Under the pieces are notes generated by a model, which saw only the letters and a list, made by a program, of their open reading frames with translations, made no database searches and was not told where the DNA came from. Shown here piece by piece: positions 1 to 47,241 of a DNA stretch of 47,241 nt. Within the stretch, counting starts at the first letter, position 1. Each line of letters begins with the position of its first letter. The position numbers and the translations under genes are program-made. The DNA comes from a virus, in IMG/VR virus record IMGVR_UViG_3300025892_000037, positions 1 to 47,241 of that record. One strand, given 5' to 3'.

Positions 1-479
1 CTCGCCGCTACGATTTTACTTCCGTTTTCTAATTCGATAGAACCTTTATTCCAGTTGAGAACGCCCTGTTGCATCCATTTAGGTAGATGCTCGTAAGCCA
101 GTTGCAATCGCCCTAACAAATCTCTTGCAGTAGAAGATTTGTTTGCTAATATGGCAACATTCACATTTTCATTAAACAACACATAATGTAAGAGGTATGA
201 AACTATAATTGTTGATTTTCCACTCTGCCTCGGCAACTTGCAAATCGTAAAACGATTCTCGTGAAATGTATCAACCATTTTTTCTTGAAAACTGTACATG
301 TCAAAAGGTACAAGACCTTTGTCGATTGTAACAATCTTTAGATATTTTTTAATAAAGTATTTTGGGTCATCTAAACAAGTAATAACTTCTTCAACTTGTC
401 TTTTTGTAAATCTTGTTTTTGTATGACCCTTTTTAAGATTTGGGTTACCTAGATATTGGTCTAGTTTAGTTGCTGCCAT
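1..479 (-). CDS. 17: Large terminase subunit (gp17-like), N-terminal part, cut by window edge
   Basis: Motor subunit that pumps DNA into the procapsid and cuts it at the end of packaging. Translating the minus strand from the ATG at 479-477 gives 159 residues with no stop before the window edge. Residues 83-90 (PRQSGKST) form the Walker A/P-loop of the ATPase domain, with FQ at 64-65 in the place of the adenine-binding Q motif. The nuclease domain lies outside the window. The start overlaps the end of the PAP2 gene by 14 bp, so translation is probably coupled. T4 gp17 has 610 residues, so about a quarter is visible. Identity is supported by the gp13-gp16 genes upstream in T4 order. Confidence 0.88.
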   Translation of the reverse strand, partial: MAATKLDQYLGNPNLKKGHTKTRFTKRQVEEVITCLDDPKYFIKKYLKIVTIDKGLVPFDMYSFQEKMVDTFHENRFTICKLPRQSGKSTIIVSYLLHYVLFNENVNVAILANKSSTARDLLGRLQLAYEHLPKWMQQGVLNWNKGSIELENGSKIVAA

Positions 480-1014
480 CACTCTCTCGATTCATAAATA
501 TATAAAGTTTCTCACCCAGTAAATTGCCTACATGATAGTCAGACATATAATGAAACCCTGCCTTGACTCTTCCTAGACCACATTCGTTACCTGCTCTTAA
601 TAATTCTTCAGCATGAACAGGATTCTTTTCTGCCATATATCTTGCAATTAATCTTGATTGACATGCATGACCACTTGGGTAAGACCTTGACTTATTTGTT
701 TCACTAGGCAATGTATTCAGAGTTGGGTCAACTTCTACTGGTCTATCACGATTAAAACTACCTTTGAAGTAGCCAATGATGTCAGTTGCCTGTTTTATTA
801 CCTCTCTCATTGCTTTACGGTCAAACTCTATATTCTTTGATTTGCAATATTTTTCAACTGCATAAAATGGTTCATGGTCATGATTTCTAATTGACTCAAC
901 ATCTTCTGCTGTTCTTGTTGCAACGGCTGTCAAAACTTCACCTAATTCTCCCTTATCTGCTGGGGGCGGTGGTAGTGTAATACTTTCTTCTAAGCCTGGT
1001 CTAAAATAGTTCAT
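466..1014 (-). CDS. PAP2-superfamily phosphatase (class A acid phosphatase-like)
   Basis: Predicted phosphomonoesterase or phospholipid phosphatase of the PAP2/vanadium haloperoxidase fold. All three family motifs are visible in the 182 residues: K84-x6-R91-P92, P113-S-G-H116 (the histidine that helps catalysis) and R149-x5-H155-x3-D159, where H155 is the expected phospho-accepting histidine. I see no convincing signal peptide or membrane helix, so the protein is probably soluble; a polyproline stretch lies at 16-19. Its ATG directly follows the formate dehydrogenase stop (TAAATG), and its end overlaps the large terminase start. It is therefore an extra gene embedded in the packaging operon. 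The substrate cannot be told from the sequence. Confidence 0.82.
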   Translation of the reverse strand: MNYFRPGLEESITLPPPPADKGELGEVLTAVATRTAEDVESIRNHDHEPFYAVEKYCKSKNIEFDRKAMREVIKQATDIIGYFKGSFNRDRPVEVDPTLNTLPSETNKSRSYPSGHACQSRLIARYMAEKNPVHAEELLRAGNECGLGRVKAGFHYMSDYHVGNLLGEKLYIFMNRESDGSN

Positions 1015-2211
1015 TTACTTTTTAAACTCCGCAGCTTCTTCAGAACCGCCTGTTGCAGTTCCTTTAGTATATGAATGAGCACCCATACCTGCAAGGTCTC
1101 CGTCTTTAACAATTAGATATTCATCTCTGATATCAAAACCAGCAAAGTAACATTCTAGTATTTCTCTAACTCCGTCTGCATATCTTGTCTGTGCTGATAG
1201 TGAAGTTCCAGAAGTGTGTGGTGTCATTCCGTGATGAGGCATTGTTCTCCAGACATGGTCGTTAGGGGCAGGTTGTGGGAACCAAACATCGCCAGCATAT
1301 CCACTTAGTTGACCCGACTCACAAGCACGAGCAATAGCATCCTTATCACAGATTTTACCTCGTGCAGTATTAATAATATATGCACCTTTCTTACACTTCG
1401 CAATCATCTCGTCATCAAACAAGTGTTCTGTTTCGGGGTGTAGTGGGCAACTAATATTAATTACATCACAAGCTGCAACCAAAGATTCTACTGAATCATG
1501 ATAGATTAAACCTAATTCTCTTTCTACTTCATTACCTAGTCTGTGTTTATCAAAGTAATGAAGATGAACATCAAATGGTTTCATCTTTCTTAACATATCA
1601 ATACCAATACGACCAGCCGCAATTGTACCGACATGCATACCTTCAACATCATAAGACCTTGAAACTGCATCAGCAATATGCCAACCGCCTTCATTCACAA
1701 TGTTATGTTGAGTAGTAAAATCTCTTACTAAGACTAGAATCTGCATAACGATATGTTCTGCAACAGACCTTGAATTACAATAAGTTACTTCAACGACATC
1801 AATGTTATGGTCCATAGCAGCCTGTAAGTCAACATGGTCTGAACCAATACCAGCAGTAATCGCCATCTTTAAAAGAGGCGCACTTTCCATTTTCTCTCTC
1901 GTTACATAATAAGGAAAGAATGGTTGAGAAATAACAATATCTGCATCTACTAACTCTTTATCTGCCGTACAGCCTTCGCCGTCTTTGTCAGATGTAACAA
2001 CTAATGAATGACCTCTTTCTTCTAAAAACTTTCTAAGTCCTAATTCACCAGACACACAACCTAGTAGTTCACCAGGCGTAAAATCTCTGCCTTGAGGACT
2101 AGGTAATGTCATGCCATCAGGATATTTGTCTATTTTAGGCAAATCACTTAGTGGATAACTCTCTGGCATTCCGCCTTTAGGGTCATCATATAATACTAGT
2201 AATACTTTCAT
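1015..2211 (-). CDS. fdh: NAD-dependent formate dehydrogenase (D-2-hydroxyacid dehydrogenase superfamily)
   Basis: Oxidises formate to CO2 with NAD+ to give NADH; soluble, metal-independent and normally homodimeric. The 398-residue product is colinear over its whole length with the classic Pseudomonas sp. 101 enzyme as I remember it, and active-site residues even share its numbering: I122, N146, R284, Q313 and H332. The nucleotide-binding loop AAGRIG is at 198-203 and D221, which selects NAD over NADP, is present. The family N-terminal segment (VLYDDP) and C-terminal tail (GAHSY, GGSEEAA) are intact, unlike phosphoglycerate or lactate dehydrogenases. It starts within the gp16 stop (TAATG overlap) and is followed at once by the PAP2 gene. 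No frameshift or missing residue, so probably active. Confidence 0.95.
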   Translation of the reverse strand: MKVLLVLYDDPKGGMPESYPLSDLPKIDKYPDGMTLPSPQGRDFTPGELLGCVSGELGLRKFLEERGHSLVVTSDKDGEGCTADKELVDADIVISQPFFPYYVTREKMESAPLLKMAITAGIGSDHVDLQAAMDHNIDVVEVTYCNSRSVAEHIVMQILVLVRDFTTQHNIVNEGGWHIADAVSRSYDVEGMHVGTIAAGRIGIDMLRKMKPFDVHLHYFDKHRLGNEVERELGLIYHDSVESLVAACDVINISCPLHPETEHLFDDEMIAKCKKGAYIINTARGKICDKDAIARACESGQLSGYAGDVWFPQPAPNDHVWRTMPHHGMTPHTSGTSLSAQTRYADGVREILECYFAGFDIRDEYLIVKDGDLAGMGAHSYTKGTATGGSEEAAEFKK

Positions 2212-2636
2212 TATTTCTTCTCCTTTAATAGTTTTGTTAGTTCGGTTGTAGAGCCTACAAACAATGCATTTGTTACACTCTTAGGTCCTGTGTTCGGTAC
2301 CTCTTTGAGTTTCTTCAGTTTTTCTTGCATTGCCATCAAATCTTTAGAAACATCTGCAACCGTTTTTATCAACTGTCCTGCAACCTCATACGCACGAGGA
2401 TGTTCTCCTTCTTTAGCTAATGCCAGTATCCCGTCTATTGCATCATTTCCTTTTTCTAGCATCTTATATAGATTCTCACGGCCCGTATCAAAATCGACCT
2501 CTGCATCTTTATCTTCGGGAACGGGTATTGATAGTTGAGTTTCTTCACCACCAGTTGCTTCAATATAAGTTGCTTCTTCTACAACTTCGGGTGTAATATT
2601 TAAAACTTCGTTTAGTTTGTCGTCAATAGAACTCAT
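2211..2636 (-). CDS. 16: Small terminase subunit (gp16-like)
   Basis: DNA-recognition and regulatory subunit of the packaging motor. The 141-residue product (T4 gp16 has 164) has an acidic variable N-terminus, a helical middle with the conserved EHPRAYEVAGQLIK segment (about 77-90), and a C-terminus with NALFVGST followed by TELTKLLKEKK. These blocks are characteristic of gp16 of marine T4-like phages. It follows gp15 as in T4. Normally gp17 comes next; here formate dehydrogenase and PAP2 genes are inserted, with the dehydrogenase start overlapping the gp16 stop by one base. Confidence 0.88.
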   Translation of the reverse strand: MSSIDDKLNEVLNITPEVVEEATYIEATGGEETQLSIPVPEDKDAEVDFDTGRENLYKMLEKGNDAIDGILALAKEGEHPRAYEVAGQLIKTVADVSKDLMAMQEKLKKLKEVPNTGPKSVTNALFVGSTTELTKLLKEKK

Positions 2637-2653
2637 ATTATAATGTCCTTTAT

Positions 2654-3466
2654 TTAAACATCATTACCTGTTTCTTCATCATAGTTTAAGCCATCATTGA
2701 AAAAATCTAATGTTGTTGTGTATGTATATGTATCATCTTTATCTGCACTCGTTGGATTAGGAGTAACTGTAACTCTTTCACTTCGAGATGGACTTTGGTC
2801 AGATGAGTCAGCATATAAGTCTGCCGATACTGTTTTGATAACAGCAGATGTACTGATTGGACCATATAGATATATCTTTGCAGTAAAGTTTAGAGTATAT
2901 TCGATTCTTCTTGTCGTTGTCAAGTCGCCTGCATACGAATCGTCATAACCTACATTTTCTAGTATGAACGGTATATCTCTCTTTGTGTCCATTGTAGAAT
3001 TTTCAATCATTGTTACTGTGTAATCTGGTTGAAAATATGGCAGTATTTGTTCAACAATCTGTAGGCCGTCATCTGAGTTAGATGTGAACACACTTAATGA
3101 AAAACTCACATCATAAGGTACAGGTGAGTATTGTGTGTTTAGTTTTGTTGTATCTGCATTTGTTGTAACAACGCCTCTCTTTTGATTCTTGTTTAACTTT
3201 CGAGAAGCATCATAACTGTAACCATTGATTTCAAATGACATACGAGGTAGAGTAATAGCCACACTTGAATCTGTTCCAGTTAAACTCGCTTGTTGTTCTA
3301 ATCGTGCAATAAACTTTTCCCTTGGCGAGTAAGACAAAGGTACTTTAATATTCTGTAAAGGATTCCCGCTAGAATCTAAGCGTTTGATATGAATATTATT
3401 AAATATCGTACCGAACGCAATTACAGTATTGCGAATTTGTTTGTGGTAAAAGTGTTCTCCAAACAT
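2654..3466 (-). CDS. 15: Tail completion / sheath stabiliser protein (gp15-like)
   Basis: Hexameric terminator that caps the tail tube and sheath and joins the tail to the neck. The 270 residues match the length of T4 gp15 (272). Family marks include the N-terminal MFGEHFYHKQIRN, FNNIHIKR, PLSYSPREKF, LPRMSFEINGYSYD and the well-conserved QIVEQILPYFQPDYTVTM. Its start overlaps the gp14 stop by one base, and gp16 follows 17 bp after its stop, as in T4. Confidence 0.92.
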   Translation of the reverse strand: MFGEHFYHKQIRNTVIAFGTIFNNIHIKRLDSSGNPLQNIKVPLSYSPREKFIARLEQQASLTGTDSSVAITLPRMSFEINGYSYDASRKLNKNQKRGVVTTNADTTKLNTQYSPVPYDVSFSLSVFTSNSDDGLQIVEQILPYFQPDYTVTMIENSTMDTKRDIPFILENVGYDDSYAGDLTTTRRIEYTLNFTAKIYLYGPISTSAVIKTVSADLYADSSDQSPSRSERVTVTPNPTSADKDDTYTYTTTLDFFNDGLNYDEETGNDV

Positions 3467-4233
3467 TAGTAGTCGTCAACCTCCCCAAATGGATTTCTTT
3501 CACTAAAGTCGAGTATATCATCAGTAGTGGAAGAAGTATTTGTGCCTGCCTGTGTTTCAAAGATTTGTCCCATGTCAACAGGCTGTTGAGTCGCCATTGT
3601 GAAGTCCTCATTGACGAAGTAATCAATCGCACCAATACTAGATTCTAGTACGAATGAACCAGTTTCGTTTTCTAGTGAGAACTGGAACTGCATTGTGTCA
3701 GTTGACAAGTCATCTTCTGTCTGGTCAATAGAAGTAATGCCAGTATCGAGTCTTTCTGAAGAATATTCCCAAGTTGTACATGATAGTTTGTAAACTGGCA
3801 ACGCACTCTGTTGATAGAATGGTGCTTCGTGTTCTACAAACTGAATCTCAAAGAATTTATGAGTTGTTGGGAAGTATACTAAGTCGCCTTCTTGTGGGCG
3901 TTCTGCAACTAAATCTGCATTGTTCGATATGAGAGTTTCCCATCTTAACTTAGATACTGTAAACTGAATGTCATCTCTGAGTTCTAGGCCAAACTTCTTA
4001 ATAATCTCTTGTTCGCCCATGTAACCATCAGAGTTGTCAACATACATTTCAATGATGTATGAATCGTCAAACGAGCTCGCAGGGTCCTCACCAAAGATTG
4101 TGTCTTTGTTTGCTACTTTTCTTGGTAGATAATAGACATCCTGACCATATATCTTCAGTTGTTCGATTATTAAATCTTCGTATAATCTTTGTTCTGAAGT
4201 GGTGCCGGTGTCGAAATAGACATTAGTTGGCAT
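3466..4233 (-). CDS. 14: Neck protein (gp14-like)
   Basis: Component of the head-to-tail connector added after packaging. The 255 residues match T4 gp14 (256). Recognisable blocks are the N-terminal NVYFDTGTTSEQRLYEDLIIEQLKI (quoted in part), PRKVANKDTIFGEDPASSFD, and a central DLVYFPTTHKFFEIQFVEHE followed by the YKLSCTTWEYSSERLDTG region. The C-terminus (ILDFSERNPFGEVDDY) is typical of marine T4-like phages. It lies 4 bp after gp13 and overlaps gp15 by one base. Confidence 0.9.
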   Translation of the reverse strand: MPTNVYFDTGTTSEQRLYEDLIIEQLKIYGQDVYYLPRKVANKDTIFGEDPASSFDDSYIIEMYVDNSDGYMGEQEIIKKFGLELRDDIQFTVSKLRWETLISNNADLVAERPQEGDLVYFPTTHKFFEIQFVEHEAPFYQQSALPVYKLSCTTWEYSSERLDTGITSIDQTEDDLSTDTMQFQFSLENETGSFVLESSIGAIDYFVNEDFTMATQQPVDMGQIFETQAGTNTSSTTDDILDFSERNPFGEVDDY

Positions 4234-4237
4234 TTAG

Positions 4238-5044
4238 TTATCCCTGTTGCATGTGTGGTGGTTCTTCATAATTGAGTCTGATTTCTTCTTCAAGTCTTTG
4301 TTGTTCATCAATCGCAGAAGAAAACAATTCAGGTCCGTTAAGCGTTACGCCACCGAGCATCGCTGTGCCTGAGAATTTAGATAAGTTTTGACCCCATTGT
4401 CTTTTGATAAGTGCAGTCAGATATCTTTTTAGATAGATGTCATCATAAAGGTCTGTGTATGTGTCTGGGTCTACTTTGCGATAAACTTCAAAGATTAAGT
4501 ATTCGCCAGCAGTAATATCAGTTCCCCAATCCATATCAATATATAATCTGTTTGAGAGTTGATTAAATCTCATTGGCTTCTCACCCACTAATATGTGGTC
4601 AAGAAAGTCTAAGTGTCGCATTGTCATTTCATAGTGAACAATACTTGTTGATGAGAAATCGTACAAGTCATTTAGTCTTAACTGATATCTTACATCAAAC
4701 ATGTTTAGATTTGCTCTGTCTGATAATGGAAACACATTAACAACAGAAACAACTGAAGAAGGAACAACAAGATAGTTATCAGCTCTTTTGTATGTGGTTG
4801 TTATAGAATTTTCTGTTACTGATTCAGAAGCGTCAGTCGTCATACGAGTAATATCGTCTGCCGTTACTAGATACTTTAGATACATTCTCTCAACACCATC
4901 AACATGATACTGTGCGAAATACTGTAGTGCTTCGTCAATTCTATCTTCTACTTGGTCGTCATCAACATTTATGTCGATAACAGGTTTACCTAAGTTTCTA
5001 AGACAGTATTGTTTTAATGTTTCTCTTGTACTTGGGGTTGCCAT
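4238..5044 (-). CDS. 13: Neck protein (gp13-like)
   Basis: Head-completion/neck protein that, with gp14, closes the filled head and accepts the tail. The 268-residue product opens with MATPSTRETLKQYCLRNLGK and continues with VIDINVDDDQVEDRIDEALQ, a block strongly conserved among gp13 proteins of marine T4-like phages (T4 gp13 has 309). It is the first of the compact gp13-gp14-gp15-gp16 run with spacings of only a few bases. A variant AT-rich late-type sequence lies just upstream at about 5045-5070, too weak to call as a promoter. Confidence 0.9.
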   Translation of the reverse strand: MATPSTRETLKQYCLRNLGKPVIDINVDDDQVEDRIDEALQYFAQYHVDGVERMYLKYLVTADDITRMTTDASESVTENSITTTYKRADNYLVVPSSVVSVVNVFPLSDRANLNMFDVRYQLRLNDLYDFSSTSIVHYEMTMRHLDFLDHILVGEKPMRFNQLSNRLYIDMDWGTDITAGEYLIFEVYRKVDPDTYTDLYDDIYLKRYLTALIKRQWGQNLSKFSGTAMLGGVTLNGPELFSSAIDEQQRLEEEIRLNYEEPPHMQQG

Positions 5045-5071
5045 ATTTATTATCCTTTATACTATTTAGTC

Positions 5072-6013
5072 TTACCCTAAAGCGATGGCCTGAGCGATTG
5101 CAAAAGCTGTTGTTGCACCAGTTAGACTAGAGATTTTTGTATCTAGTTGTGTTTGAATGTTTGATGTAACGCCGTCAACATAGTTTAATTCAGCCGTTGT
5201 TGCAGTTACGCCATCTAGTAAGTTTAATTCTTCAGGCGTTGAGGTAATCTGTGTTGCACTTGCGGCTGCTAATACAGGCAAAGTACCTGATACATTCGGT
5301 AATGATATTGTTCTATCTGCCGTTGGGTCAATTGTTGTTAGAGTTGTTTCGTAAGCATCAGCAGTCGCACCTTCAAATACAAAAGCATTTTGAATACTAA
5401 TAGTAGTTGAATCAACTGTAGTTGTTGAACCTTCGACAGTTAAGTTACCAGCAACAGTAACATTTGCACCACTCATTGATATTGCAGTAGTGGTACCTGA
5501 TTTAATAACTAAGTCGCCACTCGAATTTGTTAAACTACCGAATGTTGTACCGCCATCTTTAACGAATATGTCACCACCATCTGCATCTAATATTATATCA
5601 GTAGCGGCATCAACTGTGAAATCGCCAGTCGCATCTATTTCTGCGATAACAGGCGTTGTTAGTGTTTTGTTTGTAAGTGTTTGTGTTGTACCAGAGATGT
5701 ATGTATCTATTTGTGATGCTAATACATATTTCTCTGTACCACCATCTGATATTGCGAATTTATCAGTAGCAGCGATAGATACTGAAGAACCATCAGTCAT
5801 GCCATCAATATTAAAGACTGCCGTAACATCTCCAAATTCTAATGCACTTGCGCCTGAATTTACTTTTAATACTTGGCCTGCACTACCTATTGAAAGTGCA
5901 GCTCCAATACCACCATGTGATAGAGGTATGAATTCGCCTGATTGATATTCTGCTAATCCTGTTGCAACATTACTTGCATTAAAAACTGTTCTTATTGGTG
6001 TTTTTGCTGACAT
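5072..6013 (-). CDS. Repeat-containing virion structural protein (fibre-like)
   Basis: A 313-residue Gly/Thr/Ala-rich, probably beta-structured protein; function not known. It shares modules with the long tail fibres: an AFVFEGATADAYETTL block then a DPTADRTISLPNVSGTLPVL block, TSTPEELNLLDGVTATTAELNYVDG units, and DIILDADGGDIFVKDGGT. It ends with AFAIAQAIALG, a C-terminal signature also found on the two repeat proteins at 25261 and 26524. It precedes gp13, the place of the T4 whisker gene wac, but I see no fibritin foldon. A neck- or fibre-associated trimeric protein is a guess. Confidence 0.7.
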   Translation of the reverse strand: MSAKTPIRTVFNASNVATGLAEYQSGEFIPLSHGGIGAALSIGSAGQVLKVNSGASALEFGDVTAVFNIDGMTDGSSVSIAATDKFAISDGGTEKYVLASQIDTYISGTTQTLTNKTLTTPVIAEIDATGDFTVDAATDIILDADGGDIFVKDGGTTFGSLTNSSGDLVIKSGTTTAISMSGANVTVAGNLTVEGSTTTVDSTTISIQNAFVFEGATADAYETTLTTIDPTADRTISLPNVSGTLPVLAAASATQITSTPEELNLLDGVTATTAELNYVDGVTSNIQTQLDTKISSLTGATTAFAIAQAIALG

Positions 6014-6020
6014 AATTTTC

Positions 6021-7112
6021 CTATAATTGGAATAGTGTTATTCCTGCGTCCGTTAAAGCACTTCCGTTTGCTAAAGTAAAAGTATTACTATCAGTAAACG
6101 CATATCTATCTGCCACTTCAGCACTAAATTCAAATGTAGCATTTTTAGTACTTAAACCGTCAGCCGCACTAAAGAAGTCAACTCTACGAATTGGTTTAGA
6201 AATCGCACCAGTCGAGTCAACACTCATAACTGCAAGGGCATTACCATCTTCAGTCTTAGAACCTGTTGGTAATGTAGCACCAGAAGCTGCAATCGCAATT
6301 GCGCCTGTGCCATCAGAAGAAATTGTCGCACCATCCAAGTTAATAGAGTTAGAGGAAAGAAATATATCTTTCCATCGTCTACTTTCACTACCTAAATTGT
6401 AAGTATTCGTTTTTCCTGGCAAGAAGTCTGAATCAATATTGTGTGGGTCTAAACCGCCACCACCTACTGTTCCTAACTGAACATTGACTGTATGTTTGAA
6501 ATTTAAAAATTCTTCTTTAAGTTTCTCCCATGTGTCAAGGTCTGATAATTGCCTAACTCTTTCTTTATCAAGCTCATTAGCATTTTTCATACTAGAAATT
6601 TGCTTCTTCACTTTCTCAATCATTTTATCTACAGTCTTATCTTCGACTGCTTCTTCGATTGTTTCTTCTGCTACTGCCAGTTCTTCTAATTCAGAAACGA
6701 GCTGTTCTGCCTTATATTCTTCTACATAGCCCTCATCTTCTTCAGGAGACCTTGTAGGAGTTTTCTCTGGTTCTACTAATAATACTTTCTTTCTTTTTTC
6801 TACTTTCTTTTTCTTTGCAGCCGCCATTTCATTGAATAGTTCTTCTAACCCTTCAATTTTGACTTCCTCTTTCTTAATTTTTTCGTTTAAATCTGTCTTT
6901 GCCTTACTAATGGCACCGAAAAAACTTCCAAGTTCATCTGCAAGTTCTGTTTTGTGTTCTTGTGGTTCTTCAACAAGTTTTATTTCTTTAATTTTTTCAG
7001 AGAACTTTGCCTCTTGTAATTGAGCAATTTCTCTCTCTATATCCGGGTCTATATCTATTTCTTCAACTCTGGATATAAGATGTGGAGCCCAACCTTTGTT
7101 CTTCATACTCAT
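6021..7112 (-). CDS. Coiled-coil virion structural protein
   Basis: A 363-residue protein in two parts. Residues 1 to about 215 are highly charged and Lys/Glu-rich with heptad-like helices (for example SVELEEL-like runs and KMIEKVKKQISSM), so a long coiled coil is expected. After a Gly-rich hinge (GTVGGGGLDPHNIDSDFLPG) the C-terminal 140 residues are beta-rich, with TYNLGSESRRWKDIFLSS, a motif also common in marine phage fibre proteins. Coiled coil plus C-terminal head in the place just before gp13 recalls the T4 whisker fibritin, but I cannot show homology. The gene lies 4 bp downstream of the 7117-7449 gene. Confidence 0.7.
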   Translation of the reverse strand: MSMKNKGWAPHLISRVEEIDIDPDIEREIAQLQEAKFSEKIKEIKLVEEPQEHKTELADELGSFFGAISKAKTDLNEKIKKEEVKIEGLEELFNEMAAAKKKKVEKRKKVLLVEPEKTPTRSPEEDEGYVEEYKAEQLVSELEELAVAEETIEEAVEDKTVDKMIEKVKKQISSMKNANELDKERVRQLSDLDTWEKLKEEFLNFKHTVNVQLGTVGGGGLDPHNIDSDFLPGKTNTYNLGSESRRWKDIFLSSNSINLDGATISSDGTGAIAIAASGATLPTGSKTEDGNALAVMSVDSTGAISKPIRRVDFFSAADGLSTKNATFEFSAEVADRYAFTDSNTFTLANGSALTDAGITLFQL

Positions 7113-7116
7113 ATAT

Positions 7117-7449
7117 TTATCTAGTTACACTAGGTGTAACCGTAACTCTTCCCTCTAATCGTCTAGTAACTAATCCACCACTAGTCGTTGTTGTTAAATC
7201 CCACACATATCTACCTTCAGTAAGTCCTGAGGTTACTGTGTCTGTTAGTGTAATTGAACATGTGCCATCAGCGCCACTTACAATTGCAGTAGTAAATGCT
7301 GTTGAACTTGATGATAGGTGAGTCTTTCTCATCTTACTTGTAACTGTTTGTCCTGATATATCAACAACAGTTCCAGTAGAATCTTTAATGGTTAATGTCT
7401 GCGTAAAATCGGCGTCTTGGTCGATTGTCAGATTTTGTATTGTTGCCAT
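7117..7449 (-). CDS. Small beta-sandwich structural protein
   Basis: A 110-residue Thr/Ser-rich product. The pattern ADFTQTLTIKDSTGTVVDIS, then GADGTCSITLTDTVTSGL and EGRYVWDLTTTTSGGLVTRRLEGRVTV resembles the Ig-like N-terminal domain of BppU-type baseplate/fibre proteins: an input strand with TGTxVDLSG, then a YxYDL-like strand and a closing EGxVxV strand. Probably an accessory virion protein. It starts 29 bp below a TATAAATA late-type promoter and leads a four- to seven-gene run into the neck genes. Confidence 0.65.
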   Translation of the reverse strand: MATIQNLTIDQDADFTQTLTIKDSTGTVVDISGQTVTSKMRKTHLSSSSTAFTTAIVSGADGTCSITLTDTVTSGLTEGRYVWDLTTTTSGGLVTRRLEGRVTVTPSVTR

Positions 7450-7477
7450 TTCTCTTAAATTCCTTAGATTATAGTAC

Positions 7478-7485
7478 TATTTATA
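7478..7485 (-). promoter_or_regulatory. Late-type promoter TATAAATA
   Basis: Exact match to the T4 late promoter core on the minus strand, in the 46-bp gap 29 bp upstream of the 7117-7449 start. It would restart late transcription into the whisker-position and neck genes. Confidence 0.7.
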
Positions 7486-7495
7486 AACAACCAAT

Positions 7496-9139
7496 TTATG
7501 AAAACTTCAAAATCACCCCTTTATCTGGTAACCACAGAAAATCTATCTCTGTACTATTACAAGTTCTTATTGCATCTTCAAACGAATCTACTAAAGGTTC
7601 GCCTGCCAGGTTGAAGCTGGTGTTTAACAACATGCCTGTTCCTGTAATATCTTTAAATTTTTCAAGTATTTCTTTAAAATGTGGCACACTTTCATCTACT
7701 GTCTGTATTCTACAAGTGCCATCAACATGTGTTATTGCTGGGAAAGAATCTTTATATTCTGGTCTTATATTAAAAGATGATGTCATAAATGGGGATTTCA
7801 TTGTTCTTCCCATATCAAAATATTCATTCGCATCTTCTTCTAATACTGAACAGGCAAAAGGCCTATACCACTCTCTCCGTTTTATATTATTAATAATGCC
7901 TTTACCGTTTTTAATTCTTGCATCAAACAATATAGAACGATTGCCTAATGAACGAGGGCCTGCTTCTGCCTGACCATTAAACATTGCAATAATCTTACCT
8001 TCTTTTAAGTATTCAGCAATCTGTTCTACTGTAACATGTTCTCCTATATCAGAAGGTATAGTCGGTTCAACATGATTAAAAAATGTATGTGTTAAAGGTA
8101 TTATATCTGATATTTCTGTGGCCTTTCTACAAACATAATTTGCGGCCCCTATAGAATTTCCAGAATCATCAGCCAAAGGCTCAAAATAAAACTCTAAATC
8201 AGGAAATCTATCTGTCAGATATTGATTACAAACTACATTGAAACCATATCCCCCTGTTATACAAACATTCTTAGTGTCAGTTCTTTTAATATACTTTTCT
8301 ATTAAGTTGCCAACAACTTCTTGTGTTTGTAGTTGAACACTAAGGGCGTAATCAGCATATAGTTTATGATTTTCTCGTGTTACTTCATTAACAAATTGAT
8401 GTTTGTTATTAACATTTAAAACGGTTTCTCCTCTACCACAAAAGAGAAATTTTGAATCATTAACTACATTTTCATAAAATAAGTCTGGTGTTATATTTTC
8501 TTTATCACCATAAGCAGATAACCCCATTGTCTTACCATTCTCTAAAGGGTCTTGGCCTATTAGAGTTGTCGCACTTTCATATGCCTGAACTAGTCCCATT
8601 GTTGAAGATGCCGATATATCACAATTGTGTTTTTCTTTTAGATACTCTGCTAATATATCATTCTCTATGTCATGGTCTATACCCTTATGCAATAAAAAAT
8701 AACTCTTATATAATGGTGTAAACTTAGCAGGATATTCTGCTGTATAAACACTTTCTGCTTCTCTAAATCTCTCTATATATGACCCTGTTCTGTCAGCAAT
8801 CAAAACCATTGCCTTATCAAATCCAGAATTATAAAAAGCGTTAGCGGCATGCACCTTATGATGATTATCACACATTCTTTTGAATATTTGACAATCGGTT
8901 ATTTTTTCCAGATACATTTGCAAGTCATTATTTGAGCCATCATACCCTGTGGGCGATGCTATAACACACATATCAATAGGACCTTTAGCGTGTTTTACTG
9001 CTTCTGCTATCGCCTTAAAAGGCATCTTATCTCTTTTAACTCTCGATAGTCTTTCTTCTTTACAAAAATATTCTAATACACCATTATCAATCACAGCAAC
9101 TGAGCTGTCATGAAACGGCGCTACACCTAAAACTCTCAT
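7496..9139 (-). CDS. Carbamoyltransferase, NodU/CmcH/TobZ family
   Basis: Transfers a carbamoyl group from carbamoyl phosphate, via carbamoyl-AMP, to a hydroxyl of a sugar or small molecule. Numbered from the chosen start (547 residues): the Kae1-like domain has HDSS (10-13), HHKVHAA (93-99), DRTGS (116-120), GGYGFNV (296-302) and DDSGNSIGAA (324-333). The C-terminal domain has GPRSLGNRSIL (394-404), RREWYRPFA (421-429), LLNTSFN (504-510) and GEPLV (513-517). All catalytic landmarks appear present. I chose the ATG at 9139 because GGAG lies 8 bp upstream; an in-frame ATG at 9169 would add 10 residues and overlap the previous gene. The acceptor substrate is unknown; context suggests a glycan or virion/cell-surface target. 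Confidence 0.9.
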   Translation of the reverse strand: MRVLGVAPFHDSSVAVIDNGVLEYFCKEERLSRVKRDKMPFKAIAEAVKHAKGPIDMCVIASPTGYDGSNNDLQMYLEKITDCQIFKRMCDNHHKVHAANAFYNSGFDKAMVLIADRTGSYIERFREAESVYTAEYPAKFTPLYKSYFLLHKGIDHDIENDILAEYLKEKHNCDISASSTMGLVQAYESATTLIGQDPLENGKTMGLSAYGDKENITPDLFYENVVNDSKFLFCGRGETVLNVNNKHQFVNEVTRENHKLYADYALSVQLQTQEVVGNLIEKYIKRTDTKNVCITGGYGFNVVCNQYLTDRFPDLEFYFEPLADDSGNSIGAANYVCRKATEISDIIPLTHTFFNHVEPTIPSDIGEHVTVEQIAEYLKEGKIIAMFNGQAEAGPRSLGNRSILFDARIKNGKGIINNIKRREWYRPFACSVLEEDANEYFDMGRTMKSPFMTSSFNIRPEYKDSFPAITHVDGTCRIQTVDESVPHFKEILEKFKDITGTGMLLNTSFNLAGEPLVDSFEDAIRTCNSTEIDFLWLPDKGVILKFS

Positions 9140-9155
9140 TACAAATTCTCCATTA

Positions 9156-10106
9156 TTAACCCATACCAAATCCTGAATATGTCAATTCTATTCTCTCATC
9201 TTCATCTACAACTGCCATATCTAAGAACTTATTAATCGCCATAGTTTCCATTATATAATCGCCTCTTCCAGAAGCCTTAAATTTACGAATCCCTATATTA
9301 TATAGTTGTTCTATTTCTCCGTGTTTTAAGACTGCAAGTGTCGACTTAAAATTCTTTACAGGGTCGTTGACATACCTATTTTTCAAACATTGCTTCTTTA
9401 ATAGGTTTGATTCTTTTTCCATAGCCTCACCTTTCATATGAGGAACATTTGATTCATTCAAATATATGTAGTGTTTATCTCTTACTCTACAATCAGCAGT
9501 ACATCTTTCATCAACTAAAATTTCTACCCTTGACACATCATCTAGCTTACTAATTAATTCTAAATTCTGATTATCATCAGGATGTAAACACAATATATCA
9601 TATCTAGCAAGTAACTCATTGTAATACTCAACACTTCTCCTTAGAGGCTTCTCTACTGTGCTTTTAAGTATGGATGCTTTCGTGGTTATGTTGTCTGTTA
9701 TTCCTTTTATGTAGTCTAATAGTCTATCATCAGAAATAATAACCCCGTTGTTTTTGTCTTTTAATGCAATAAGATTATTTAAGACAAGATTTGAAACTTC
9801 GTCATTCAAATAGTCGCCTGCTAAATGATTTGAGAAAGTTAAGAATAAATTGGTGTCTAACAGTTCGGATGCATATCGAAAATATCTTTCAATATCGCCT
9901 TCAAAAAATCTCCAAATTTCAGCATTTTCTAAATTTCTACCACCATTCCAAACAGCATCTGACGGTGAACCATATAGATTTTGTATAGGAAGATTGTGTT
10001 GAAATTTAAGTCGGGATATTTCTTTTAGTGATTTTAAATGATTTAATGATTGCTCAGTACCGAATAGAATTGGTAATGAATAACTAGCTTCATTCCACAT
10101 ATACAC
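9156..10106 (-). CDS. Unknown protein, possibly U32-peptidase/UbiU-like TIM barrel
   Basis: A 316-residue protein I cannot name securely. Residues 86-175 alternate strands and helices with LFLTFSNHLAG, NNGVIISDDRLLDYI and YDILCLHPDDNQN, and are followed by VEILVDERCTADCRVRDKHY (194-213). That C-x3-C-x-x-R-x2-HY signature after an ILV-rich strand recalls U32-peptidase and UbiU/UbiV-like barrels, where the cysteines and histidine can bind an iron-sulphur cluster. Further cysteine at 240. It lies 16 bp upstream of the carbamoyltransferase and on the same strand, so the two may act together. Family assignment is tentative. Confidence 0.5.
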   Translation of the reverse strand: MYMWNEASYSLPILFGTEQSLNHLKSLKEISRLKFQHNLPIQNLYGSPSDAVWNGGRNLENAEIWRFFEGDIERYFRYASELLDTNLFLTFSNHLAGDYLNDEVSNLVLNNLIALKDKNNGVIISDDRLLDYIKGITDNITTKASILKSTVEKPLRRSVEYYNELLARYDILCLHPDDNQNLELISKLDDVSRVEILVDERCTADCRVRDKHYIYLNESNVPHMKGEAMEKESNLLKKQCLKNRYVNDPVKNFKSTLAVLKHGEIEQLYNIGIRKFKASGRGDYIMETMAINKFLDMAVVDEDERIELTYSGFGMG

Positions 10107-10128
10107 TCCTTCATAATTTAAATTTTAC

Positions 10129-10473
10129 TTATTCTAGGTCGCCTGTACCTTGATAGATAATCCAATCTTGGTCTACTTCACTCCAATCTCTCATCTGAAA
10201 CTTACCAGTAGCATTTACTGGAGGCGCAACTGGAGCTTGCCAGTCTGAATTGCCGTCTAATATCCAAGAAGGGAAAGGTTTAGGTTTTGTAAATATCTCT
10301 AAGTCTGGATGCCAAATATCTCCTCTGCCCGCAAAGTTACCTCTGCGGCCGTCTGTATATGTTTCTATCCATCGACATCCTTCACCGGCGCCATAAGTGT
10401 CTACATAAGTTTGGTCAGCAACAAGTACATTAAGTACTTCGTTGTCTGAATCTACTACTGCCCAATATGCCAT
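10129..10473 (-). CDS. Conserved small phage protein, fibre-locus type
   Basis: A 114-residue protein beginning MAYWAVVDSDNEVLNVLVAD, with WIETYTDGRRGNFAGRGDIW in the middle and aromatic-rich FPSWILDGNSDWQAP later. Proteins of this kind accompany fibre genes in marine T4-like phages; the role is not known to me. Candidate roles are fibre tip decoration or assembly. It starts 12 bp below the glycine-rich gene, and an exact TATAAATA overlaps the end of that gene 23 bp upstream of this start, so it may also be transcribed separately. Confidence 0.6.
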   Translation of the reverse strand: MAYWAVVDSDNEVLNVLVADQTYVDTYGAGEGCRWIETYTDGRRGNFAGRGDIWHPDLEIFTKPKPFPSWILDGNSDWQAPVAPPVNATGKFQMRDWSEVDQDWIIYQGTGDLE

Positions 10474-10485
10474 ATTCTACTTCCT

Positions 10486-11406
10486 TTAGTTTTGATATTT
10501 ATATCTGATAAGCATAATGCCCGAACCACCAGTTCCGCCACAACAGGCGTCATTAGATGAACCACGACCACCATGTCCAGTATTTGCAGATTGACTTGAA
10601 CCACCATCAACTCCGCCACCAGATGCTCTAGTGATTGAACTTCCTGTTATAGAACTTGCAGTTCCGTTACCGCCTGTATGAAGTGCACCAGAACCACCAG
10701 CGCCTCCGCCTCCACCACCTCTCCAAGGAGATTGTGTCCATACATTTGCAGGGCCTCCAGGGTTTCCTTGTCCACTAATTCCAGAACAACCAGATGTATA
10801 ATCGAATCCAGCACCACCACCTGAACCACCAGAAGTACAGTTTGAGTAGCGTTTACCACCACCGCCGCCGCCATTTCTTGTTATTCCAAATCCAGTCGTG
10901 TTACCACCATTCGAGCCTCTTGAACCGTTATGACCAGCACCACCAGAACCAATACCTATACTATAGTTTCCTGCTGAAACTGTGTAGTTACCTGAGCCGT
11001 AGCCTCCACCACCGCCGCCACCTGAACCGCCACCAGAAGAACCAGAGCCGCCGCCCCCGCCTCCACCAGCAACAATTACATATTCTACACTACTACCACT
11101 TCCAGCATCATTACCCACACTAGAAACAGCAAATGTTCCAGATGAGTTAAATGTATGAATCTTATAGTCGCCTGAAGTTGATACACTTCCACCAGTTGCC
11201 CCTGTATAAGTTGCGTTCGCCGTATCATACCAATCAGACATATCTATCGCACCACTTTCTGGTACAGCATTGCCATCGCCATCAGCGGCACCGTCTGGAA
11301 GATAATCTCCATCACCATAGTACTCACTCATTCCAATTGGATTTGAGCCTCCCCATTCTGTTTGAATGGCAGATAATGCTAAAGAACCTGAACTAGGTAT
11401 TGCCAT
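10486..11406 (-). CDS. Glycine-rich adhesin-like tail-fibre protein
   Basis: A 306-residue protein. The N-terminal 65 residues (SGSLALSAIQTEWGG, then SEYYGDG) resemble those of the 17584-18570 protein, so both carry a common attachment module. Residues about 110-285 are dominated by Gly runs separated by short Ser/Thr/Asn segments, like the polyglycine type II sandwich of gp38-type phage adhesins. Several cysteines (SNCTSG, SGCSG, DACCGG) could stabilise loops. It ends with SGIMLIRYKYQN. The gene follows the first S74 fibre by 3 bp. I infer a receptor-binding tip protein; nothing here shows which receptor. Confidence 0.7.
   Translation of the reverse strand: MAIPSSGSLALSAIQTEWGGSNPIGMSEYYGDGDYLPDGAADGDGNAVPESGAIDMSDWYDTANATYTGATGGSVSTSGDYKIHTFNSSGTFAVSSVGNDAGSGSSVEYVIVAGGGGGGGSGSSGGGSGGGGGGGYGSGNYTVSAGNYSIGIGSGGAGHNGSRGSNGGNTTGFGITRNGGGGGGKRYSNCTSGGSGGGAGFDYTSGCSGISGQGNPGGPANVWTQSPWRGGGGGGAGGSGALHTGGNGTASSITGSSITRASGGGVDGGSSQSANTGHGGRGSSNDACCGGTGGSGIMLIRYKYQN
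10496..10503 (-). promoter_or_regulatory. Late-type promoter TATAAATA inside the end of the upstream gene
   Basis: Exact TATAAATA on the minus strand, 23 bp before the 10473 start. It coincides with the codons for the last residues (RYKYQN) of the glycine-rich protein, so chance or dual use is possible. Confidence 0.45.
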
Positions 11407-11409
11407 ATA

Positions 11410-14400
11410 TTACTCTCCTTTTAATTCTTTTATTTCTTCTTTTAATTCTTTTATTGCTTCGATTAAAACACCAACCATATTACCATACGATACTGAAAGT
11501 GTCTTATCTTCGTCACCATTAACTTTAACAACTTCAGGCACAATGTCTTGTATTTCTTGTGCAATAACACCCATTTGCCTTCCACTTTCTGTACTGTCAA
11601 TTCTATCAAATGTAACACCACGCATTGCACAAACTTTATCTAATGCATTATCGATTGTTTCTACATTCTCTTTCAGTCTAGCATCAGAGAAAGCAGTTAC
11701 ATCATTGTTAAATGTGGCCGCACCAGCAGCAGACATATCTATCGTAAGTGCAGTTATCTCTGAACCACCATCGTTACCTTTGACTACGACATCTTGGTCA
11801 GATACTTTAGAAATAAGATGAAATCCACTATTGTTGAAAAGTTCACCCCATTGAGTTCCAGCGTCTGATAATTTTATCTTACCACCATCTGCATCAAGAA
11901 CAATATCTGAAGCAACATCAATTGTTAAATCGCCTGAACTTACATCTATTTCTTGACCATCAATATGGATGTTATCAACATCAATACCGCCGTCTGCTGT
12001 TAAGACACCCGTTACAGTTGCACCAGCAGAAGTGGTTTCAAATTTCTTAGAGTTATCGTAAAAAAGACTTACTGCACCATTTTCAGCAGCGATTATCATA
12101 TTTTCAGAGATGGCTGCGTTAGTAACTTTTAATTCATTAGTTGCAACATATAATGCACCAGTGCCTTGGTCAGAAACAAAACTTTCACCGCCATCGTGAT
12201 AAATTTGTAAATCACCACCACTGGCAGAACCAACTTCTAACTTGACATTATCACCAAGTATTAAATCACCTGTCATAGTGCCACCGGCCTTCTGTAAAGA
12301 ATCAGCTTCCATATATGTTCTTACAGTATCAACATTGGTCATACGCATTGTACCACCATCATTAATTAGAATACCATCACCAGAAGCAAGTGCAGTTGTA
12401 CCTCTTGCAGTACCGCCATCTATTAGATTGATTTCTTCAGGTGTCGAAGTAATTTGTGTTGTTGAAGCAGCTGCAAGAACAGGAAGTGTTCCTGATTGAT
12501 TTGGTAATGATATCGTATGGTCAGCCGTTGCATCTACACTCGTTAAAGTTGTTTCGTTTGCATCAGCAGTAGAACCCTCAAAGACAACGGCATTACTTGC
12601 GTTCATTGTTACAGAGTTAGTAACAGTATGTGTTCCAGAAGTAACGAGGTTTGTACAAGTTAGTGTACCTGTACTTGGATTATAATTTAATGTGCCATCT
12701 GATTCTAACCCTAAGTTACCGCCATCTAAATCACCACCAGCAGTAAAGATGATTGCATTGTTTTCGTTAGTTGATTCATTGTCTGTAATAGTAACTGTTG
12801 TTGCAACAGCAGCTGTACCACTATATCCAGATGAAGTTATTGTGCCTAATGAAGAACCACCATCTGCAAATGTGATTGTGCCACCATCTGCATCAAGTGT
12901 GATTCCGCCAGATGAATCTAAAGTAACTGTAGTACCAGCAAGTTCTGCCGTACCATCAGCAGTAATTTGTATATTCGCAGCCGCACCAGCATCATCTGTA
13001 GTAACAATGTCTAGTGTTCCGTTTGTGCCAGCAGTTAATGTCGCAGTATCAGAAGATGAGCCAGTCATTGTAATGACTTTACCATTTACAGCAACATCAT
13101 CAACAGTTAGTGCCGTCAATGTGCCAACACTTGTAATATTTGTTTGAGCAGCTGTTGTTAATGTCAAATCAGACATATAAGTTTTAAGTGTCGTTGCACT
13201 TGTCTGTCGCATTGTACCGCCATCATTAGTAACAATTCCATCGCCGTCTGCAAATGCAGTCGTTCCAACAGTAGAACCACCATCCATTAGATTTAGTTCA
13301 GCCGCAGTAGCATCAAGAGCCGCAAGTTTAGTGAAATCTCCCTGAACCAGTCCAGAAACTCCATCTAATAAATTTAATTCTGCAGCCGTTGAAGTAACAG
13401 CAGTTGAACCAAGAACTAGTTGCCCGTCTGGTACTACTATTCTAGCGGCACCATTTAAAATTAAGTCGTCTACTGACTCATCCCAAGTCATGTTAGCACT
13501 TGCAGTAGCACCATAGAAGATTACATCATGACCAGAGTCATCAGCGCCAACTGTTAGAGTTCCCAACATTGTTGTTGCAGCTGCAATATTTACAGCGCCG
13601 TCAATATCTACAACATCTAAGTTTGCAGTTCCATCTACATCTATATCACCCGAAATGTCTAATTCTGTAGCAACAATCTTATCATTAAATGTAGCCGCAC
13701 CAGCAGCAGACATATCTAATGTAAGTGCAGTAACTTCCGCACCGCCATCATTACCTTTGAATACCATATCTTTGTTAGATACGGCACTCTTAATAATGAA
13801 ATCACTACTTGAGTTTGTAAATCTACTAATTTCGGTACCAGCATCTTTAAAGATAACATCTGCACCATCAGAGTCTAATATAATATCACCACTAGAATCT
13901 AAAGTGATGTCTGTACCATCATTTGTGATTGTGTCTAGTGCGATTGAACCAACATTTGTAATATCGAAGTCGCCAAAATTAACTGTGCCGCCAACTGTTA
14001 GTGTACCTGTAACAGTTAGATTGTCGTTGACTGTAACTTCAGAAGTTGTGTGGCCAATACTAACTGCAATACCTGATGTTTCTGTTGCAAGCTTTAATGC
14101 ACCGTTTGTGTTTGTTATAAAGGAGTTTGTGCCATCGTGATATATTGACATATCATCACCAGTGCCGTAGACTGTTTTTACACTATCAACATGGTGAGAA
14201 CCATCTGTCTTAATTGTAATTCTATCTGCACCACCAACTTCAATATCAATCTCATCATCAGTATCAGCAGTAAAAGATGTATCTCCATCAGCATCTAAAA
14301 TAAATGACGCCCCATTTACATCTGAAAAATTTGTCGAAACGGCCGTTCCTAAAAATTGAATATAAGTTCTTACATTACTTGCAGGTGCAGTTGTAAAAAC

Positions 14401-14589
14401 TATGTTAGTTCCGCCGCCAGCAAGACTGAATCCGTGAGCAGGTTCTAAAATCGTTCCGTCGACTGAAACTATTATGGCGGTATCATGGGAAACCGTATAG
14501 TCCAGTGCAAAGGTAGTTGTGCTTCCATCACCCGAAATCTGTTGTTTCGCATGAAATCCGTTAGCTGGAGCTTTTCCTAAATATGGCAT
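11410..14589 (-). CDS. Long tail fibre with C-terminal S74 chaperone domain (fibre A)
   Basis: A 1059-residue beta-rich fibre. The N-terminus (MPYLGKAPANGFHAKQQISG) with GDGSTTTFALDY is a virion-attachment module shared with fibre B. The shaft consists of repeated units such as ITLDADGGTITFADGGSS, TAAELNLLDG and FEGSTADANETTL. The C-terminal 92 residues are a peptidase S74 intramolecular chaperone beginning SDARLK, with the Ser968/Lys973 pair expected for self-cleavage, then MGVIAQEIQDIVPEVV and a coiled-coil end (IEAIKELKEEIKELKGE). The domain guides trimer folding and is then released. Two tandem TATAAATA sites lie just upstream. Confidence 0.9.
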   Translation of the reverse strand: MPYLGKAPANGFHAKQQISGDGSTTTFALDYTVSHDTAIIVSVDGTILEPAHGFSLAGGGTNIVFTTAPASNVRTYIQFLGTAVSTNFSDVNGASFILDADGDTSFTADTDDEIDIEVGGADRITIKTDGSHHVDSVKTVYGTGDDMSIYHDGTNSFITNTNGALKLATETSGIAVSIGHTTSEVTVNDNLTVTGTLTVGGTVNFGDFDITNVGSIALDTITNDGTDITLDSSGDIILDSDGADVIFKDAGTEISRFTNSSSDFIIKSAVSNKDMVFKGNDGGAEVTALTLDMSAAGAATFNDKIVATELDISGDIDVDGTANLDVVDIDGAVNIAAATTMLGTLTVGADDSGHDVIFYGATASANMTWDESVDDLILNGAARIVVPDGQLVLGSTAVTSTAAELNLLDGVSGLVQGDFTKLAALDATAAELNLMDGGSTVGTTAFADGDGIVTNDGGTMRQTSATTLKTYMSDLTLTTAAQTNITSVGTLTALTVDDVAVNGKVITMTGSSSDTATLTAGTNGTLDIVTTDDAGAAANIQITADGTAELAGTTVTLDSSGGITLDADGGTITFADGGSSLGTITSSGYSGTAAVATTVTITDNESTNENNAIIFTAGGDLDGGNLGLESDGTLNYNPSTGTLTCTNLVTSGTHTVTNSVTMNASNAVVFEGSTADANETTLTSVDATADHTISLPNQSGTLPVLAAASTTQITSTPEEINLIDGGTARGTTALASGDGILINDGGTMRMTNVDTVRTYMEADSLQKAGGTMTGDLILGDNVKLEVGSASGGDLQIYHDGGESFVSDQGTGALYVATNELKVTNAAISENMIIAAENGAVSLFYDNSKKFETTSAGATVTGVLTADGGIDVDNIHIDGQEIDVSSGDLTIDVASDIVLDADGGKIKLSDAGTQWGELFNNSGFHLISKVSDQDVVVKGNDGGSEITALTIDMSAAGAATFNNDVTAFSDARLKENVETIDNALDKVCAMRGVTFDRIDSTESGRQMGVIAQEIQDIVPEVVKVNGDEDKTLSVSYGNMVGVLIEAIKELKEEIKELKGE
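12435..13110 (-). repeat. Fibre cassette, copy A of three
   Basis: Stretch of fibre A (boundaries approximate) coding from the DDVAVNGKVITMTG block to the LPVLAAAS block. It is closely similar to 19648-20322 and 23536-24215 in both protein and DNA, making the three fibre genes substrates for homologous recombination. Confidence 0.75.
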
Positions 14590-14617
14590 GTGCTATTCCT
14601 TTTATTGTATATCTTTA

Positions 14618-14637
14618 TATTTATACTCATATTTATA
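14618..14637 (-). promoter_or_regulatory. Tandem late-type promoters TATAAATA
   Basis: Two exact minus-strand copies, 14618-14625 and 14630-14637, within the 51-bp gap upstream of fibre A (start 14589). Tandem copies occur nowhere else in the window, which suggests strong late expression of this fibre. Confidence 0.7.
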
Positions 14638-14640
14638 AGA

Positions 14641-14904
14641 TTACCACTTACCTATTGGGCATTCTTGTCCTTCAAGTGCTATCTTTGGTTTCAAAAAACA
14701 ACCACACTCTGAACATCTACTCAGTTTCTCTAGTGAGGGACTTCGTTCCATTACTGAGTACTTATCACACTTCTTACAAATATCAGTTCTCTGTTTTCTT
14801 AACTCTAAACTTGCAATAGTTTTCCACTTTTTTATATTGCGAGTTCTTTGTTCTTTAGTACTTGTTTCTATCCTACCCTGAGGTAGGTCATTATAATTGT
14901 GCAT
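14641..14904 (-). CDS. Small cysteine-rich putative zinc-binding protein
   Basis: An 87-residue basic protein with C43-x2-C46, then C64-x2-C67-x-C69 and C82-P in a CSECGCFLKPK...CPIGKW layout. This is a recurrent phage small-protein pattern expected to bind one or two zinc ions. The N-terminal 40 residues are helical and Lys/Arg-rich. It sits between the 180-residue unknown gene and fibre A. Role unknown; a chaperone or regulatory job in fibre production is possible but not shown. Confidence 0.7.
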   Translation of the reverse strand: MHNYNDLPQGRIETSTKEQRTRNIKKWKTIASLELRKQRTDICKKCDKYSVMERSPSLEKLSRCSECGCFLKPKIALEGQECPIGKW

Positions 14905-14910
14905 GTATTA

Positions 14911-15453
14911 CTAAAAACCTTTAACTCTTGTCCTTCTTGATGTATATCCTGTGTACCCTACGCCTTTAGCTTCATTAGTTCTATCTCCCTTAACACCCCA
15001 TAAACCAGAGTCTTTAGGTACATGAACCCCATATACTAATACATCACTATTCATAAATAAATCCCACAACCCATCAAAAGAACCAGTTGCTTTAATTAAC
15101 CTTATTGCTTCAGCACATGATTCTTGTGCTTGTTCTCTTTTGGCAACAATCTCTGCCGGTATCTGTACTAATGTTTCACCATCGGACTCACTAATAGTAT
15201 CAGACATTGTTTGTCCTAAAATCATTGCTAATAGTCCTTGCATCCTGACTTCTTCGTGAGCCTGAATGTAATCTACAGAATGTTTTTCTCCATCTTCGTC
15301 AAAAAATCTGTCGTTAAGTGTTCCTCTGCTTATAAGGCCAACTTTCTTTTTTTCTGCATCAGACCATGCTGTTTCCCAGTCGGCAGGATGTTCAACACCA
15401 TATCCATCTGTCCAAGCACCATAAATTTGTTTACCGTTATAAAACCATGCCAT
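14911..15453 (-). CDS. Unknown protein, fibre-locus associated
   Basis: A 180-residue protein that I do not recognise. It opens MAWFYNGKQIYGAWTDGYGV with HPADWETAWSDAEKKKVGL, an aromatic-rich stretch, followed by a helical middle (MQGLLAMILGQTM and IVAKREQAQESCAEAIRLIK) and an Arg/Gly-rich tail (TGYTSRRTRVKGF). No signal peptide or membrane helix. Its start overlaps the end of the oxygenase gene by 17 bp, and the cysteine-rich gene follows 6 bp after it, so all are probably one transcript. A fibre-assembly role is conceivable from position only. Confidence 0.65.
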   Translation of the reverse strand: MAWFYNGKQIYGAWTDGYGVEHPADWETAWSDAEKKKVGLISRGTLNDRFFDEDGEKHSVDYIQAHEEVRMQGLLAMILGQTMSDTISESDGETLVQIPAEIVAKREQAQESCAEAIRLIKATGSFDGLWDLFMNSDVLVYGVHVPKDSGLWGVKGDRTNEAKGVGYTGYTSRRTRVKGF

Positions 15454-16045
15454 TTAATTCTCCTTTAACTGCAAAAATACATATTATTCGTCTTTCATCA
15501 TCTTGTTTAAAACGAACTGAATGAAATTTTAATCCATCAAAACACATCATCTTGCCCCTTTCAGGCTCTACTTCATGTTCTACTTTTAAACCAGAATCAC
15601 CATCTTTATTTAAATACACAGTAGACTCGCCTTCTTGCAACTTCTTATCATATATGATTGTTGCGCCACTGCTGTCTGTTAAATATAGTATCAGTACTGT
15701 GTGTGGCTCATCATAGTCAACATGTGGGTCACAAAATTCATCTTCAAAAGATAGTGAATCGTTTAGACATGCCCTTAATACTGTGTACTTACCTTTAAAT
15801 ATCTCATGCTTATTTATAAACCTTTCAAATATAGGTTTAAAGAACCAGTACCAATCTGACATAATGGGGTCAGAAATAATATTCTCATTTTTGTCTTGTC
15901 TAGTTGCTAATACATGTCCGTAGAATGGGTAGTCCATAGAACTAGAATATGGCATTCTATACCAGGGAAAAAACTGGCCGTTTATTATTTGATTGTCAAT
16001 TTTGTCTTGTTCATCGCCACTTAAAAAGTTACTTTCTACTATCAT
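15437..16045 (-). CDS. 2-oxoglutarate/Fe(II)-dependent oxygenase (prolyl-4-hydroxylase-like)
   Basis: Predicted hydroxylase using O2 and 2-oxoglutarate. The 202-residue cupin-type domain shows the iron facial triad H108-x-D110 (PHVDYDEPH) and H175 (GLKFHSVRF), with R185/R186 placed to bind 2-oxoglutarate. Strands VLILYLTD and GATIIYD and the GKMMCFDGLKFHSV segment match the family. Its ATG lies in the halogenase stop (ATGA, 4-bp overlap), so the two are translationally coupled. Substrate unknown: a protein side chain, a glycan or a small molecule. Marine myoviruses commonly carry such oxygenases near fibre genes. Confidence 0.85.
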   Translation of the reverse strand: MIVESNFLSGDEQDKIDNQIINGQFFPWYRMPYSSSMDYPFYGHVLATRQDKNENIISDPIMSDWYWFFKPIFERFINKHEIFKGKYTVLRACLNDSLSFEDEFCDPHVDYDEPHTVLILYLTDSSGATIIYDKKLQEGESTVYLNKDGDSGLKVEHEVEPERGKMMCFDGLKFHSVRFKQDDERRIICIFAVKGELNGMVL

Positions 16046-17526
16046 ATAGCGTTTTCTTTAATATATTTTAACCACCCTTCTTGTCGTTTTAATATCCATT
16101 CTCTAAACTTTTTACCATCTTCAAGCATACCTGGATTACCAAACAGTTCTTCAAACTTAACATCATAATTAGATACAGTATTTAATCCTTGTCCAAATGC
16201 AATTGCGTTATAGTGTGCATTGAACGGAATAACTCTACTCTCTTTGTGTGTAGATGTATAAAACTCATCGGCCGCATTATTGTTCTTTAGTTTATGAAGG
16301 TGTGCATCTTTCCAATATGGTGTATCATCTCTTGTAGCATACTGATAGTGCATTACTACAAAGTCTGCAAAATCATCAAATCTATTTCCCATGGCGTAAT
16401 TAAATGCAGCCTTCTCACCACCATTAAACACACCTCGTTGTAAGCACTTGACAAGCGTATTAAGTGATTCGTGTGTAGTTAATAACCCACCAGACTCTAA
16501 TGGTTCTATAAACCCTGCAGCCAACCCTATTGCAACAACATTTTGTTTTGCCATTCTTTCTTGTCTGCCATGTTTCCAAGTTAATAATCTAAACTGTAAC
16601 TCATCATCTCTATTCAGATGTTCTTTAAATTCTTCTAGTGCCTGGTCATTATCAACATATCTACTAGAAAAAACATATCCTGTTCCTGTTCTATTTGCAG
16701 TTGGTGTATTCCAAACCCAACCGTTGTTTAATGTAGTGCAGTTTGTATGATACTGATTTGGATAACTTTCAGGAAGTTGTGTTACCCAAGCACTATCGTT
16801 TACTAACCCACCACCATAATCTCTAAATTTACTACCAATAGCATTCATTAATAGTGCTTTAAATCCTGTACAATCTATCCACAAATCAGATGTGAGTGCA
16901 TTATCAGCTCTAAAAGGCACACCAGGAGAAGCAACATCACAATGAATTCTTTCGATACCTTGATTATTAGTATCAATCGCATATACAGTTTGACTAATAA
17001 TTTTTACGCCTCTAGGAAGGCAGTATTCATTTTTTAACCATTGTGCAAACTTGACCGCATCAAAATGATAAGCAGAGTTTTGTTTTAAATCCCAACCTTC
17101 CATTCTTTCAACTAAAAGATTGTTCTCTGCCATAAGTGCGGCCGGAAAGAAAACTTCTGCCCATTCGTTGTCTGGCACATCTTCTGCTAATCTACTGAAA
17201 TTATAATAATCAAAATCAGTATCATCTGCATATTGAGGCATACCAAATGGATAGTGAAAGTGTCCGCCTTTGCCATCCCAGTTTTCAAATCTTATTGATA
17301 TCTTGTGAGTTGCATTACAGGCGTCCATCCAATCTTCGTCTTTTATTCCAAGACTATACATCCATGGTCGAATGTATTGTAGTGTGCTTTCACCAACACC
17401 AATTGTAGGAAAATCAGGAGATTCTACTACAATTATTTCTTTATCGGGGAATGCGTTTATTAGCGAAGCGGCAGACATCCAACCTGCACTACCACCACCT
17501 ATTATTGTGATTTTGTCTACTTTCAT
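16042..17526 (-). CDS. Flavin-dependent halogenase (tryptophan halogenase family)
   Basis: FAD-dependent enzyme that makes hypohalous acid from FADH2, O2 and halide and adds halogen to an aromatic substrate. The 494 residues contain the FAD-binding GGGSAGWMSA (10-19), the lysine that carries the halogenating species in NATHKISIRF (K75), the family fingerprint WVWNTP (W270-x-W272-x2-P275) that suppresses monooxygenase activity, and GFIEPLESGG (338-347) with the expected catalytic glutamate near 341. The length fits the family. A marine viral relative, VirX1 of a cyanophage, is known to halogenate in vitro. No flavin reductase is visible nearby, so reduced FAD would come from the host. Downstream oxygenase overlaps by 4 bp. 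Confidence 0.92.
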   Translation of the reverse strand: MKVDKITIIGGGSAGWMSAASLINAFPDKEIIVVESPDFPTIGVGESTLQYIRPWMYSLGIKDEDWMDACNATHKISIRFENWDGKGGHFHYPFGMPQYADDTDFDYYNFSRLAEDVPDNEWAEVFFPAALMAENNLLVERMEGWDLKQNSAYHFDAVKFAQWLKNEYCLPRGVKIISQTVYAIDTNNQGIERIHCDVASPGVPFRADNALTSDLWIDCTGFKALLMNAIGSKFRDYGGGLVNDSAWVTQLPESYPNQYHTNCTTLNNGWVWNTPTANRTGTGYVFSSRYVDNDQALEEFKEHLNRDDELQFRLLTWKHGRQERMAKQNVVAIGLAAGFIEPLESGGLLTTHESLNTLVKCLQRGVFNGGEKAAFNYAMGNRFDDFADFVVMHYQYATRDDTPYWKDAHLHKLKNNNAADEFYTSTHKESRVIPFNAHYNAIAFGQGLNTVSNYDVKFEELFGNPGMLEDGKKFREWILKRQEGWLKYIKENAI

Positions 17527-17554
17527 TATATAATCAATTGTTAATTTATGTTTA

Positions 17555-17562
17555 TATTTATG
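17555..17562 (-). promoter_or_regulatory. Variant late-type promoter CATAAATA
   Basis: One mismatch from TATAAATA, on the minus strand 29 bp upstream of the halogenase start in a 57-bp AT-rich gap; the spacing matches that of the exact sites. Confidence 0.4.
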
Positions 17563-17583
17563 TCATCCAAATGATGACAAGAT

Positions 17584-18570
17584 TTAACTTCTCCAGCTAC
17601 TAGTGCTTCTTGTAGTAGTATTTACAGTATTAGTTCCACCAGAGGCATTCACAGATGTACTAGAACATGAGCGAAGTTCTACTAACGGTCCGCCTAGACC
17701 ATTTACTGAATTACCACCAACATCACTTCCGTTACTTCCAAAACCGCCCCCAGAACCACCAGCGTTACCGCCGTGAGAAGAACCATCGCCACCTTGAGCA
17801 CTACGATTGTGTCCTGCACCATCGCCACCCCATTTAGGACAACAATTGTTATGTCCTGCACCCCAGCCGCCACCAGCACCACCCCCGCCACCACCTTTCA
17901 TGGTTGCGTTGTTAGTGATGTTTATAGTACAACTGTCTTGGTCGATTGCCACAACACCAGCTCCTCCAGTACCCCCACTTACATGTTGATAATGTCCGTG
18001 CCAAGGTCCGTGATTATTGTGAGGTCCGTGTCCGCCCATTCCTGAACCGCCCTCAAATGTTCCGTTATTTACAATATTAAATGTTGCACTATTTGGTAAG
18101 CCTTCAATAGTTAGACAACCACGAGATGTTCCCGCTCTTTGACTTTGTCCACCCCAAGGCACTCTTTCTGGACTTCCTGAACCACCATTACCTGAATCGC
18201 CATGGTCTGAACCAATACTACTAGATTGATAGTTATAATTTCCTAATCGAGTATTGTTGCCTGCCGTACTAGAACCTTTCATAGTTACGCCACTATTGAT
18301 GGTAATATTAAAGACAGTATTGCCTGCAATCTCAGAACTACTGTGGCCTGCGGAATCTAAAGCGTCATACAGGTCGAAGTTTAATTGTGAGCTTGAAATT
18401 GTTAAACTGATTGCAGCTGATGTGCCATAAAAGTCTGATACTGTTAGTTCTCCAGAAGATGGAACTCCAGAAGCCGCATCATAGTATTCACTTAACGCAT
18501 CAGGTTCATCTCCGCCGAACTCATCTGATATATCTTTTATAGATAGTTGTCCTGAGTTTGCTAATGCCAT
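17584..18570 (-). CDS. Glycine-rich adhesin-like tail-fibre protein, second copy
   Basis: A 328-residue protein. Its N-terminal 50 residues (SGQLSIKDISDEFGG, ALSEYY, PSSGELTVSDFYGTS) share the attachment pattern of the 10486-11406 protein. A middle beta-rich segment (about 55-180) is followed by Gly/His/Asn-rich stretches such as GMGGHGPHNNHGPWHGH and GGGGGGAGGGWGAGHNN. The histidines could bind metal. It starts in the stop codon of fibre B (1-bp overlap), and the halogenase follows. By analogy with gp38-type adhesins I infer a receptor-binding tip for fibre B. Confidence 0.68.
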   Translation of the reverse strand: MALANSGQLSIKDISDEFGGDEPDALSEYYDAASGVPSSGELTVSDFYGTSAAISLTISSSQLNFDLYDALDSAGHSSSEIAGNTVFNITINSGVTMKGSSTAGNNTRLGNYNYQSSSIGSDHGDSGNGGSGSPERVPWGGQSQRAGTSRGCLTIEGLPNSATFNIVNNGTFEGGSGMGGHGPHNNHGPWHGHYQHVSGGTGGAGVVAIDQDSCTINITNNATMKGGGGGGAGGGWGAGHNNCCPKWGGDGAGHNRSAQGGDGSSHGGNAGGSGGGFGSNGSDVGGNSVNGLGGPLVELRSCSSTSVNASGGTNTVNTTTRSTSSWRS

Positions 18571-21500
18571 TATTTATTCTCCAGTTTTTCGACTTTTGCA
18601 GTCAACTCCTTGATTGCCTCTACTAATAGACCGATTGTTTGGTCGTATTGTAGAACTTTGTATTCTTGACCGTCATCTTGTTTAAGTGGTAATTGTTTTT
18701 CTGATACTGCCGAAGGTAATACTTTTTCGACATCTTGTGCAATAAGTCCAGCAGACTCTTTACCATCTGGTGTATATGTAAATGTCATACCACGCAGTTG
18801 TCCGACTTTAGATAGTGCATCTTCAATAGGTTGTATGTTTTCTTTTAGTCTTTCATCTGAAATAGTTCCTGAGAAAGCAATAACATCATTGTCAACATGT
18901 AAGTCACCATCTGCCTCAAGTCGCATTTCTTCGTTACCGTTGACTACAAATCCCACATGAGCATTATTACTCCAACCAATGTAATCGCCACCATCTAAAC
19001 CAATTGCTGAGACTCCGTGTCCACTTAAATCACCTAGTGAATTAGACAATTTATCATTAGTTACTGCATCATCTGCTATTTTGGCTGTTGTTACATTACC
19101 ACCAGCAATTTTAGCTGTAGTAACTGCTTCACTAGCTATATGTTGGGCATCAATACTACCATCTGTGTAATGTTCTGAGTCAATAGCATCATTAGCAATC
19201 TTAGCATTTGTAATACAATCGGCAGATAGGTGAGCTGTGTCAATAGAACCATCCACATAATGTTCTGAATCAATTGAGTCATCTGCTAAATCAGCTATAA
19301 GTGTTCCTGTTACTGTTGCACCAGTATTAGTTGTTTCAAATTTCTTAGAGTTATTGTAGTATAAATCTACTGAACCATCAACATCTCCTCTAATAATAGT
19401 TTCACTACCACCTTCATTCTGTACATAAAAATTACCATTCGTCAAAAGGAGCAGATTTCCTGTACCTTTATCGACTATTTTACTATCACTACCATCGTGA
19501 TAAATCTCTAAGTCAGCACTTGCGCCATATGTAGCTTTAACATTATCTCCACTTACAATATTACCTGTCATAGTGCCACCAGCTAATGCTAGTTTTGCAT
19601 CTAACTGTGTTTGAATTGCACTTGTAACACCATCCACATAATTTAATTCTGCTGGTGTAGCAGTAATTGCAGTAGCAGAAGCAGCCGCAAGAACAGGTAA
19701 AGTGCCTGATACATTCGGTAGTGATATTGTTCTATCGCCAGTCGCATCAACAGATGTCAGAGTTGTTTCATGTGCATCAGCAGTTGCGCCTTCAAACACA
19801 ACAGCGTTGTTGGCGTTCATTGTTACTGAATTGGTAATAGTTTGAGTTCCAGTAACAACAAGGTTTGTGGCCGATAGTGTTCCTGTACTTGGGTTATATG
19901 TTAAGTTGCCATCAGATTCAAGTCCAACATTACCACCATCTGCATCTGCACCAGCAACGAATGTAATAACATTATTTTCGTTAGTCGATTCGTTGTCCGT
20001 AACAGTAACAGTCGTTGCAACAGCAGCCGTTCCAGAGTAACCACTTGAAGTAATAGTACCAAGTGAAGAACCGCCATCAGCGAATGTGATTGTACCGCCA
20101 TCTGCATCTAAAGTAATACCACCAGATGAATCTAAAGTAACTGTAGTACCTGCCATCTCAGCAGTGCCGTCAGCAGTAATCTGAATATTTGCAGCTGCGG
20201 CGTTATCGTCAGTAGTTACAATGTCTAGTGTTCCGTTAGTACCTACTGTTAATGTTGCAGTATCACTAGTAGAACCAGTCATTGTAATAACTTTACCATT
20301 TACAGCAACATCATCTACAGTTAATGCGCCACCAGTAATTGCACCAGTTGTTGTAATTGCAGAAGAGCCGTTGTCGATTGAACCAAAGCCTGAAGTAATT
20401 GAACCAGAGTCTAATGCACCGACAGTAGTTGCAGCTGTTGTAACAAGATTTGGCATAGCAGTAATCTCGTCATCAAAATAAGCGGCGAGGTCTGTAACGG
20501 CAACTTGAACCATAGTTCCGTTGTCATTCATTACAACTCTATCAGCATCAGCAACTGTTGTGGATGTTGCACTTGTATCACCATCTATTATGTTTAGTTC
20601 AGCAGTTGTAACATTTGCACCATCTAAAATCTCTAATTCTGCCTCTGATATTCCAGCAGAACCAATAGTGATTGTACCTGATATATCAACATTACCATTG
20701 ATGTCGATAGTTGTGGCATTAATTTCGATTTCTGTGTCTGATACTAGGTCTAAAACACCATCAGCACTTTGATGAATGTATGTTCCTGAATCACCAAACT
20801 GTAATTGTCTTGTACTGTTTAAAAGAATACCTGTATCTGCAACATGAGTTAGTGTTGTATCTTGGTCATCACCGAGATTAATAACAGCGCCGTCTGCCAA
20901 AAATAGGTCAGAGAATTCTAATGCGGATGTACCTAGAGTAGCACCATCACTTGCATCAGGAACAAAGGCTGTTGTTGCAGTATATGTTGCCTGTTGAGCA
21001 GGGTTTGCCCAAGATAATACTCCTGAAGCATTAGTACTTAAAACATATCCTGATGTGCCATCAGCAGTTGGTAAAGTATAAGTTACATCACCAGACTGTG
21101 TGCCTACTTGAAATGCAGTATAGTTTGTACCATTGTCTGTATCTTCATATAATCTTAATTGACCAGGACCAGTAGAGCCGTTTGCAATCGCAACAAAACC
21201 AGCATCATCAATTTCTAAAATTGTTCTACCGTCATATTGTTGAAATCTCATGTTCTTAGCATCAGTCATTGATTTCATAATGGTATGAGAAGAACTCTCA
21301 GAGAAAGAGAACGCTTCGTTGCCACCAATCTTAAAGTCGATTCTATCATCAGAATCAGCAGTCATAGATGTATCAGCATCACCATCTAAGATTAACTCAG
21401 TACCGTTTAAATCATTTGCCAACGGAGCAGTTACACTCGTGTTGGTCTTATCGTTGATTACATAGATAGCATCACCACTCGCAGGCGCAGTCGAAAAGGT

Positions 21501-21722
21501 AATTCGTTTGTATTCGCTACTTCCATCAAGACCTAAAGTAAAGGCCTTGCCGATTCCAGGCTCTTGTCTAATGTTGTTGACATAAACTTCTAATGCGTTT
21601 TCGGCGCCAGAGGAAACCTCGACTGCCATGTCAAATGTGGTTGTGGAACCATCACCAGTAAAACTATCCTTTGTAGGAGTATTGGTGTATTCCTGAAATG
21701 GGTGTTGTCCTATGTAGGGCAT
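18570..21722 (-). CDS. Long tail fibre with C-terminal S74 chaperone domain (fibre B)
   Basis: A 1050-residue fibre. The N-terminus (MPYIGQHPFQEYTNTPTKDS, GDGSTTTFDMA) resembles fibre A. The shaft carries TAELNIIDG units, the shared cassette, and a distinctive pentad-like stretch of DDSIDSEHYVDGSIDTAHLS and IANDAIDSEHYTDGSIDAQH type repeats typical of fibre shafts. The C-terminal 96 residues form an S74 domain starting SDERLK, with Ser955/Lys960 as the self-cleavage pair, GLIAQDVEKVLPSAV and a terminal coiled coil. The S74 domain differs clearly from those of fibres A and C, so released chaperones are not interchangeable copies. Confidence 0.9.
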   Translation of the reverse strand: MPYIGQHPFQEYTNTPTKDSFTGDGSTTTFDMAVEVSSGAENALEVYVNNIRQEPGIGKAFTLGLDGSSEYKRITFSTAPASGDAIYVINDKTNTSVTAPLANDLNGTELILDGDADTSMTADSDDRIDFKIGGNEAFSFSESSSHTIMKSMTDAKNMRFQQYDGRTILEIDDAGFVAIANGSTGPGQLRLYEDTDNGTNYTAFQVGTQSGDVTYTLPTADGTSGYVLSTNASGVLSWANPAQQATYTATTAFVPDASDGATLGTSALEFSDLFLADGAVINLGDDQDTTLTHVADTGILLNSTRQLQFGDSGTYIHQSADGVLDLVSDTEIEINATTIDINGNVDISGTITIGSAGISEAELEILDGANVTTAELNIIDGDTSATSTTVADADRVVMNDNGTMVQVAVTDLAAYFDDEITAMPNLVTTAATTVGALDSGSITSGFGSIDNGSSAITTTGAITGGALTVDDVAVNGKVITMTGSTSDTATLTVGTNGTLDIVTTDDNAAAANIQITADGTAEMAGTTVTLDSSGGITLDADGGTITFADGGSSLGTITSSGYSGTAAVATTVTVTDNESTNENNVITFVAGADADGGNVGLESDGNLTYNPSTGTLSATNLVVTGTQTITNSVTMNANNAVVFEGATADAHETTLTSVDATGDRTISLPNVSGTLPVLAAASATAITATPAELNYVDGVTSAIQTQLDAKLALAGGTMTGNIVSGDNVKATYGASADLEIYHDGSDSKIVDKGTGNLLLLTNGNFYVQNEGGSETIIRGDVDGSVDLYYNNSKKFETTNTGATVTGTLIADLADDSIDSEHYVDGSIDTAHLSADCITNAKIANDAIDSEHYTDGSIDAQHIASEAVTTAKIAGGNVTTAKIADDAVTNDKLSNSLGDLSGHGVSAIGLDGGDYIGWSNNAHVGFVVNGNEEMRLEADGDLHVDNDVIAFSGTISDERLKENIQPIEDALSKVGQLRGMTFTYTPDGKESAGLIAQDVEKVLPSAVSEKQLPLKQDDGQEYKVLQYDQTIGLLVEAIKELTAKVEKLENK
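19648..20322 (-). repeat. Fibre cassette, copy B of three
   Basis: Approximate limits of the segment of fibre B closely similar to 12435-13110 and 23536-24215. Same block order: DDVAVNGKVITMTG, ITADGTAEMAGTTV, ADGGSSLGTITSSGYSGTAA, NPSTGTL, FEGATADAHETTL, LPVLAAAS. Confidence 0.75.
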
Positions 21723-21738
21723 TTATTTCTCCTATACT

Positions 21739-22095
21739 TTATACATCTTCTAATATTGAAACGGTGCAGTCCAATGAATTTGTAACACTACAACTCGCTT
21801 TCAAAACATCTGCGTTTGAACCATCATTCATCAGTACTAACTTATTACCTGCCATTACTTCTAATGAAGCACCAGGCGGAATAGTGGCATCCTTAACAAT
21901 GTATACATCATTTGAACCATCTTCATTGTCGATAAAAATACTACCAGTAATACCAGTAGTTGTTTTGTTTGCCAAAGTTATACCAATAACGATTGATTCT
22001 AGGGCAGAAGAACCAGCACCAGCAGGTACCGTGTATATTGCAGCCAGAGATGTCCCCACAGAAGGTGTACATATTCTTTTAAAATCGTTAGCCAT
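21739..22095 (-). CDS. Small beta-rich virion-associated protein
   Basis: A 118-residue product, MANDFKRICTPSVGTSLAAI followed by YTVPAGAGSSALESIVIGIT and an NDVYIVKDATIPPGASLEVM region. The alternating hydrophobic pattern and lack of signal peptide suggest an all-beta capsid, baseplate or fibre accessory protein. Similar small proteins stand beside fibre genes in marine T4-like phages. It lies between fibres B and C, 27 bp downstream of a TATAAATA site. Precise role unknown. Confidence 0.6.
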   Translation of the reverse strand: MANDFKRICTPSVGTSLAAIYTVPAGAGSSALESIVIGITLANKTTTGITGSIFIDNEDGSNDVYIVKDATIPPGASLEVMAGNKLVLMNDGSNADVLKASCSVTNSLDCTVSILEDV

Positions 22096-22121
22096 GTTAT
22101 TTTCCTTTTATCTAATTGTTA

Positions 22122-22129
22122 TATTTATA
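22122..22129 (-). promoter_or_regulatory. Late-type promoter TATAAATA
   Basis: Exact minus-strand copy in the 34-bp gap, 27 bp upstream of the start at 22095. It would serve the small structural gene and fibre B. Confidence 0.7.
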
Positions 22130-25100
22130 CTAGCCCTTAAGCGTCTGTATTTCATCTTGTAGTGTATCTACTTTATCACTTAACTCTTTAATAGACTCAA
22201 TTAATACACCAACTAAGTTACCATAAGATACAGATAGTGTTTTATCTTCGTCATCATTTTCTTTTACGACTACTGGGAACACTTCTTGCATCTCTTGTGC
22301 GATAACACCAGTACCAGGTAGGTCATTGTTATCATTTCTTGTAAATGTAACACCACGCATACTATTCACTTTATCAAGAGCATCAGTAATTGTTTCTACA
22401 TTATCTTTAAGTCTTGCATCCGAGAACGCAGTTACATCATTGTTAAATGTAGCCGCACCAGCAGCAGACATATCAAATGAAACAGCATTGATAGTTGAAC
22501 CGCCATCATTACCTCTGATTTTAATATCATGGTCTTGGCCAGCAGATTCAAAGTAAACCTCTGTAGAATTAAATTCTATTGATGCAAACTTAGTTCCTCC
22601 GTCTTTGAATTCAACATCACCGCCGTCAGCGTCTAGTATAATATCTCCAGAAGCATCAACTGTGAAATTACCCGTTCTTGTAATTGTGTCTATCACAGGT
22701 GATGTTAATGTCTTATTTGTAAGTGTTGCAGTTGAAGCCGCAGAAACTAGATAAGAGTTACCACCAGTACTTGGTAGTGTAAGTGTGTTTGTAGCAGATT
22801 CAGAGTGTGGTGCACCAATAAGTGTTTGTGCGTGTGCGTTTGAACTCTCACAATAGAATTTAATTTGTGAAACTGCCGTACCGTCATTTTTAAGGTCGAT
22901 AAGTCCACCAGTTAAGAATAAATCACCACCAGCAGAACTATCTACTCTTAAAAATTCAGTCATAGAGCCGCCATCGTTACCAGTAACTACAAAGTCTTTA
23001 TCTGATACACGACTTGACAAAATAAAATCGCCACCATTTGAACCAACAAGTATTTTTCCAACATTAGTTCCGCCATCATTAAAGAGTATCTCTCCACCAT
23101 CAGCATCAAGATTAATATTAGTAGATGAATCTAAAGTCATATCACCAGTAGAGTTAATACCTACTGTACCATCAGCAGTAATTGTTAAGTTTGCCGCTGC
23201 GGCGGAAGCATCTGTTGTTACTAGACTTGTCGCACCGTTTGTACCAACAGTTGTAACGAAGGTATCGCCAGAAGAACCAGTCATTGTGATGACTTTACCA
23301 TCTACAGCAACATCATCTACAGTTAATGCAGTTAGAGTACCAACTGAAGTAAGATTAGGCATGGCAGTAATCTCATCATCAAAGTATGCAGCCAAATCAG
23401 TAACAGCAACTTGAACCATTGTGCCACCATCATTCATCACAACTCTGTCTGCATCGGCAACAGTAGTAGATGTAGCAGAAGTTCCGCCGTCTACAATATT
23501 AAGTTCTGCGGCCGTTGAAGTAACGCCGTCTAATATGTTTAATTCTTCGGGTGTAGATGTAATTGCGGTAGCAGAAACAGCCGCAAGAACAGGCAAAGTA
23601 CCTGAAACATTAGGCAACGAAATTGTTCTATCGCCAGTTGCATCAATAGATGTTAAAGTTGTTTCATTTGCATCTGCCGTAGAACCTTCAAACACAACAG
23701 CGTTATTGGCGTTCATTGTTACAGAGTTTGTAATCGTTTGCGTTCCAGAAACAACAATATTAGTTGTTGTAAGTGTTCCTGTACTTGGGTTATATGTTAG
23801 ATTACCATCTGATTCTAGTCCTACATTACCACCGTCTGAGTCAGCGCCAGCAACGAATGTTAGAACATTATTCTCATTTGTATCCTCATTGTCTGTTACT
23901 GTTACGGTTGTTGCAACAGCAGCTGTTCCAGAGTAACCACTTGAAGTAATAGTACCAAGTGATGAACCACCATCTGCAAATGTAATTGTTCCGCCATCGG
24001 CATCAAGTGTAATTCCACCAGATGAGTCTAGTGTAACTGTAGTACCTGCCATCTCAGCAGTACCATCAGCAGTAATTTGTATGTTTGCAGCTGCACCACC
24101 AGCATCTGTAGTAACAATATCTAGTGTTCCATTTGTGCCAGCAGTTAGTGTTGCAGTATCAGAGGATGAACCAGTCATTGTAATGACTTTTCCGTTTATG
24201 TTTACATCATCTGCGACTACTACACCACCAGTAATTGTACCAGTTGTTGTGATAGCAGAAGAACCGTTATCGATTGAACCAAATCCTGAAGTAATTGTAC
24301 CAGAATTTAATGCCCCTGTAGAAACAAGATTAGGCATTGCAGTAATCTCGTCATCAAAGTATGCAGCCAAATCTGTAACTGCAACCTGTACCATTGTACC
24401 ATTATCGTTTAGAACTACTCTGTCAGCATCAGCAACAGTAGTTGAAGTTGCACTTGTGTCGCCATCTATTACTGCCAATTCAGCAGTTGTGGCCGCAAGT
24501 CCATCTAAGATTTCTAATTCTGCCTCTGTGATTACAGCCGAACCAATTGTAAGTCCTGTGGTAACTAAAACGCCATTTAGTGTTAGTCCAGTATCAGCAT
24601 TATGAGTAAGTGTAACATCTTGGTCATTACCAAAATAAACTACACCGCCATCTGCAAGATATAAATCAGAAAATTCTAATGAAGCAGAACCTAGTGCCGA
24701 ACCATCTGCACTTGCAGGAGTAAATGAAGCAGCAGCCCAAGATAAAGTTCCTGAACCGTTTGTTGTTAGGTGTGTGTTTGCAACACCATCAGCAGTTGGT
24801 AAAATATAAGTTAGTGAGGCGGTGTTGTTACCTGCCTTGAATCCTGTATAGTGAGAACCTAAATCTGTATCTTCATAAATTCTTATCTCACCAGGACCTG
24901 CAGCTGCACCGTGAACCCCAACATAATTTCCATCATTGATTTCAAATAACTTGTTGCCGTCATATTGTTGAAAGATTATATCTTTTCCGTCAACCATTGG
25001 TTTAACAACTGTGTCGCCAGAACTGTTTGAAAATGAGAAATGTTCTACACCAGCAATTTTAAAGTCGATTCTATCGTCTGTATCTGCTGTTATTGAAGTA

Positions 25101-25225
25101 TCTTGGTCGGCGTCTAAAAGTAATTCAACACCGTTTAAGTCTACCGCGGCTGCGAAATCTGCCAGTTTAGCAGAGGTAACTGCCCCGTCTGTAATTGAGT
25201 TTGCTAATATTTTTGATAGTGCCAT
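22130..25225 (-). CDS. Long tail fibre with C-terminal S74 chaperone domain (fibre C)
   Basis: A 1031-residue fibre. The N-terminus (MALSKILANSITDGAVTSAK) differs from fibres A and B, so its attachment site may differ. The shaft repeats VADADRVVxNDxGTMVQVAV and LAAYFDDEITAMPNL twice, and carries the shared cassette plus a diverged second copy (about 23050-23330). The C-terminal 97 residues are an S74 domain starting SDARLK (Ser935/Lys940), very similar to that of fibre A, including NNDVTAFSDARLK and DEDKTLSVSYGN. It is the first fibre after the two shorter repeat proteins. Confidence 0.9.
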   Translation of the reverse strand: MALSKILANSITDGAVTSAKLADFAAAVDLNGVELLLDADQDTSITADTDDRIDFKIAGVEHFSFSNSSGDTVVKPMVDGKDIIFQQYDGNKLFEINDGNYVGVHGAAAGPGEIRIYEDTDLGSHYTGFKAGNNTASLTYILPTADGVANTHLTTNGSGTLSWAAASFTPASADGSALGSASLEFSDLYLADGGVVYFGNDQDVTLTHNADTGLTLNGVLVTTGLTIGSAVITEAELEILDGLAATTAELAVIDGDTSATSTTVADADRVVLNDNGTMVQVAVTDLAAYFDDEITAMPNLVSTGALNSGTITSGFGSIDNGSSAITTTGTITGGVVVADDVNINGKVITMTGSSSDTATLTAGTNGTLDIVTTDAGGAAANIQITADGTAEMAGTTVTLDSSGGITLDADGGTITFADGGSSLGTITSSGYSGTAAVATTVTVTDNEDTNENNVLTFVAGADSDGGNVGLESDGNLTYNPSTGTLTTTNIVVSGTQTITNSVTMNANNAVVFEGSTADANETTLTSIDATGDRTISLPNVSGTLPVLAAVSATAITSTPEELNILDGVTSTAAELNIVDGGTSATSTTVADADRVVMNDGGTMVQVAVTDLAAYFDDEITAMPNLTSVGTLTALTVDDVAVDGKVITMTGSSGDTFVTTVGTNGATSLVTTDASAAAANLTITADGTVGINSTGDMTLDSSTNINLDADGGEILFNDGGTNVGKILVGSNGGDFILSSRVSDKDFVVTGNDGGSMTEFLRVDSSAGGDLFLTGGLIDLKNDGTAVSQIKFYCESSNAHAQTLIGAPHSESATNTLTLPSTGGNSYLVSAASTATLTNKTLTSPVIDTITRTGNFTVDASGDIILDADGGDVEFKDGGTKFASIEFNSTEVYFESAGQDHDIKIRGNDGGSTINAVSFDMSAAGAATFNNDVTAFSDARLKDNVETITDALDKVNSMRGVTFTRNDNNDLPGTGVIAQEMQEVFPVVVKENDDEDKTLSVSYGNLVGVLIESIKELSDKVDTLQDEIQTLKG
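23536..24215 (-). repeat. Fibre cassette, copy C of three
   Basis: Approximate limits of the segment of fibre C matching 12435-13110 and 19648-20322; it differs mainly at the DDVNINGKVITMTG end. Confidence 0.72.
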
Positions 25226-25248
25226 TGTTTATTCCTATATTATATGAC

Positions 25249-25256
25249 TATTTATA
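25249..25256 (-). promoter_or_regulatory. Late-type promoter TATAAATA
   Basis: Exact minus-strand copy in the gap before fibre C, 24 bp upstream of its start at 25225. Confidence 0.7.
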
Positions 25257-25260
25257 ACAT

Positions 25261-26511
25261 TTACCCGAGTGCAGCTGCCAAAGCGACTGAAAAAGCATTA
25301 GTCGCCGCACTTGCGGATGTAATTAAAGTTCCTGTTTCATTTGGTATCGTAATTGTTCTGTCTGCCGTTGGGTCGACTACTGTTAAAGTAGTTTCAAATG
25401 AGTTGGCAGTTGCGCCTTCAAACACAATACTAGAATCTGTTAAATTTAACGAAGTGTGTATAGCATTACTGATTGTAGGTGAATTAAGCGTTGGACTTGT
25501 AAGAGTTTTATTCGTTAAAGTTTGTGTGCCTGTTTTTGTAACGACTGTATTATCAATAGCAATTGTTACTGTTTGTCCTGTACCTGAAGTAGAAATACCA
25601 GTGCCGCCTGCAACAGTAAGCGTTTGACTATCTAAGTCAATTGCAATTGTGCCAGAATCAGATGTTATATCTAAATCTTGAGCAGTTACTTGTGCATCTA
25701 CATAAGCCTTAATAGATTGTTGAGTAGCAACTTTTGTTGCACTATTAGAATCCATATTATCTTCATCAAGCACAGCACTACCTGACACAGCAGTATTCAA
25801 TACAGGACTTGTAAGTGTTGCTGATGTAAGTGTCTTGTTTGTTAAGGTTTGTGTGCCTGTTAAAGTAGTTACGGTTGAATCAATCGCAAGAGTTATTGTA
25901 TTGCCAGAACCTACTGAAGCAAGTCCAGTACCACCAGCAATTGTCAGAGTTTCACTATCTAAGTCAATACTTAATGCGCCACCACTATCACCCTGAAAAT
26001 CTAGGTCTTGTGCAGTTATTTGTGCATCAACATATGCCTTAATTGATTGTTGAGATGCTAATTTAGTTGCAGAGTTACTATCGAAACCATCTTCGTCAAG
26101 AAACGCAGAACCAGATATTGCAGTATTAAATACACCACTTGTAATTGTTGGTGCAGTTAAAGTTTTGTTCGTAAGTGTCTGTGTTGCATCTGTTATTACC
26201 AGAGTTCCAGAAGCATCAGGGAAAGTAATTGTTCTGTCTGCCGTTGGGTCTGCAACCGCAAGTGTTGTTTCATAAGCATCATCAGTCGAGCCCTCAAATG
26301 TAATTTGAGATTCAAAAGTTGTTGCGCCAGTCTTAATACCGGTTACTTCTGTGTTCATTAAAGTAATTGCCTCAACAATATCTGTTGCTGATGCGATTAC
26401 ACCAGAAGCACTCGTTATACTTGCAATATCACCGACATCGGCTGCCGTTGAGTTGTAAGTTGTTCTTAGTGTGTCTAAGGTTGCTGTGTTTGCTACATTT
26501 CTATCTGCCAT
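25261..26511 (-). CDS. Repeat-containing virion structural protein (paralogue 1)
   Basis: A 416-residue protein, paralogous to the next gene upstream. Both begin MADR-VA-TDTL with NSTAADVGDIA or NGTAADVGDIA, carry two or three copies of a unit SGSAVLDEDNMDSNSATKVA followed by TQQSIKAYVDAQVTAQDLD, and end with an ALG tail. TQTLTNKTLTSP segments and an FEGATANSFETTL block link it to the fibres. The repeats suggest a beta-helical or fibrous trimer. Function unknown; probably a short fibre or a connector at the baseplate. Confidence 0.7.
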   Translation of the reverse strand: MADRNVANTATLDTLRTTYNSTAADVGDIASITSASGVIASATDIVEAITLMNTEVTGIKTGATTFESQITFEGSTDDAYETTLAVADPTADRTITFPDASGTLVITDATQTLTNKTLTAPTITSGVFNTAISGSAFLDEDGFDSNSATKLASQQSIKAYVDAQITAQDLDFQGDSGGALSIDLDSETLTIAGGTGLASVGSGNTITLAIDSTVTTLTGTQTLTNKTLTSATLTSPVLNTAVSGSAVLDEDNMDSNSATKVATQQSIKAYVDAQVTAQDLDITSDSGTIAIDLDSQTLTVAGGTGISTSGTGQTVTIAIDNTVVTKTGTQTLTNKTLTSPTLNSPTISNAIHTSLNLTDSSIVFEGATANSFETTLTVVDPTADRTITIPNETGTLITSASAATNAFSVALAAALG

Positions 26512-26523
26512 AATACTATTTAT

Positions 26524-27795
26524 CTATCCTAATGCGATACATCTAACAATGTGTCCGAACTTGCTAGCGTGGGTTGCTGTTGTAATGCAAGTCATACTTG
26601 CATCTGGTATTGTAATTACATTATCTGCCGTTGGGTTGGCTGCCGTCAAAGTTGTTTCATAAGCATCAGCAGTTGAGCCTTCAAAAATGATTCCTTGTGA
26701 ACTAGTACCTGGCCCAATATATAATGAAGATAATGTTTGGCCGTTTGCATATGTGTAAGTATCAATCACTGGTTCTGTAAAAGTTTTATTTGTAAATGTT
26801 TGTGATGCCGTTGTTATAGCAACTGCTGAAGAAATAGCAGGAGTTATTGTTTGACTTGATGCTGATACTGAAATCTGACTACCGCCCACAAAAGACATAG
26901 TTTGACTATCTAAATCGACTGTAACATTTCCACTATCTGTTGTTGCATCTAAATCTTGAGCAGTTACTTGTGCATCAACATATGCCTTAATACTTTGTTG
27001 TGTTGCAAGCTGTGTTGCACTATTAGAGCTCAAATTATCTTCATCTAATATAGCACTACCAGAAACTTGTGTATTCAAAGTAGATGTGTTAAAAGTAGGA
27101 CTAGTTAATGTCTTACTTGCAAGTGTTTGAGTTCCTGTTAATGTAGTAACTGTACTATCTATATTGAAAGTCATAGTGTTACTATTTCCTACAGAATCAA
27201 TACCAGTGCCGCCAGCAAAAGTCATTGTTTCAGAGTCCATTGTGATTTGTAGATTTCCGCCACTATCTCCAGCGAAAACTAAATCCATATCTGTATCTAT
27301 TTGATTATCTACATATGCCTTGATACTTTGTTGTGTTGCAACTTTAGTGGCAGAATTGCTTGACATATCATCTTCATCAAGTACCGCACTTCCTGAAACA
27401 GCAGTATTCAATACAGGACTTGTTATAGTAGGAGTTGGAAATGTTTTTGCAGTAGATGTATCAGCATTATCTGTCAACATCACTCCACCACTACCATCTA
27501 CAAAAGTCCATGTGCGGTCAGCAGTTGGGTCTGTAAATGACAAGGTCATTTCATAGTCGTCATCCGTCGAACCTTCCCAAACCATAGTTGATGCTGGGAA
27601 TACAAACGCATCTGTTGTGATTTCTGGAAGTTCTGGATTAAGGGCCACAATAGCCTCAACAACATCAGTTGCCGAAGCAATATAACTAGTTGCGCTCAAT
27701 ATATCAGCAATATCACCAACATCTGCGGCTGTACCATTAAACTCGTGTCTAAAGTAATTTAATGTATCTGTAGCTGCTACTATTCTATCTGCCAT
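26524..27795 (-). CDS. Repeat-containing virion structural protein (paralogue 2)
   Basis: A 423-residue paralogue of the 25261-26511 product, with three LDEDxxSSNSAT-xATQQSIKAYVD units and a divergent C-terminus ending KFGHIVRCIALG. Tandem duplication followed by divergence is the simple explanation. The start overlaps the end of the small coiled-coil gene by 11 bp. As with its neighbour, a virion fibre role is inferred from the shared FEGSTADAYETTL module. Confidence 0.7.
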   Translation of the reverse strand: MADRIVAATDTLNYFRHEFNGTAADVGDIADILSATSYIASATDVVEAIVALNPELPEITTDAFVFPASTMVWEGSTDDDYEMTLSFTDPTADRTWTFVDGSGGVMLTDNADTSTAKTFPTPTITSPVLNTAVSGSAVLDEDDMSSNSATKVATQQSIKAYVDNQIDTDMDLVFAGDSGGNLQITMDSETMTFAGGTGIDSVGNSNTMTFNIDSTVTTLTGTQTLASKTLTSPTFNTSTLNTQVSGSAILDEDNLSSNSATQLATQQSIKAYVDAQVTAQDLDATTDSGNVTVDLDSQTMSFVGGSQISVSASSQTITPAISSAVAITTASQTFTNKTFTEPVIDTYTYANGQTLSSLYIGPGTSSQGIIFEGSTADAYETTLTAANPTADNVITIPDASMTCITTATHASKFGHIVRCIALG

Positions 27796-28033
27796 TTGCC
27801 AACCCTATAAGTAAGTCTTTAATTTCTCGCATTTCTGTTTTTAATTCATTTACATCACGAATCACACTTCTTATTTCGTCATTCTGTTCTTTCTGTTTTC
27901 TTTTTCTCGCCATATAACGAGCATAAGCATCGGAGTCAGTATTGACAATTGCTTGAGATTTTAAATCTCTAACTAAGTTTGCGTGACCTTTAACCTTTGC
28001 AGTATCTTCCATAAGATTAAACTGCCAAGGCAA
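27785..28033 (-). CDS. Small coiled-coil protein
   Basis: An 82-residue charged, helical protein (MPWQFNLMEDTAKVKGHANL, then RKRKQKEQNDEIRSVIRDVN and ELKTEMREIKDLLIGLANG). The last 40 residues have heptad spacing for a coiled coil. It overlaps the end of the large DUF4815-type gene by 17 bp and the next gene by 11 bp, so it belongs to the baseplate/fibre transcript. Function unknown; assembly chaperone or trimerisation partner are options. Confidence 0.65.
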   Translation of the reverse strand: MPWQFNLMEDTAKVKGHANLVRDLKSQAIVNTDSDAYARYMARKRKQKEQNDEIRSVIRDVNELKTEMREIKDLLIGLANGR

Positions 28034-31000
28034 TTCCTCTCATATCTCGTAAAATAGGTGGCTGTGAACTGTTTGTTCCAGACATCACTACCTTCAACTG
28101 AAACGCAGTAAATTCAGGCAAATCACTTGCACTAAATTTCTGTTCTTTAAATGTCAAACTATCTTTTGAAGGGTCAACTGCCGTGTCTGAAGTTCCATCA
28201 GAGTTAAACGCTGCCCAGGCAACATCACCGAGTTTTCTTGCATCCTCGGCACTTGTAATACGATAATATAATCTAAGTGTTGCCGTAGATTGAACATTTG
28301 CAGAAATTCTAATATCTAACGCAGTAGCGTCATTAGTCAATATAACAGGTCTTGTCATATACTTAGCAGAAGCACTACCGCCAGTATTTGTTGTTTCTTC
28401 AACAAAATCAGGAGTAGTTCCGTCTATTGGGTTATTTAATCTGTTCTGTATTAAGAACGCACTCAATCTTTGTGTGTCAATCACAGGCGAAATATTATTA
28501 CTCTCTACAGGAGTTGACATAGAAATTGCAAGATTAAATGATTTACTACTAGACATCTCATTCGTTTCATTGATTGCACTAGCAATTAAATGCGGCGCAC
28601 TCATATAGTAATCTTCATTAAATGTTACTGATATTGCCTTTGATGTTGCAGCCAATGAGTATTCTGTTTCAGAACCTTCAAGTGTTCTACCAGTTGTGTT
28701 TCTCATTGTTGCAGTCAATGATGTAGTTGGCGGTTGTATTGCACCAACGACAGGTTGAATTACATCATAGAGAATATTTCTTGTTGCAGTTACATTAGCT
28801 AATCCAGCACACTCACCAGACGCCGAAGCAGTATCAGAGTTTTGTGCAGTAATAGTGTAAGAATCTAACTTAATATTTCCAATCGTAGTATATGTGCCAT
28901 TAAGGTTTGTGTGTGCAATGCCGTTGTGTGAACCAGAAGGAACGCCTGCGATTGTAACATTAGCAGATGTACTGTGCATACCATGATTAGGATGATGAAC
29001 AGTAACCGTAGTAGAACCACTAGTTGTTGTAAGTGGGTTTTGTTTCAATGTCTTAGTCGGAATTATATCATTTACAAGATGAACTGTACCAGTTGTTGCC
29101 TCTGTAAACTTAGCACGATTAAGAATAAACTTCACATCTTCATTCTGTTCAGCAGTCCAAGTACTTCCATTCTGCGACTTAAACATTCCACCAAATGTCG
29201 GTTGTTTAGAAATCAATCTATTGTCATCTAAAGTCTTTTGTCCCATTCTAGCCGTGTATATAGTGTAGTTCGGAGAATTTGACTTTGCAACAAAACAGTA
29301 CTCTGTATTTTCTTTTAAGAATACAGGACTTGGGAATGTGAATGTTGTTGACTCAGAAGCATCTGAAGAAACACTTACATCGCCTGCATCTACAAACACT
29401 TGACCAAACGGAACAATTGTTTGAGATGGATATCCATTAACCATTGTTCTGATTTGAACTTGTACAGGAGTTACACTTGCCTTAGATGAGAAGTATAATT
29501 CACAACTTGTAATAAACAAACCATTTGTAGAATCTACAAAGAAGGATTGAGCAACAGGGTCTGGATTATGATGTCTGTGTGGTGGATTACCAGCCCAAAC
29601 TTGAGTGTTAGTAGTGTCTATATTTGTTCTTGTTATAGTCTGGTCCTCTTGAACATCTGTTCTTGAAATTTGAGGTTCTCTCGTAGACACAATAGTTTCT
29701 TGAACTTGTTGTATCATTCCTTTTGCAGTATAATCAGCCTCAGCAGATGTAAACACATCGCCAACCATATCATTTGTTGAACTAGTTGTTAATCTAAATG
29801 TTCTCTTACCTGTTCTCCAGATAGGACCTTGATGACTCGCTCTGTTCCATTTTCCAGTTGGCGGTTCAGGAATTGAAAAAACTCCTGATACTTGACCAGC
29901 GGCATTAGTTGTTAGAGCCGCACCTGCACTACTTCCTGTTGGTGTAACATAAGCAGAAACATCAATACCATCAAAGAATGGATAAACTCTTGTTAGAGGT
30001 TTCATATCTTTTGCATCAAATGAAACATCTTTTCCTCGAATGAATGGAGCAAACGCAACACTCACCACTCTATCACCAAAACTTGTTCTTACAGCATTTG
30101 GTATTAAACCAGTACGAATTCCTGCCCTTCTAAGTCCAACTCGTTGTGCAGTTTCAATAGTTGTTGTTTGAGTCTGCCAACCAAAACCAGGAGTTTGAGT
30201 ATTTGTTCTATTTGTTTCTTGTACTGAGCCAGACCATTGTTCGTTCCAGTTACCCCAAACAGTACCAAGATTTAAATCTAATACACCAGCAGAAGCAAGA
30301 TTTGTCAATGTATCGAATGTGCCTGGCATATCGACTTGTAAATCGGGTAATGTTTCAGTTGCCATCCACTCATCCATTTCAGGTAAAAGCGTTATTGTGC
30401 CAACATAGTCGATTACATCAAATGGTTGTAAATTAATTGTAGTACTGGCATATGGTTGTTCTGCATATGCTTCACTCGTATAAGGTAGTGTAATCAAATC
30501 ACCAGTCTTTTGATAACCGTTTGTTGTTCTAATTGCATCAGTCATTGCAGTACTGTTTTCTAATGAACTATCTGACTCTATTAGATTAATATTGTCTTGA
30601 TGGAACGCAGGGCGTAATTCGCCGTTTGCCATGTCCATAGAAACTGAATAGTCTGCATCTGTTACATCTGCAATTCCATGTCCAGTAAAGTTATCTACGA
30701 TAATACCATTCTTAAATCTATCAAAGCCGTCAGCATCTTGTATTTGCATATTTTGTGCTTCTGCTTCTAGTAGAGATAGTTGTGTATAGTATTCTACATT
30801 TTCTAGTCGTTTCTCTATACGACCGATATCTCTCATTGTATATCGTCTATTATCTTGTGGTGTTATTTTAATATCTTCTGTATTAAATGTGTATGCAGGT
30901 ATAAACATCTTATACAATAGCATAGCATCTGCAATACCTTCAGGTTCGATAGGCTCAACTGCCGAAGCGCCAGAGATTACTTTAAAGTCGCCATTAGATG

Positions 31001-34000
31001 CCATGAACACTTTATCTCTACGACTTAAATAGAACTCCAAGTCAGCAGTAATGTCTGTGTTGAATTTTGCAAATTCGACTGTAGAAGCACCTGTGCCACT
31101 AAATTGTCTGTCTTGTCCATCACCAGAATCAATAGTTGTAGCATTATCAACTCTTGGTCTAAGGTCTAGTACATCTCTTAATTCAAACTTCTCACCAGTA
31201 ACATCAGAAGTATAAGAAGGTATATCACCATAGTCTATACCAGAATAACTATCTACACAGAAGAAGTTGCCAGCGCCGTGGGCGTAATAATCGTATGTGA
31301 TAAGAAGTCTACCTGTTGGGGCAGATTCGCCTGCCTTTCTTACTAGACGACCAACATCATAGAAGTTATCTCTTTGTCCAGTATCTAAATCAAATCTGTG
31401 TGTAATATCTAGGTCTGTAGAAGCGGCTGCAGTACTAAAGTCAGCAGACATATAAACAGACTGAACATTGTAAACATCAGCATATCCTAGATTGATTTCA
31501 GTTTTACTTGCAAGAGCTGATGTATCAACAGTCTTAGTTATATCTGTTGTTGCAGTCTTTGTTTTTGCACCAACAACAGAAGCAGAAATAGTTGCAAGAA
31601 TCTTAACTTTACTTCCATTAAATGTGCTGCCTAAATCGATTGCTAAAGTTTTGCCTGTTGGTGAACCGCCAAGTGTATAGTCGCCAGAACTCGAAAGCGT
31701 TATTATATCTCCAACTTCACCAGCAGTAGCACTACCGCCTTTAGTCATTACAGAAACAGTAACATCTGCCTCTGAATGTGCAGTAAATATTTCGTTAGTA
31801 CCAGCAGTAAGTGTCGCAGTACCAGAACTTGAAAGGGTTGAAACGAACTGTCTGCGAATCTTAAATGATGTATCACTAATACTAGAATTATCTTCTGTCA
31901 ATAATGTCTTAGTTACTTGATATGGTAATTTAAATAATAAACTATCATTTGTTGGTGATTGAATTTTTGTTCTTCTTCTTGTGAACTGTACTGTTGTTGC
32001 AGTTGTACTACCTAAACCACTAGACATCTCTGCCTTTGTATCTGAAGCAATACTATCTACAATTCTTGTAACTGTGTTGTTAGCATCATCTGTGAATGTG
32101 ATTGAATCGCCAATTTGTAATTCAGTTGTGAACCTAGTTCCAGAACCAAATACTGTGTCTGCGGCCTGCGATTCTTGTGATATTACATCACCACTATTAT
32201 CTTCTAGTAGAATCTTACCACCAGCGTTTGCCGAACCACCAGTAGTTCCGTTTAATAGTATATCTCCAGCAGTCGAAAGAGCCGCAGTTGTTGAAATTGT
32301 TCCCGTTAGTTTTTTGTGAGCACCAAATGTTGATGTTAAATCTACATCAGCAGTGTATGTCGGTGAACCTGCCATCGAAACACCTTTTGTCTGTGCAAAT
32401 ACTTTTTGTTCAAATCCTTTACAACCATAGGCATTATACTGAACGACAGCAGTGTTACTAGAAGAACCGCCCGTTGCAGTTTCGCCTTGTGTAAATGTTC
32501 CTTTTACATTCGACAAAACAACGACTGTATGTGATGCTGTTCCGCCAGAGGTATATGCTGAGAAACCAGTTCCGTCAACTGGGTCTGTTGCTGATACTGA
32601 AGAAGTCGAAGCATCATATAACTCAAAATTAGTCGAAGATGGATTCTTTACAGTATAGAAGTTGCCATTTAAATCTGTCATACCACCAACACTTGCAAAC
32701 TTGACTTGTTGGCCTTCAATAAAGTTGTGGCCGCCAGAGCATGTTACAACAGGTGGGTTTGCTTGTGAAACTCCTGTTACTGTTGCTTCACCCAAAGATG
32801 TGATACTCTCAACAATACCTGTTGCACCTGAAGAGCCGCCAGTTAATGTTTCACCTGTTGTGAGAGCACCTGAAGCAGGGCCGTAAACATTCAAATGGGC
32901 GAACATTACAGTATCAAATAGATAGTGTTTATATGTGTTAGATGTTAGAGATGAAGTTGACATGAAAACACCAGAAGCAGTTCCAGAGTTGTATTCTATG
33001 CCTCTACTCTTTGCACGACCAATGTCATAAACTGTGCCGTCATTGTTGACTTGTTCTGTTCCTCTTGTGCCATGAACTGCACTTACTAATCGAACTTTCT
33101 TATATGCCTCTGTTTCTCCAGAAACGAATCCGACATCAGGTGTGCCATAGACATTAGTAACATTAACAAACGGAAGTTGTGCAACACGAGTAACAATACC
33201 ACTCGCAGTATCAAAATCTCTCGCCTTATCTATGTCAACATAAGTTGTTCCGTGTTTTGCAATTTCATAACCTTTAACATATGCCTTGCCTTGTGAAAGA
33301 CCTAATGCCAACTTAGCCTCACTTGCAGTATTGCCGTCAACAGATGTGGCCCCAGCCGCATAGATACCACGATTTGTTCCTGATATTAAATGTTCTCTTG
33401 GGTCTAAATCAAAATTACGAACAACATAATCACCACTCTCGTCAAATGTTCTTCTCGCAAGCGTATCTTCTAAAACAGAATATTGTGTTGAAGTAACCTT
33501 ATTAGCTACTGTACCATTTCTTACTCTCATTAATTCAACAAAACTTGCGTCAGCAGTTGAAGTCAATGAAAGTTTAGCAAGAGTTAAATCAATTTTGAAT
33601 CTGTGAGCGCCAGCCGCATTTGCGTTTGATGAGCCTGTTGCGTTATCTAGTAATGTTGTGTCGTCTGTTGAAGTAACAAAAGTTTCTGATATTGTTAGAC
33701 CAACACGATAACTTGGTGTGTTTGTGTACTTGTCTAATATGAGTGTTTGCTCAGATACAGAAACGAAGAAGCCATTAATGTAATAAGTACCAGCCTCTAT
33801 CTTAACAGCAGCGCCTTGAGCCGTTGTAGAAACAACTGCCGTACCAGCAGTACTAGTTAATGTTTCACCATCTGTAAATACAGCACTATCATTATCTGTT
33901 CCTGAATTTCTATATTTTACAAATAAAGTATCAGGGTCAGTACCATCTGTTGCCGCAATATTAACTACATCAGCAGAAACGCCTGAAGTACCACCAGTTA

Positions 34001-34280
34001 CTTGAGTGCCGTTGAAACTCGCAAGAGTTCCAGTAAATGAAGTTAATTTAACGGCGTTATAGTGAAAGTCTGGTTCAATTTGACCAGGAACAACCATTGC
34101 ACCGTGCTCAAAGATGTGGTCACCAAATTTCTCAATTTGATTTTGCGTGATAGATTGTTGTGTTGTTAGTTCCCTTGCTTGAACAGCATACGCTGGTCGA
34201 TACATGACTCTGTGAAACTTTTTGGCTTCATCATAGTCGTCATAATAAGGACTAACATTAAAATCAGTTTTAGATGCCAT
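28017..34280 (-). CDS. Very large baseplate/fibre-connector structural protein (DUF4815-like)
   Basis: A 2087-residue virion protein, the longest gene here. The N-terminus (TDFNVSPYYDDYDEAKKFHR, YRPAYAVQARELTTQQSITQ, EKFGDHIFEHGAMVVPG) is the DUF4815-type start found in marine T4-like phages. Insertion-like modules with ETLTGGSSGATGIVESI and ETATGGSSSNTAVVQY repeat in the first third. Later parts include DLRPRVDN and a QSFFVDSTNGLFITSCELYF/SPVFLKENTEYCFVAKS segment typical of carbohydrate-facing beta-sandwiches. It lies where T4 has genes 9-10, so a wedge-to-fibre connector is likely but inferred. Confidence 0.72.
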   Translation of the reverse strand: MASKTDFNVSPYYDDYDEAKKFHRVMYRPAYAVQARELTTQQSITQNQIEKFGDHIFEHGAMVVPGQIEPDFHYNAVKLTSFTGTLASFNGTQVTGGTSGVSADVVNIAATDGTDPDTLFVKYRNSGTDNDSAVFTDGETLTSTAGTAVVSTTAQGAAVKIEAGTYYINGFFVSVSEQTLILDKYTNTPSYRVGLTISETFVTSTDDTTLLDNATGSSNANAAGAHRFKIDLTLAKLSLTSTADASFVELMRVRNGTVANKVTSTQYSVLEDTLARRTFDESGDYVVRNFDLDPREHLISGTNRGIYAAGATSVDGNTASEAKLALGLSQGKAYVKGYEIAKHGTTYVDIDKARDFDTASGIVTRVAQLPFVNVTNVYGTPDVGFVSGETEAYKKVRLVSAVHGTRGTEQVNNDGTVYDIGRAKSRGIEYNSGTASGVFMSTSSLTSNTYKHYLFDTVMFAHLNVYGPASGALTTGETLTGGSSGATGIVESITSLGEATVTGVSQANPPVVTCSGGHNFIEGQQVKFASVGGMTDLNGNFYTVKNPSSTNFELYDASTSSVSATDPVDGTGFSAYTSGGTASHTVVVLSNVKGTFTQGETATGGSSSNTAVVQYNAYGCKGFEQKVFAQTKGVSMAGSPTYTADVDLTSTFGAHKKLTGTISTTAALSTAGDILLNGTTGGSANAGGKILLEDNSGDVISQESQAADTVFGSGTRFTTELQIGDSITFTDDANNTVTRIVDSIASDTKAEMSSGLGSTTATTVQFTRRRTKIQSPTNDSLLFKLPYQVTKTLLTEDNSSISDTSFKIRRQFVSTLSSSGTATLTAGTNEIFTAHSEADVTVSVMTKGGSATAGEVGDIITLSSSGDYTLGGSPTGKTLAIDLGSTFNGSKVKILATISASVVGAKTKTATTDITKTVDTSALASKTEINLGYADVYNVQSVYMSADFSTAAASTDLDITHRFDLDTGQRDNFYDVGRLVRKAGESAPTGRLLITYDYYAHGAGNFFCVDSYSGIDYGDIPSYTSDVTGEKFELRDVLDLRPRVDNATTIDSGDGQDRQFSGTGASTVEFAKFNTDITADLEFYLSRRDKVFMASNGDFKVISGASAVEPIEPEGIADAMLLYKMFIPAYTFNTEDIKITPQDNRRYTMRDIGRIEKRLENVEYYTQLSLLEAEAQNMQIQDADGFDRFKNGIIVDNFTGHGIADVTDADYSVSMDMANGELRPAFHQDNINLIESDSSLENSTAMTDAIRTTNGYQKTGDLITLPYTSEAYAEQPYASTTINLQPFDVIDYVGTITLLPEMDEWMATETLPDLQVDMPGTFDTLTNLASAGVLDLNLGTVWGNWNEQWSGSVQETNRTNTQTPGFGWQTQTTTIETAQRVGLRRAGIRTGLIPNAVRTSFGDRVVSVAFAPFIRGKDVSFDAKDMKPLTRVYPFFDGIDVSAYVTPTGSSAGAALTTNAAGQVSGVFSIPEPPTGKWNRASHQGPIWRTGKRTFRLTTSSTNDMVGDVFTSAEADYTAKGMIQQVQETIVSTREPQISRTDVQEDQTITRTNIDTTNTQVWAGNPPHRHHNPDPVAQSFFVDSTNGLFITSCELYFSSKASVTPVQVQIRTMVNGYPSQTIVPFGQVFVDAGDVSVSSDASESTTFTFPSPVFLKENTEYCFVAKSNSPNYTIYTARMGQKTLDDNRLISKQPTFGGMFKSQNGSTWTAEQNEDVKFILNRAKFTEATTGTVHLVNDIIPTKTLKQNPLTTTSGSTTVTVHHPNHGMHSTSANVTIAGVPSGSHNGIAHTNLNGTYTTIGNIKLDSYTITAQNSDTASASGECAGLANVTATRNILYDVIQPVVGAIQPPTTSLTATMRNTTGRTLEGSETEYSLAATSKAISVTFNEDYYMSAPHLIASAINETNEMSSSKSFNLAISMSTPVESNNISPVIDTQRLSAFLIQNRLNNPIDGTTPDFVEETTNTGGSASAKYMTRPVILTNDATALDIRISANVQSTATLRLYYRITSAEDARKLGDVAWAAFNSDGTSDTAVDPSKDSLTFKEQKFSASDLPEFTAFQLKVVMSGTNSSQPPILRDMRGIALAV

Positions 34281-34293
34281 GGTATTCCTTTAT

Positions 34294-35748
34294 TTAAAAT
34301 TCAATAATTAACTTAATATTTTCTGTCTGGTCAGACGCCCTTGTTATTGGACTTCTTTCTTCAACATATAATATATCTCCTGAGTCGGCCGCAAGTTCTG
34401 GATTTGAATAACCAGATGTAAATGAAACCCCATTTAATGTTCCACTAGTTGTGTTTGGAGTTGCAGAAGCACTTGATGTCTGTCCTGTGATTGCGTTTGA
34501 ACCACTAAATGCAGTTGCGTTACCATTCGAGTCTGTTCCGACATCTGGGAATCGTGTTTGATACCAGTATAAGATTTTGTTTGTTGAATCATACTCGATT
34601 ACTTTACCAACCGCACCAGTTGTAGCCTGATTAATTTCTTCGTCAGCAGAGAATGTTCCTGTTACACTTGTGAATCTAGCAGCATAAGTTTGTCGTCTAG
34701 TACTTGCACTTGCAACTGTTGTTGTTCCAAAGTTATATGGATTTCTTACAAGTCCGATTCTTCTAAAGTCGTTTGCAACACCAATATCAGATGTGCCTTC
34801 AGCACCAACGAGTGATTTGTTCATCATCACATAGAAAGCACCTAATTCTTTAAGTGCATCTGAGCCATGACCACCTTTAGGTGGAATGATTACATTAATG
34901 TTTGCACCAGAACCAGAACCACCAGCATTTGTAGCAGCAATAATATCTGCGTTTGTGATATATGCATAAGTGTATCCTGTTCCAGCAGTTGTAATAGAAA
35001 CTGATGCTACAGCACCAGAACTGATTGTTACGGAAGCAACACCAGATGAACCATCACCACGAATAGGGATTGCAGAAATAGTAGAACCTGAGGATGTATT
35101 ATAACCCGAACCACCAGCAACAACCAAAGCAGTGTCTAACGCACCATCAACGGCAGCAGCTGATACGGTAGAATCTGTTGAACAATGGATGAAGTCTGTC
35201 GACATGAAGTTAAGAGTTTCAGCAGAAGTTAATGAATACATGTACTTCCATCTGTAACCATCAGATGTACTAAAGATTGAGTTTGATGTAGAAGTTGGTT
35301 CTACTGTTGATGCTGTTGCACCATCATTCTCAATGACTTTGTAAACTGCATATGCACTATTCATCACAACAAAAGATGAATCCCAAAGATTCGTTGCACC
35401 ACTATTTGCGGCGTTTGATGAACTAATATTATGTTCGTACATATCGTAAGTTGTGCCTGTAGTCCAGTTTCTTCTTGGTATACATCTTGACACATCTGTA
35501 GATGCTATAATCTTTGCACCTAACATATCGTCCCAAGCATAGAACTCATCAGAAACGCCATCATTAGGCGTTGGTGGTGAAGCATCTGTTCCTTCTGCGA
35601 TTGTGTTTCCTTGAACATCAGCATCTGAGGCCCAAGCGTGTGCTCTTCCTATAAACAAATAATATGTTTCAGCAGCTGTTTCCGAGAAGGATTCAACGAA
35701 CTGTTCCGCATTATTTATTCTGAATTTATTTGTGATAATTGCTGCCAT
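34294..35748 (-). CDS. 8: Baseplate wedge protein (gp8-like)
   Basis: Wedge component that dimerises and links to gp7 and gp10. The 484 residues are longer than T4 gp8 (334) but share its start-to-end signature: AAIITNKFRINNAEQF, FIGRAHAW, DDMLGAKII followed by CIPRRNW, SDGYRWKYMYSLT, and the C-terminal GDILYVEERSPITRASDQTE then NIKLIIEF. The extra length is a Gly/Ser-rich insertion around residues 205-275. It sits between the gp7-position gene and the DUF4815-type gene, exactly in the T4 gp8 place. Confidence 0.88.
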   Translation of the reverse strand: MAAIITNKFRINNAEQFVESFSETAAETYYLFIGRAHAWASDADVQGNTIAEGTDASPPTPNDGVSDEFYAWDDMLGAKIIASTDVSRCIPRRNWTTGTTYDMYEHNISSSNAANSGATNLWDSSFVVMNSAYAVYKVIENDGATASTVEPTSTSNSIFSTSDGYRWKYMYSLTSAETLNFMSTDFIHCSTDSTVSAAAVDGALDTALVVAGGSGYNTSSGSTISAIPIRGDGSSGVASVTISSGAVASVSITTAGTGYTYAYITNADIIAATNAGGSGSGANINVIIPPKGGHGSDALKELGAFYVMMNKSLVGAEGTSDIGVANDFRRIGLVRNPYNFGTTTVASASTRRQTYAARFTSVTGTFSADEEINQATTGAVGKVIEYDSTNKILYWYQTRFPDVGTDSNGNATAFSGSNAITGQTSSASATPNTTSGTLNGVSFTSGYSNPELAADSGDILYVEERSPITRASDQTENIKLIIEF

Positions 35749-35773
35749 TGGTTTGTCCTATATTCTTTATATC

Positions 35774-35781
35774 TATTTATA
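35774..35781 (-). promoter_or_regulatory. Late-type promoter TATAAATA
   Basis: Exact minus-strand copy in the 41-bp gap, 26 bp upstream of the gp8 start at 35748. Confidence 0.7.
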
Positions 35782-35789
35782 ATGATTTA

Positions 35790-38700
35790 CTAAGCGCTTT
35801 TCGTTACTTCAGTAGGAAAAGCAAAGTTGATTCTATGATTCTGACTTGATTTGTTTCCGTTGATGTCTGACAATCTCATTGTTTCACCATCTACATTACT
35901 ATTTAGTGTGCCTGTAAAGCGTAATGTGTTCCAATCTGCAATTGTCGTAGACCAAGAATCTGATTGTGGGTGTTGTAAAACTCCAGATTCGTTTTCTAAT
36001 ATTATCTCTCCGTCACCAGCACCGCCTTCTAAAGTGATTGCGTTATTGGCCGAGAAGGTTGTAAATGCACGGTCACTTAAATTCTTAACTCTTGGTCCGC
36101 CATAGGCGTATCCGTTTCTTACTTCTACATCACGAACCGTATAGCCTTCGTTTCTATAATTAACGACTAGGTTACCAATCTCATTTTCAAACTCTATCTG
36201 GTCAGCGTCTGTTGCGCTTTCATAGATAAGATTATCTTGTATGATAACTGGCCTTAAATCATAAAAACTATTCCTATTTCTTTTCTCTAATTCTAATGTT
36301 GTTTCTGGTGTCAAGTTTACATCTACTTCACGAGCATTATAATGTGAACTTGTAAACGCATTACTCACATCAGGAGAATATCCTGCACTTGCAGCTGCTC
36401 TTGTTCTCTTAGTTAGTCCGTCTAACTGAGCGCCACCGAATGAACTACTGTGAGAAGCTCCTGTTCTTCTACCAAAGACTGTAGTGAATAGAGTATTTAA
36501 TCTCATGTAAATTGGACTGTCTGAAGTACCAGAGAATAATCCCTGACTCAATGTCGCACCAACAGGTTGTCTAACTTGAGCACTTAGTTGAGTCGCAATA
36601 TTTACTTCACCAGTTACATAGAAACCACTTGGATGAATTGCTCGTTTAAGTGAATCTCTCCACTTGTTAATACTTTCAGACACTTTAACTACATAAGAAT
36701 AATCTTGATAATATAAACTGTCTTGAATCTTCTTAGATGATTCACTAAGGAACCCATCCTGATTAATATACTTACCATCAGTCGTAATGTTTGGATTGAT
36801 TGAAGTTGTTCCTGTAAGTGGGTCTGATTTTGCCACAACAGCAGTTTCTCCGCCAGAGAATGTAATAGTATCACCAACTTCTAATGAGCTGGTTGTTACT
36901 GTGTATTTCAAAAGAGGTGCAGTAAAGTCTACAACTGTTCCTGTTGCACCACTTACACTAGATGTGAATGTTTCATCTTCTGTGATAGTACCCGAAACTG
37001 TTTTAAGAACTGCATAGTGAGGAAAGTCAAGAGTCGGCGCTGATGTATAGTTAATACCATGTTCTGAGATTAGTAAATCTGTTGCACGACCAATCTCTGT
37101 GCCGTATGGTATAACTGTCGCACTTGCACCATCAAATGTTTCATTCAACATTGTTCCGCCAAACTCAAACTCTATTCGACCTAGACCTACATCATTAGGG
37201 TCAGCCGCAATAGTAGTTACAGAATCATCTTGATTCAATATGTTTCCAGAATTTTGTTCAAACTCTATAGAACCTGTTCCATCTTCTAAAGTTATTACAC
37301 TTAATCGTTGTCTATTCGTATCAGACTCTAAACTCAAGAATCTATCACCAACAGTAATCGTTGCAGTTGGTAGAGTTGTATAACCAGAGCCACTCGCAAT
37401 CATTCTTATGTCAGTTATATCGCCACTACCTGTTGAGTTTTCTTGTACTAACTTATCACCAGGATACTGAGTATCATCTTGTGTTTCATCCTCTTGAACT
37501 ATGTGGTCAGTTTCAGACATATTATAAGGAATGTCTAATTCGTGTTCTTGGTTTACAATGTAATGTCTTTCAGATGTATTTGTACCGCCATCTTCTTCAG
37601 ATAATATATGTCCGACTTCATTCTCTAATTCTATTTTGACTTCTCTATCAATCATATTAGAAGCAGAATCTAAGAATTTGCCTTCTGTACCATCTGCAAA
37701 TGTTTCTAATAGTAAGTCGCCAGAACCGCCACCAGTAATTGTACCAGTTTCTAATTCTACATGAATATCTACACTTCCTGTTTCAGGTGCAAAACCACCA
37801 CCAACTATAGCAATCTTTGCTTCGGCAGTTCCTGAACTAAATGTTATGGTATCATTTTCTTCATATCCTGTGCCACCAGCATCTACAATGACTTCATCTA
37901 TACCGCCACCAGAAATTTCCCCTACTTGTATTCTAGCACCAGCTCCTGCACCACCGGTTACTGTAGCTTCATCACCAATAGTTAATGTGCCGCCATCATT
38001 TGTAATTATTGTATCTGAAATTGCTTGACTTACTGTCATCTTAACAATAGTATCTTCATCAGCAATACTTACACCAGATACAACTTCACCATTAACAAAA
38101 GTGCCGGTTGTTGTGTCTGCATTTATTTCTACTTCAATAATCTCAACAGCGCCTTGTTGAAACTTAGTGATGTTTTCTACAATTGCAGTTGCTTCTCCAA
38201 CATTATCATCAGACGGATTGTTTGCTTGTGTGATTGTTTGGCCAACTAGTAGAATACTATCGTTTACACTTTGAGTCGTTGTTTGTGTACAACGAATAAA
38301 GTTTTGTTTATTCCATTTACCATCTGACACACGCAACATGTCATCTGTTGGACGATAGACTTCAGATGTTTCGTTAAACAATAATCTAAAGAACGCCTTA
38401 TTGGCCTTTGCAGTACCTTTTGCACGATATAGAGATTTAATATTCTTAACAAGTTTTCTAGTATCTACACTATCATGTGTGTCTGTAGGAATTGTGTTGA
38501 GAAACTCCTCTTTCATCTGAGTTAAGAAATCACTTATCGTGTGGTCTGGGTCAGAATAGTTTAGAAGTTGTTGAAGGTTTTCTACAGGGTTTGCACGATA
38601 CTTGCCGACCTTTGCGGTTGCGCCAGATGTTGAGCCGGTTACAGTTTCTCCTGTAATCCATGCGTTGTTGGCTGAAACAAATAAACGAGAGTTACTTGTT

Positions 38701-39056
38701 ATATCTTCTGCAAGAATTGTTGAAGTAGCGCCAGATGTTGAGCCTGTAATTATTTCGCCCTTGGCAAAAGAACTTGTGATTGTATTTGTTTCTTCAACAA
38801 GTTGGCCGCCAGCATCTAAACCATTTTTATTTGTTTGATTTAATAATACATAACTGTTAGTTGTACCTTCAGTTTCTAAAAGAATATTATCCGTTTCTGT
38901 AATGTCTGACAGGTTTAATTCTGCCGACTCCATAAAAAGGTAGTAAGACGACAGAAATTCTGTGAACTTAGGATGGTCCTCTAAAACAAATTGAGGTACT
39001 TGTTGTTTTACAAGTGAGGATAGTTTCCTCTTGTTAGTTTTGTATTTTGTTGCCAT
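35790..39056 (-). CDS. Baseplate wedge protein in the gp7 position
   Basis: A 1088-residue structural protein (T4 gp7 has 1032). The N-terminus reads KYKTNKRKLSSLVKQQVPQF then PKFTEFLSSYYLFMES, followed by FAKGEIITGSTSGATSTILA-type insertions also seen in the DUF4815-type protein. A conserved region covers IKSLYRAKGTAKANKAFFRL and LFNETSEVYRPTDDMLRVSDGKW. Repeated acidic LLETEG/LENEVGHILSEEDG segments follow. Assignment to gp7 rests mainly on its place between gp6 and gp8 and its size; I cannot match it motif by motif with T4 gp7. Confidence 0.65.
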   Translation of the reverse strand: MATKYKTNKRKLSSLVKQQVPQFVLEDHPKFTEFLSSYYLFMESAELNLSDITETDNILLETEGTTNSYVLLNQTNKNGLDAGGQLVEETNTITSSFAKGEIITGSTSGATSTILAEDITSNSRLFVSANNAWITGETVTGSTSGATAKVGKYRANPVENLQQLLNYSDPDHTISDFLTQMKEEFLNTIPTDTHDSVDTRKLVKNIKSLYRAKGTAKANKAFFRLLFNETSEVYRPTDDMLRVSDGKWNKQNFIRCTQTTTQSVNDSILLVGQTITQANNPSDDNVGEATAIVENITKFQQGAVEIIEVEINADTTTGTFVNGEVVSGVSIADEDTIVKMTVSQAISDTIITNDGGTLTIGDEATVTGGAGAGARIQVGEISGGGIDEVIVDAGGTGYEENDTITFSSGTAEAKIAIVGGGFAPETGSVDIHVELETGTITGGGSGDLLLETFADGTEGKFLDSASNMIDREVKIELENEVGHILSEEDGGTNTSERHYIVNQEHELDIPYNMSETDHIVQEDETQDDTQYPGDKLVQENSTGSGDITDIRMIASGSGYTTLPTATITVGDRFLSLESDTNRQRLSVITLEDGTGSIEFEQNSGNILNQDDSVTTIAADPNDVGLGRIEFEFGGTMLNETFDGASATVIPYGTEIGRATDLLISEHGINYTSAPTLDFPHYAVLKTVSGTITEDETFTSSVSGATGTVVDFTAPLLKYTVTTSSLEVGDTITFSGGETAVVAKSDPLTGTTSINPNITTDGKYINQDGFLSESSKKIQDSLYYQDYSYVVKVSESINKWRDSLKRAIHPSGFYVTGEVNIATQLSAQVRQPVGATLSQGLFSGTSDSPIYMRLNTLFTTVFGRRTGASHSSSFGGAQLDGLTKRTRAAASAGYSPDVSNAFTSSHYNAREVDVNLTPETTLELEKRNRNSFYDLRPVIIQDNLIYESATDADQIEFENEIGNLVVNYRNEGYTVRDVEVRNGYAYGGPRVKNLSDRAFTTFSANNAITLEGGAGDGEIILENESGVLQHPQSDSWSTTIADWNTLRFTGTLNSNVDGETMRLSDINGNKSSQNHRINFAFPTEVTKSA

Positions 39057-39059
39057 TGA

Positions 39060-40919
39060 TTAAGAGTAACTAGATGTTGTCGTATATGATGTTCCTGCCT
39101 GTGAACTTCCACTTTCAATGCCATCGACTTCACCAGTAATTGTAGAGTTTGATGTATCGATAGATAGAACTTGATTTCTTACTGGCACAATGTCATTAGA
39201 GCTTGGTGTTGCAAATACTCTTATCTGTGTGCTTGCAGTTCCATCTACATTTGAAATAGATGTGATGTGTGCGGATGTTAGAACAACTTCTCCTGTTGTG
39301 TAGTTGACGGTGCCATAAGTTGAATCTGTATAAACTCGTGCAGTACCACTTAAATAATAAGCTCTTAAATTACCAGCACCATCATCATCTAAGAAATGCT
39401 CATTTGTTGAAGAATCATTATTGATTTTAAATCCTGTTGATGAAATAACGCCGCCGGCAGAAGCGTTGTGTCCAGAATGTGGATTATATAATGCATTGTT
39501 GTAGTTAAGTGTATACTTTAATCCAGAATTCAATGTCGGAGTAATATACTTGTACATTTTCACAGTTGTAATATTACTTAGAATAGATGTGTCTGCGTTA
39601 TTAATATCTTCAATTAGTTTTGAGTACCTAAACATGCCAGCAAAATCCTCTAGTGTGTTATTATTATAACTTGCAATCTTAGTTAATACATTTGTCTGAA
39701 GTGTTGTTACATCTTTCGTTGTTACGCCAGAATTATATTTAAAGTTTACAACAAGTGTAATGTAGGTTGTTTCAGGGTCAATAATCACAGGCGTTACTGA
39801 AGCAACGGCATATTGTTTAAGACTCTGTACAATACTTTCTTTTGTGGCAGTTGTCAGATTAGAGCCTGATTTTGCCTTGATTGAAATATAAACTTTACCA
39901 TAGTCAGGTGTGGCCGCATCTTCGCCGCCATAAACTTGAACTGCCTGTGCATTTGCATATAGACTCTTAACAAGAGTTTTATAATCTTCAGCAGTAACCG
40001 CCCTGTCTTGTGCAGAGTAATCTCTTGGTGCATTGTATTTAATTGAAGCAATTGATTCAAGCCCAGTTCCACCAGAAGCATTACTGATTGTAGTAACTGT
40101 TGCACTTGAGAATCCCCCAATAGTGCCAGATAGTGCAAATGTTGTAGCACCATTAGGTGCATCTCTGTTACAGTTGATATAATCTAATATAACTATGTTG
40201 CCGTCTGCAATTACTTTACCTGTAACACCATCGCCGAAGTAAACTTCAAAGCGTCCGCCTTCTACTTCTTGTAGAAAATATACTTTAGATGTAGCATCTA
40301 ATTCTGTGATACCTGTTGCAAGCGTATATGTGTTTGTTGTTGCATCAGAAGATGATTCTTGCACTTTAACAGTTAGTGTCGTTGTATCAACACTATCGTT
40401 TGGTATAATGAATCGTTGGTCTATATCAGATGTGTTTGCCGTATATTTGTAATTTAGATATGAGCCTTCATGTACAACTAAGTTGCTAAATTTATAAACA
40501 TTTGAAACAGGGTTGATACTCACATCAGCATTGTTCACAAAACTATAAGCTTGACCATCAACTGTTGTTGTAAACTTAGTTCCTCTTGACATTGTGAGAG
40601 AGGCGCCAGTAGCATTATTGACTAAAACATCAATAGTAGCTGTTGAGGATGTACAACTCGTTGGAGTATAACCAACTTGTTTTGCAAGCGACACAACACT
40701 AGAACGCAAGTCTGCACTATCAAGATACATTTCATTTGCAAGCATGTTTGCGTTGTAACCGAGGTAGTGAGTATTATATGCTAACACATCAAGAAGTGTC
40801 GACATACCAGAACCTTCGAAGTCGTAGTCTGTAAATTCGTTCTGTTGTGATAAAAATGTTTTTAAGTTAGCCTTGATACCATCAAAGTCTAATTCTGAAA
40901 TTTCTAGTTTAGTTGCCAT
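39060..40919 (-). CDS. 6: Baseplate wedge protein (gp6-like, baseplate J family)
   Basis: Forms the inner ring of wedge dimers that drives sheath contraction. The 619 residues (T4 gp6 has 660) start with KLEISELDFDGIKANLKTFL, then EFTDYDFEGSGMSTLLDVLAYNT (quoted in part) and LGYNANMLANEMYLDSA, the diagnostic baseplate-J N-terminus. The middle has APRDYSAQDRAVTAEDYKTL, a J-domain hallmark. The C-terminal part is Ser/Thr-rich. It is 3 bp downstream of gp25 and 3 bp upstream of the gp7-position gene. Confidence 0.92.
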   Translation of the reverse strand: MATKLEISELDFDGIKANLKTFLSQQNEFTDYDFEGSGMSTLLDVLAYNTHYLGYNANMLANEMYLDSADLRSSVVSLAKQVGYTPTSCTSSTATIDVLVNNATGASLTMSRGTKFTTTVDGQAYSFVNNADVSINPVSNVYKFSNLVVHEGSYLNYKYTANTSDIDQRFIIPNDSVDTTTLTVKVQESSSDATTNTYTLATGITELDATSKVYFLQEVEGGRFEVYFGDGVTGKVIADGNIVILDYINCNRDAPNGATTFALSGTIGGFSSATVTTISNASGGTGLESIASIKYNAPRDYSAQDRAVTAEDYKTLVKSLYANAQAVQVYGGEDAATPDYGKVYISIKAKSGSNLTTATKESIVQSLKQYAVASVTPVIIDPETTYITLVVNFKYNSGVTTKDVTTLQTNVLTKIASYNNNTLEDFAGMFRYSKLIEDINNADTSILSNITTVKMYKYITPTLNSGLKYTLNYNNALYNPHSGHNASAGGVISSTGFKINNDSSTNEHFLDDDGAGNLRAYYLSGTARVYTDSTYGTVNYTTGEVVLTSAHITSISNVDGTASTQIRVFATPSSNDIVPVRNQVLSIDTSNSTITGEVDGIESGSSQAGTSYTTTSSYS

Positions 40920-40922
40920 AGG

Positions 40923-41348
40923 TTATCTCAATCTCTCTAAAAAGGATTCTACTACTACAGGGTCAGGATAATTCTGTACATAGAAAGATATTTGAACAGA
41001 GTATCCATTTCTCTCAAATTCTGGCTGTGTATGTACTTGAACTAATCTACATCTTGGTTCGTAATTGTTAATTAAATTTTCTATTTGTTTTGTGATTACA
41101 TGATTCATCTGAGGAGTCATTAACTCAAATAACATTGCTCTCAAATTAGAACCAATTTCAGGATGAAAAGGCTTTTCGTAATGATTGGTATTGATTAGAT
41201 TTCGCACACTTCTTTTTACTGATTCTGCATCAGTAATTTTCTGAATATCTTTTGTTGCAGTATTCTGTTGAAAGTCTAAATTAAGGTCCTTAAAGACCCT
41301 AGAACTTCTTGTGCTTTCATTAGTTTGTGTGGCGTCATATCTTGACAT
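40923..41348 (-). CDS. 25: Baseplate wedge protein (gp25-like)
   Basis: A 141-residue member of the gp25 family (T4 gp25 has 132), which starts sheath assembly at the wedge core. The family segment runs from SVRNLINTNHYEKPFHPEIG through NLRAMLFELMTPQMNHVI to QIENLINNYEPRCRLVQVHT, ending with a QISFYVQN strand. The EPR motif typical of gp25 is present (residues about 97-99). gp6 follows after 3 bp. A TATAAATA site lies 23 bp upstream of its start. Confidence 0.92.
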   Translation of the reverse strand: MSRYDATQTNESTRSSRVFKDLNLDFQQNTATKDIQKITDAESVKRSVRNLINTNHYEKPFHPEIGSNLRAMLFELMTPQMNHVITKQIENLINNYEPRCRLVQVHTQPEFERNGYSVQISFYVQNYPDPVVVESFLERLR

Positions 41349-41370
41349 TTAGATTCCCATCCTTTTGTAA

Positions 41371-41378
41371 TATTTATA
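41371..41378 (-). promoter_or_regulatory. Late-type promoter TATAAATA
   Basis: Exact minus-strand copy between the PAAR gene and gp25, 23 bp upstream of the gp25 start. It overlaps nothing coding and would drive the gp25-gp6-gp7 run. Confidence 0.72.
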
Positions 41379-41380
41379 TC

Positions 41381-41656
41381 TTACCCAACGAAAACATCAT
41401 CAGAACCGCCTGTTCTAGCGTGTGTGCAACTGTCTATATCTCCGGTTCTATTAATTGCAATCCCACCAGCAAACACAGTCGAACTTCCATTTGCAGTTGT
41501 AACACCAGCATGCACATTAGGATATATGCCGTGTGTTGTAACTGTAGACCCGTTTACTGAAATTAACTTATCGTTTGCATAGACAGTTGACTGTGCGGTA
41601 GAACTAATTATTCCGCCGCCAGTATTAGCATCCGTCTTTCGTTGTACGGCTGCCAT
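41381..41656 (-). CDS. PAAR-repeat tail-spike tip protein
   Basis: A 91-residue protein that would fold into the conical PAAR tip that sharpens the central spike. It has the alternating Gly/Val/Asn turns of the family: GGGIISSTAQSTVYANDKLI, STVTTHGIYPNVHAGVTTAN and STVFAGGIAINRTGDIDSCT, with H61-like and cysteine residues near the end (DSCTHARTGG) placed for metal binding. Its start overlaps the nuclease gene stop by one base, so the two are coupled. Comparable to gp5.4 of T4 in role. Confidence 0.85.
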   Translation of the reverse strand: MAAVQRKTDANTGGGIISSTAQSTVYANDKLISVNGSTVTTHGIYPNVHAGVTTANGSSTVFAGGIAINRTGDIDSCTHARTGGSDDVFVG

Positions 41657-42468
41657 TACTTCTTCTTAGCAGTCGTCTTTTTCTTTTTCTTTGCAGTAGG
41701 TTTCTTAGCAGGAGTAGGTGCAGGTTTTTCACCAGCTCTTGCAGTTGTTTCACCAGTTACTTTTGCAATTATCTCATCAACAGCATCAGTTGTCTTTCCA
41801 GTTGTTTTTCCTGTAACATCATCTGACTCTGCAACGGCCTTATCGAGTTTCGCATTAAGTTCTTCATCATACTCTCTAAAGATGCCTTGACTTCTATTCT
41901 CAAAAGCATTCTGTTTATCACTCGTACTATGGCCTGCTTGTGCATTGCCTGGGTGGAATACTTTTTGATTAGGTGGGTCATTTGGTTCTGGTGTGTATGG
42001 TTTTGTAACTAGAGGTGATTTAGTCGGAGTCAATCCTGGTGGTAATATAGCCTTACCAGTAGCAACAAGAGTTCTTCTATTATGTAAGTGTTGTTCTTGA
42101 ATTTCTGCCTTATCTCCGCCTTCATAAGCAACAGCGTGCATTTCTCTAATTAATACCTTAGCAACATCTTCACCATTAATTGTTCTAAAGGTACCAAGAA
42201 CACGGCCAAACTTACCTTTCATATCTTCGCCCTTCTTACTAACTCGTGTTTCTAATACTGCCTCATCGCCTAATAGAGAACTTAGTCTTTCTTTTGCAAG
42301 AAGTCCAAAGACCTTTTCTACTTTATCACTTGTTCGTGATTCTGGCGTGTCAATGCCCATAATTCTTACTCGTTCATTGTGAACCCAGATGCCAAAGCCT
42401 AAATCTATGTCGACATCAACCGTATCACCATCAACGATTTTTCTAATTTTAACTCTATACTCATGCAT
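41656..42468 (-). CDS. Staphylococcal-nuclease-like (SNc) protein with Lys-rich C-terminal tail
   Basis: Predicted Ca-dependent nuclease acting on DNA or RNA. Residues 1-145 form the SNc domain: DGDT at 13-16 (metal aspartate D15), R35, D40, E43 in RVRIMGIDTPE, and R89 in KFGRVLG, so the catalytic set R35/E43/R89 and the metal ligands are present. Residues 146-270 have no match I recognise: a Pro-rich linker, an acidic helical segment, and a very basic end (PAKKPTAKKKKKTTAKKK). No signal peptide. It heads the minus-strand late operon, directly upstream of the PAAR gene, and starts 43 bp below a TATAAATA site. Confidence 0.87.
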   Translation of the reverse strand: MHEYRVKIRKIVDGDTVDVDIDLGFGIWVHNERVRIMGIDTPESRTSDKVEKVFGLLAKERLSSLLGDEAVLETRVSKKGEDMKGKFGRVLGTFRTINGEDVAKVLIREMHAVAYEGGDKAEIQEQHLHNRRTLVATGKAILPPGLTPTKSPLVTKPYTPEPNDPPNQKVFHPGNAQAGHSTSDKQNAFENRSQGIFREYDEELNAKLDKAVAESDDVTGKTTGKTTDAVDEIIAKVTGETTARAGEKPAPTPAKKPTAKKKKKTTAKKK

Positions 42469-42510
42469 GATTTTTTCCTTTAATAAAGATTGCTTTAATT
42501 GTACATAAAC

Positions 42511-42518
42511 TATTTATA
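42511..42518 (-). promoter_or_regulatory. Late-type promoter TATAAATA heading the virion operon
   Basis: Exact minus-strand copy 43 bp upstream of the nuclease start at 42468. It is the outermost promoter of the leftward late operon and lies back to back with the sigma70 promoter at 42524-42552. Confidence 0.78.
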
Positions 42519-42523
42519 ATCGC

Positions 42524-42552
42524 TTGACAGGAGGTTTGGATTAATGTATAAT
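42524..42552 (+). promoter_or_regulatory. Consensus sigma70 promoter of the plus-strand operon
   Basis: TTGACA at 42524-42529, exactly 17 bp, then TATAAT at 42547-42552: both hexamers perfect. It would be used by unmodified host RNA polymerase, as for early phage genes. The predicted start point (about 42558-42560) coincides with the ATG of the first gene, so the message may be leaderless. Confidence 0.85.
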
Positions 42553-42559
42553 ACTTGTT

Positions 42560-42808
42560 ATGAATAATGGGCGAATATCCAAGAAGGATATTGAAAATGA
42601 TTTAGTACGAATATTCGAGAAATATCCAAAATCCATAGAAAAGGTGATTTCCATCTCTTTTAACCTGATTTTAGACTGTTTTGTGGTCATGTACGGCGAA
42701 AAAAAGACGATAAGCCTGTTGAATGACTCAAAAAAGTCAATTCGTGATGGAAAACACACTCAAAAACAAAGAAAAACTCGAAAATCAACTAAAAGGAGTC
42801 AAAAATAG
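42560..42808 (+). CDS. Unknown small basic protein, first gene of the plus-strand operon
   Basis: An 82-residue protein with no family I recognise. N-terminal helix (KKDIENDLVRIFEKYPKSIE), a hydrophobic centre (SISFNLILDCFVVMYG) and a very basic C-terminus ending HTQKQRKTRKSTKRSQK, which suggests nucleic-acid or ribosome binding. The start at 42560 coincides with the predicted transcript start of the consensus promoter, so no ribosome-binding site would be present on the RNA. The stop overlaps the GTG of the next gene (TAGTG). Confidence 0.6.
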   Translation: MNNGRISKKDIENDLVRIFEKYPKSIEKVISISFNLILDCFVVMYGEKKTISLLNDSKKSIRDGKHTQKQRKTRKSTKRSQK

Positions 42809-43188
42809 TGAGAAAACGCAAGGTTTTAACGGAAAAACGCAGAATTTTACTAAAGACAGAACATAAGGCATACAACAAACGACTTAGAGAACAATATTTA
42901 CACTCTGCTCAACTAACTTTTGACGATTATGTTGACTATGTTGATGGCTACTACAAAGTTTCAATACAATCCCAGTCTATTAAGAGATACTCTATACCAA
43001 AAGTCAGAGAAACAGAAGAAATTCCTAGTCTATCTGCATTTAAAGAGTCTGCAACAGGCGTTGACTGGCTCAAACACAAAGAAAAACTAGAAATTAGTAA
43101 ACAGTACACAGTAGTGCCTGCATACAATAAGGGTCCTTACATGGTTGTACCTATTGATGAACTACATACCGCAGGTAAGAAAGTATAG
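42808..43188 (+). CDS. Unknown small basic protein
   Basis: A 126-residue protein from a GTG start, supported by AAGGAG at 42793-42798, 9 bp upstream. The first 35 residues are Lys/Arg-rich helices (RKRKVLTEKRRILLKTEHKA), followed by an acidic/aromatic segment (FDDYVDYVDGYYKV) and a C-terminal part with VDWLKHKEKLEIS and VVPAYNKGPYMVVPIDEL. No family recognised. The layout fits a phage early protein that binds nucleic acid or a host protein; this is inference. Confidence 0.65.
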   Translation: MRKRKVLTEKRRILLKTEHKAYNKRLREQYLHSAQLTFDDYVDYVDGYYKVSIQSQSIKRYSIPKVRETEEIPSLSAFKESATGVDWLKHKEKLEISKQYTVVPAYNKGPYMVVPIDELHTAGKKV

Positions 43189-43232
43189 TGAATTGAATTC
43201 AACTTATTCCGTGCCATTTTTCAACCAAATAG

Positions 43233-43262
43233 TTAGCACAAACTTTGGGAATCGTGTATAAT
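43233..43262 (+). promoter_or_regulatory. Probable sigma70 promoter
   Basis: TTAGCA at 43233-43238, 18 bp, then TATAAT at 43257-43262 on the plus strand, in the 105-bp gap before the 43294 gene. The -10 is perfect, the -35 has two mismatches. The same gap holds the palindrome TTGAATTCAA near 43193, perhaps a protein-binding site. Confidence 0.6.
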
Positions 43263-43293
43263 ATGCTTATATTATGATGAAAAAGGATGAAAT

Positions 43294-43539
43294 ATGAAAG
43301 TTGGAAATAGAATGAAAAATGGTCGCAGAGAGGACCGTATAAATGCAAGATTTGAAAAAATGGTTGCAAAAGTAAACAAACTTGAGGCCGAGAATAGACG
43401 CCTTAAAGAATTACTGATTAATGCTGGCATAGATGGGTGGCATGTACCAGACCCGATTTTACAAAAAAGATTTGATGATATTATCGATAAGGCAAAATCA
43501 GACGAAATGCATAATCTAAGGGAGAAGTCATTCAAATGA
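43294..43539 (+). CDS. Small coiled-coil protein
   Basis: An 81-residue charged protein. Residues 15-45 (INARFEKMVAKVNKLEAENR, then RLKELL) have leucine-zipper-like heptads, followed by GIDGWHVPDPILQKRFDDII. Start supported by AAGGA at 43283-43287, 6 bp upstream. The stop overlaps the next gene as ATGA. No family recognised; a dimeric regulator is possible. Confidence 0.65.
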   Translation: MKVGNRMKNGRREDRINARFEKMVAKVNKLEAENRRLKELLINAGIDGWHVPDPILQKRFDDIIDKAKSDEMHNLREKSFK

Positions 43540-43670
43540 AGGTTACTGATAGAATAAACGCAATCATTCAAATTCAAAAACTTGTTAAAATGTTTGATGA
43601 TGCAGACGAACTTGAACTTCTAGTCAAATTGATTGAAGAAGCAAAACTTAAACTAAAGGAGTTAAAATGA
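43536..43670 (+). CDS. Micro-protein, 44 residues, helical
   Basis: Small gene starting ATG at 43536 inside the previous stop (ATGA) and preceded by GGAG at 43521-43524. The product begins MKVTDRINAIIQIQKLVKMF and continues with an acidic patch DDADELEL and a Lys/Leu-rich amphipathic helix to the end (EEAKLKLKELK). Its start MKV-x-x-RI resembles the preceding protein's MKVGNRM. No family recognised. Coupled starts and SD support that it is real. Confidence 0.6.
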   Translation: MKVTDRINAIIQIQKLVKMFDDADELELLVKLIEEAKLKLKELK

Positions 43671-43804
43671 ATAATTGGGAAAAAGAACACAACGAAAATA
43701 TGGAATCAATCAGAGCATCTTACGATAGCATTATGAAAAGCGGCTACTCTATTATGGGTGTTATGATTCTTTGGATTGGTATTGAAATTGGAATGATGTT
43801 ATGA
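43667..43804 (+). CDS. Micro-protein, 45 residues, single membrane helix
   Basis: Starts at ATG 43667 inside the previous stop (ATGA), with AAGGAG at 43656-43661, 5 bp upstream: a strong signal. The first 25 residues are polar and charged (MNNWEKEHNENMESIRASYD), the last 19 (YSIMGVMILWIGIEIGMML) form one hydrophobic helix, so it is probably inner-membrane with its N-terminus in the cytoplasm. Function unknown. Confidence 0.62.
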   Translation: MNNWEKEHNENMESIRASYDSIMKSGYSIMGVMILWIGIEIGMML

Positions 43805-43863
43805 AAAATACAATTATTATTATTCTACTTATTATTAATGCAATTATATGGAGTCAACTATGA
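43801..43863 (+). CDS. Possible 20-residue hydrophobic peptide
   Basis: ATG at 43801 overlaps the previous stop (ATGA) and its own stop overlaps the next ATG (ATGA). Almost the whole product, MKNTIIIILLIINAIIWSQL, is a membrane segment. Only a weak SD-like GGA lies upstream, so translation would depend on coupling. It may only carry ribosomes to the next gene. Confidence 0.4.
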   Translation: MKNTIIIILLIINAIIWSQL

Positions 43864-44126
43864 CAGGTGAAGAGCAATTTATAACAGCGATTATTGAACA
43901 AGCAATTGAAGATTGTGCTTACACAGGCACAAGTGCTAAGAAAATTAAATTCAAGATGGACGCTATCGACTGGATTGTCGGCCGTCATCCTGAGTTTGTA
44001 AACTATTGTAAGATGTTAGGTATTGAATACGAAGTCATACGAAACAAGATAGTACAGAATGTTGACATGTCTTACACACAAAAACAAAAATTCAAAATTA
44101 AAGACGAGGAGATTGCACTTGCCTAA
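43860..44126 (+). CDS. Unknown small conserved-looking protein
   Basis: An 88-residue mainly helical protein (MTGEEQFITAIIEQAIEDCA, KKIKFKMDAIDWIVGRHPEF, VNYCKMLGIEYEVIRNKIVQ). I prefer the ATG at 43860 because GGAG at 43850-43853 is 6 bp upstream and it continues the chain of ATGA overlaps; an in-frame ATG at 43848 would add four residues. The form resembles small proteins of unknown function found in marine T4-like phages. Function unknown. Confidence 0.65.
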   Translation: MTGEEQFITAIIEQAIEDCAYTGTSAKKIKFKMDAIDWIVGRHPEFVNYCKMLGIEYEVIRNKIVQNVDMSYTQKQKFKIKDEEIALA

Positions 44127-44448
44127 AAAAATGACTTACAACGAAACAGTTCGTGCGGCCGCAAAAAACAAAAACGGAATTGATTTTAAGTTTAATGAAG
44201 ATTTGATACTTGCTGACATACAACAATATGTCGAAGCAACCTATGGTTCTCATTATGCTCAAACAAAGAGTTATCAAGCGACAGAAATTATTATTGACCA
44301 AGGTCATGGTACTGGTTTCTGTATGGGTAATATTATGAAATATGCTCAACGCTATGGTAAGAAAGAAGGACATAATAAGGCTGACTTGATGAAAGTTATC
44401 CATTATGCGATTATACAATTATCGACAGACCACTACAAGGAGAAATAA
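44119..44448 (+). CDS. DUF3310 (SaV-like) protein
   Basis: A 109-residue protein from a TTG start at 44119, chosen because GAGGAG (44106-44111) lies 7 bp upstream; the ATG at 44131 has no SD at a usable distance. The C-terminal half has the DUF3310 signature: GTGFCMGNIMKYAQRYGKKE followed by ADLMKVIHYAIIQL. This family is common in phages and has been linked with nucleotide metabolism, without a settled reaction. It overlaps the previous gene by 8 bp, so it is probably coupled to it. Confidence 0.78.
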   Translation: MPKKMTYNETVRAAAKNKNGIDFKFNEDLILADIQQYVEATYGSHYAQTKSYQATEIIIDQGHGTGFCMGNIMKYAQRYGKKEGHNKADLMKVIHYAIIQLSTDHYKEK

Positions 44449-44452
44449 TGAA

Positions 44453-44671
44453 ATGACTTTTGAAGAATTAAGCCGTCAGTTTGAAAAACTGTGGGTAGAC
44501 TTATGTGAGGATGGTCAACAAGACCCACTTGCATGTGCAGGTATTATGATGGCTCAAGCCATGAGAATATACAAGTCAATGCTCACAGAAAACGAATTTA
44601 ATATTATGGTAGAAACCATACTAAAATCTCGACCAGAGATTACTACAATAGAGAAACCTACAATTAACTAA
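44453..44671 (+). CDS. Unknown small acidic protein
   Basis: A 72-residue acidic helical protein (MTFEELSRQFEKLWVDLCED, DPLACAGIMMAQAMRIYKSM, then NEFNIMVETILKSRPEITTI). ATG at 44453 is preceded by AAGGAG about 10 bp upstream. A three-codon ATGAAATGA lies between SD and start. The longer reading from 44405 overlaps the DUF3310 gene and lacks an SD, so I rejected it. No family recognised. Confidence 0.62.
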   Translation: MTFEELSRQFEKLWVDLCEDGQQDPLACAGIMMAQAMRIYKSMLTENEFNIMVETILKSRPEITTIEKPTIN

Positions 44672-44904
44672 TGTACAAACAAATAAGTGAAAAGCAATTT
44701 AATAAATTGTTAGACTCCTATGAACAAGGAGGCACCTATCAAAAAAAGAAAACTATGATTGATAAAAATAAAATGAGATTCACCTACGACCTTTGGTTGC
44801 AGAAATACAAAGGCAAAACTGTACATGAAATTACTGTAGAAGAACACACAAAGTTCTCTAAAGAATACAAATCGTGGAAGACAGGAAATATTGAGAAATT
44901 ATAA
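44671..44904 (+). CDS. Unknown small basic protein, last gene of the plus-strand operon
   Basis: A 77-residue Lys-rich protein (MYKQISEKQFNKLLDSYEQG, KMRFTYDLWLQKYKGKTVHE, then ITVEEHTKFSKEYKSWKTGN). Starts in the previous stop (TAATG overlap) and ends at 44904, where the TAA forms part of a plus-strand TATAAATA. No family recognised. It closes the plus-strand operon before the structured region and the convergent minus-strand genes. Confidence 0.62.
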   Translation: MYKQISEKQFNKLLDSYEQGGTYQKKKTMIDKNKMRFTYDLWLQKYKGKTVHEITVEEHTKFSKEYKSWKTGNIEKL

Positions 44905-44907
44905 ATA
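44900..44907 (+). promoter_or_regulatory. Plus-strand late-type promoter TATAAATA
   Basis: Exact TATAAATA on the plus strand, overlapping the stop of the last plus-strand gene. No coding gene follows on this strand before the structured region at 44920-45058. It is the only plus-strand copy I noticed in a scan by eye. Confidence 0.45.
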
Positions 44908-44913
44908 TTGCTT

Positions 44914-45060
44914 ACAAATCTTGGGACCGGTAAATCATATGAACAGATACCCAAGTCGTCCTCGGTAAGACGCAAAATTAGGTGTATGTTTAACGATACT
45001 CAGCACCTAAAAGTTGGTCATCAATGACGAAGCTTCCTACTACTTTGATGACCGACTTCT
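44914..45060 (+). ncRNA. Candidate structured noncoding RNA (or bidirectional terminator)
   Basis: Adjacent stem-loops on the plus strand: CTTGGG 44920-44925 with CCCAAG 44950-44955; CGTC 44957-44960 with GACG 44969-44972; TTAGGTG 44978-44984 with CACCTAA 45004-45010; and a 14-bp stem 45011-45024 with 45045-45058 (loop 20). The last stem has one G-U pair on the plus strand, which would be an A-C mismatch on the minus strand, favouring a plus-strand RNA. A TATAAATA sits upstream. The last arm overlaps the end of the convergent 45040-45333 gene. On the minus strand the hairpin is followed only by TTTT, so a weak terminator for that gene is the main alternative. Confidence 0.45.
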
Positions 45061-45333
45061 GCCCCCATCTTTAGACTTTGCTTCTTCATCTTTCTGTTGT
45101 TGAATCACCATATCAAGTTTAGCATTTAAACGAATCAAATCGTTATCTAGCATTCTAATCCTATCAATAAGTGCAATGAGAGTCATATGGCTTTCGTGTA
45201 CAACTGGGTCTACTTCGGTAGTAACCCATTGCCATATGTAATAGATAAAGTATCCCAGTCCTATTGCTGCGATAATTGGGAATCCGTATTGACTGATTAA
45301 TGCACCAATGTCTAATTGTTCAGCTGCTTCCAT
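45040..45333 (-). CDS. Small membrane protein, holin-like candidate (copy 2)
   Basis: A 97-residue protein with one membrane helix near the N-terminus (FPIIAAIGLGYFIYYIWQWV, residues 17-36), then a cytoplasmic coiled coil (LIALIDRIRMLDNDLIRLNA, KLDMVIQQQKDEE) and a basic tail (GGRSRSSK). The arrangement resembles the upstream 45333-45611 product and small holins of the UviB/BhlA type. No endolysin is seen in the window. The start overlaps the upstream gene stop by one base. Confidence 0.6.
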   Translation of the reverse strand: MEAAEQLDIGALISQYGFPIIAAIGLGYFIYYIWQWVTTEVDPVVHESHMTLIALIDRIRMLDNDLIRLNAKLDMVIQQQKDEEAKSKDGGRSRSSK

Positions 45334-45611
45334 TAGTCCTTCCTTGCATCTTTCTGACCATCTGCTCTTGCGATACGGTCCATATCAGGTTGTATGCCAA
45401 ATGCTTGACACATCTTTACATCAATACGAACAATCTCGTTGTTCATAGTTTTTACTCTGTTGTCGAGGGCGATTGCAAACATGCGTTGTTGCTTAATCGA
45501 ATCTAACACACCTGTTAAAATAAAGTTAAGTGTTAGAAAGACGAAGTAACCACCAACTAAGGCTGCAACTATAGGGAATCCTACATCTGTGATAAGTGAT
45601 AACCATTCCAT
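45333..45611 (-). CDS. Small membrane protein, holin-like candidate (copy 1)
   Basis: A 92-residue protein with an N-terminal membrane segment (VGFPIVAALVGGYFVFLTLN, about 10-29) followed by a helical region (MFAIALDNRVKTMNNEIVRI) and a charged tail. It shares the layout GFPI-x-AA-x-GGYF, membrane helix then coiled coil, with the next gene, so the pair is probably a tandem duplication. A holin/antiholin-like pair or membrane scaffold are possibilities. A TATAAATA lies 29 bp upstream. Confidence 0.6.
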   Translation of the reverse strand: MEWLSLITDVGFPIVAALVGGYFVFLTLNFILTGVLDSIKQQRMFAIALDNRVKTMNNEIVRIDVKMCQAFGIQPDMDRIARADGQKDARKD

Positions 45612-45639
45612 ATCTATTTCTCATTCAGTTTCATATAAC

Positions 45640-45647
45640 TATTTATA
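45640..45647 (-). promoter_or_regulatory. Late-type promoter TATAAATA
   Basis: Exact minus-strand copy, 29 bp upstream of the 45611 start. It overlaps the stop codon of the DUF1289 gene. Confidence 0.65.
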
Positions 45648-45825
45648 CTTCATCAAAGAAGTAACCTTCAACCTTTCTTGTTTTTAGTTCTTCATTGATT
45701 GCTGCTACTTCTTCGTCTGTATAATCATACCAGTCGAATATCTCATTAATATATCGTTTACACCCAATACAATAGTTGTCTTTATTATATTCACATATAC
45801 CTTGACAGGGGTTATCTATATTCAT
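45643..45825 (-). CDS. DUF1289 cysteine-motif protein
   Basis: A 60-residue protein with four cysteines, NPCQGICEYNKDNYCIGCKR (C7, C11, C19, C22), followed by YINEIFDWYDYTDEE. This is the DUF1289 signature (SPCxxxC...CxGCxRTxxEIxxW) found widely in proteobacteria and some phages; metal or Fe-S binding is expected, the function is not settled. It is preceded by a variant late-type sequence at 45876-45883. Confidence 0.85.
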   Translation of the reverse strand: MNIDNPCQGICEYNKDNYCIGCKRYINEIFDWYDYTDEEVAAINEELKTRKVEGYFFDEV

Positions 45826-45860
45826 ATTCGGGCTCTAAAGCTAGCTAAGGAGGGTTTCTG

Positions 45861-45884
45861 ATGGACGCACATAAGTACTTATAA
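45861..45884 (+). other. Possible seven-codon ORF with strong ribosome-binding site
   Basis: ATG at 45861 codes MDAHKYL then TAA. AAGGAGG lies just upstream (about 45847-45853), 7 bp from the ATG. Only a weak promoter (TTGACA 45802-45807, 17 bp, TATTCG) is visible on this strand. It may be a leader peptide or chance. Confidence 0.2.
45876..45883 (-). promoter_or_regulatory. Variant late-type promoter TATAAGTA
   Basis: One mismatch from TATAAATA on the minus strand, about 50 bp upstream of the DUF1289 start, inside the 12-bp palindrome ATAAGTACTTAT (45871-45882). It lies below the terminator of the outer-membrane protein gene, where a new promoter would be needed. Confidence 0.4.
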
Positions 45885-45907
45885 GAACCAAGTTCTTTAA
45901 AGCGGAC

Positions 45908-45942
45908 AAAAAAAGACCCGATGGGAGTAATCATCGGGTCTT
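45908..45942 (-). terminator. Rho-independent terminator of the outer-membrane protein gene
   Basis: Perfect 10-bp stem AAGACCCGAT (45913-45922) with ATCGGGTCTT (45933-45942), 10-nt loop, followed on the minus strand by a run of T (complement of 45908-45914). It is the clearest terminator in the window. A smaller hairpin, TTGGG 45961-45965 with CCCAA 45972-45976, lies between it and the gene. Confidence 0.9.
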
Positions 45943-45987
45943 AGTACCATACCACATGGTTTGGGTCTAGGCCCAATATTTTACGAC

Positions 45988-46782
45988 CTAGAATTTCACA
46001 ACAGCCTTTAATGATAAAGAGCCGTCTGCACTACCTACTTTATCCCAAGAACCAGTAAAGATTCCTGAAGTAACAGATAGTCCGTATGTTTTAACATCTG
46101 TCTTAGAGTTAGATACTTCTCCTTTTACAGTACCGATTCCGGCAACTGAAGTTGAAACTGAACCACCCATTGCACCATCTTCATATGCATCACGAGCAGC
46201 ATTTTGTCCACGGTCAACAGAAATAGTCCATCCACCACTTGTAACGCCATTAGCGTCTGTAGTAGCAAGAATAGTTCTTGAAGCGCCTAACTGTAGTTGA
46301 TGGTCTGTACCAACTTTTGCGTGTTCAACATCAACACTAAACCCAGCAACTTTTGCCGAAGCAGTAGTTGAACGAGCAGTATTAGTAATGTTAGTAACAT
46401 CTACTTTAACACCAGCAATTGACATGCCTGCATCAAAAGTAGTTGCGCCGCCTGAAACTTGTGTAACACCTACAGTTGCAGGTCCTACAGTAGTTGAAGC
46501 GTTTAGTTTGCTGAAATCAGCATCAGTACCAGACCAGTCACCCAATTTAAACTTAACACCAGCAAGTGTAGACTCAACATATAAGTCGTCTACTGCCATT
46601 GTTTCGTCAAGAGTAACAGTAACAGCACCAGCAGCTGAAGAGCCAACTAGAGTTGTTGCTAAATCTTGAGTGTACACACCAGAGTCATTTAAAGTACCAG
46701 TATACTCACCCGATAAAGCTATCGCCGCAAATGAATTTGCAGAGAATAGAGCAGCTATAGCTGCGATTAAAAGTTTCTTCAC
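45988..46782 (-). CDS. Phage-encoded outer-membrane beta-barrel (porin-like) protein
   Basis: A 264-residue protein with a classic signal peptide (MKKLLIAAIAALFSANSFA, cleavage expected after residue 19). The mature part alternates short amphipathic strands (GVKFKLGDWSG, GPATVGVTQVSGG, GVKVDVTNIT, GFSVDVEHAKVG, GWTISVDRGQ, TVKGEVSNSKTD) and ends in a C-terminal phenylalanine strand (SLSLKAVVKF), the recognition signal for outer-membrane barrel insertion. It is short for a general porin. Expressed alone from a late-type promoter at 46847-46854 and closed by its own terminator. Role unknown: altered permeability, or blocking of further phage adsorption. Confidence 0.85.
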   Translation of the reverse strand: MKKLLIAAIAALFSANSFAAIALSGEYTGTLNDSGVYTQDLATTLVGSSAAGAVTVTLDETMAVDDLYVESTLAGVKFKLGDWSGTDADFSKLNASTTVGPATVGVTQVSGGATTFDAGMSIAGVKVDVTNITNTARSTTASAKVAGFSVDVEHAKVGTDHQLQLGASRTILATTDANGVTSGGWTISVDRGQNAARDAYEDGAMGGSVSTSVAGIGTVKGEVSNSKTDVKTYGLSVTSGIFTGSWDKVGSADGSLSLKAVVKF

Positions 46783-46846
46783 TTTTTTCTCCTATTAGAT
46801 TATAGTTATTATCTTTGATATCCCACTTATGCATCATATCACTTAG

Positions 46847-46854
46847 TATTTATA
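46847..46854 (-). promoter_or_regulatory. Late-type promoter TATAAATA
   Basis: Exact minus-strand copy, 65 bp upstream of the outer-membrane protein start, giving it a leader of about 55 nt, longer than for the other late genes. Confidence 0.68.
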
Positions 46855-46858
46855 AGAG

Positions 46859-46906
46859 TTTTGCATTACAACAACAGGTGTTGCAAAAATACAACATCTA
46901 AGATGT
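46859..46906 (-). terminator. Probable terminator hairpins after the glutamine synthetase gene
   Basis: Two hairpins in the gap below the glutamine synthetase stop. ACATC 46894-46898 with GATGT 46902-46906 (3-nt loop) is followed on the minus strand by a T-rich run near 46885-46892. A second stem, TTTTGCA 46859-46865 with TGCAAAA 46882-46888, follows. Stems are short, so only a moderate terminator. Confidence 0.5.
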
Positions 46907-46943
46907 GAGCATTATACACTATCTTAATAGCCTTGTCAAGCGA

Positions 46944-47241
46944 TTATGTTATCGTGTCAATAATAACTTTAGTTATCTCATATGGATTAGCATTACTCGC
47001 TGGGCGTCTATCTTCTAAGTAACCAGACTTATAATGATTGTCGACAGTTTCTACAGGTATTCTTATACTTGCACCTCTGTCGCCTTCACCATATGTGAAC
47101 TGGTCAATGCTTTGCGTTTCGTGTAAACCTGTGAGTCGCTTATCATTATCTTTACCATAGACAGCAATATGTTCTTCATGTCTATTCTTTAGCTTACTGA
47201 GAATATCAATATAATGTCCCATAGATGAGTTTGTTCTCATT
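46944..47241 (-). CDS. Type II glutamine synthetase, C-terminal part, cut by window edge
   Basis: Makes glutamine from glutamate, ammonia and ATP. About 98 C-terminal residues are visible on the minus strand and continue beyond the right edge; the internal methionine at 47240 is not the start. Active-site blocks are intact and in order: RHEEHIAVYG, RLTGLHET, the RGASIRIP arginine segment, and GYLEDRRPASNANPYEITKV. The GYxEDRRPASNxxPY form and the short tail ending soon after identify the eukaryotic-type (GSII) class rather than bacterial GlnA type I. The gene is followed by hairpins, then the outer-membrane protein gene. Start, promoter and any riboswitch lie outside the window. Confidence 0.9.
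   Translation of the reverse strand, partial: MRTNSSMGHYIDILSKLKNRHEEHIAVYGKDNDKRLTGLHETQSIDQFTYGEGDRGASIRIPVETVDNHYKSGYLEDRRPASNANPYEITKVIIDTIT

Follow-up and report, generated by a model that had tools for sequence, protein, structure and literature searches.

A discrete plus-strand non-coding RNA with a palindromic apical loop in related marine T4-like phages

Natural RNA homo-oligomers have rarely been reported, and GOLLD and ROOL, the phage cases solved recently, are large and have no known function. It has been reported that these phage-linked RNAs form homo-oligomeric cages and that palindromes in OLE and GOLLD switch between alleles, conserved palindromy being one argument for homo-oligomer contacts in both (PMC12286853). 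A self-complementary hexamer, GUGCAC, also occupies an apical loop in the HIV-1 DIS, and the phi29 pRNA is a small phage RNA that multimerises via loops (PMC7357161). Among marine T4-like phages, a glutamine riboswitch and a tmRNA have been described in Melnitz (PMC9004378).

Here we describe a structured RNA in a viral DNA of 47,241 nt (IMG/VR record IMGVR_UViG_3300025892_000037, analysed over its full length and referred to as the window). The baseplate wedge and tail fibre families encoded in the window mark it as T4-like myovirus DNA. A tryptophan halogenase gene (16042-17526, minus strand; PF04820, phrog_2928) lies among the tail-fibre genes, and the structural region holds a single ORF of 2087 aa (28017-34280, minus strand). 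Comparison of homologues shows a discrete plus-strand non-coding RNA of ~150 nt, with four helices (P1 to P4) and a predicted promoter of its own, that occupies a single conserved syntenic position across a marine T4-like phage clade. The features of the locus are the following.

44671 to 44904, plus strand: upstream small ORF (fam2), a syntenic neighbour whose stop codon overlaps the promoter
44900 to 44907, plus strand: predicted T4-type late promoter TATAAATA, the sole plus-strand copy among 13 in the window
44918 to 45066, plus strand: conserved region of the RNA in model R1, scoring 180.6 bits
44920 to 44955, plus strand: P1 hairpin, CUWGGG/CCCWAG, with arms at 44920-44925 and 44950-44955
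44926 to 44966, plus strand: candidate P1-P2 loop-loop contact, ACCGG (44926-44930) with UCGGU (44962-44966)
44957 to 44972, plus strand: P2 hairpin, MGUC-CUCGGUAW-GACK
44979 to 45009, plus strand: P3 hairpin, UAGGUG/CACCUA
45011 to 45058, plus strand: P4, the long hairpin, with 13 pairs in the consensus and 14 in the window's copy
45029 to 45036, plus strand: palindrome of 8 nt in the apical loop of P4, GAAGCUUC here and GGUGCACC in other homologues
45059 to 45066, plus strand: conserved single-stranded tail, the end of ACUUCUGCCMCC, kept despite a different downstream gene
45040 to 45333, minus strand: convergent gene for a small membrane protein of unknown function (phrog_18771)

A gap of 135 bp separates the plus-strand stop codon (44904) from the place where the convergent minus-strand gene ends (45040), and the RNA overshoots it: the 3' arm of P4 and the conserved tail run to 45066, within the 3' end of the convergent gene. 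From the position of the promoter, the true 5' end would lie at ~44912-44914. Folding of the plus strand over 44900-45060 gave an MFE of -37.5 kcal/mol (z = -2.4), and the minus strand folded nearly as well (z = -2.15); by itself, folding energy makes a weak case for an RNA.

A search with the convergent protein (phrog_18771) yielded 80 marine viral contigs, three with an obviously similar gap, and further homologues were found via pattern scans with the shared core. The resulting 15 contigs, all from IMG/VR except for one Pelagibacter MAG contig (L158), carry 13 distinct RNA sequences. In their alignment 99% of structure cells were paired, falling to 26-44% when partners were slid by 1-3 columns, and compensatory changes on both sides were found at 10 pairs, with a covariation score that none of 500 shuffles reached. 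In an R-scape-like null, in which substitutions were replaced along the tree, the observed summed covariation was 73.2 compared to 1.4 +/- 8.0 (0 of 400 simulations). Covariation was present in all four stems. One P1 pair (A-U to U-A) was individually significant (E = 4e-4), single-pair statistics being thin for homologues this few and close (mean column identity 86%). P2 showed a compensatory exchange of C-G and A-U around its almost invariant 8-nt loop; in P3, group B sequences carried UAGUUG/UUGACUA-type stems in place of UAGGUG/CACCUA; and in P4 10 of the 13 consensus pairs varied, five of them on both sides. The 24-nt loop of P1 was almost invariant across the 13 homologues. A P1-P2 loop-loop contact is possible; both of its segments are invariant and hence carry no covariation signal. 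These covariation and shuffle tests, not the folding energy, are decisive for a structured RNA.

The alignment held 38 G-U cells and no A-C cells, which assigns the RNA to the plus strand. Indels of 1, 2, 4 and 7 nt disrupt every reading frame across the family, excluding a shared frame and arguing that the RNA is non-coding. A 9-codon ORF (MNRYPSRPR, 44939-44968, plus strand) was rejected as the cause of core conservation: its start is lost in L015 and its stop in L001, L003, L083, L086 and L088. Taken together, these comparisons bear out much of what an earlier note had read from the window's letters: four adjacent stem-loops in the 135-bp gap (44905-45039), now backed by 13 homologues; a final stem of 14 bp, as P4 has in the window; and a plus-strand assignment that had leaned on one G-U pair. 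The note had proposed testing homologous gaps for covariation, and the RNA withstood that test.

None of the known RNA families accounts for this RNA, as the note had also supposed. The Rfam 15 covariance models gave no match in the window at the gathering threshold, and over 44850-45100 at E <= 10 only chance matches were seen (E 1.6-3.3). The RNA does not fit the sequence-structure model of GOLLD, ROOL or OLE, for which it is also far too short, and no tRNAs are found in the window, unlike in that comparison group. It shares a link to phages with GOLLD and ROOL, and with the group as a whole the lack of an assigned function, symmetric kissing-loop contacts between copies (oligomers in their case, predicted here from sequence) and a palindromic loop that switches between palindromes (GAAGCUUC and GGUGCACC), a likeness in how the RNA may work and not in membership. 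A phi29-type pRNA is not a match either: that RNA pairs through two complementary non-palindromic loops and serves a packaging motor, whereas the P4 loop is self-complementary, its multimerisation is predicted, and the neighbours examined are small unknown ORFs with no packaging gene. In contrast to the Melnitz RNAs, the RNA described here is not tied to one constant downstream gene, and it matches neither glnA nor tmRNA families. Mimicry of 16S rRNA was considered and rejected. The group B segment AGAUACCCUAGUAGUCC fits the 16S 790 region at 16 of 17 positions, the window's allele fits at the shuffled level (134/300), and changes in the RNA follow its own stems. Group B cores (the equivalent of 44945-44961 in the L087 homologue) are a possible off-target for 16S primers, a match that is not family-wide.

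The P4 loop carried an 8-nt palindrome in all 13 sequences (GAAGCUUC in four and GGUGCACC in nine), with no intermediate between the two among them. Each allele was found in more than one lineage, with at least four switches on an RNA tree built without the loop and at least three on a flanking-protein tree. The palindrome column pairs 118-123 and 119-122 (A2) covaried under the tree-based null (E = 3e-4); a block swap by recombination may have moved the palindrome, in which case these columns would covary regardless of cause. By a rough estimate, the probability that both alleles are palindromic by chance is ~0.006 (13 positions x 4^-4 x 1/9), which is not negligible. An 8-nt palindrome cannot pair within one strand, and therefore its conservation points to intermolecular pairing; the self-duplex energies of the two palindromes are -10.1 and -14.5 kcal/mol. 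The hexamer GUGCAC is that of the HIV-1 DIS (PMC7357161), which belongs to an unrelated virus and RNA and serves a genome dimer that has no counterpart here; the P4 loop, at ~20 nt, is also larger. We regard these observations as moderate evidence for self-association of the RNA.

The late promoter consensus of marine T4-like phages is NATAAATA/TATAAATA (PMC2984593). TATAAATA occurs 13 times in the window (4.4 expected), and 10 of its 12 minus-strand copies sit 22-42 bp ahead of gene starts, with one more at 64 bp. The minus-strand sites include 7478, 10496, 14618, 22122, 25249, 35774, 41371 and 45640, and those at 14618 and 14630 are paired ahead of one tail-fibre gene. The plus-strand copy (44900-44907) stands directly upstream of the RNA, in agreement with the note, and predicts a T4-type late transcription unit. 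TATAAATA was kept 17-23 bp upstream of the RNA in all A-type copies, and a perfect TTGACA-N17-TATAAT replaced the late promoter in three B-type sequences (L087/L089, L153 and L082). L015 was the one exception among the homologues examined; its best upstream match, AATAAATA, has one mismatch. The same RNA thus appears to be driven by two promoter types, late-type and host sigma-70-type, which probably give it different timing. In the window's phage the RNA would be made late in infection.

We considered four other explanations for these data. The RNA could be a trans-acting antisense sRNA, its P4 loop (CCUACUACUUU beside the palindrome) or C-rich tail pairing with phage or host mRNAs and its palindrome being incidental or matching a target with the same two alleles. 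Conserved unpaired segments such as the P4 loop and the tail (ACUUCUGCCMCC) are typical of sRNA seeds. However, no segment of the RNA paired better than shuffled segments with the starts of 42 window genes, a comparison that covered 47 kb of phage and no host, and complements of the tail (GGNGGCAGAAG) turned up nowhere but at the RNA's own site and in unrelated loci. We consider this explanation unlikely, though credible.

The surroundings of the RNA bear on two further explanations. Upstream of the RNA there is always the same cluster of small ORFs, and the RNA adjoins the phrog_18771 gene in most contigs. A co-directional gene separates the RNA from the phrog_18771 gene, or from its expected place, in L081/L003 and L088 (a member of the 2OG-Fe oxygenase superfamily in L081, and grouped as 2OG-Fe oxygenase-like in L088); in L083 and L151 a carbamoyltransferase gene takes this position, and in L087, L153 and L015 a ferredoxin gene is inserted upstream of the RNA. 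P4 and most of the tail (ACUUCUGCC) are retained in all contigs with inserted genes. Because cargo genes on either side leave it whole, the RNA appears independent of its neighbours. The cargo (2OG-Fe oxygenase, carbamoyltransferase and 4Fe-4S ferredoxin) lies, relative to the RNA, at positions 172-635 in L081, 175-697 in L088 and 160-1618 in L083/L151, and at L087 3001-3267, as if the junction were an insertion hot spot. A cis-acting riboswitch or leader does not fit this arrangement: its downstream gene would be constant and co-directional, and here that gene is convergent in most contigs and comes from three families. In the window, the genes at 45040-45333 and 45333-45611 (minus strand) are adjacent phrog_18771 paralogues encoding small membrane proteins, and phrog_18771 relatives in HTVC008M and Melnitz adjoin csgF/csgG genes, just upstream.

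A 3'-end structure of two convergent units (a terminator or an RNase-resistant end), with no discrete product, would suit a site between convergent genes and the strong final hairpin. Yet the homologues share no U tract after P4 on either strand, the promoter lies directly before P1, the loops and P1/P2 core are more conserved than the stems, and the gene that follows the RNA in L081/L003 and L088 runs co-directionally instead of converging on it. We therefore consider this explanation very unlikely. P4 is followed by CUGCC and not by the U tract of an intrinsic terminator with its GC-rich stem, so that a discrete 3' end of the RNA is putative.

A role as a cis-antisense regulator of the convergent gene (45040-45333), which the note had put forward, would build on the antisense overlap in the window between the RNA and the final ~27 nt of that gene, and on the gene family being, in most contigs, the next neighbour on the minus strand. 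Another gene, however, intervenes in L081/L003, L088, L083 and L151, where P4 and the tail are intact, and the invariant P1-P2 core lies outside the overlap. Since the RNA is kept despite intervening genes, antisense control of this gene cannot be its general role, and we consider this explanation highly improbable. The antisense overlap that the note described therefore stands, and regulation through it as a general mechanism does not. The note's alternative of an independent phage RNA is favoured by the predicted promoter and by an RNA kept whole beside differing neighbours, and the terminator-only reading that the note held against it fails on the missing U tract and on the conservation of P1-P3 and the loops. 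Its overall view of a structured, independent RNA is thus upheld; it had missed the palindromic two-allele loop. Alternatively, the palindromes could be recognised by a dimeric protein in a DNA-level element (an operator, an origin or a recombination site). This would suit two 8-bp palindrome alleles exchanged between lineages and cargo genes inserted just outside, but it is just as improbable, since DNA palindromes leave the wobble tolerance of one strand (38 G-U and no A-C cells) unexplained.

To define the range of the RNA, we used model R1, which scores family members at 145-181 bits. It gave just short chance matches in 50 marine T4-like records that encode relatives of the neighbouring protein, more distant relatives of the upstream cluster gave nothing credible, and in 297 Pelagibacter-family genomes the sole match was the known MAG contig, whose synteny is that of a phage. 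A blastn search of INPHARED phages also gave nothing credible. R1 also aligned weakly over its full length to HTVC008M (14.8 bits) and to Melnitz (12.5 bits); these matches were rejected, as they lie antisense in structural or hypothetical genes and are without the core. The RNA is thus confined, in these searches, to a narrow clade, and its absence from more distant relatives indicates that it is not essential to such phages. Protein neighbours and the MAG bin alone suggest relatives of SAR11 or OM43 as hosts.

The best explanation, which we regard as fairly probable, is an RNA of ~150 nt that is made from its own promoter and acts in trans, forming a homodimer through P4. In the dimer, the 8-nt palindromes at the P4 tips of the two copies would pair as a symmetric kissing loop. 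More tentatively, the almost invariant P1/P2 core may be a docking surface for one conserved partner, perhaps a protein or ribonucleoprotein of phage or host, and the dimer might thereby show two such docking sites. A bolder version of this dimer model, distinctly unlikely in our view, is a minimal RNA-only (or RNA-protein) assembly, in which ~150-nt RNAs would recognise their own allele (GAAGCUUC or GGUGCACC) through P4 and palindromes in the P1 loop (ACCGGU, UCAUAUGA) would permit chains or cages; co-infecting phages of the same allele would then share one assembly, and those of different alleles would not.

As judged from its homologues, this phage RNA is real, structured and not described before, and the evidence for its fold, strand and predicted promoter is good. 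Marine T4-like phages with known Pelagibacter and OM43 phages among their relatives thereby gain one more structured RNA. If the proposed self-pairing is true, an RNA of 150 nt with an independent promoter and two natural self-pairing alleles would be a far simpler system in which to study phage RNA self-assembly.
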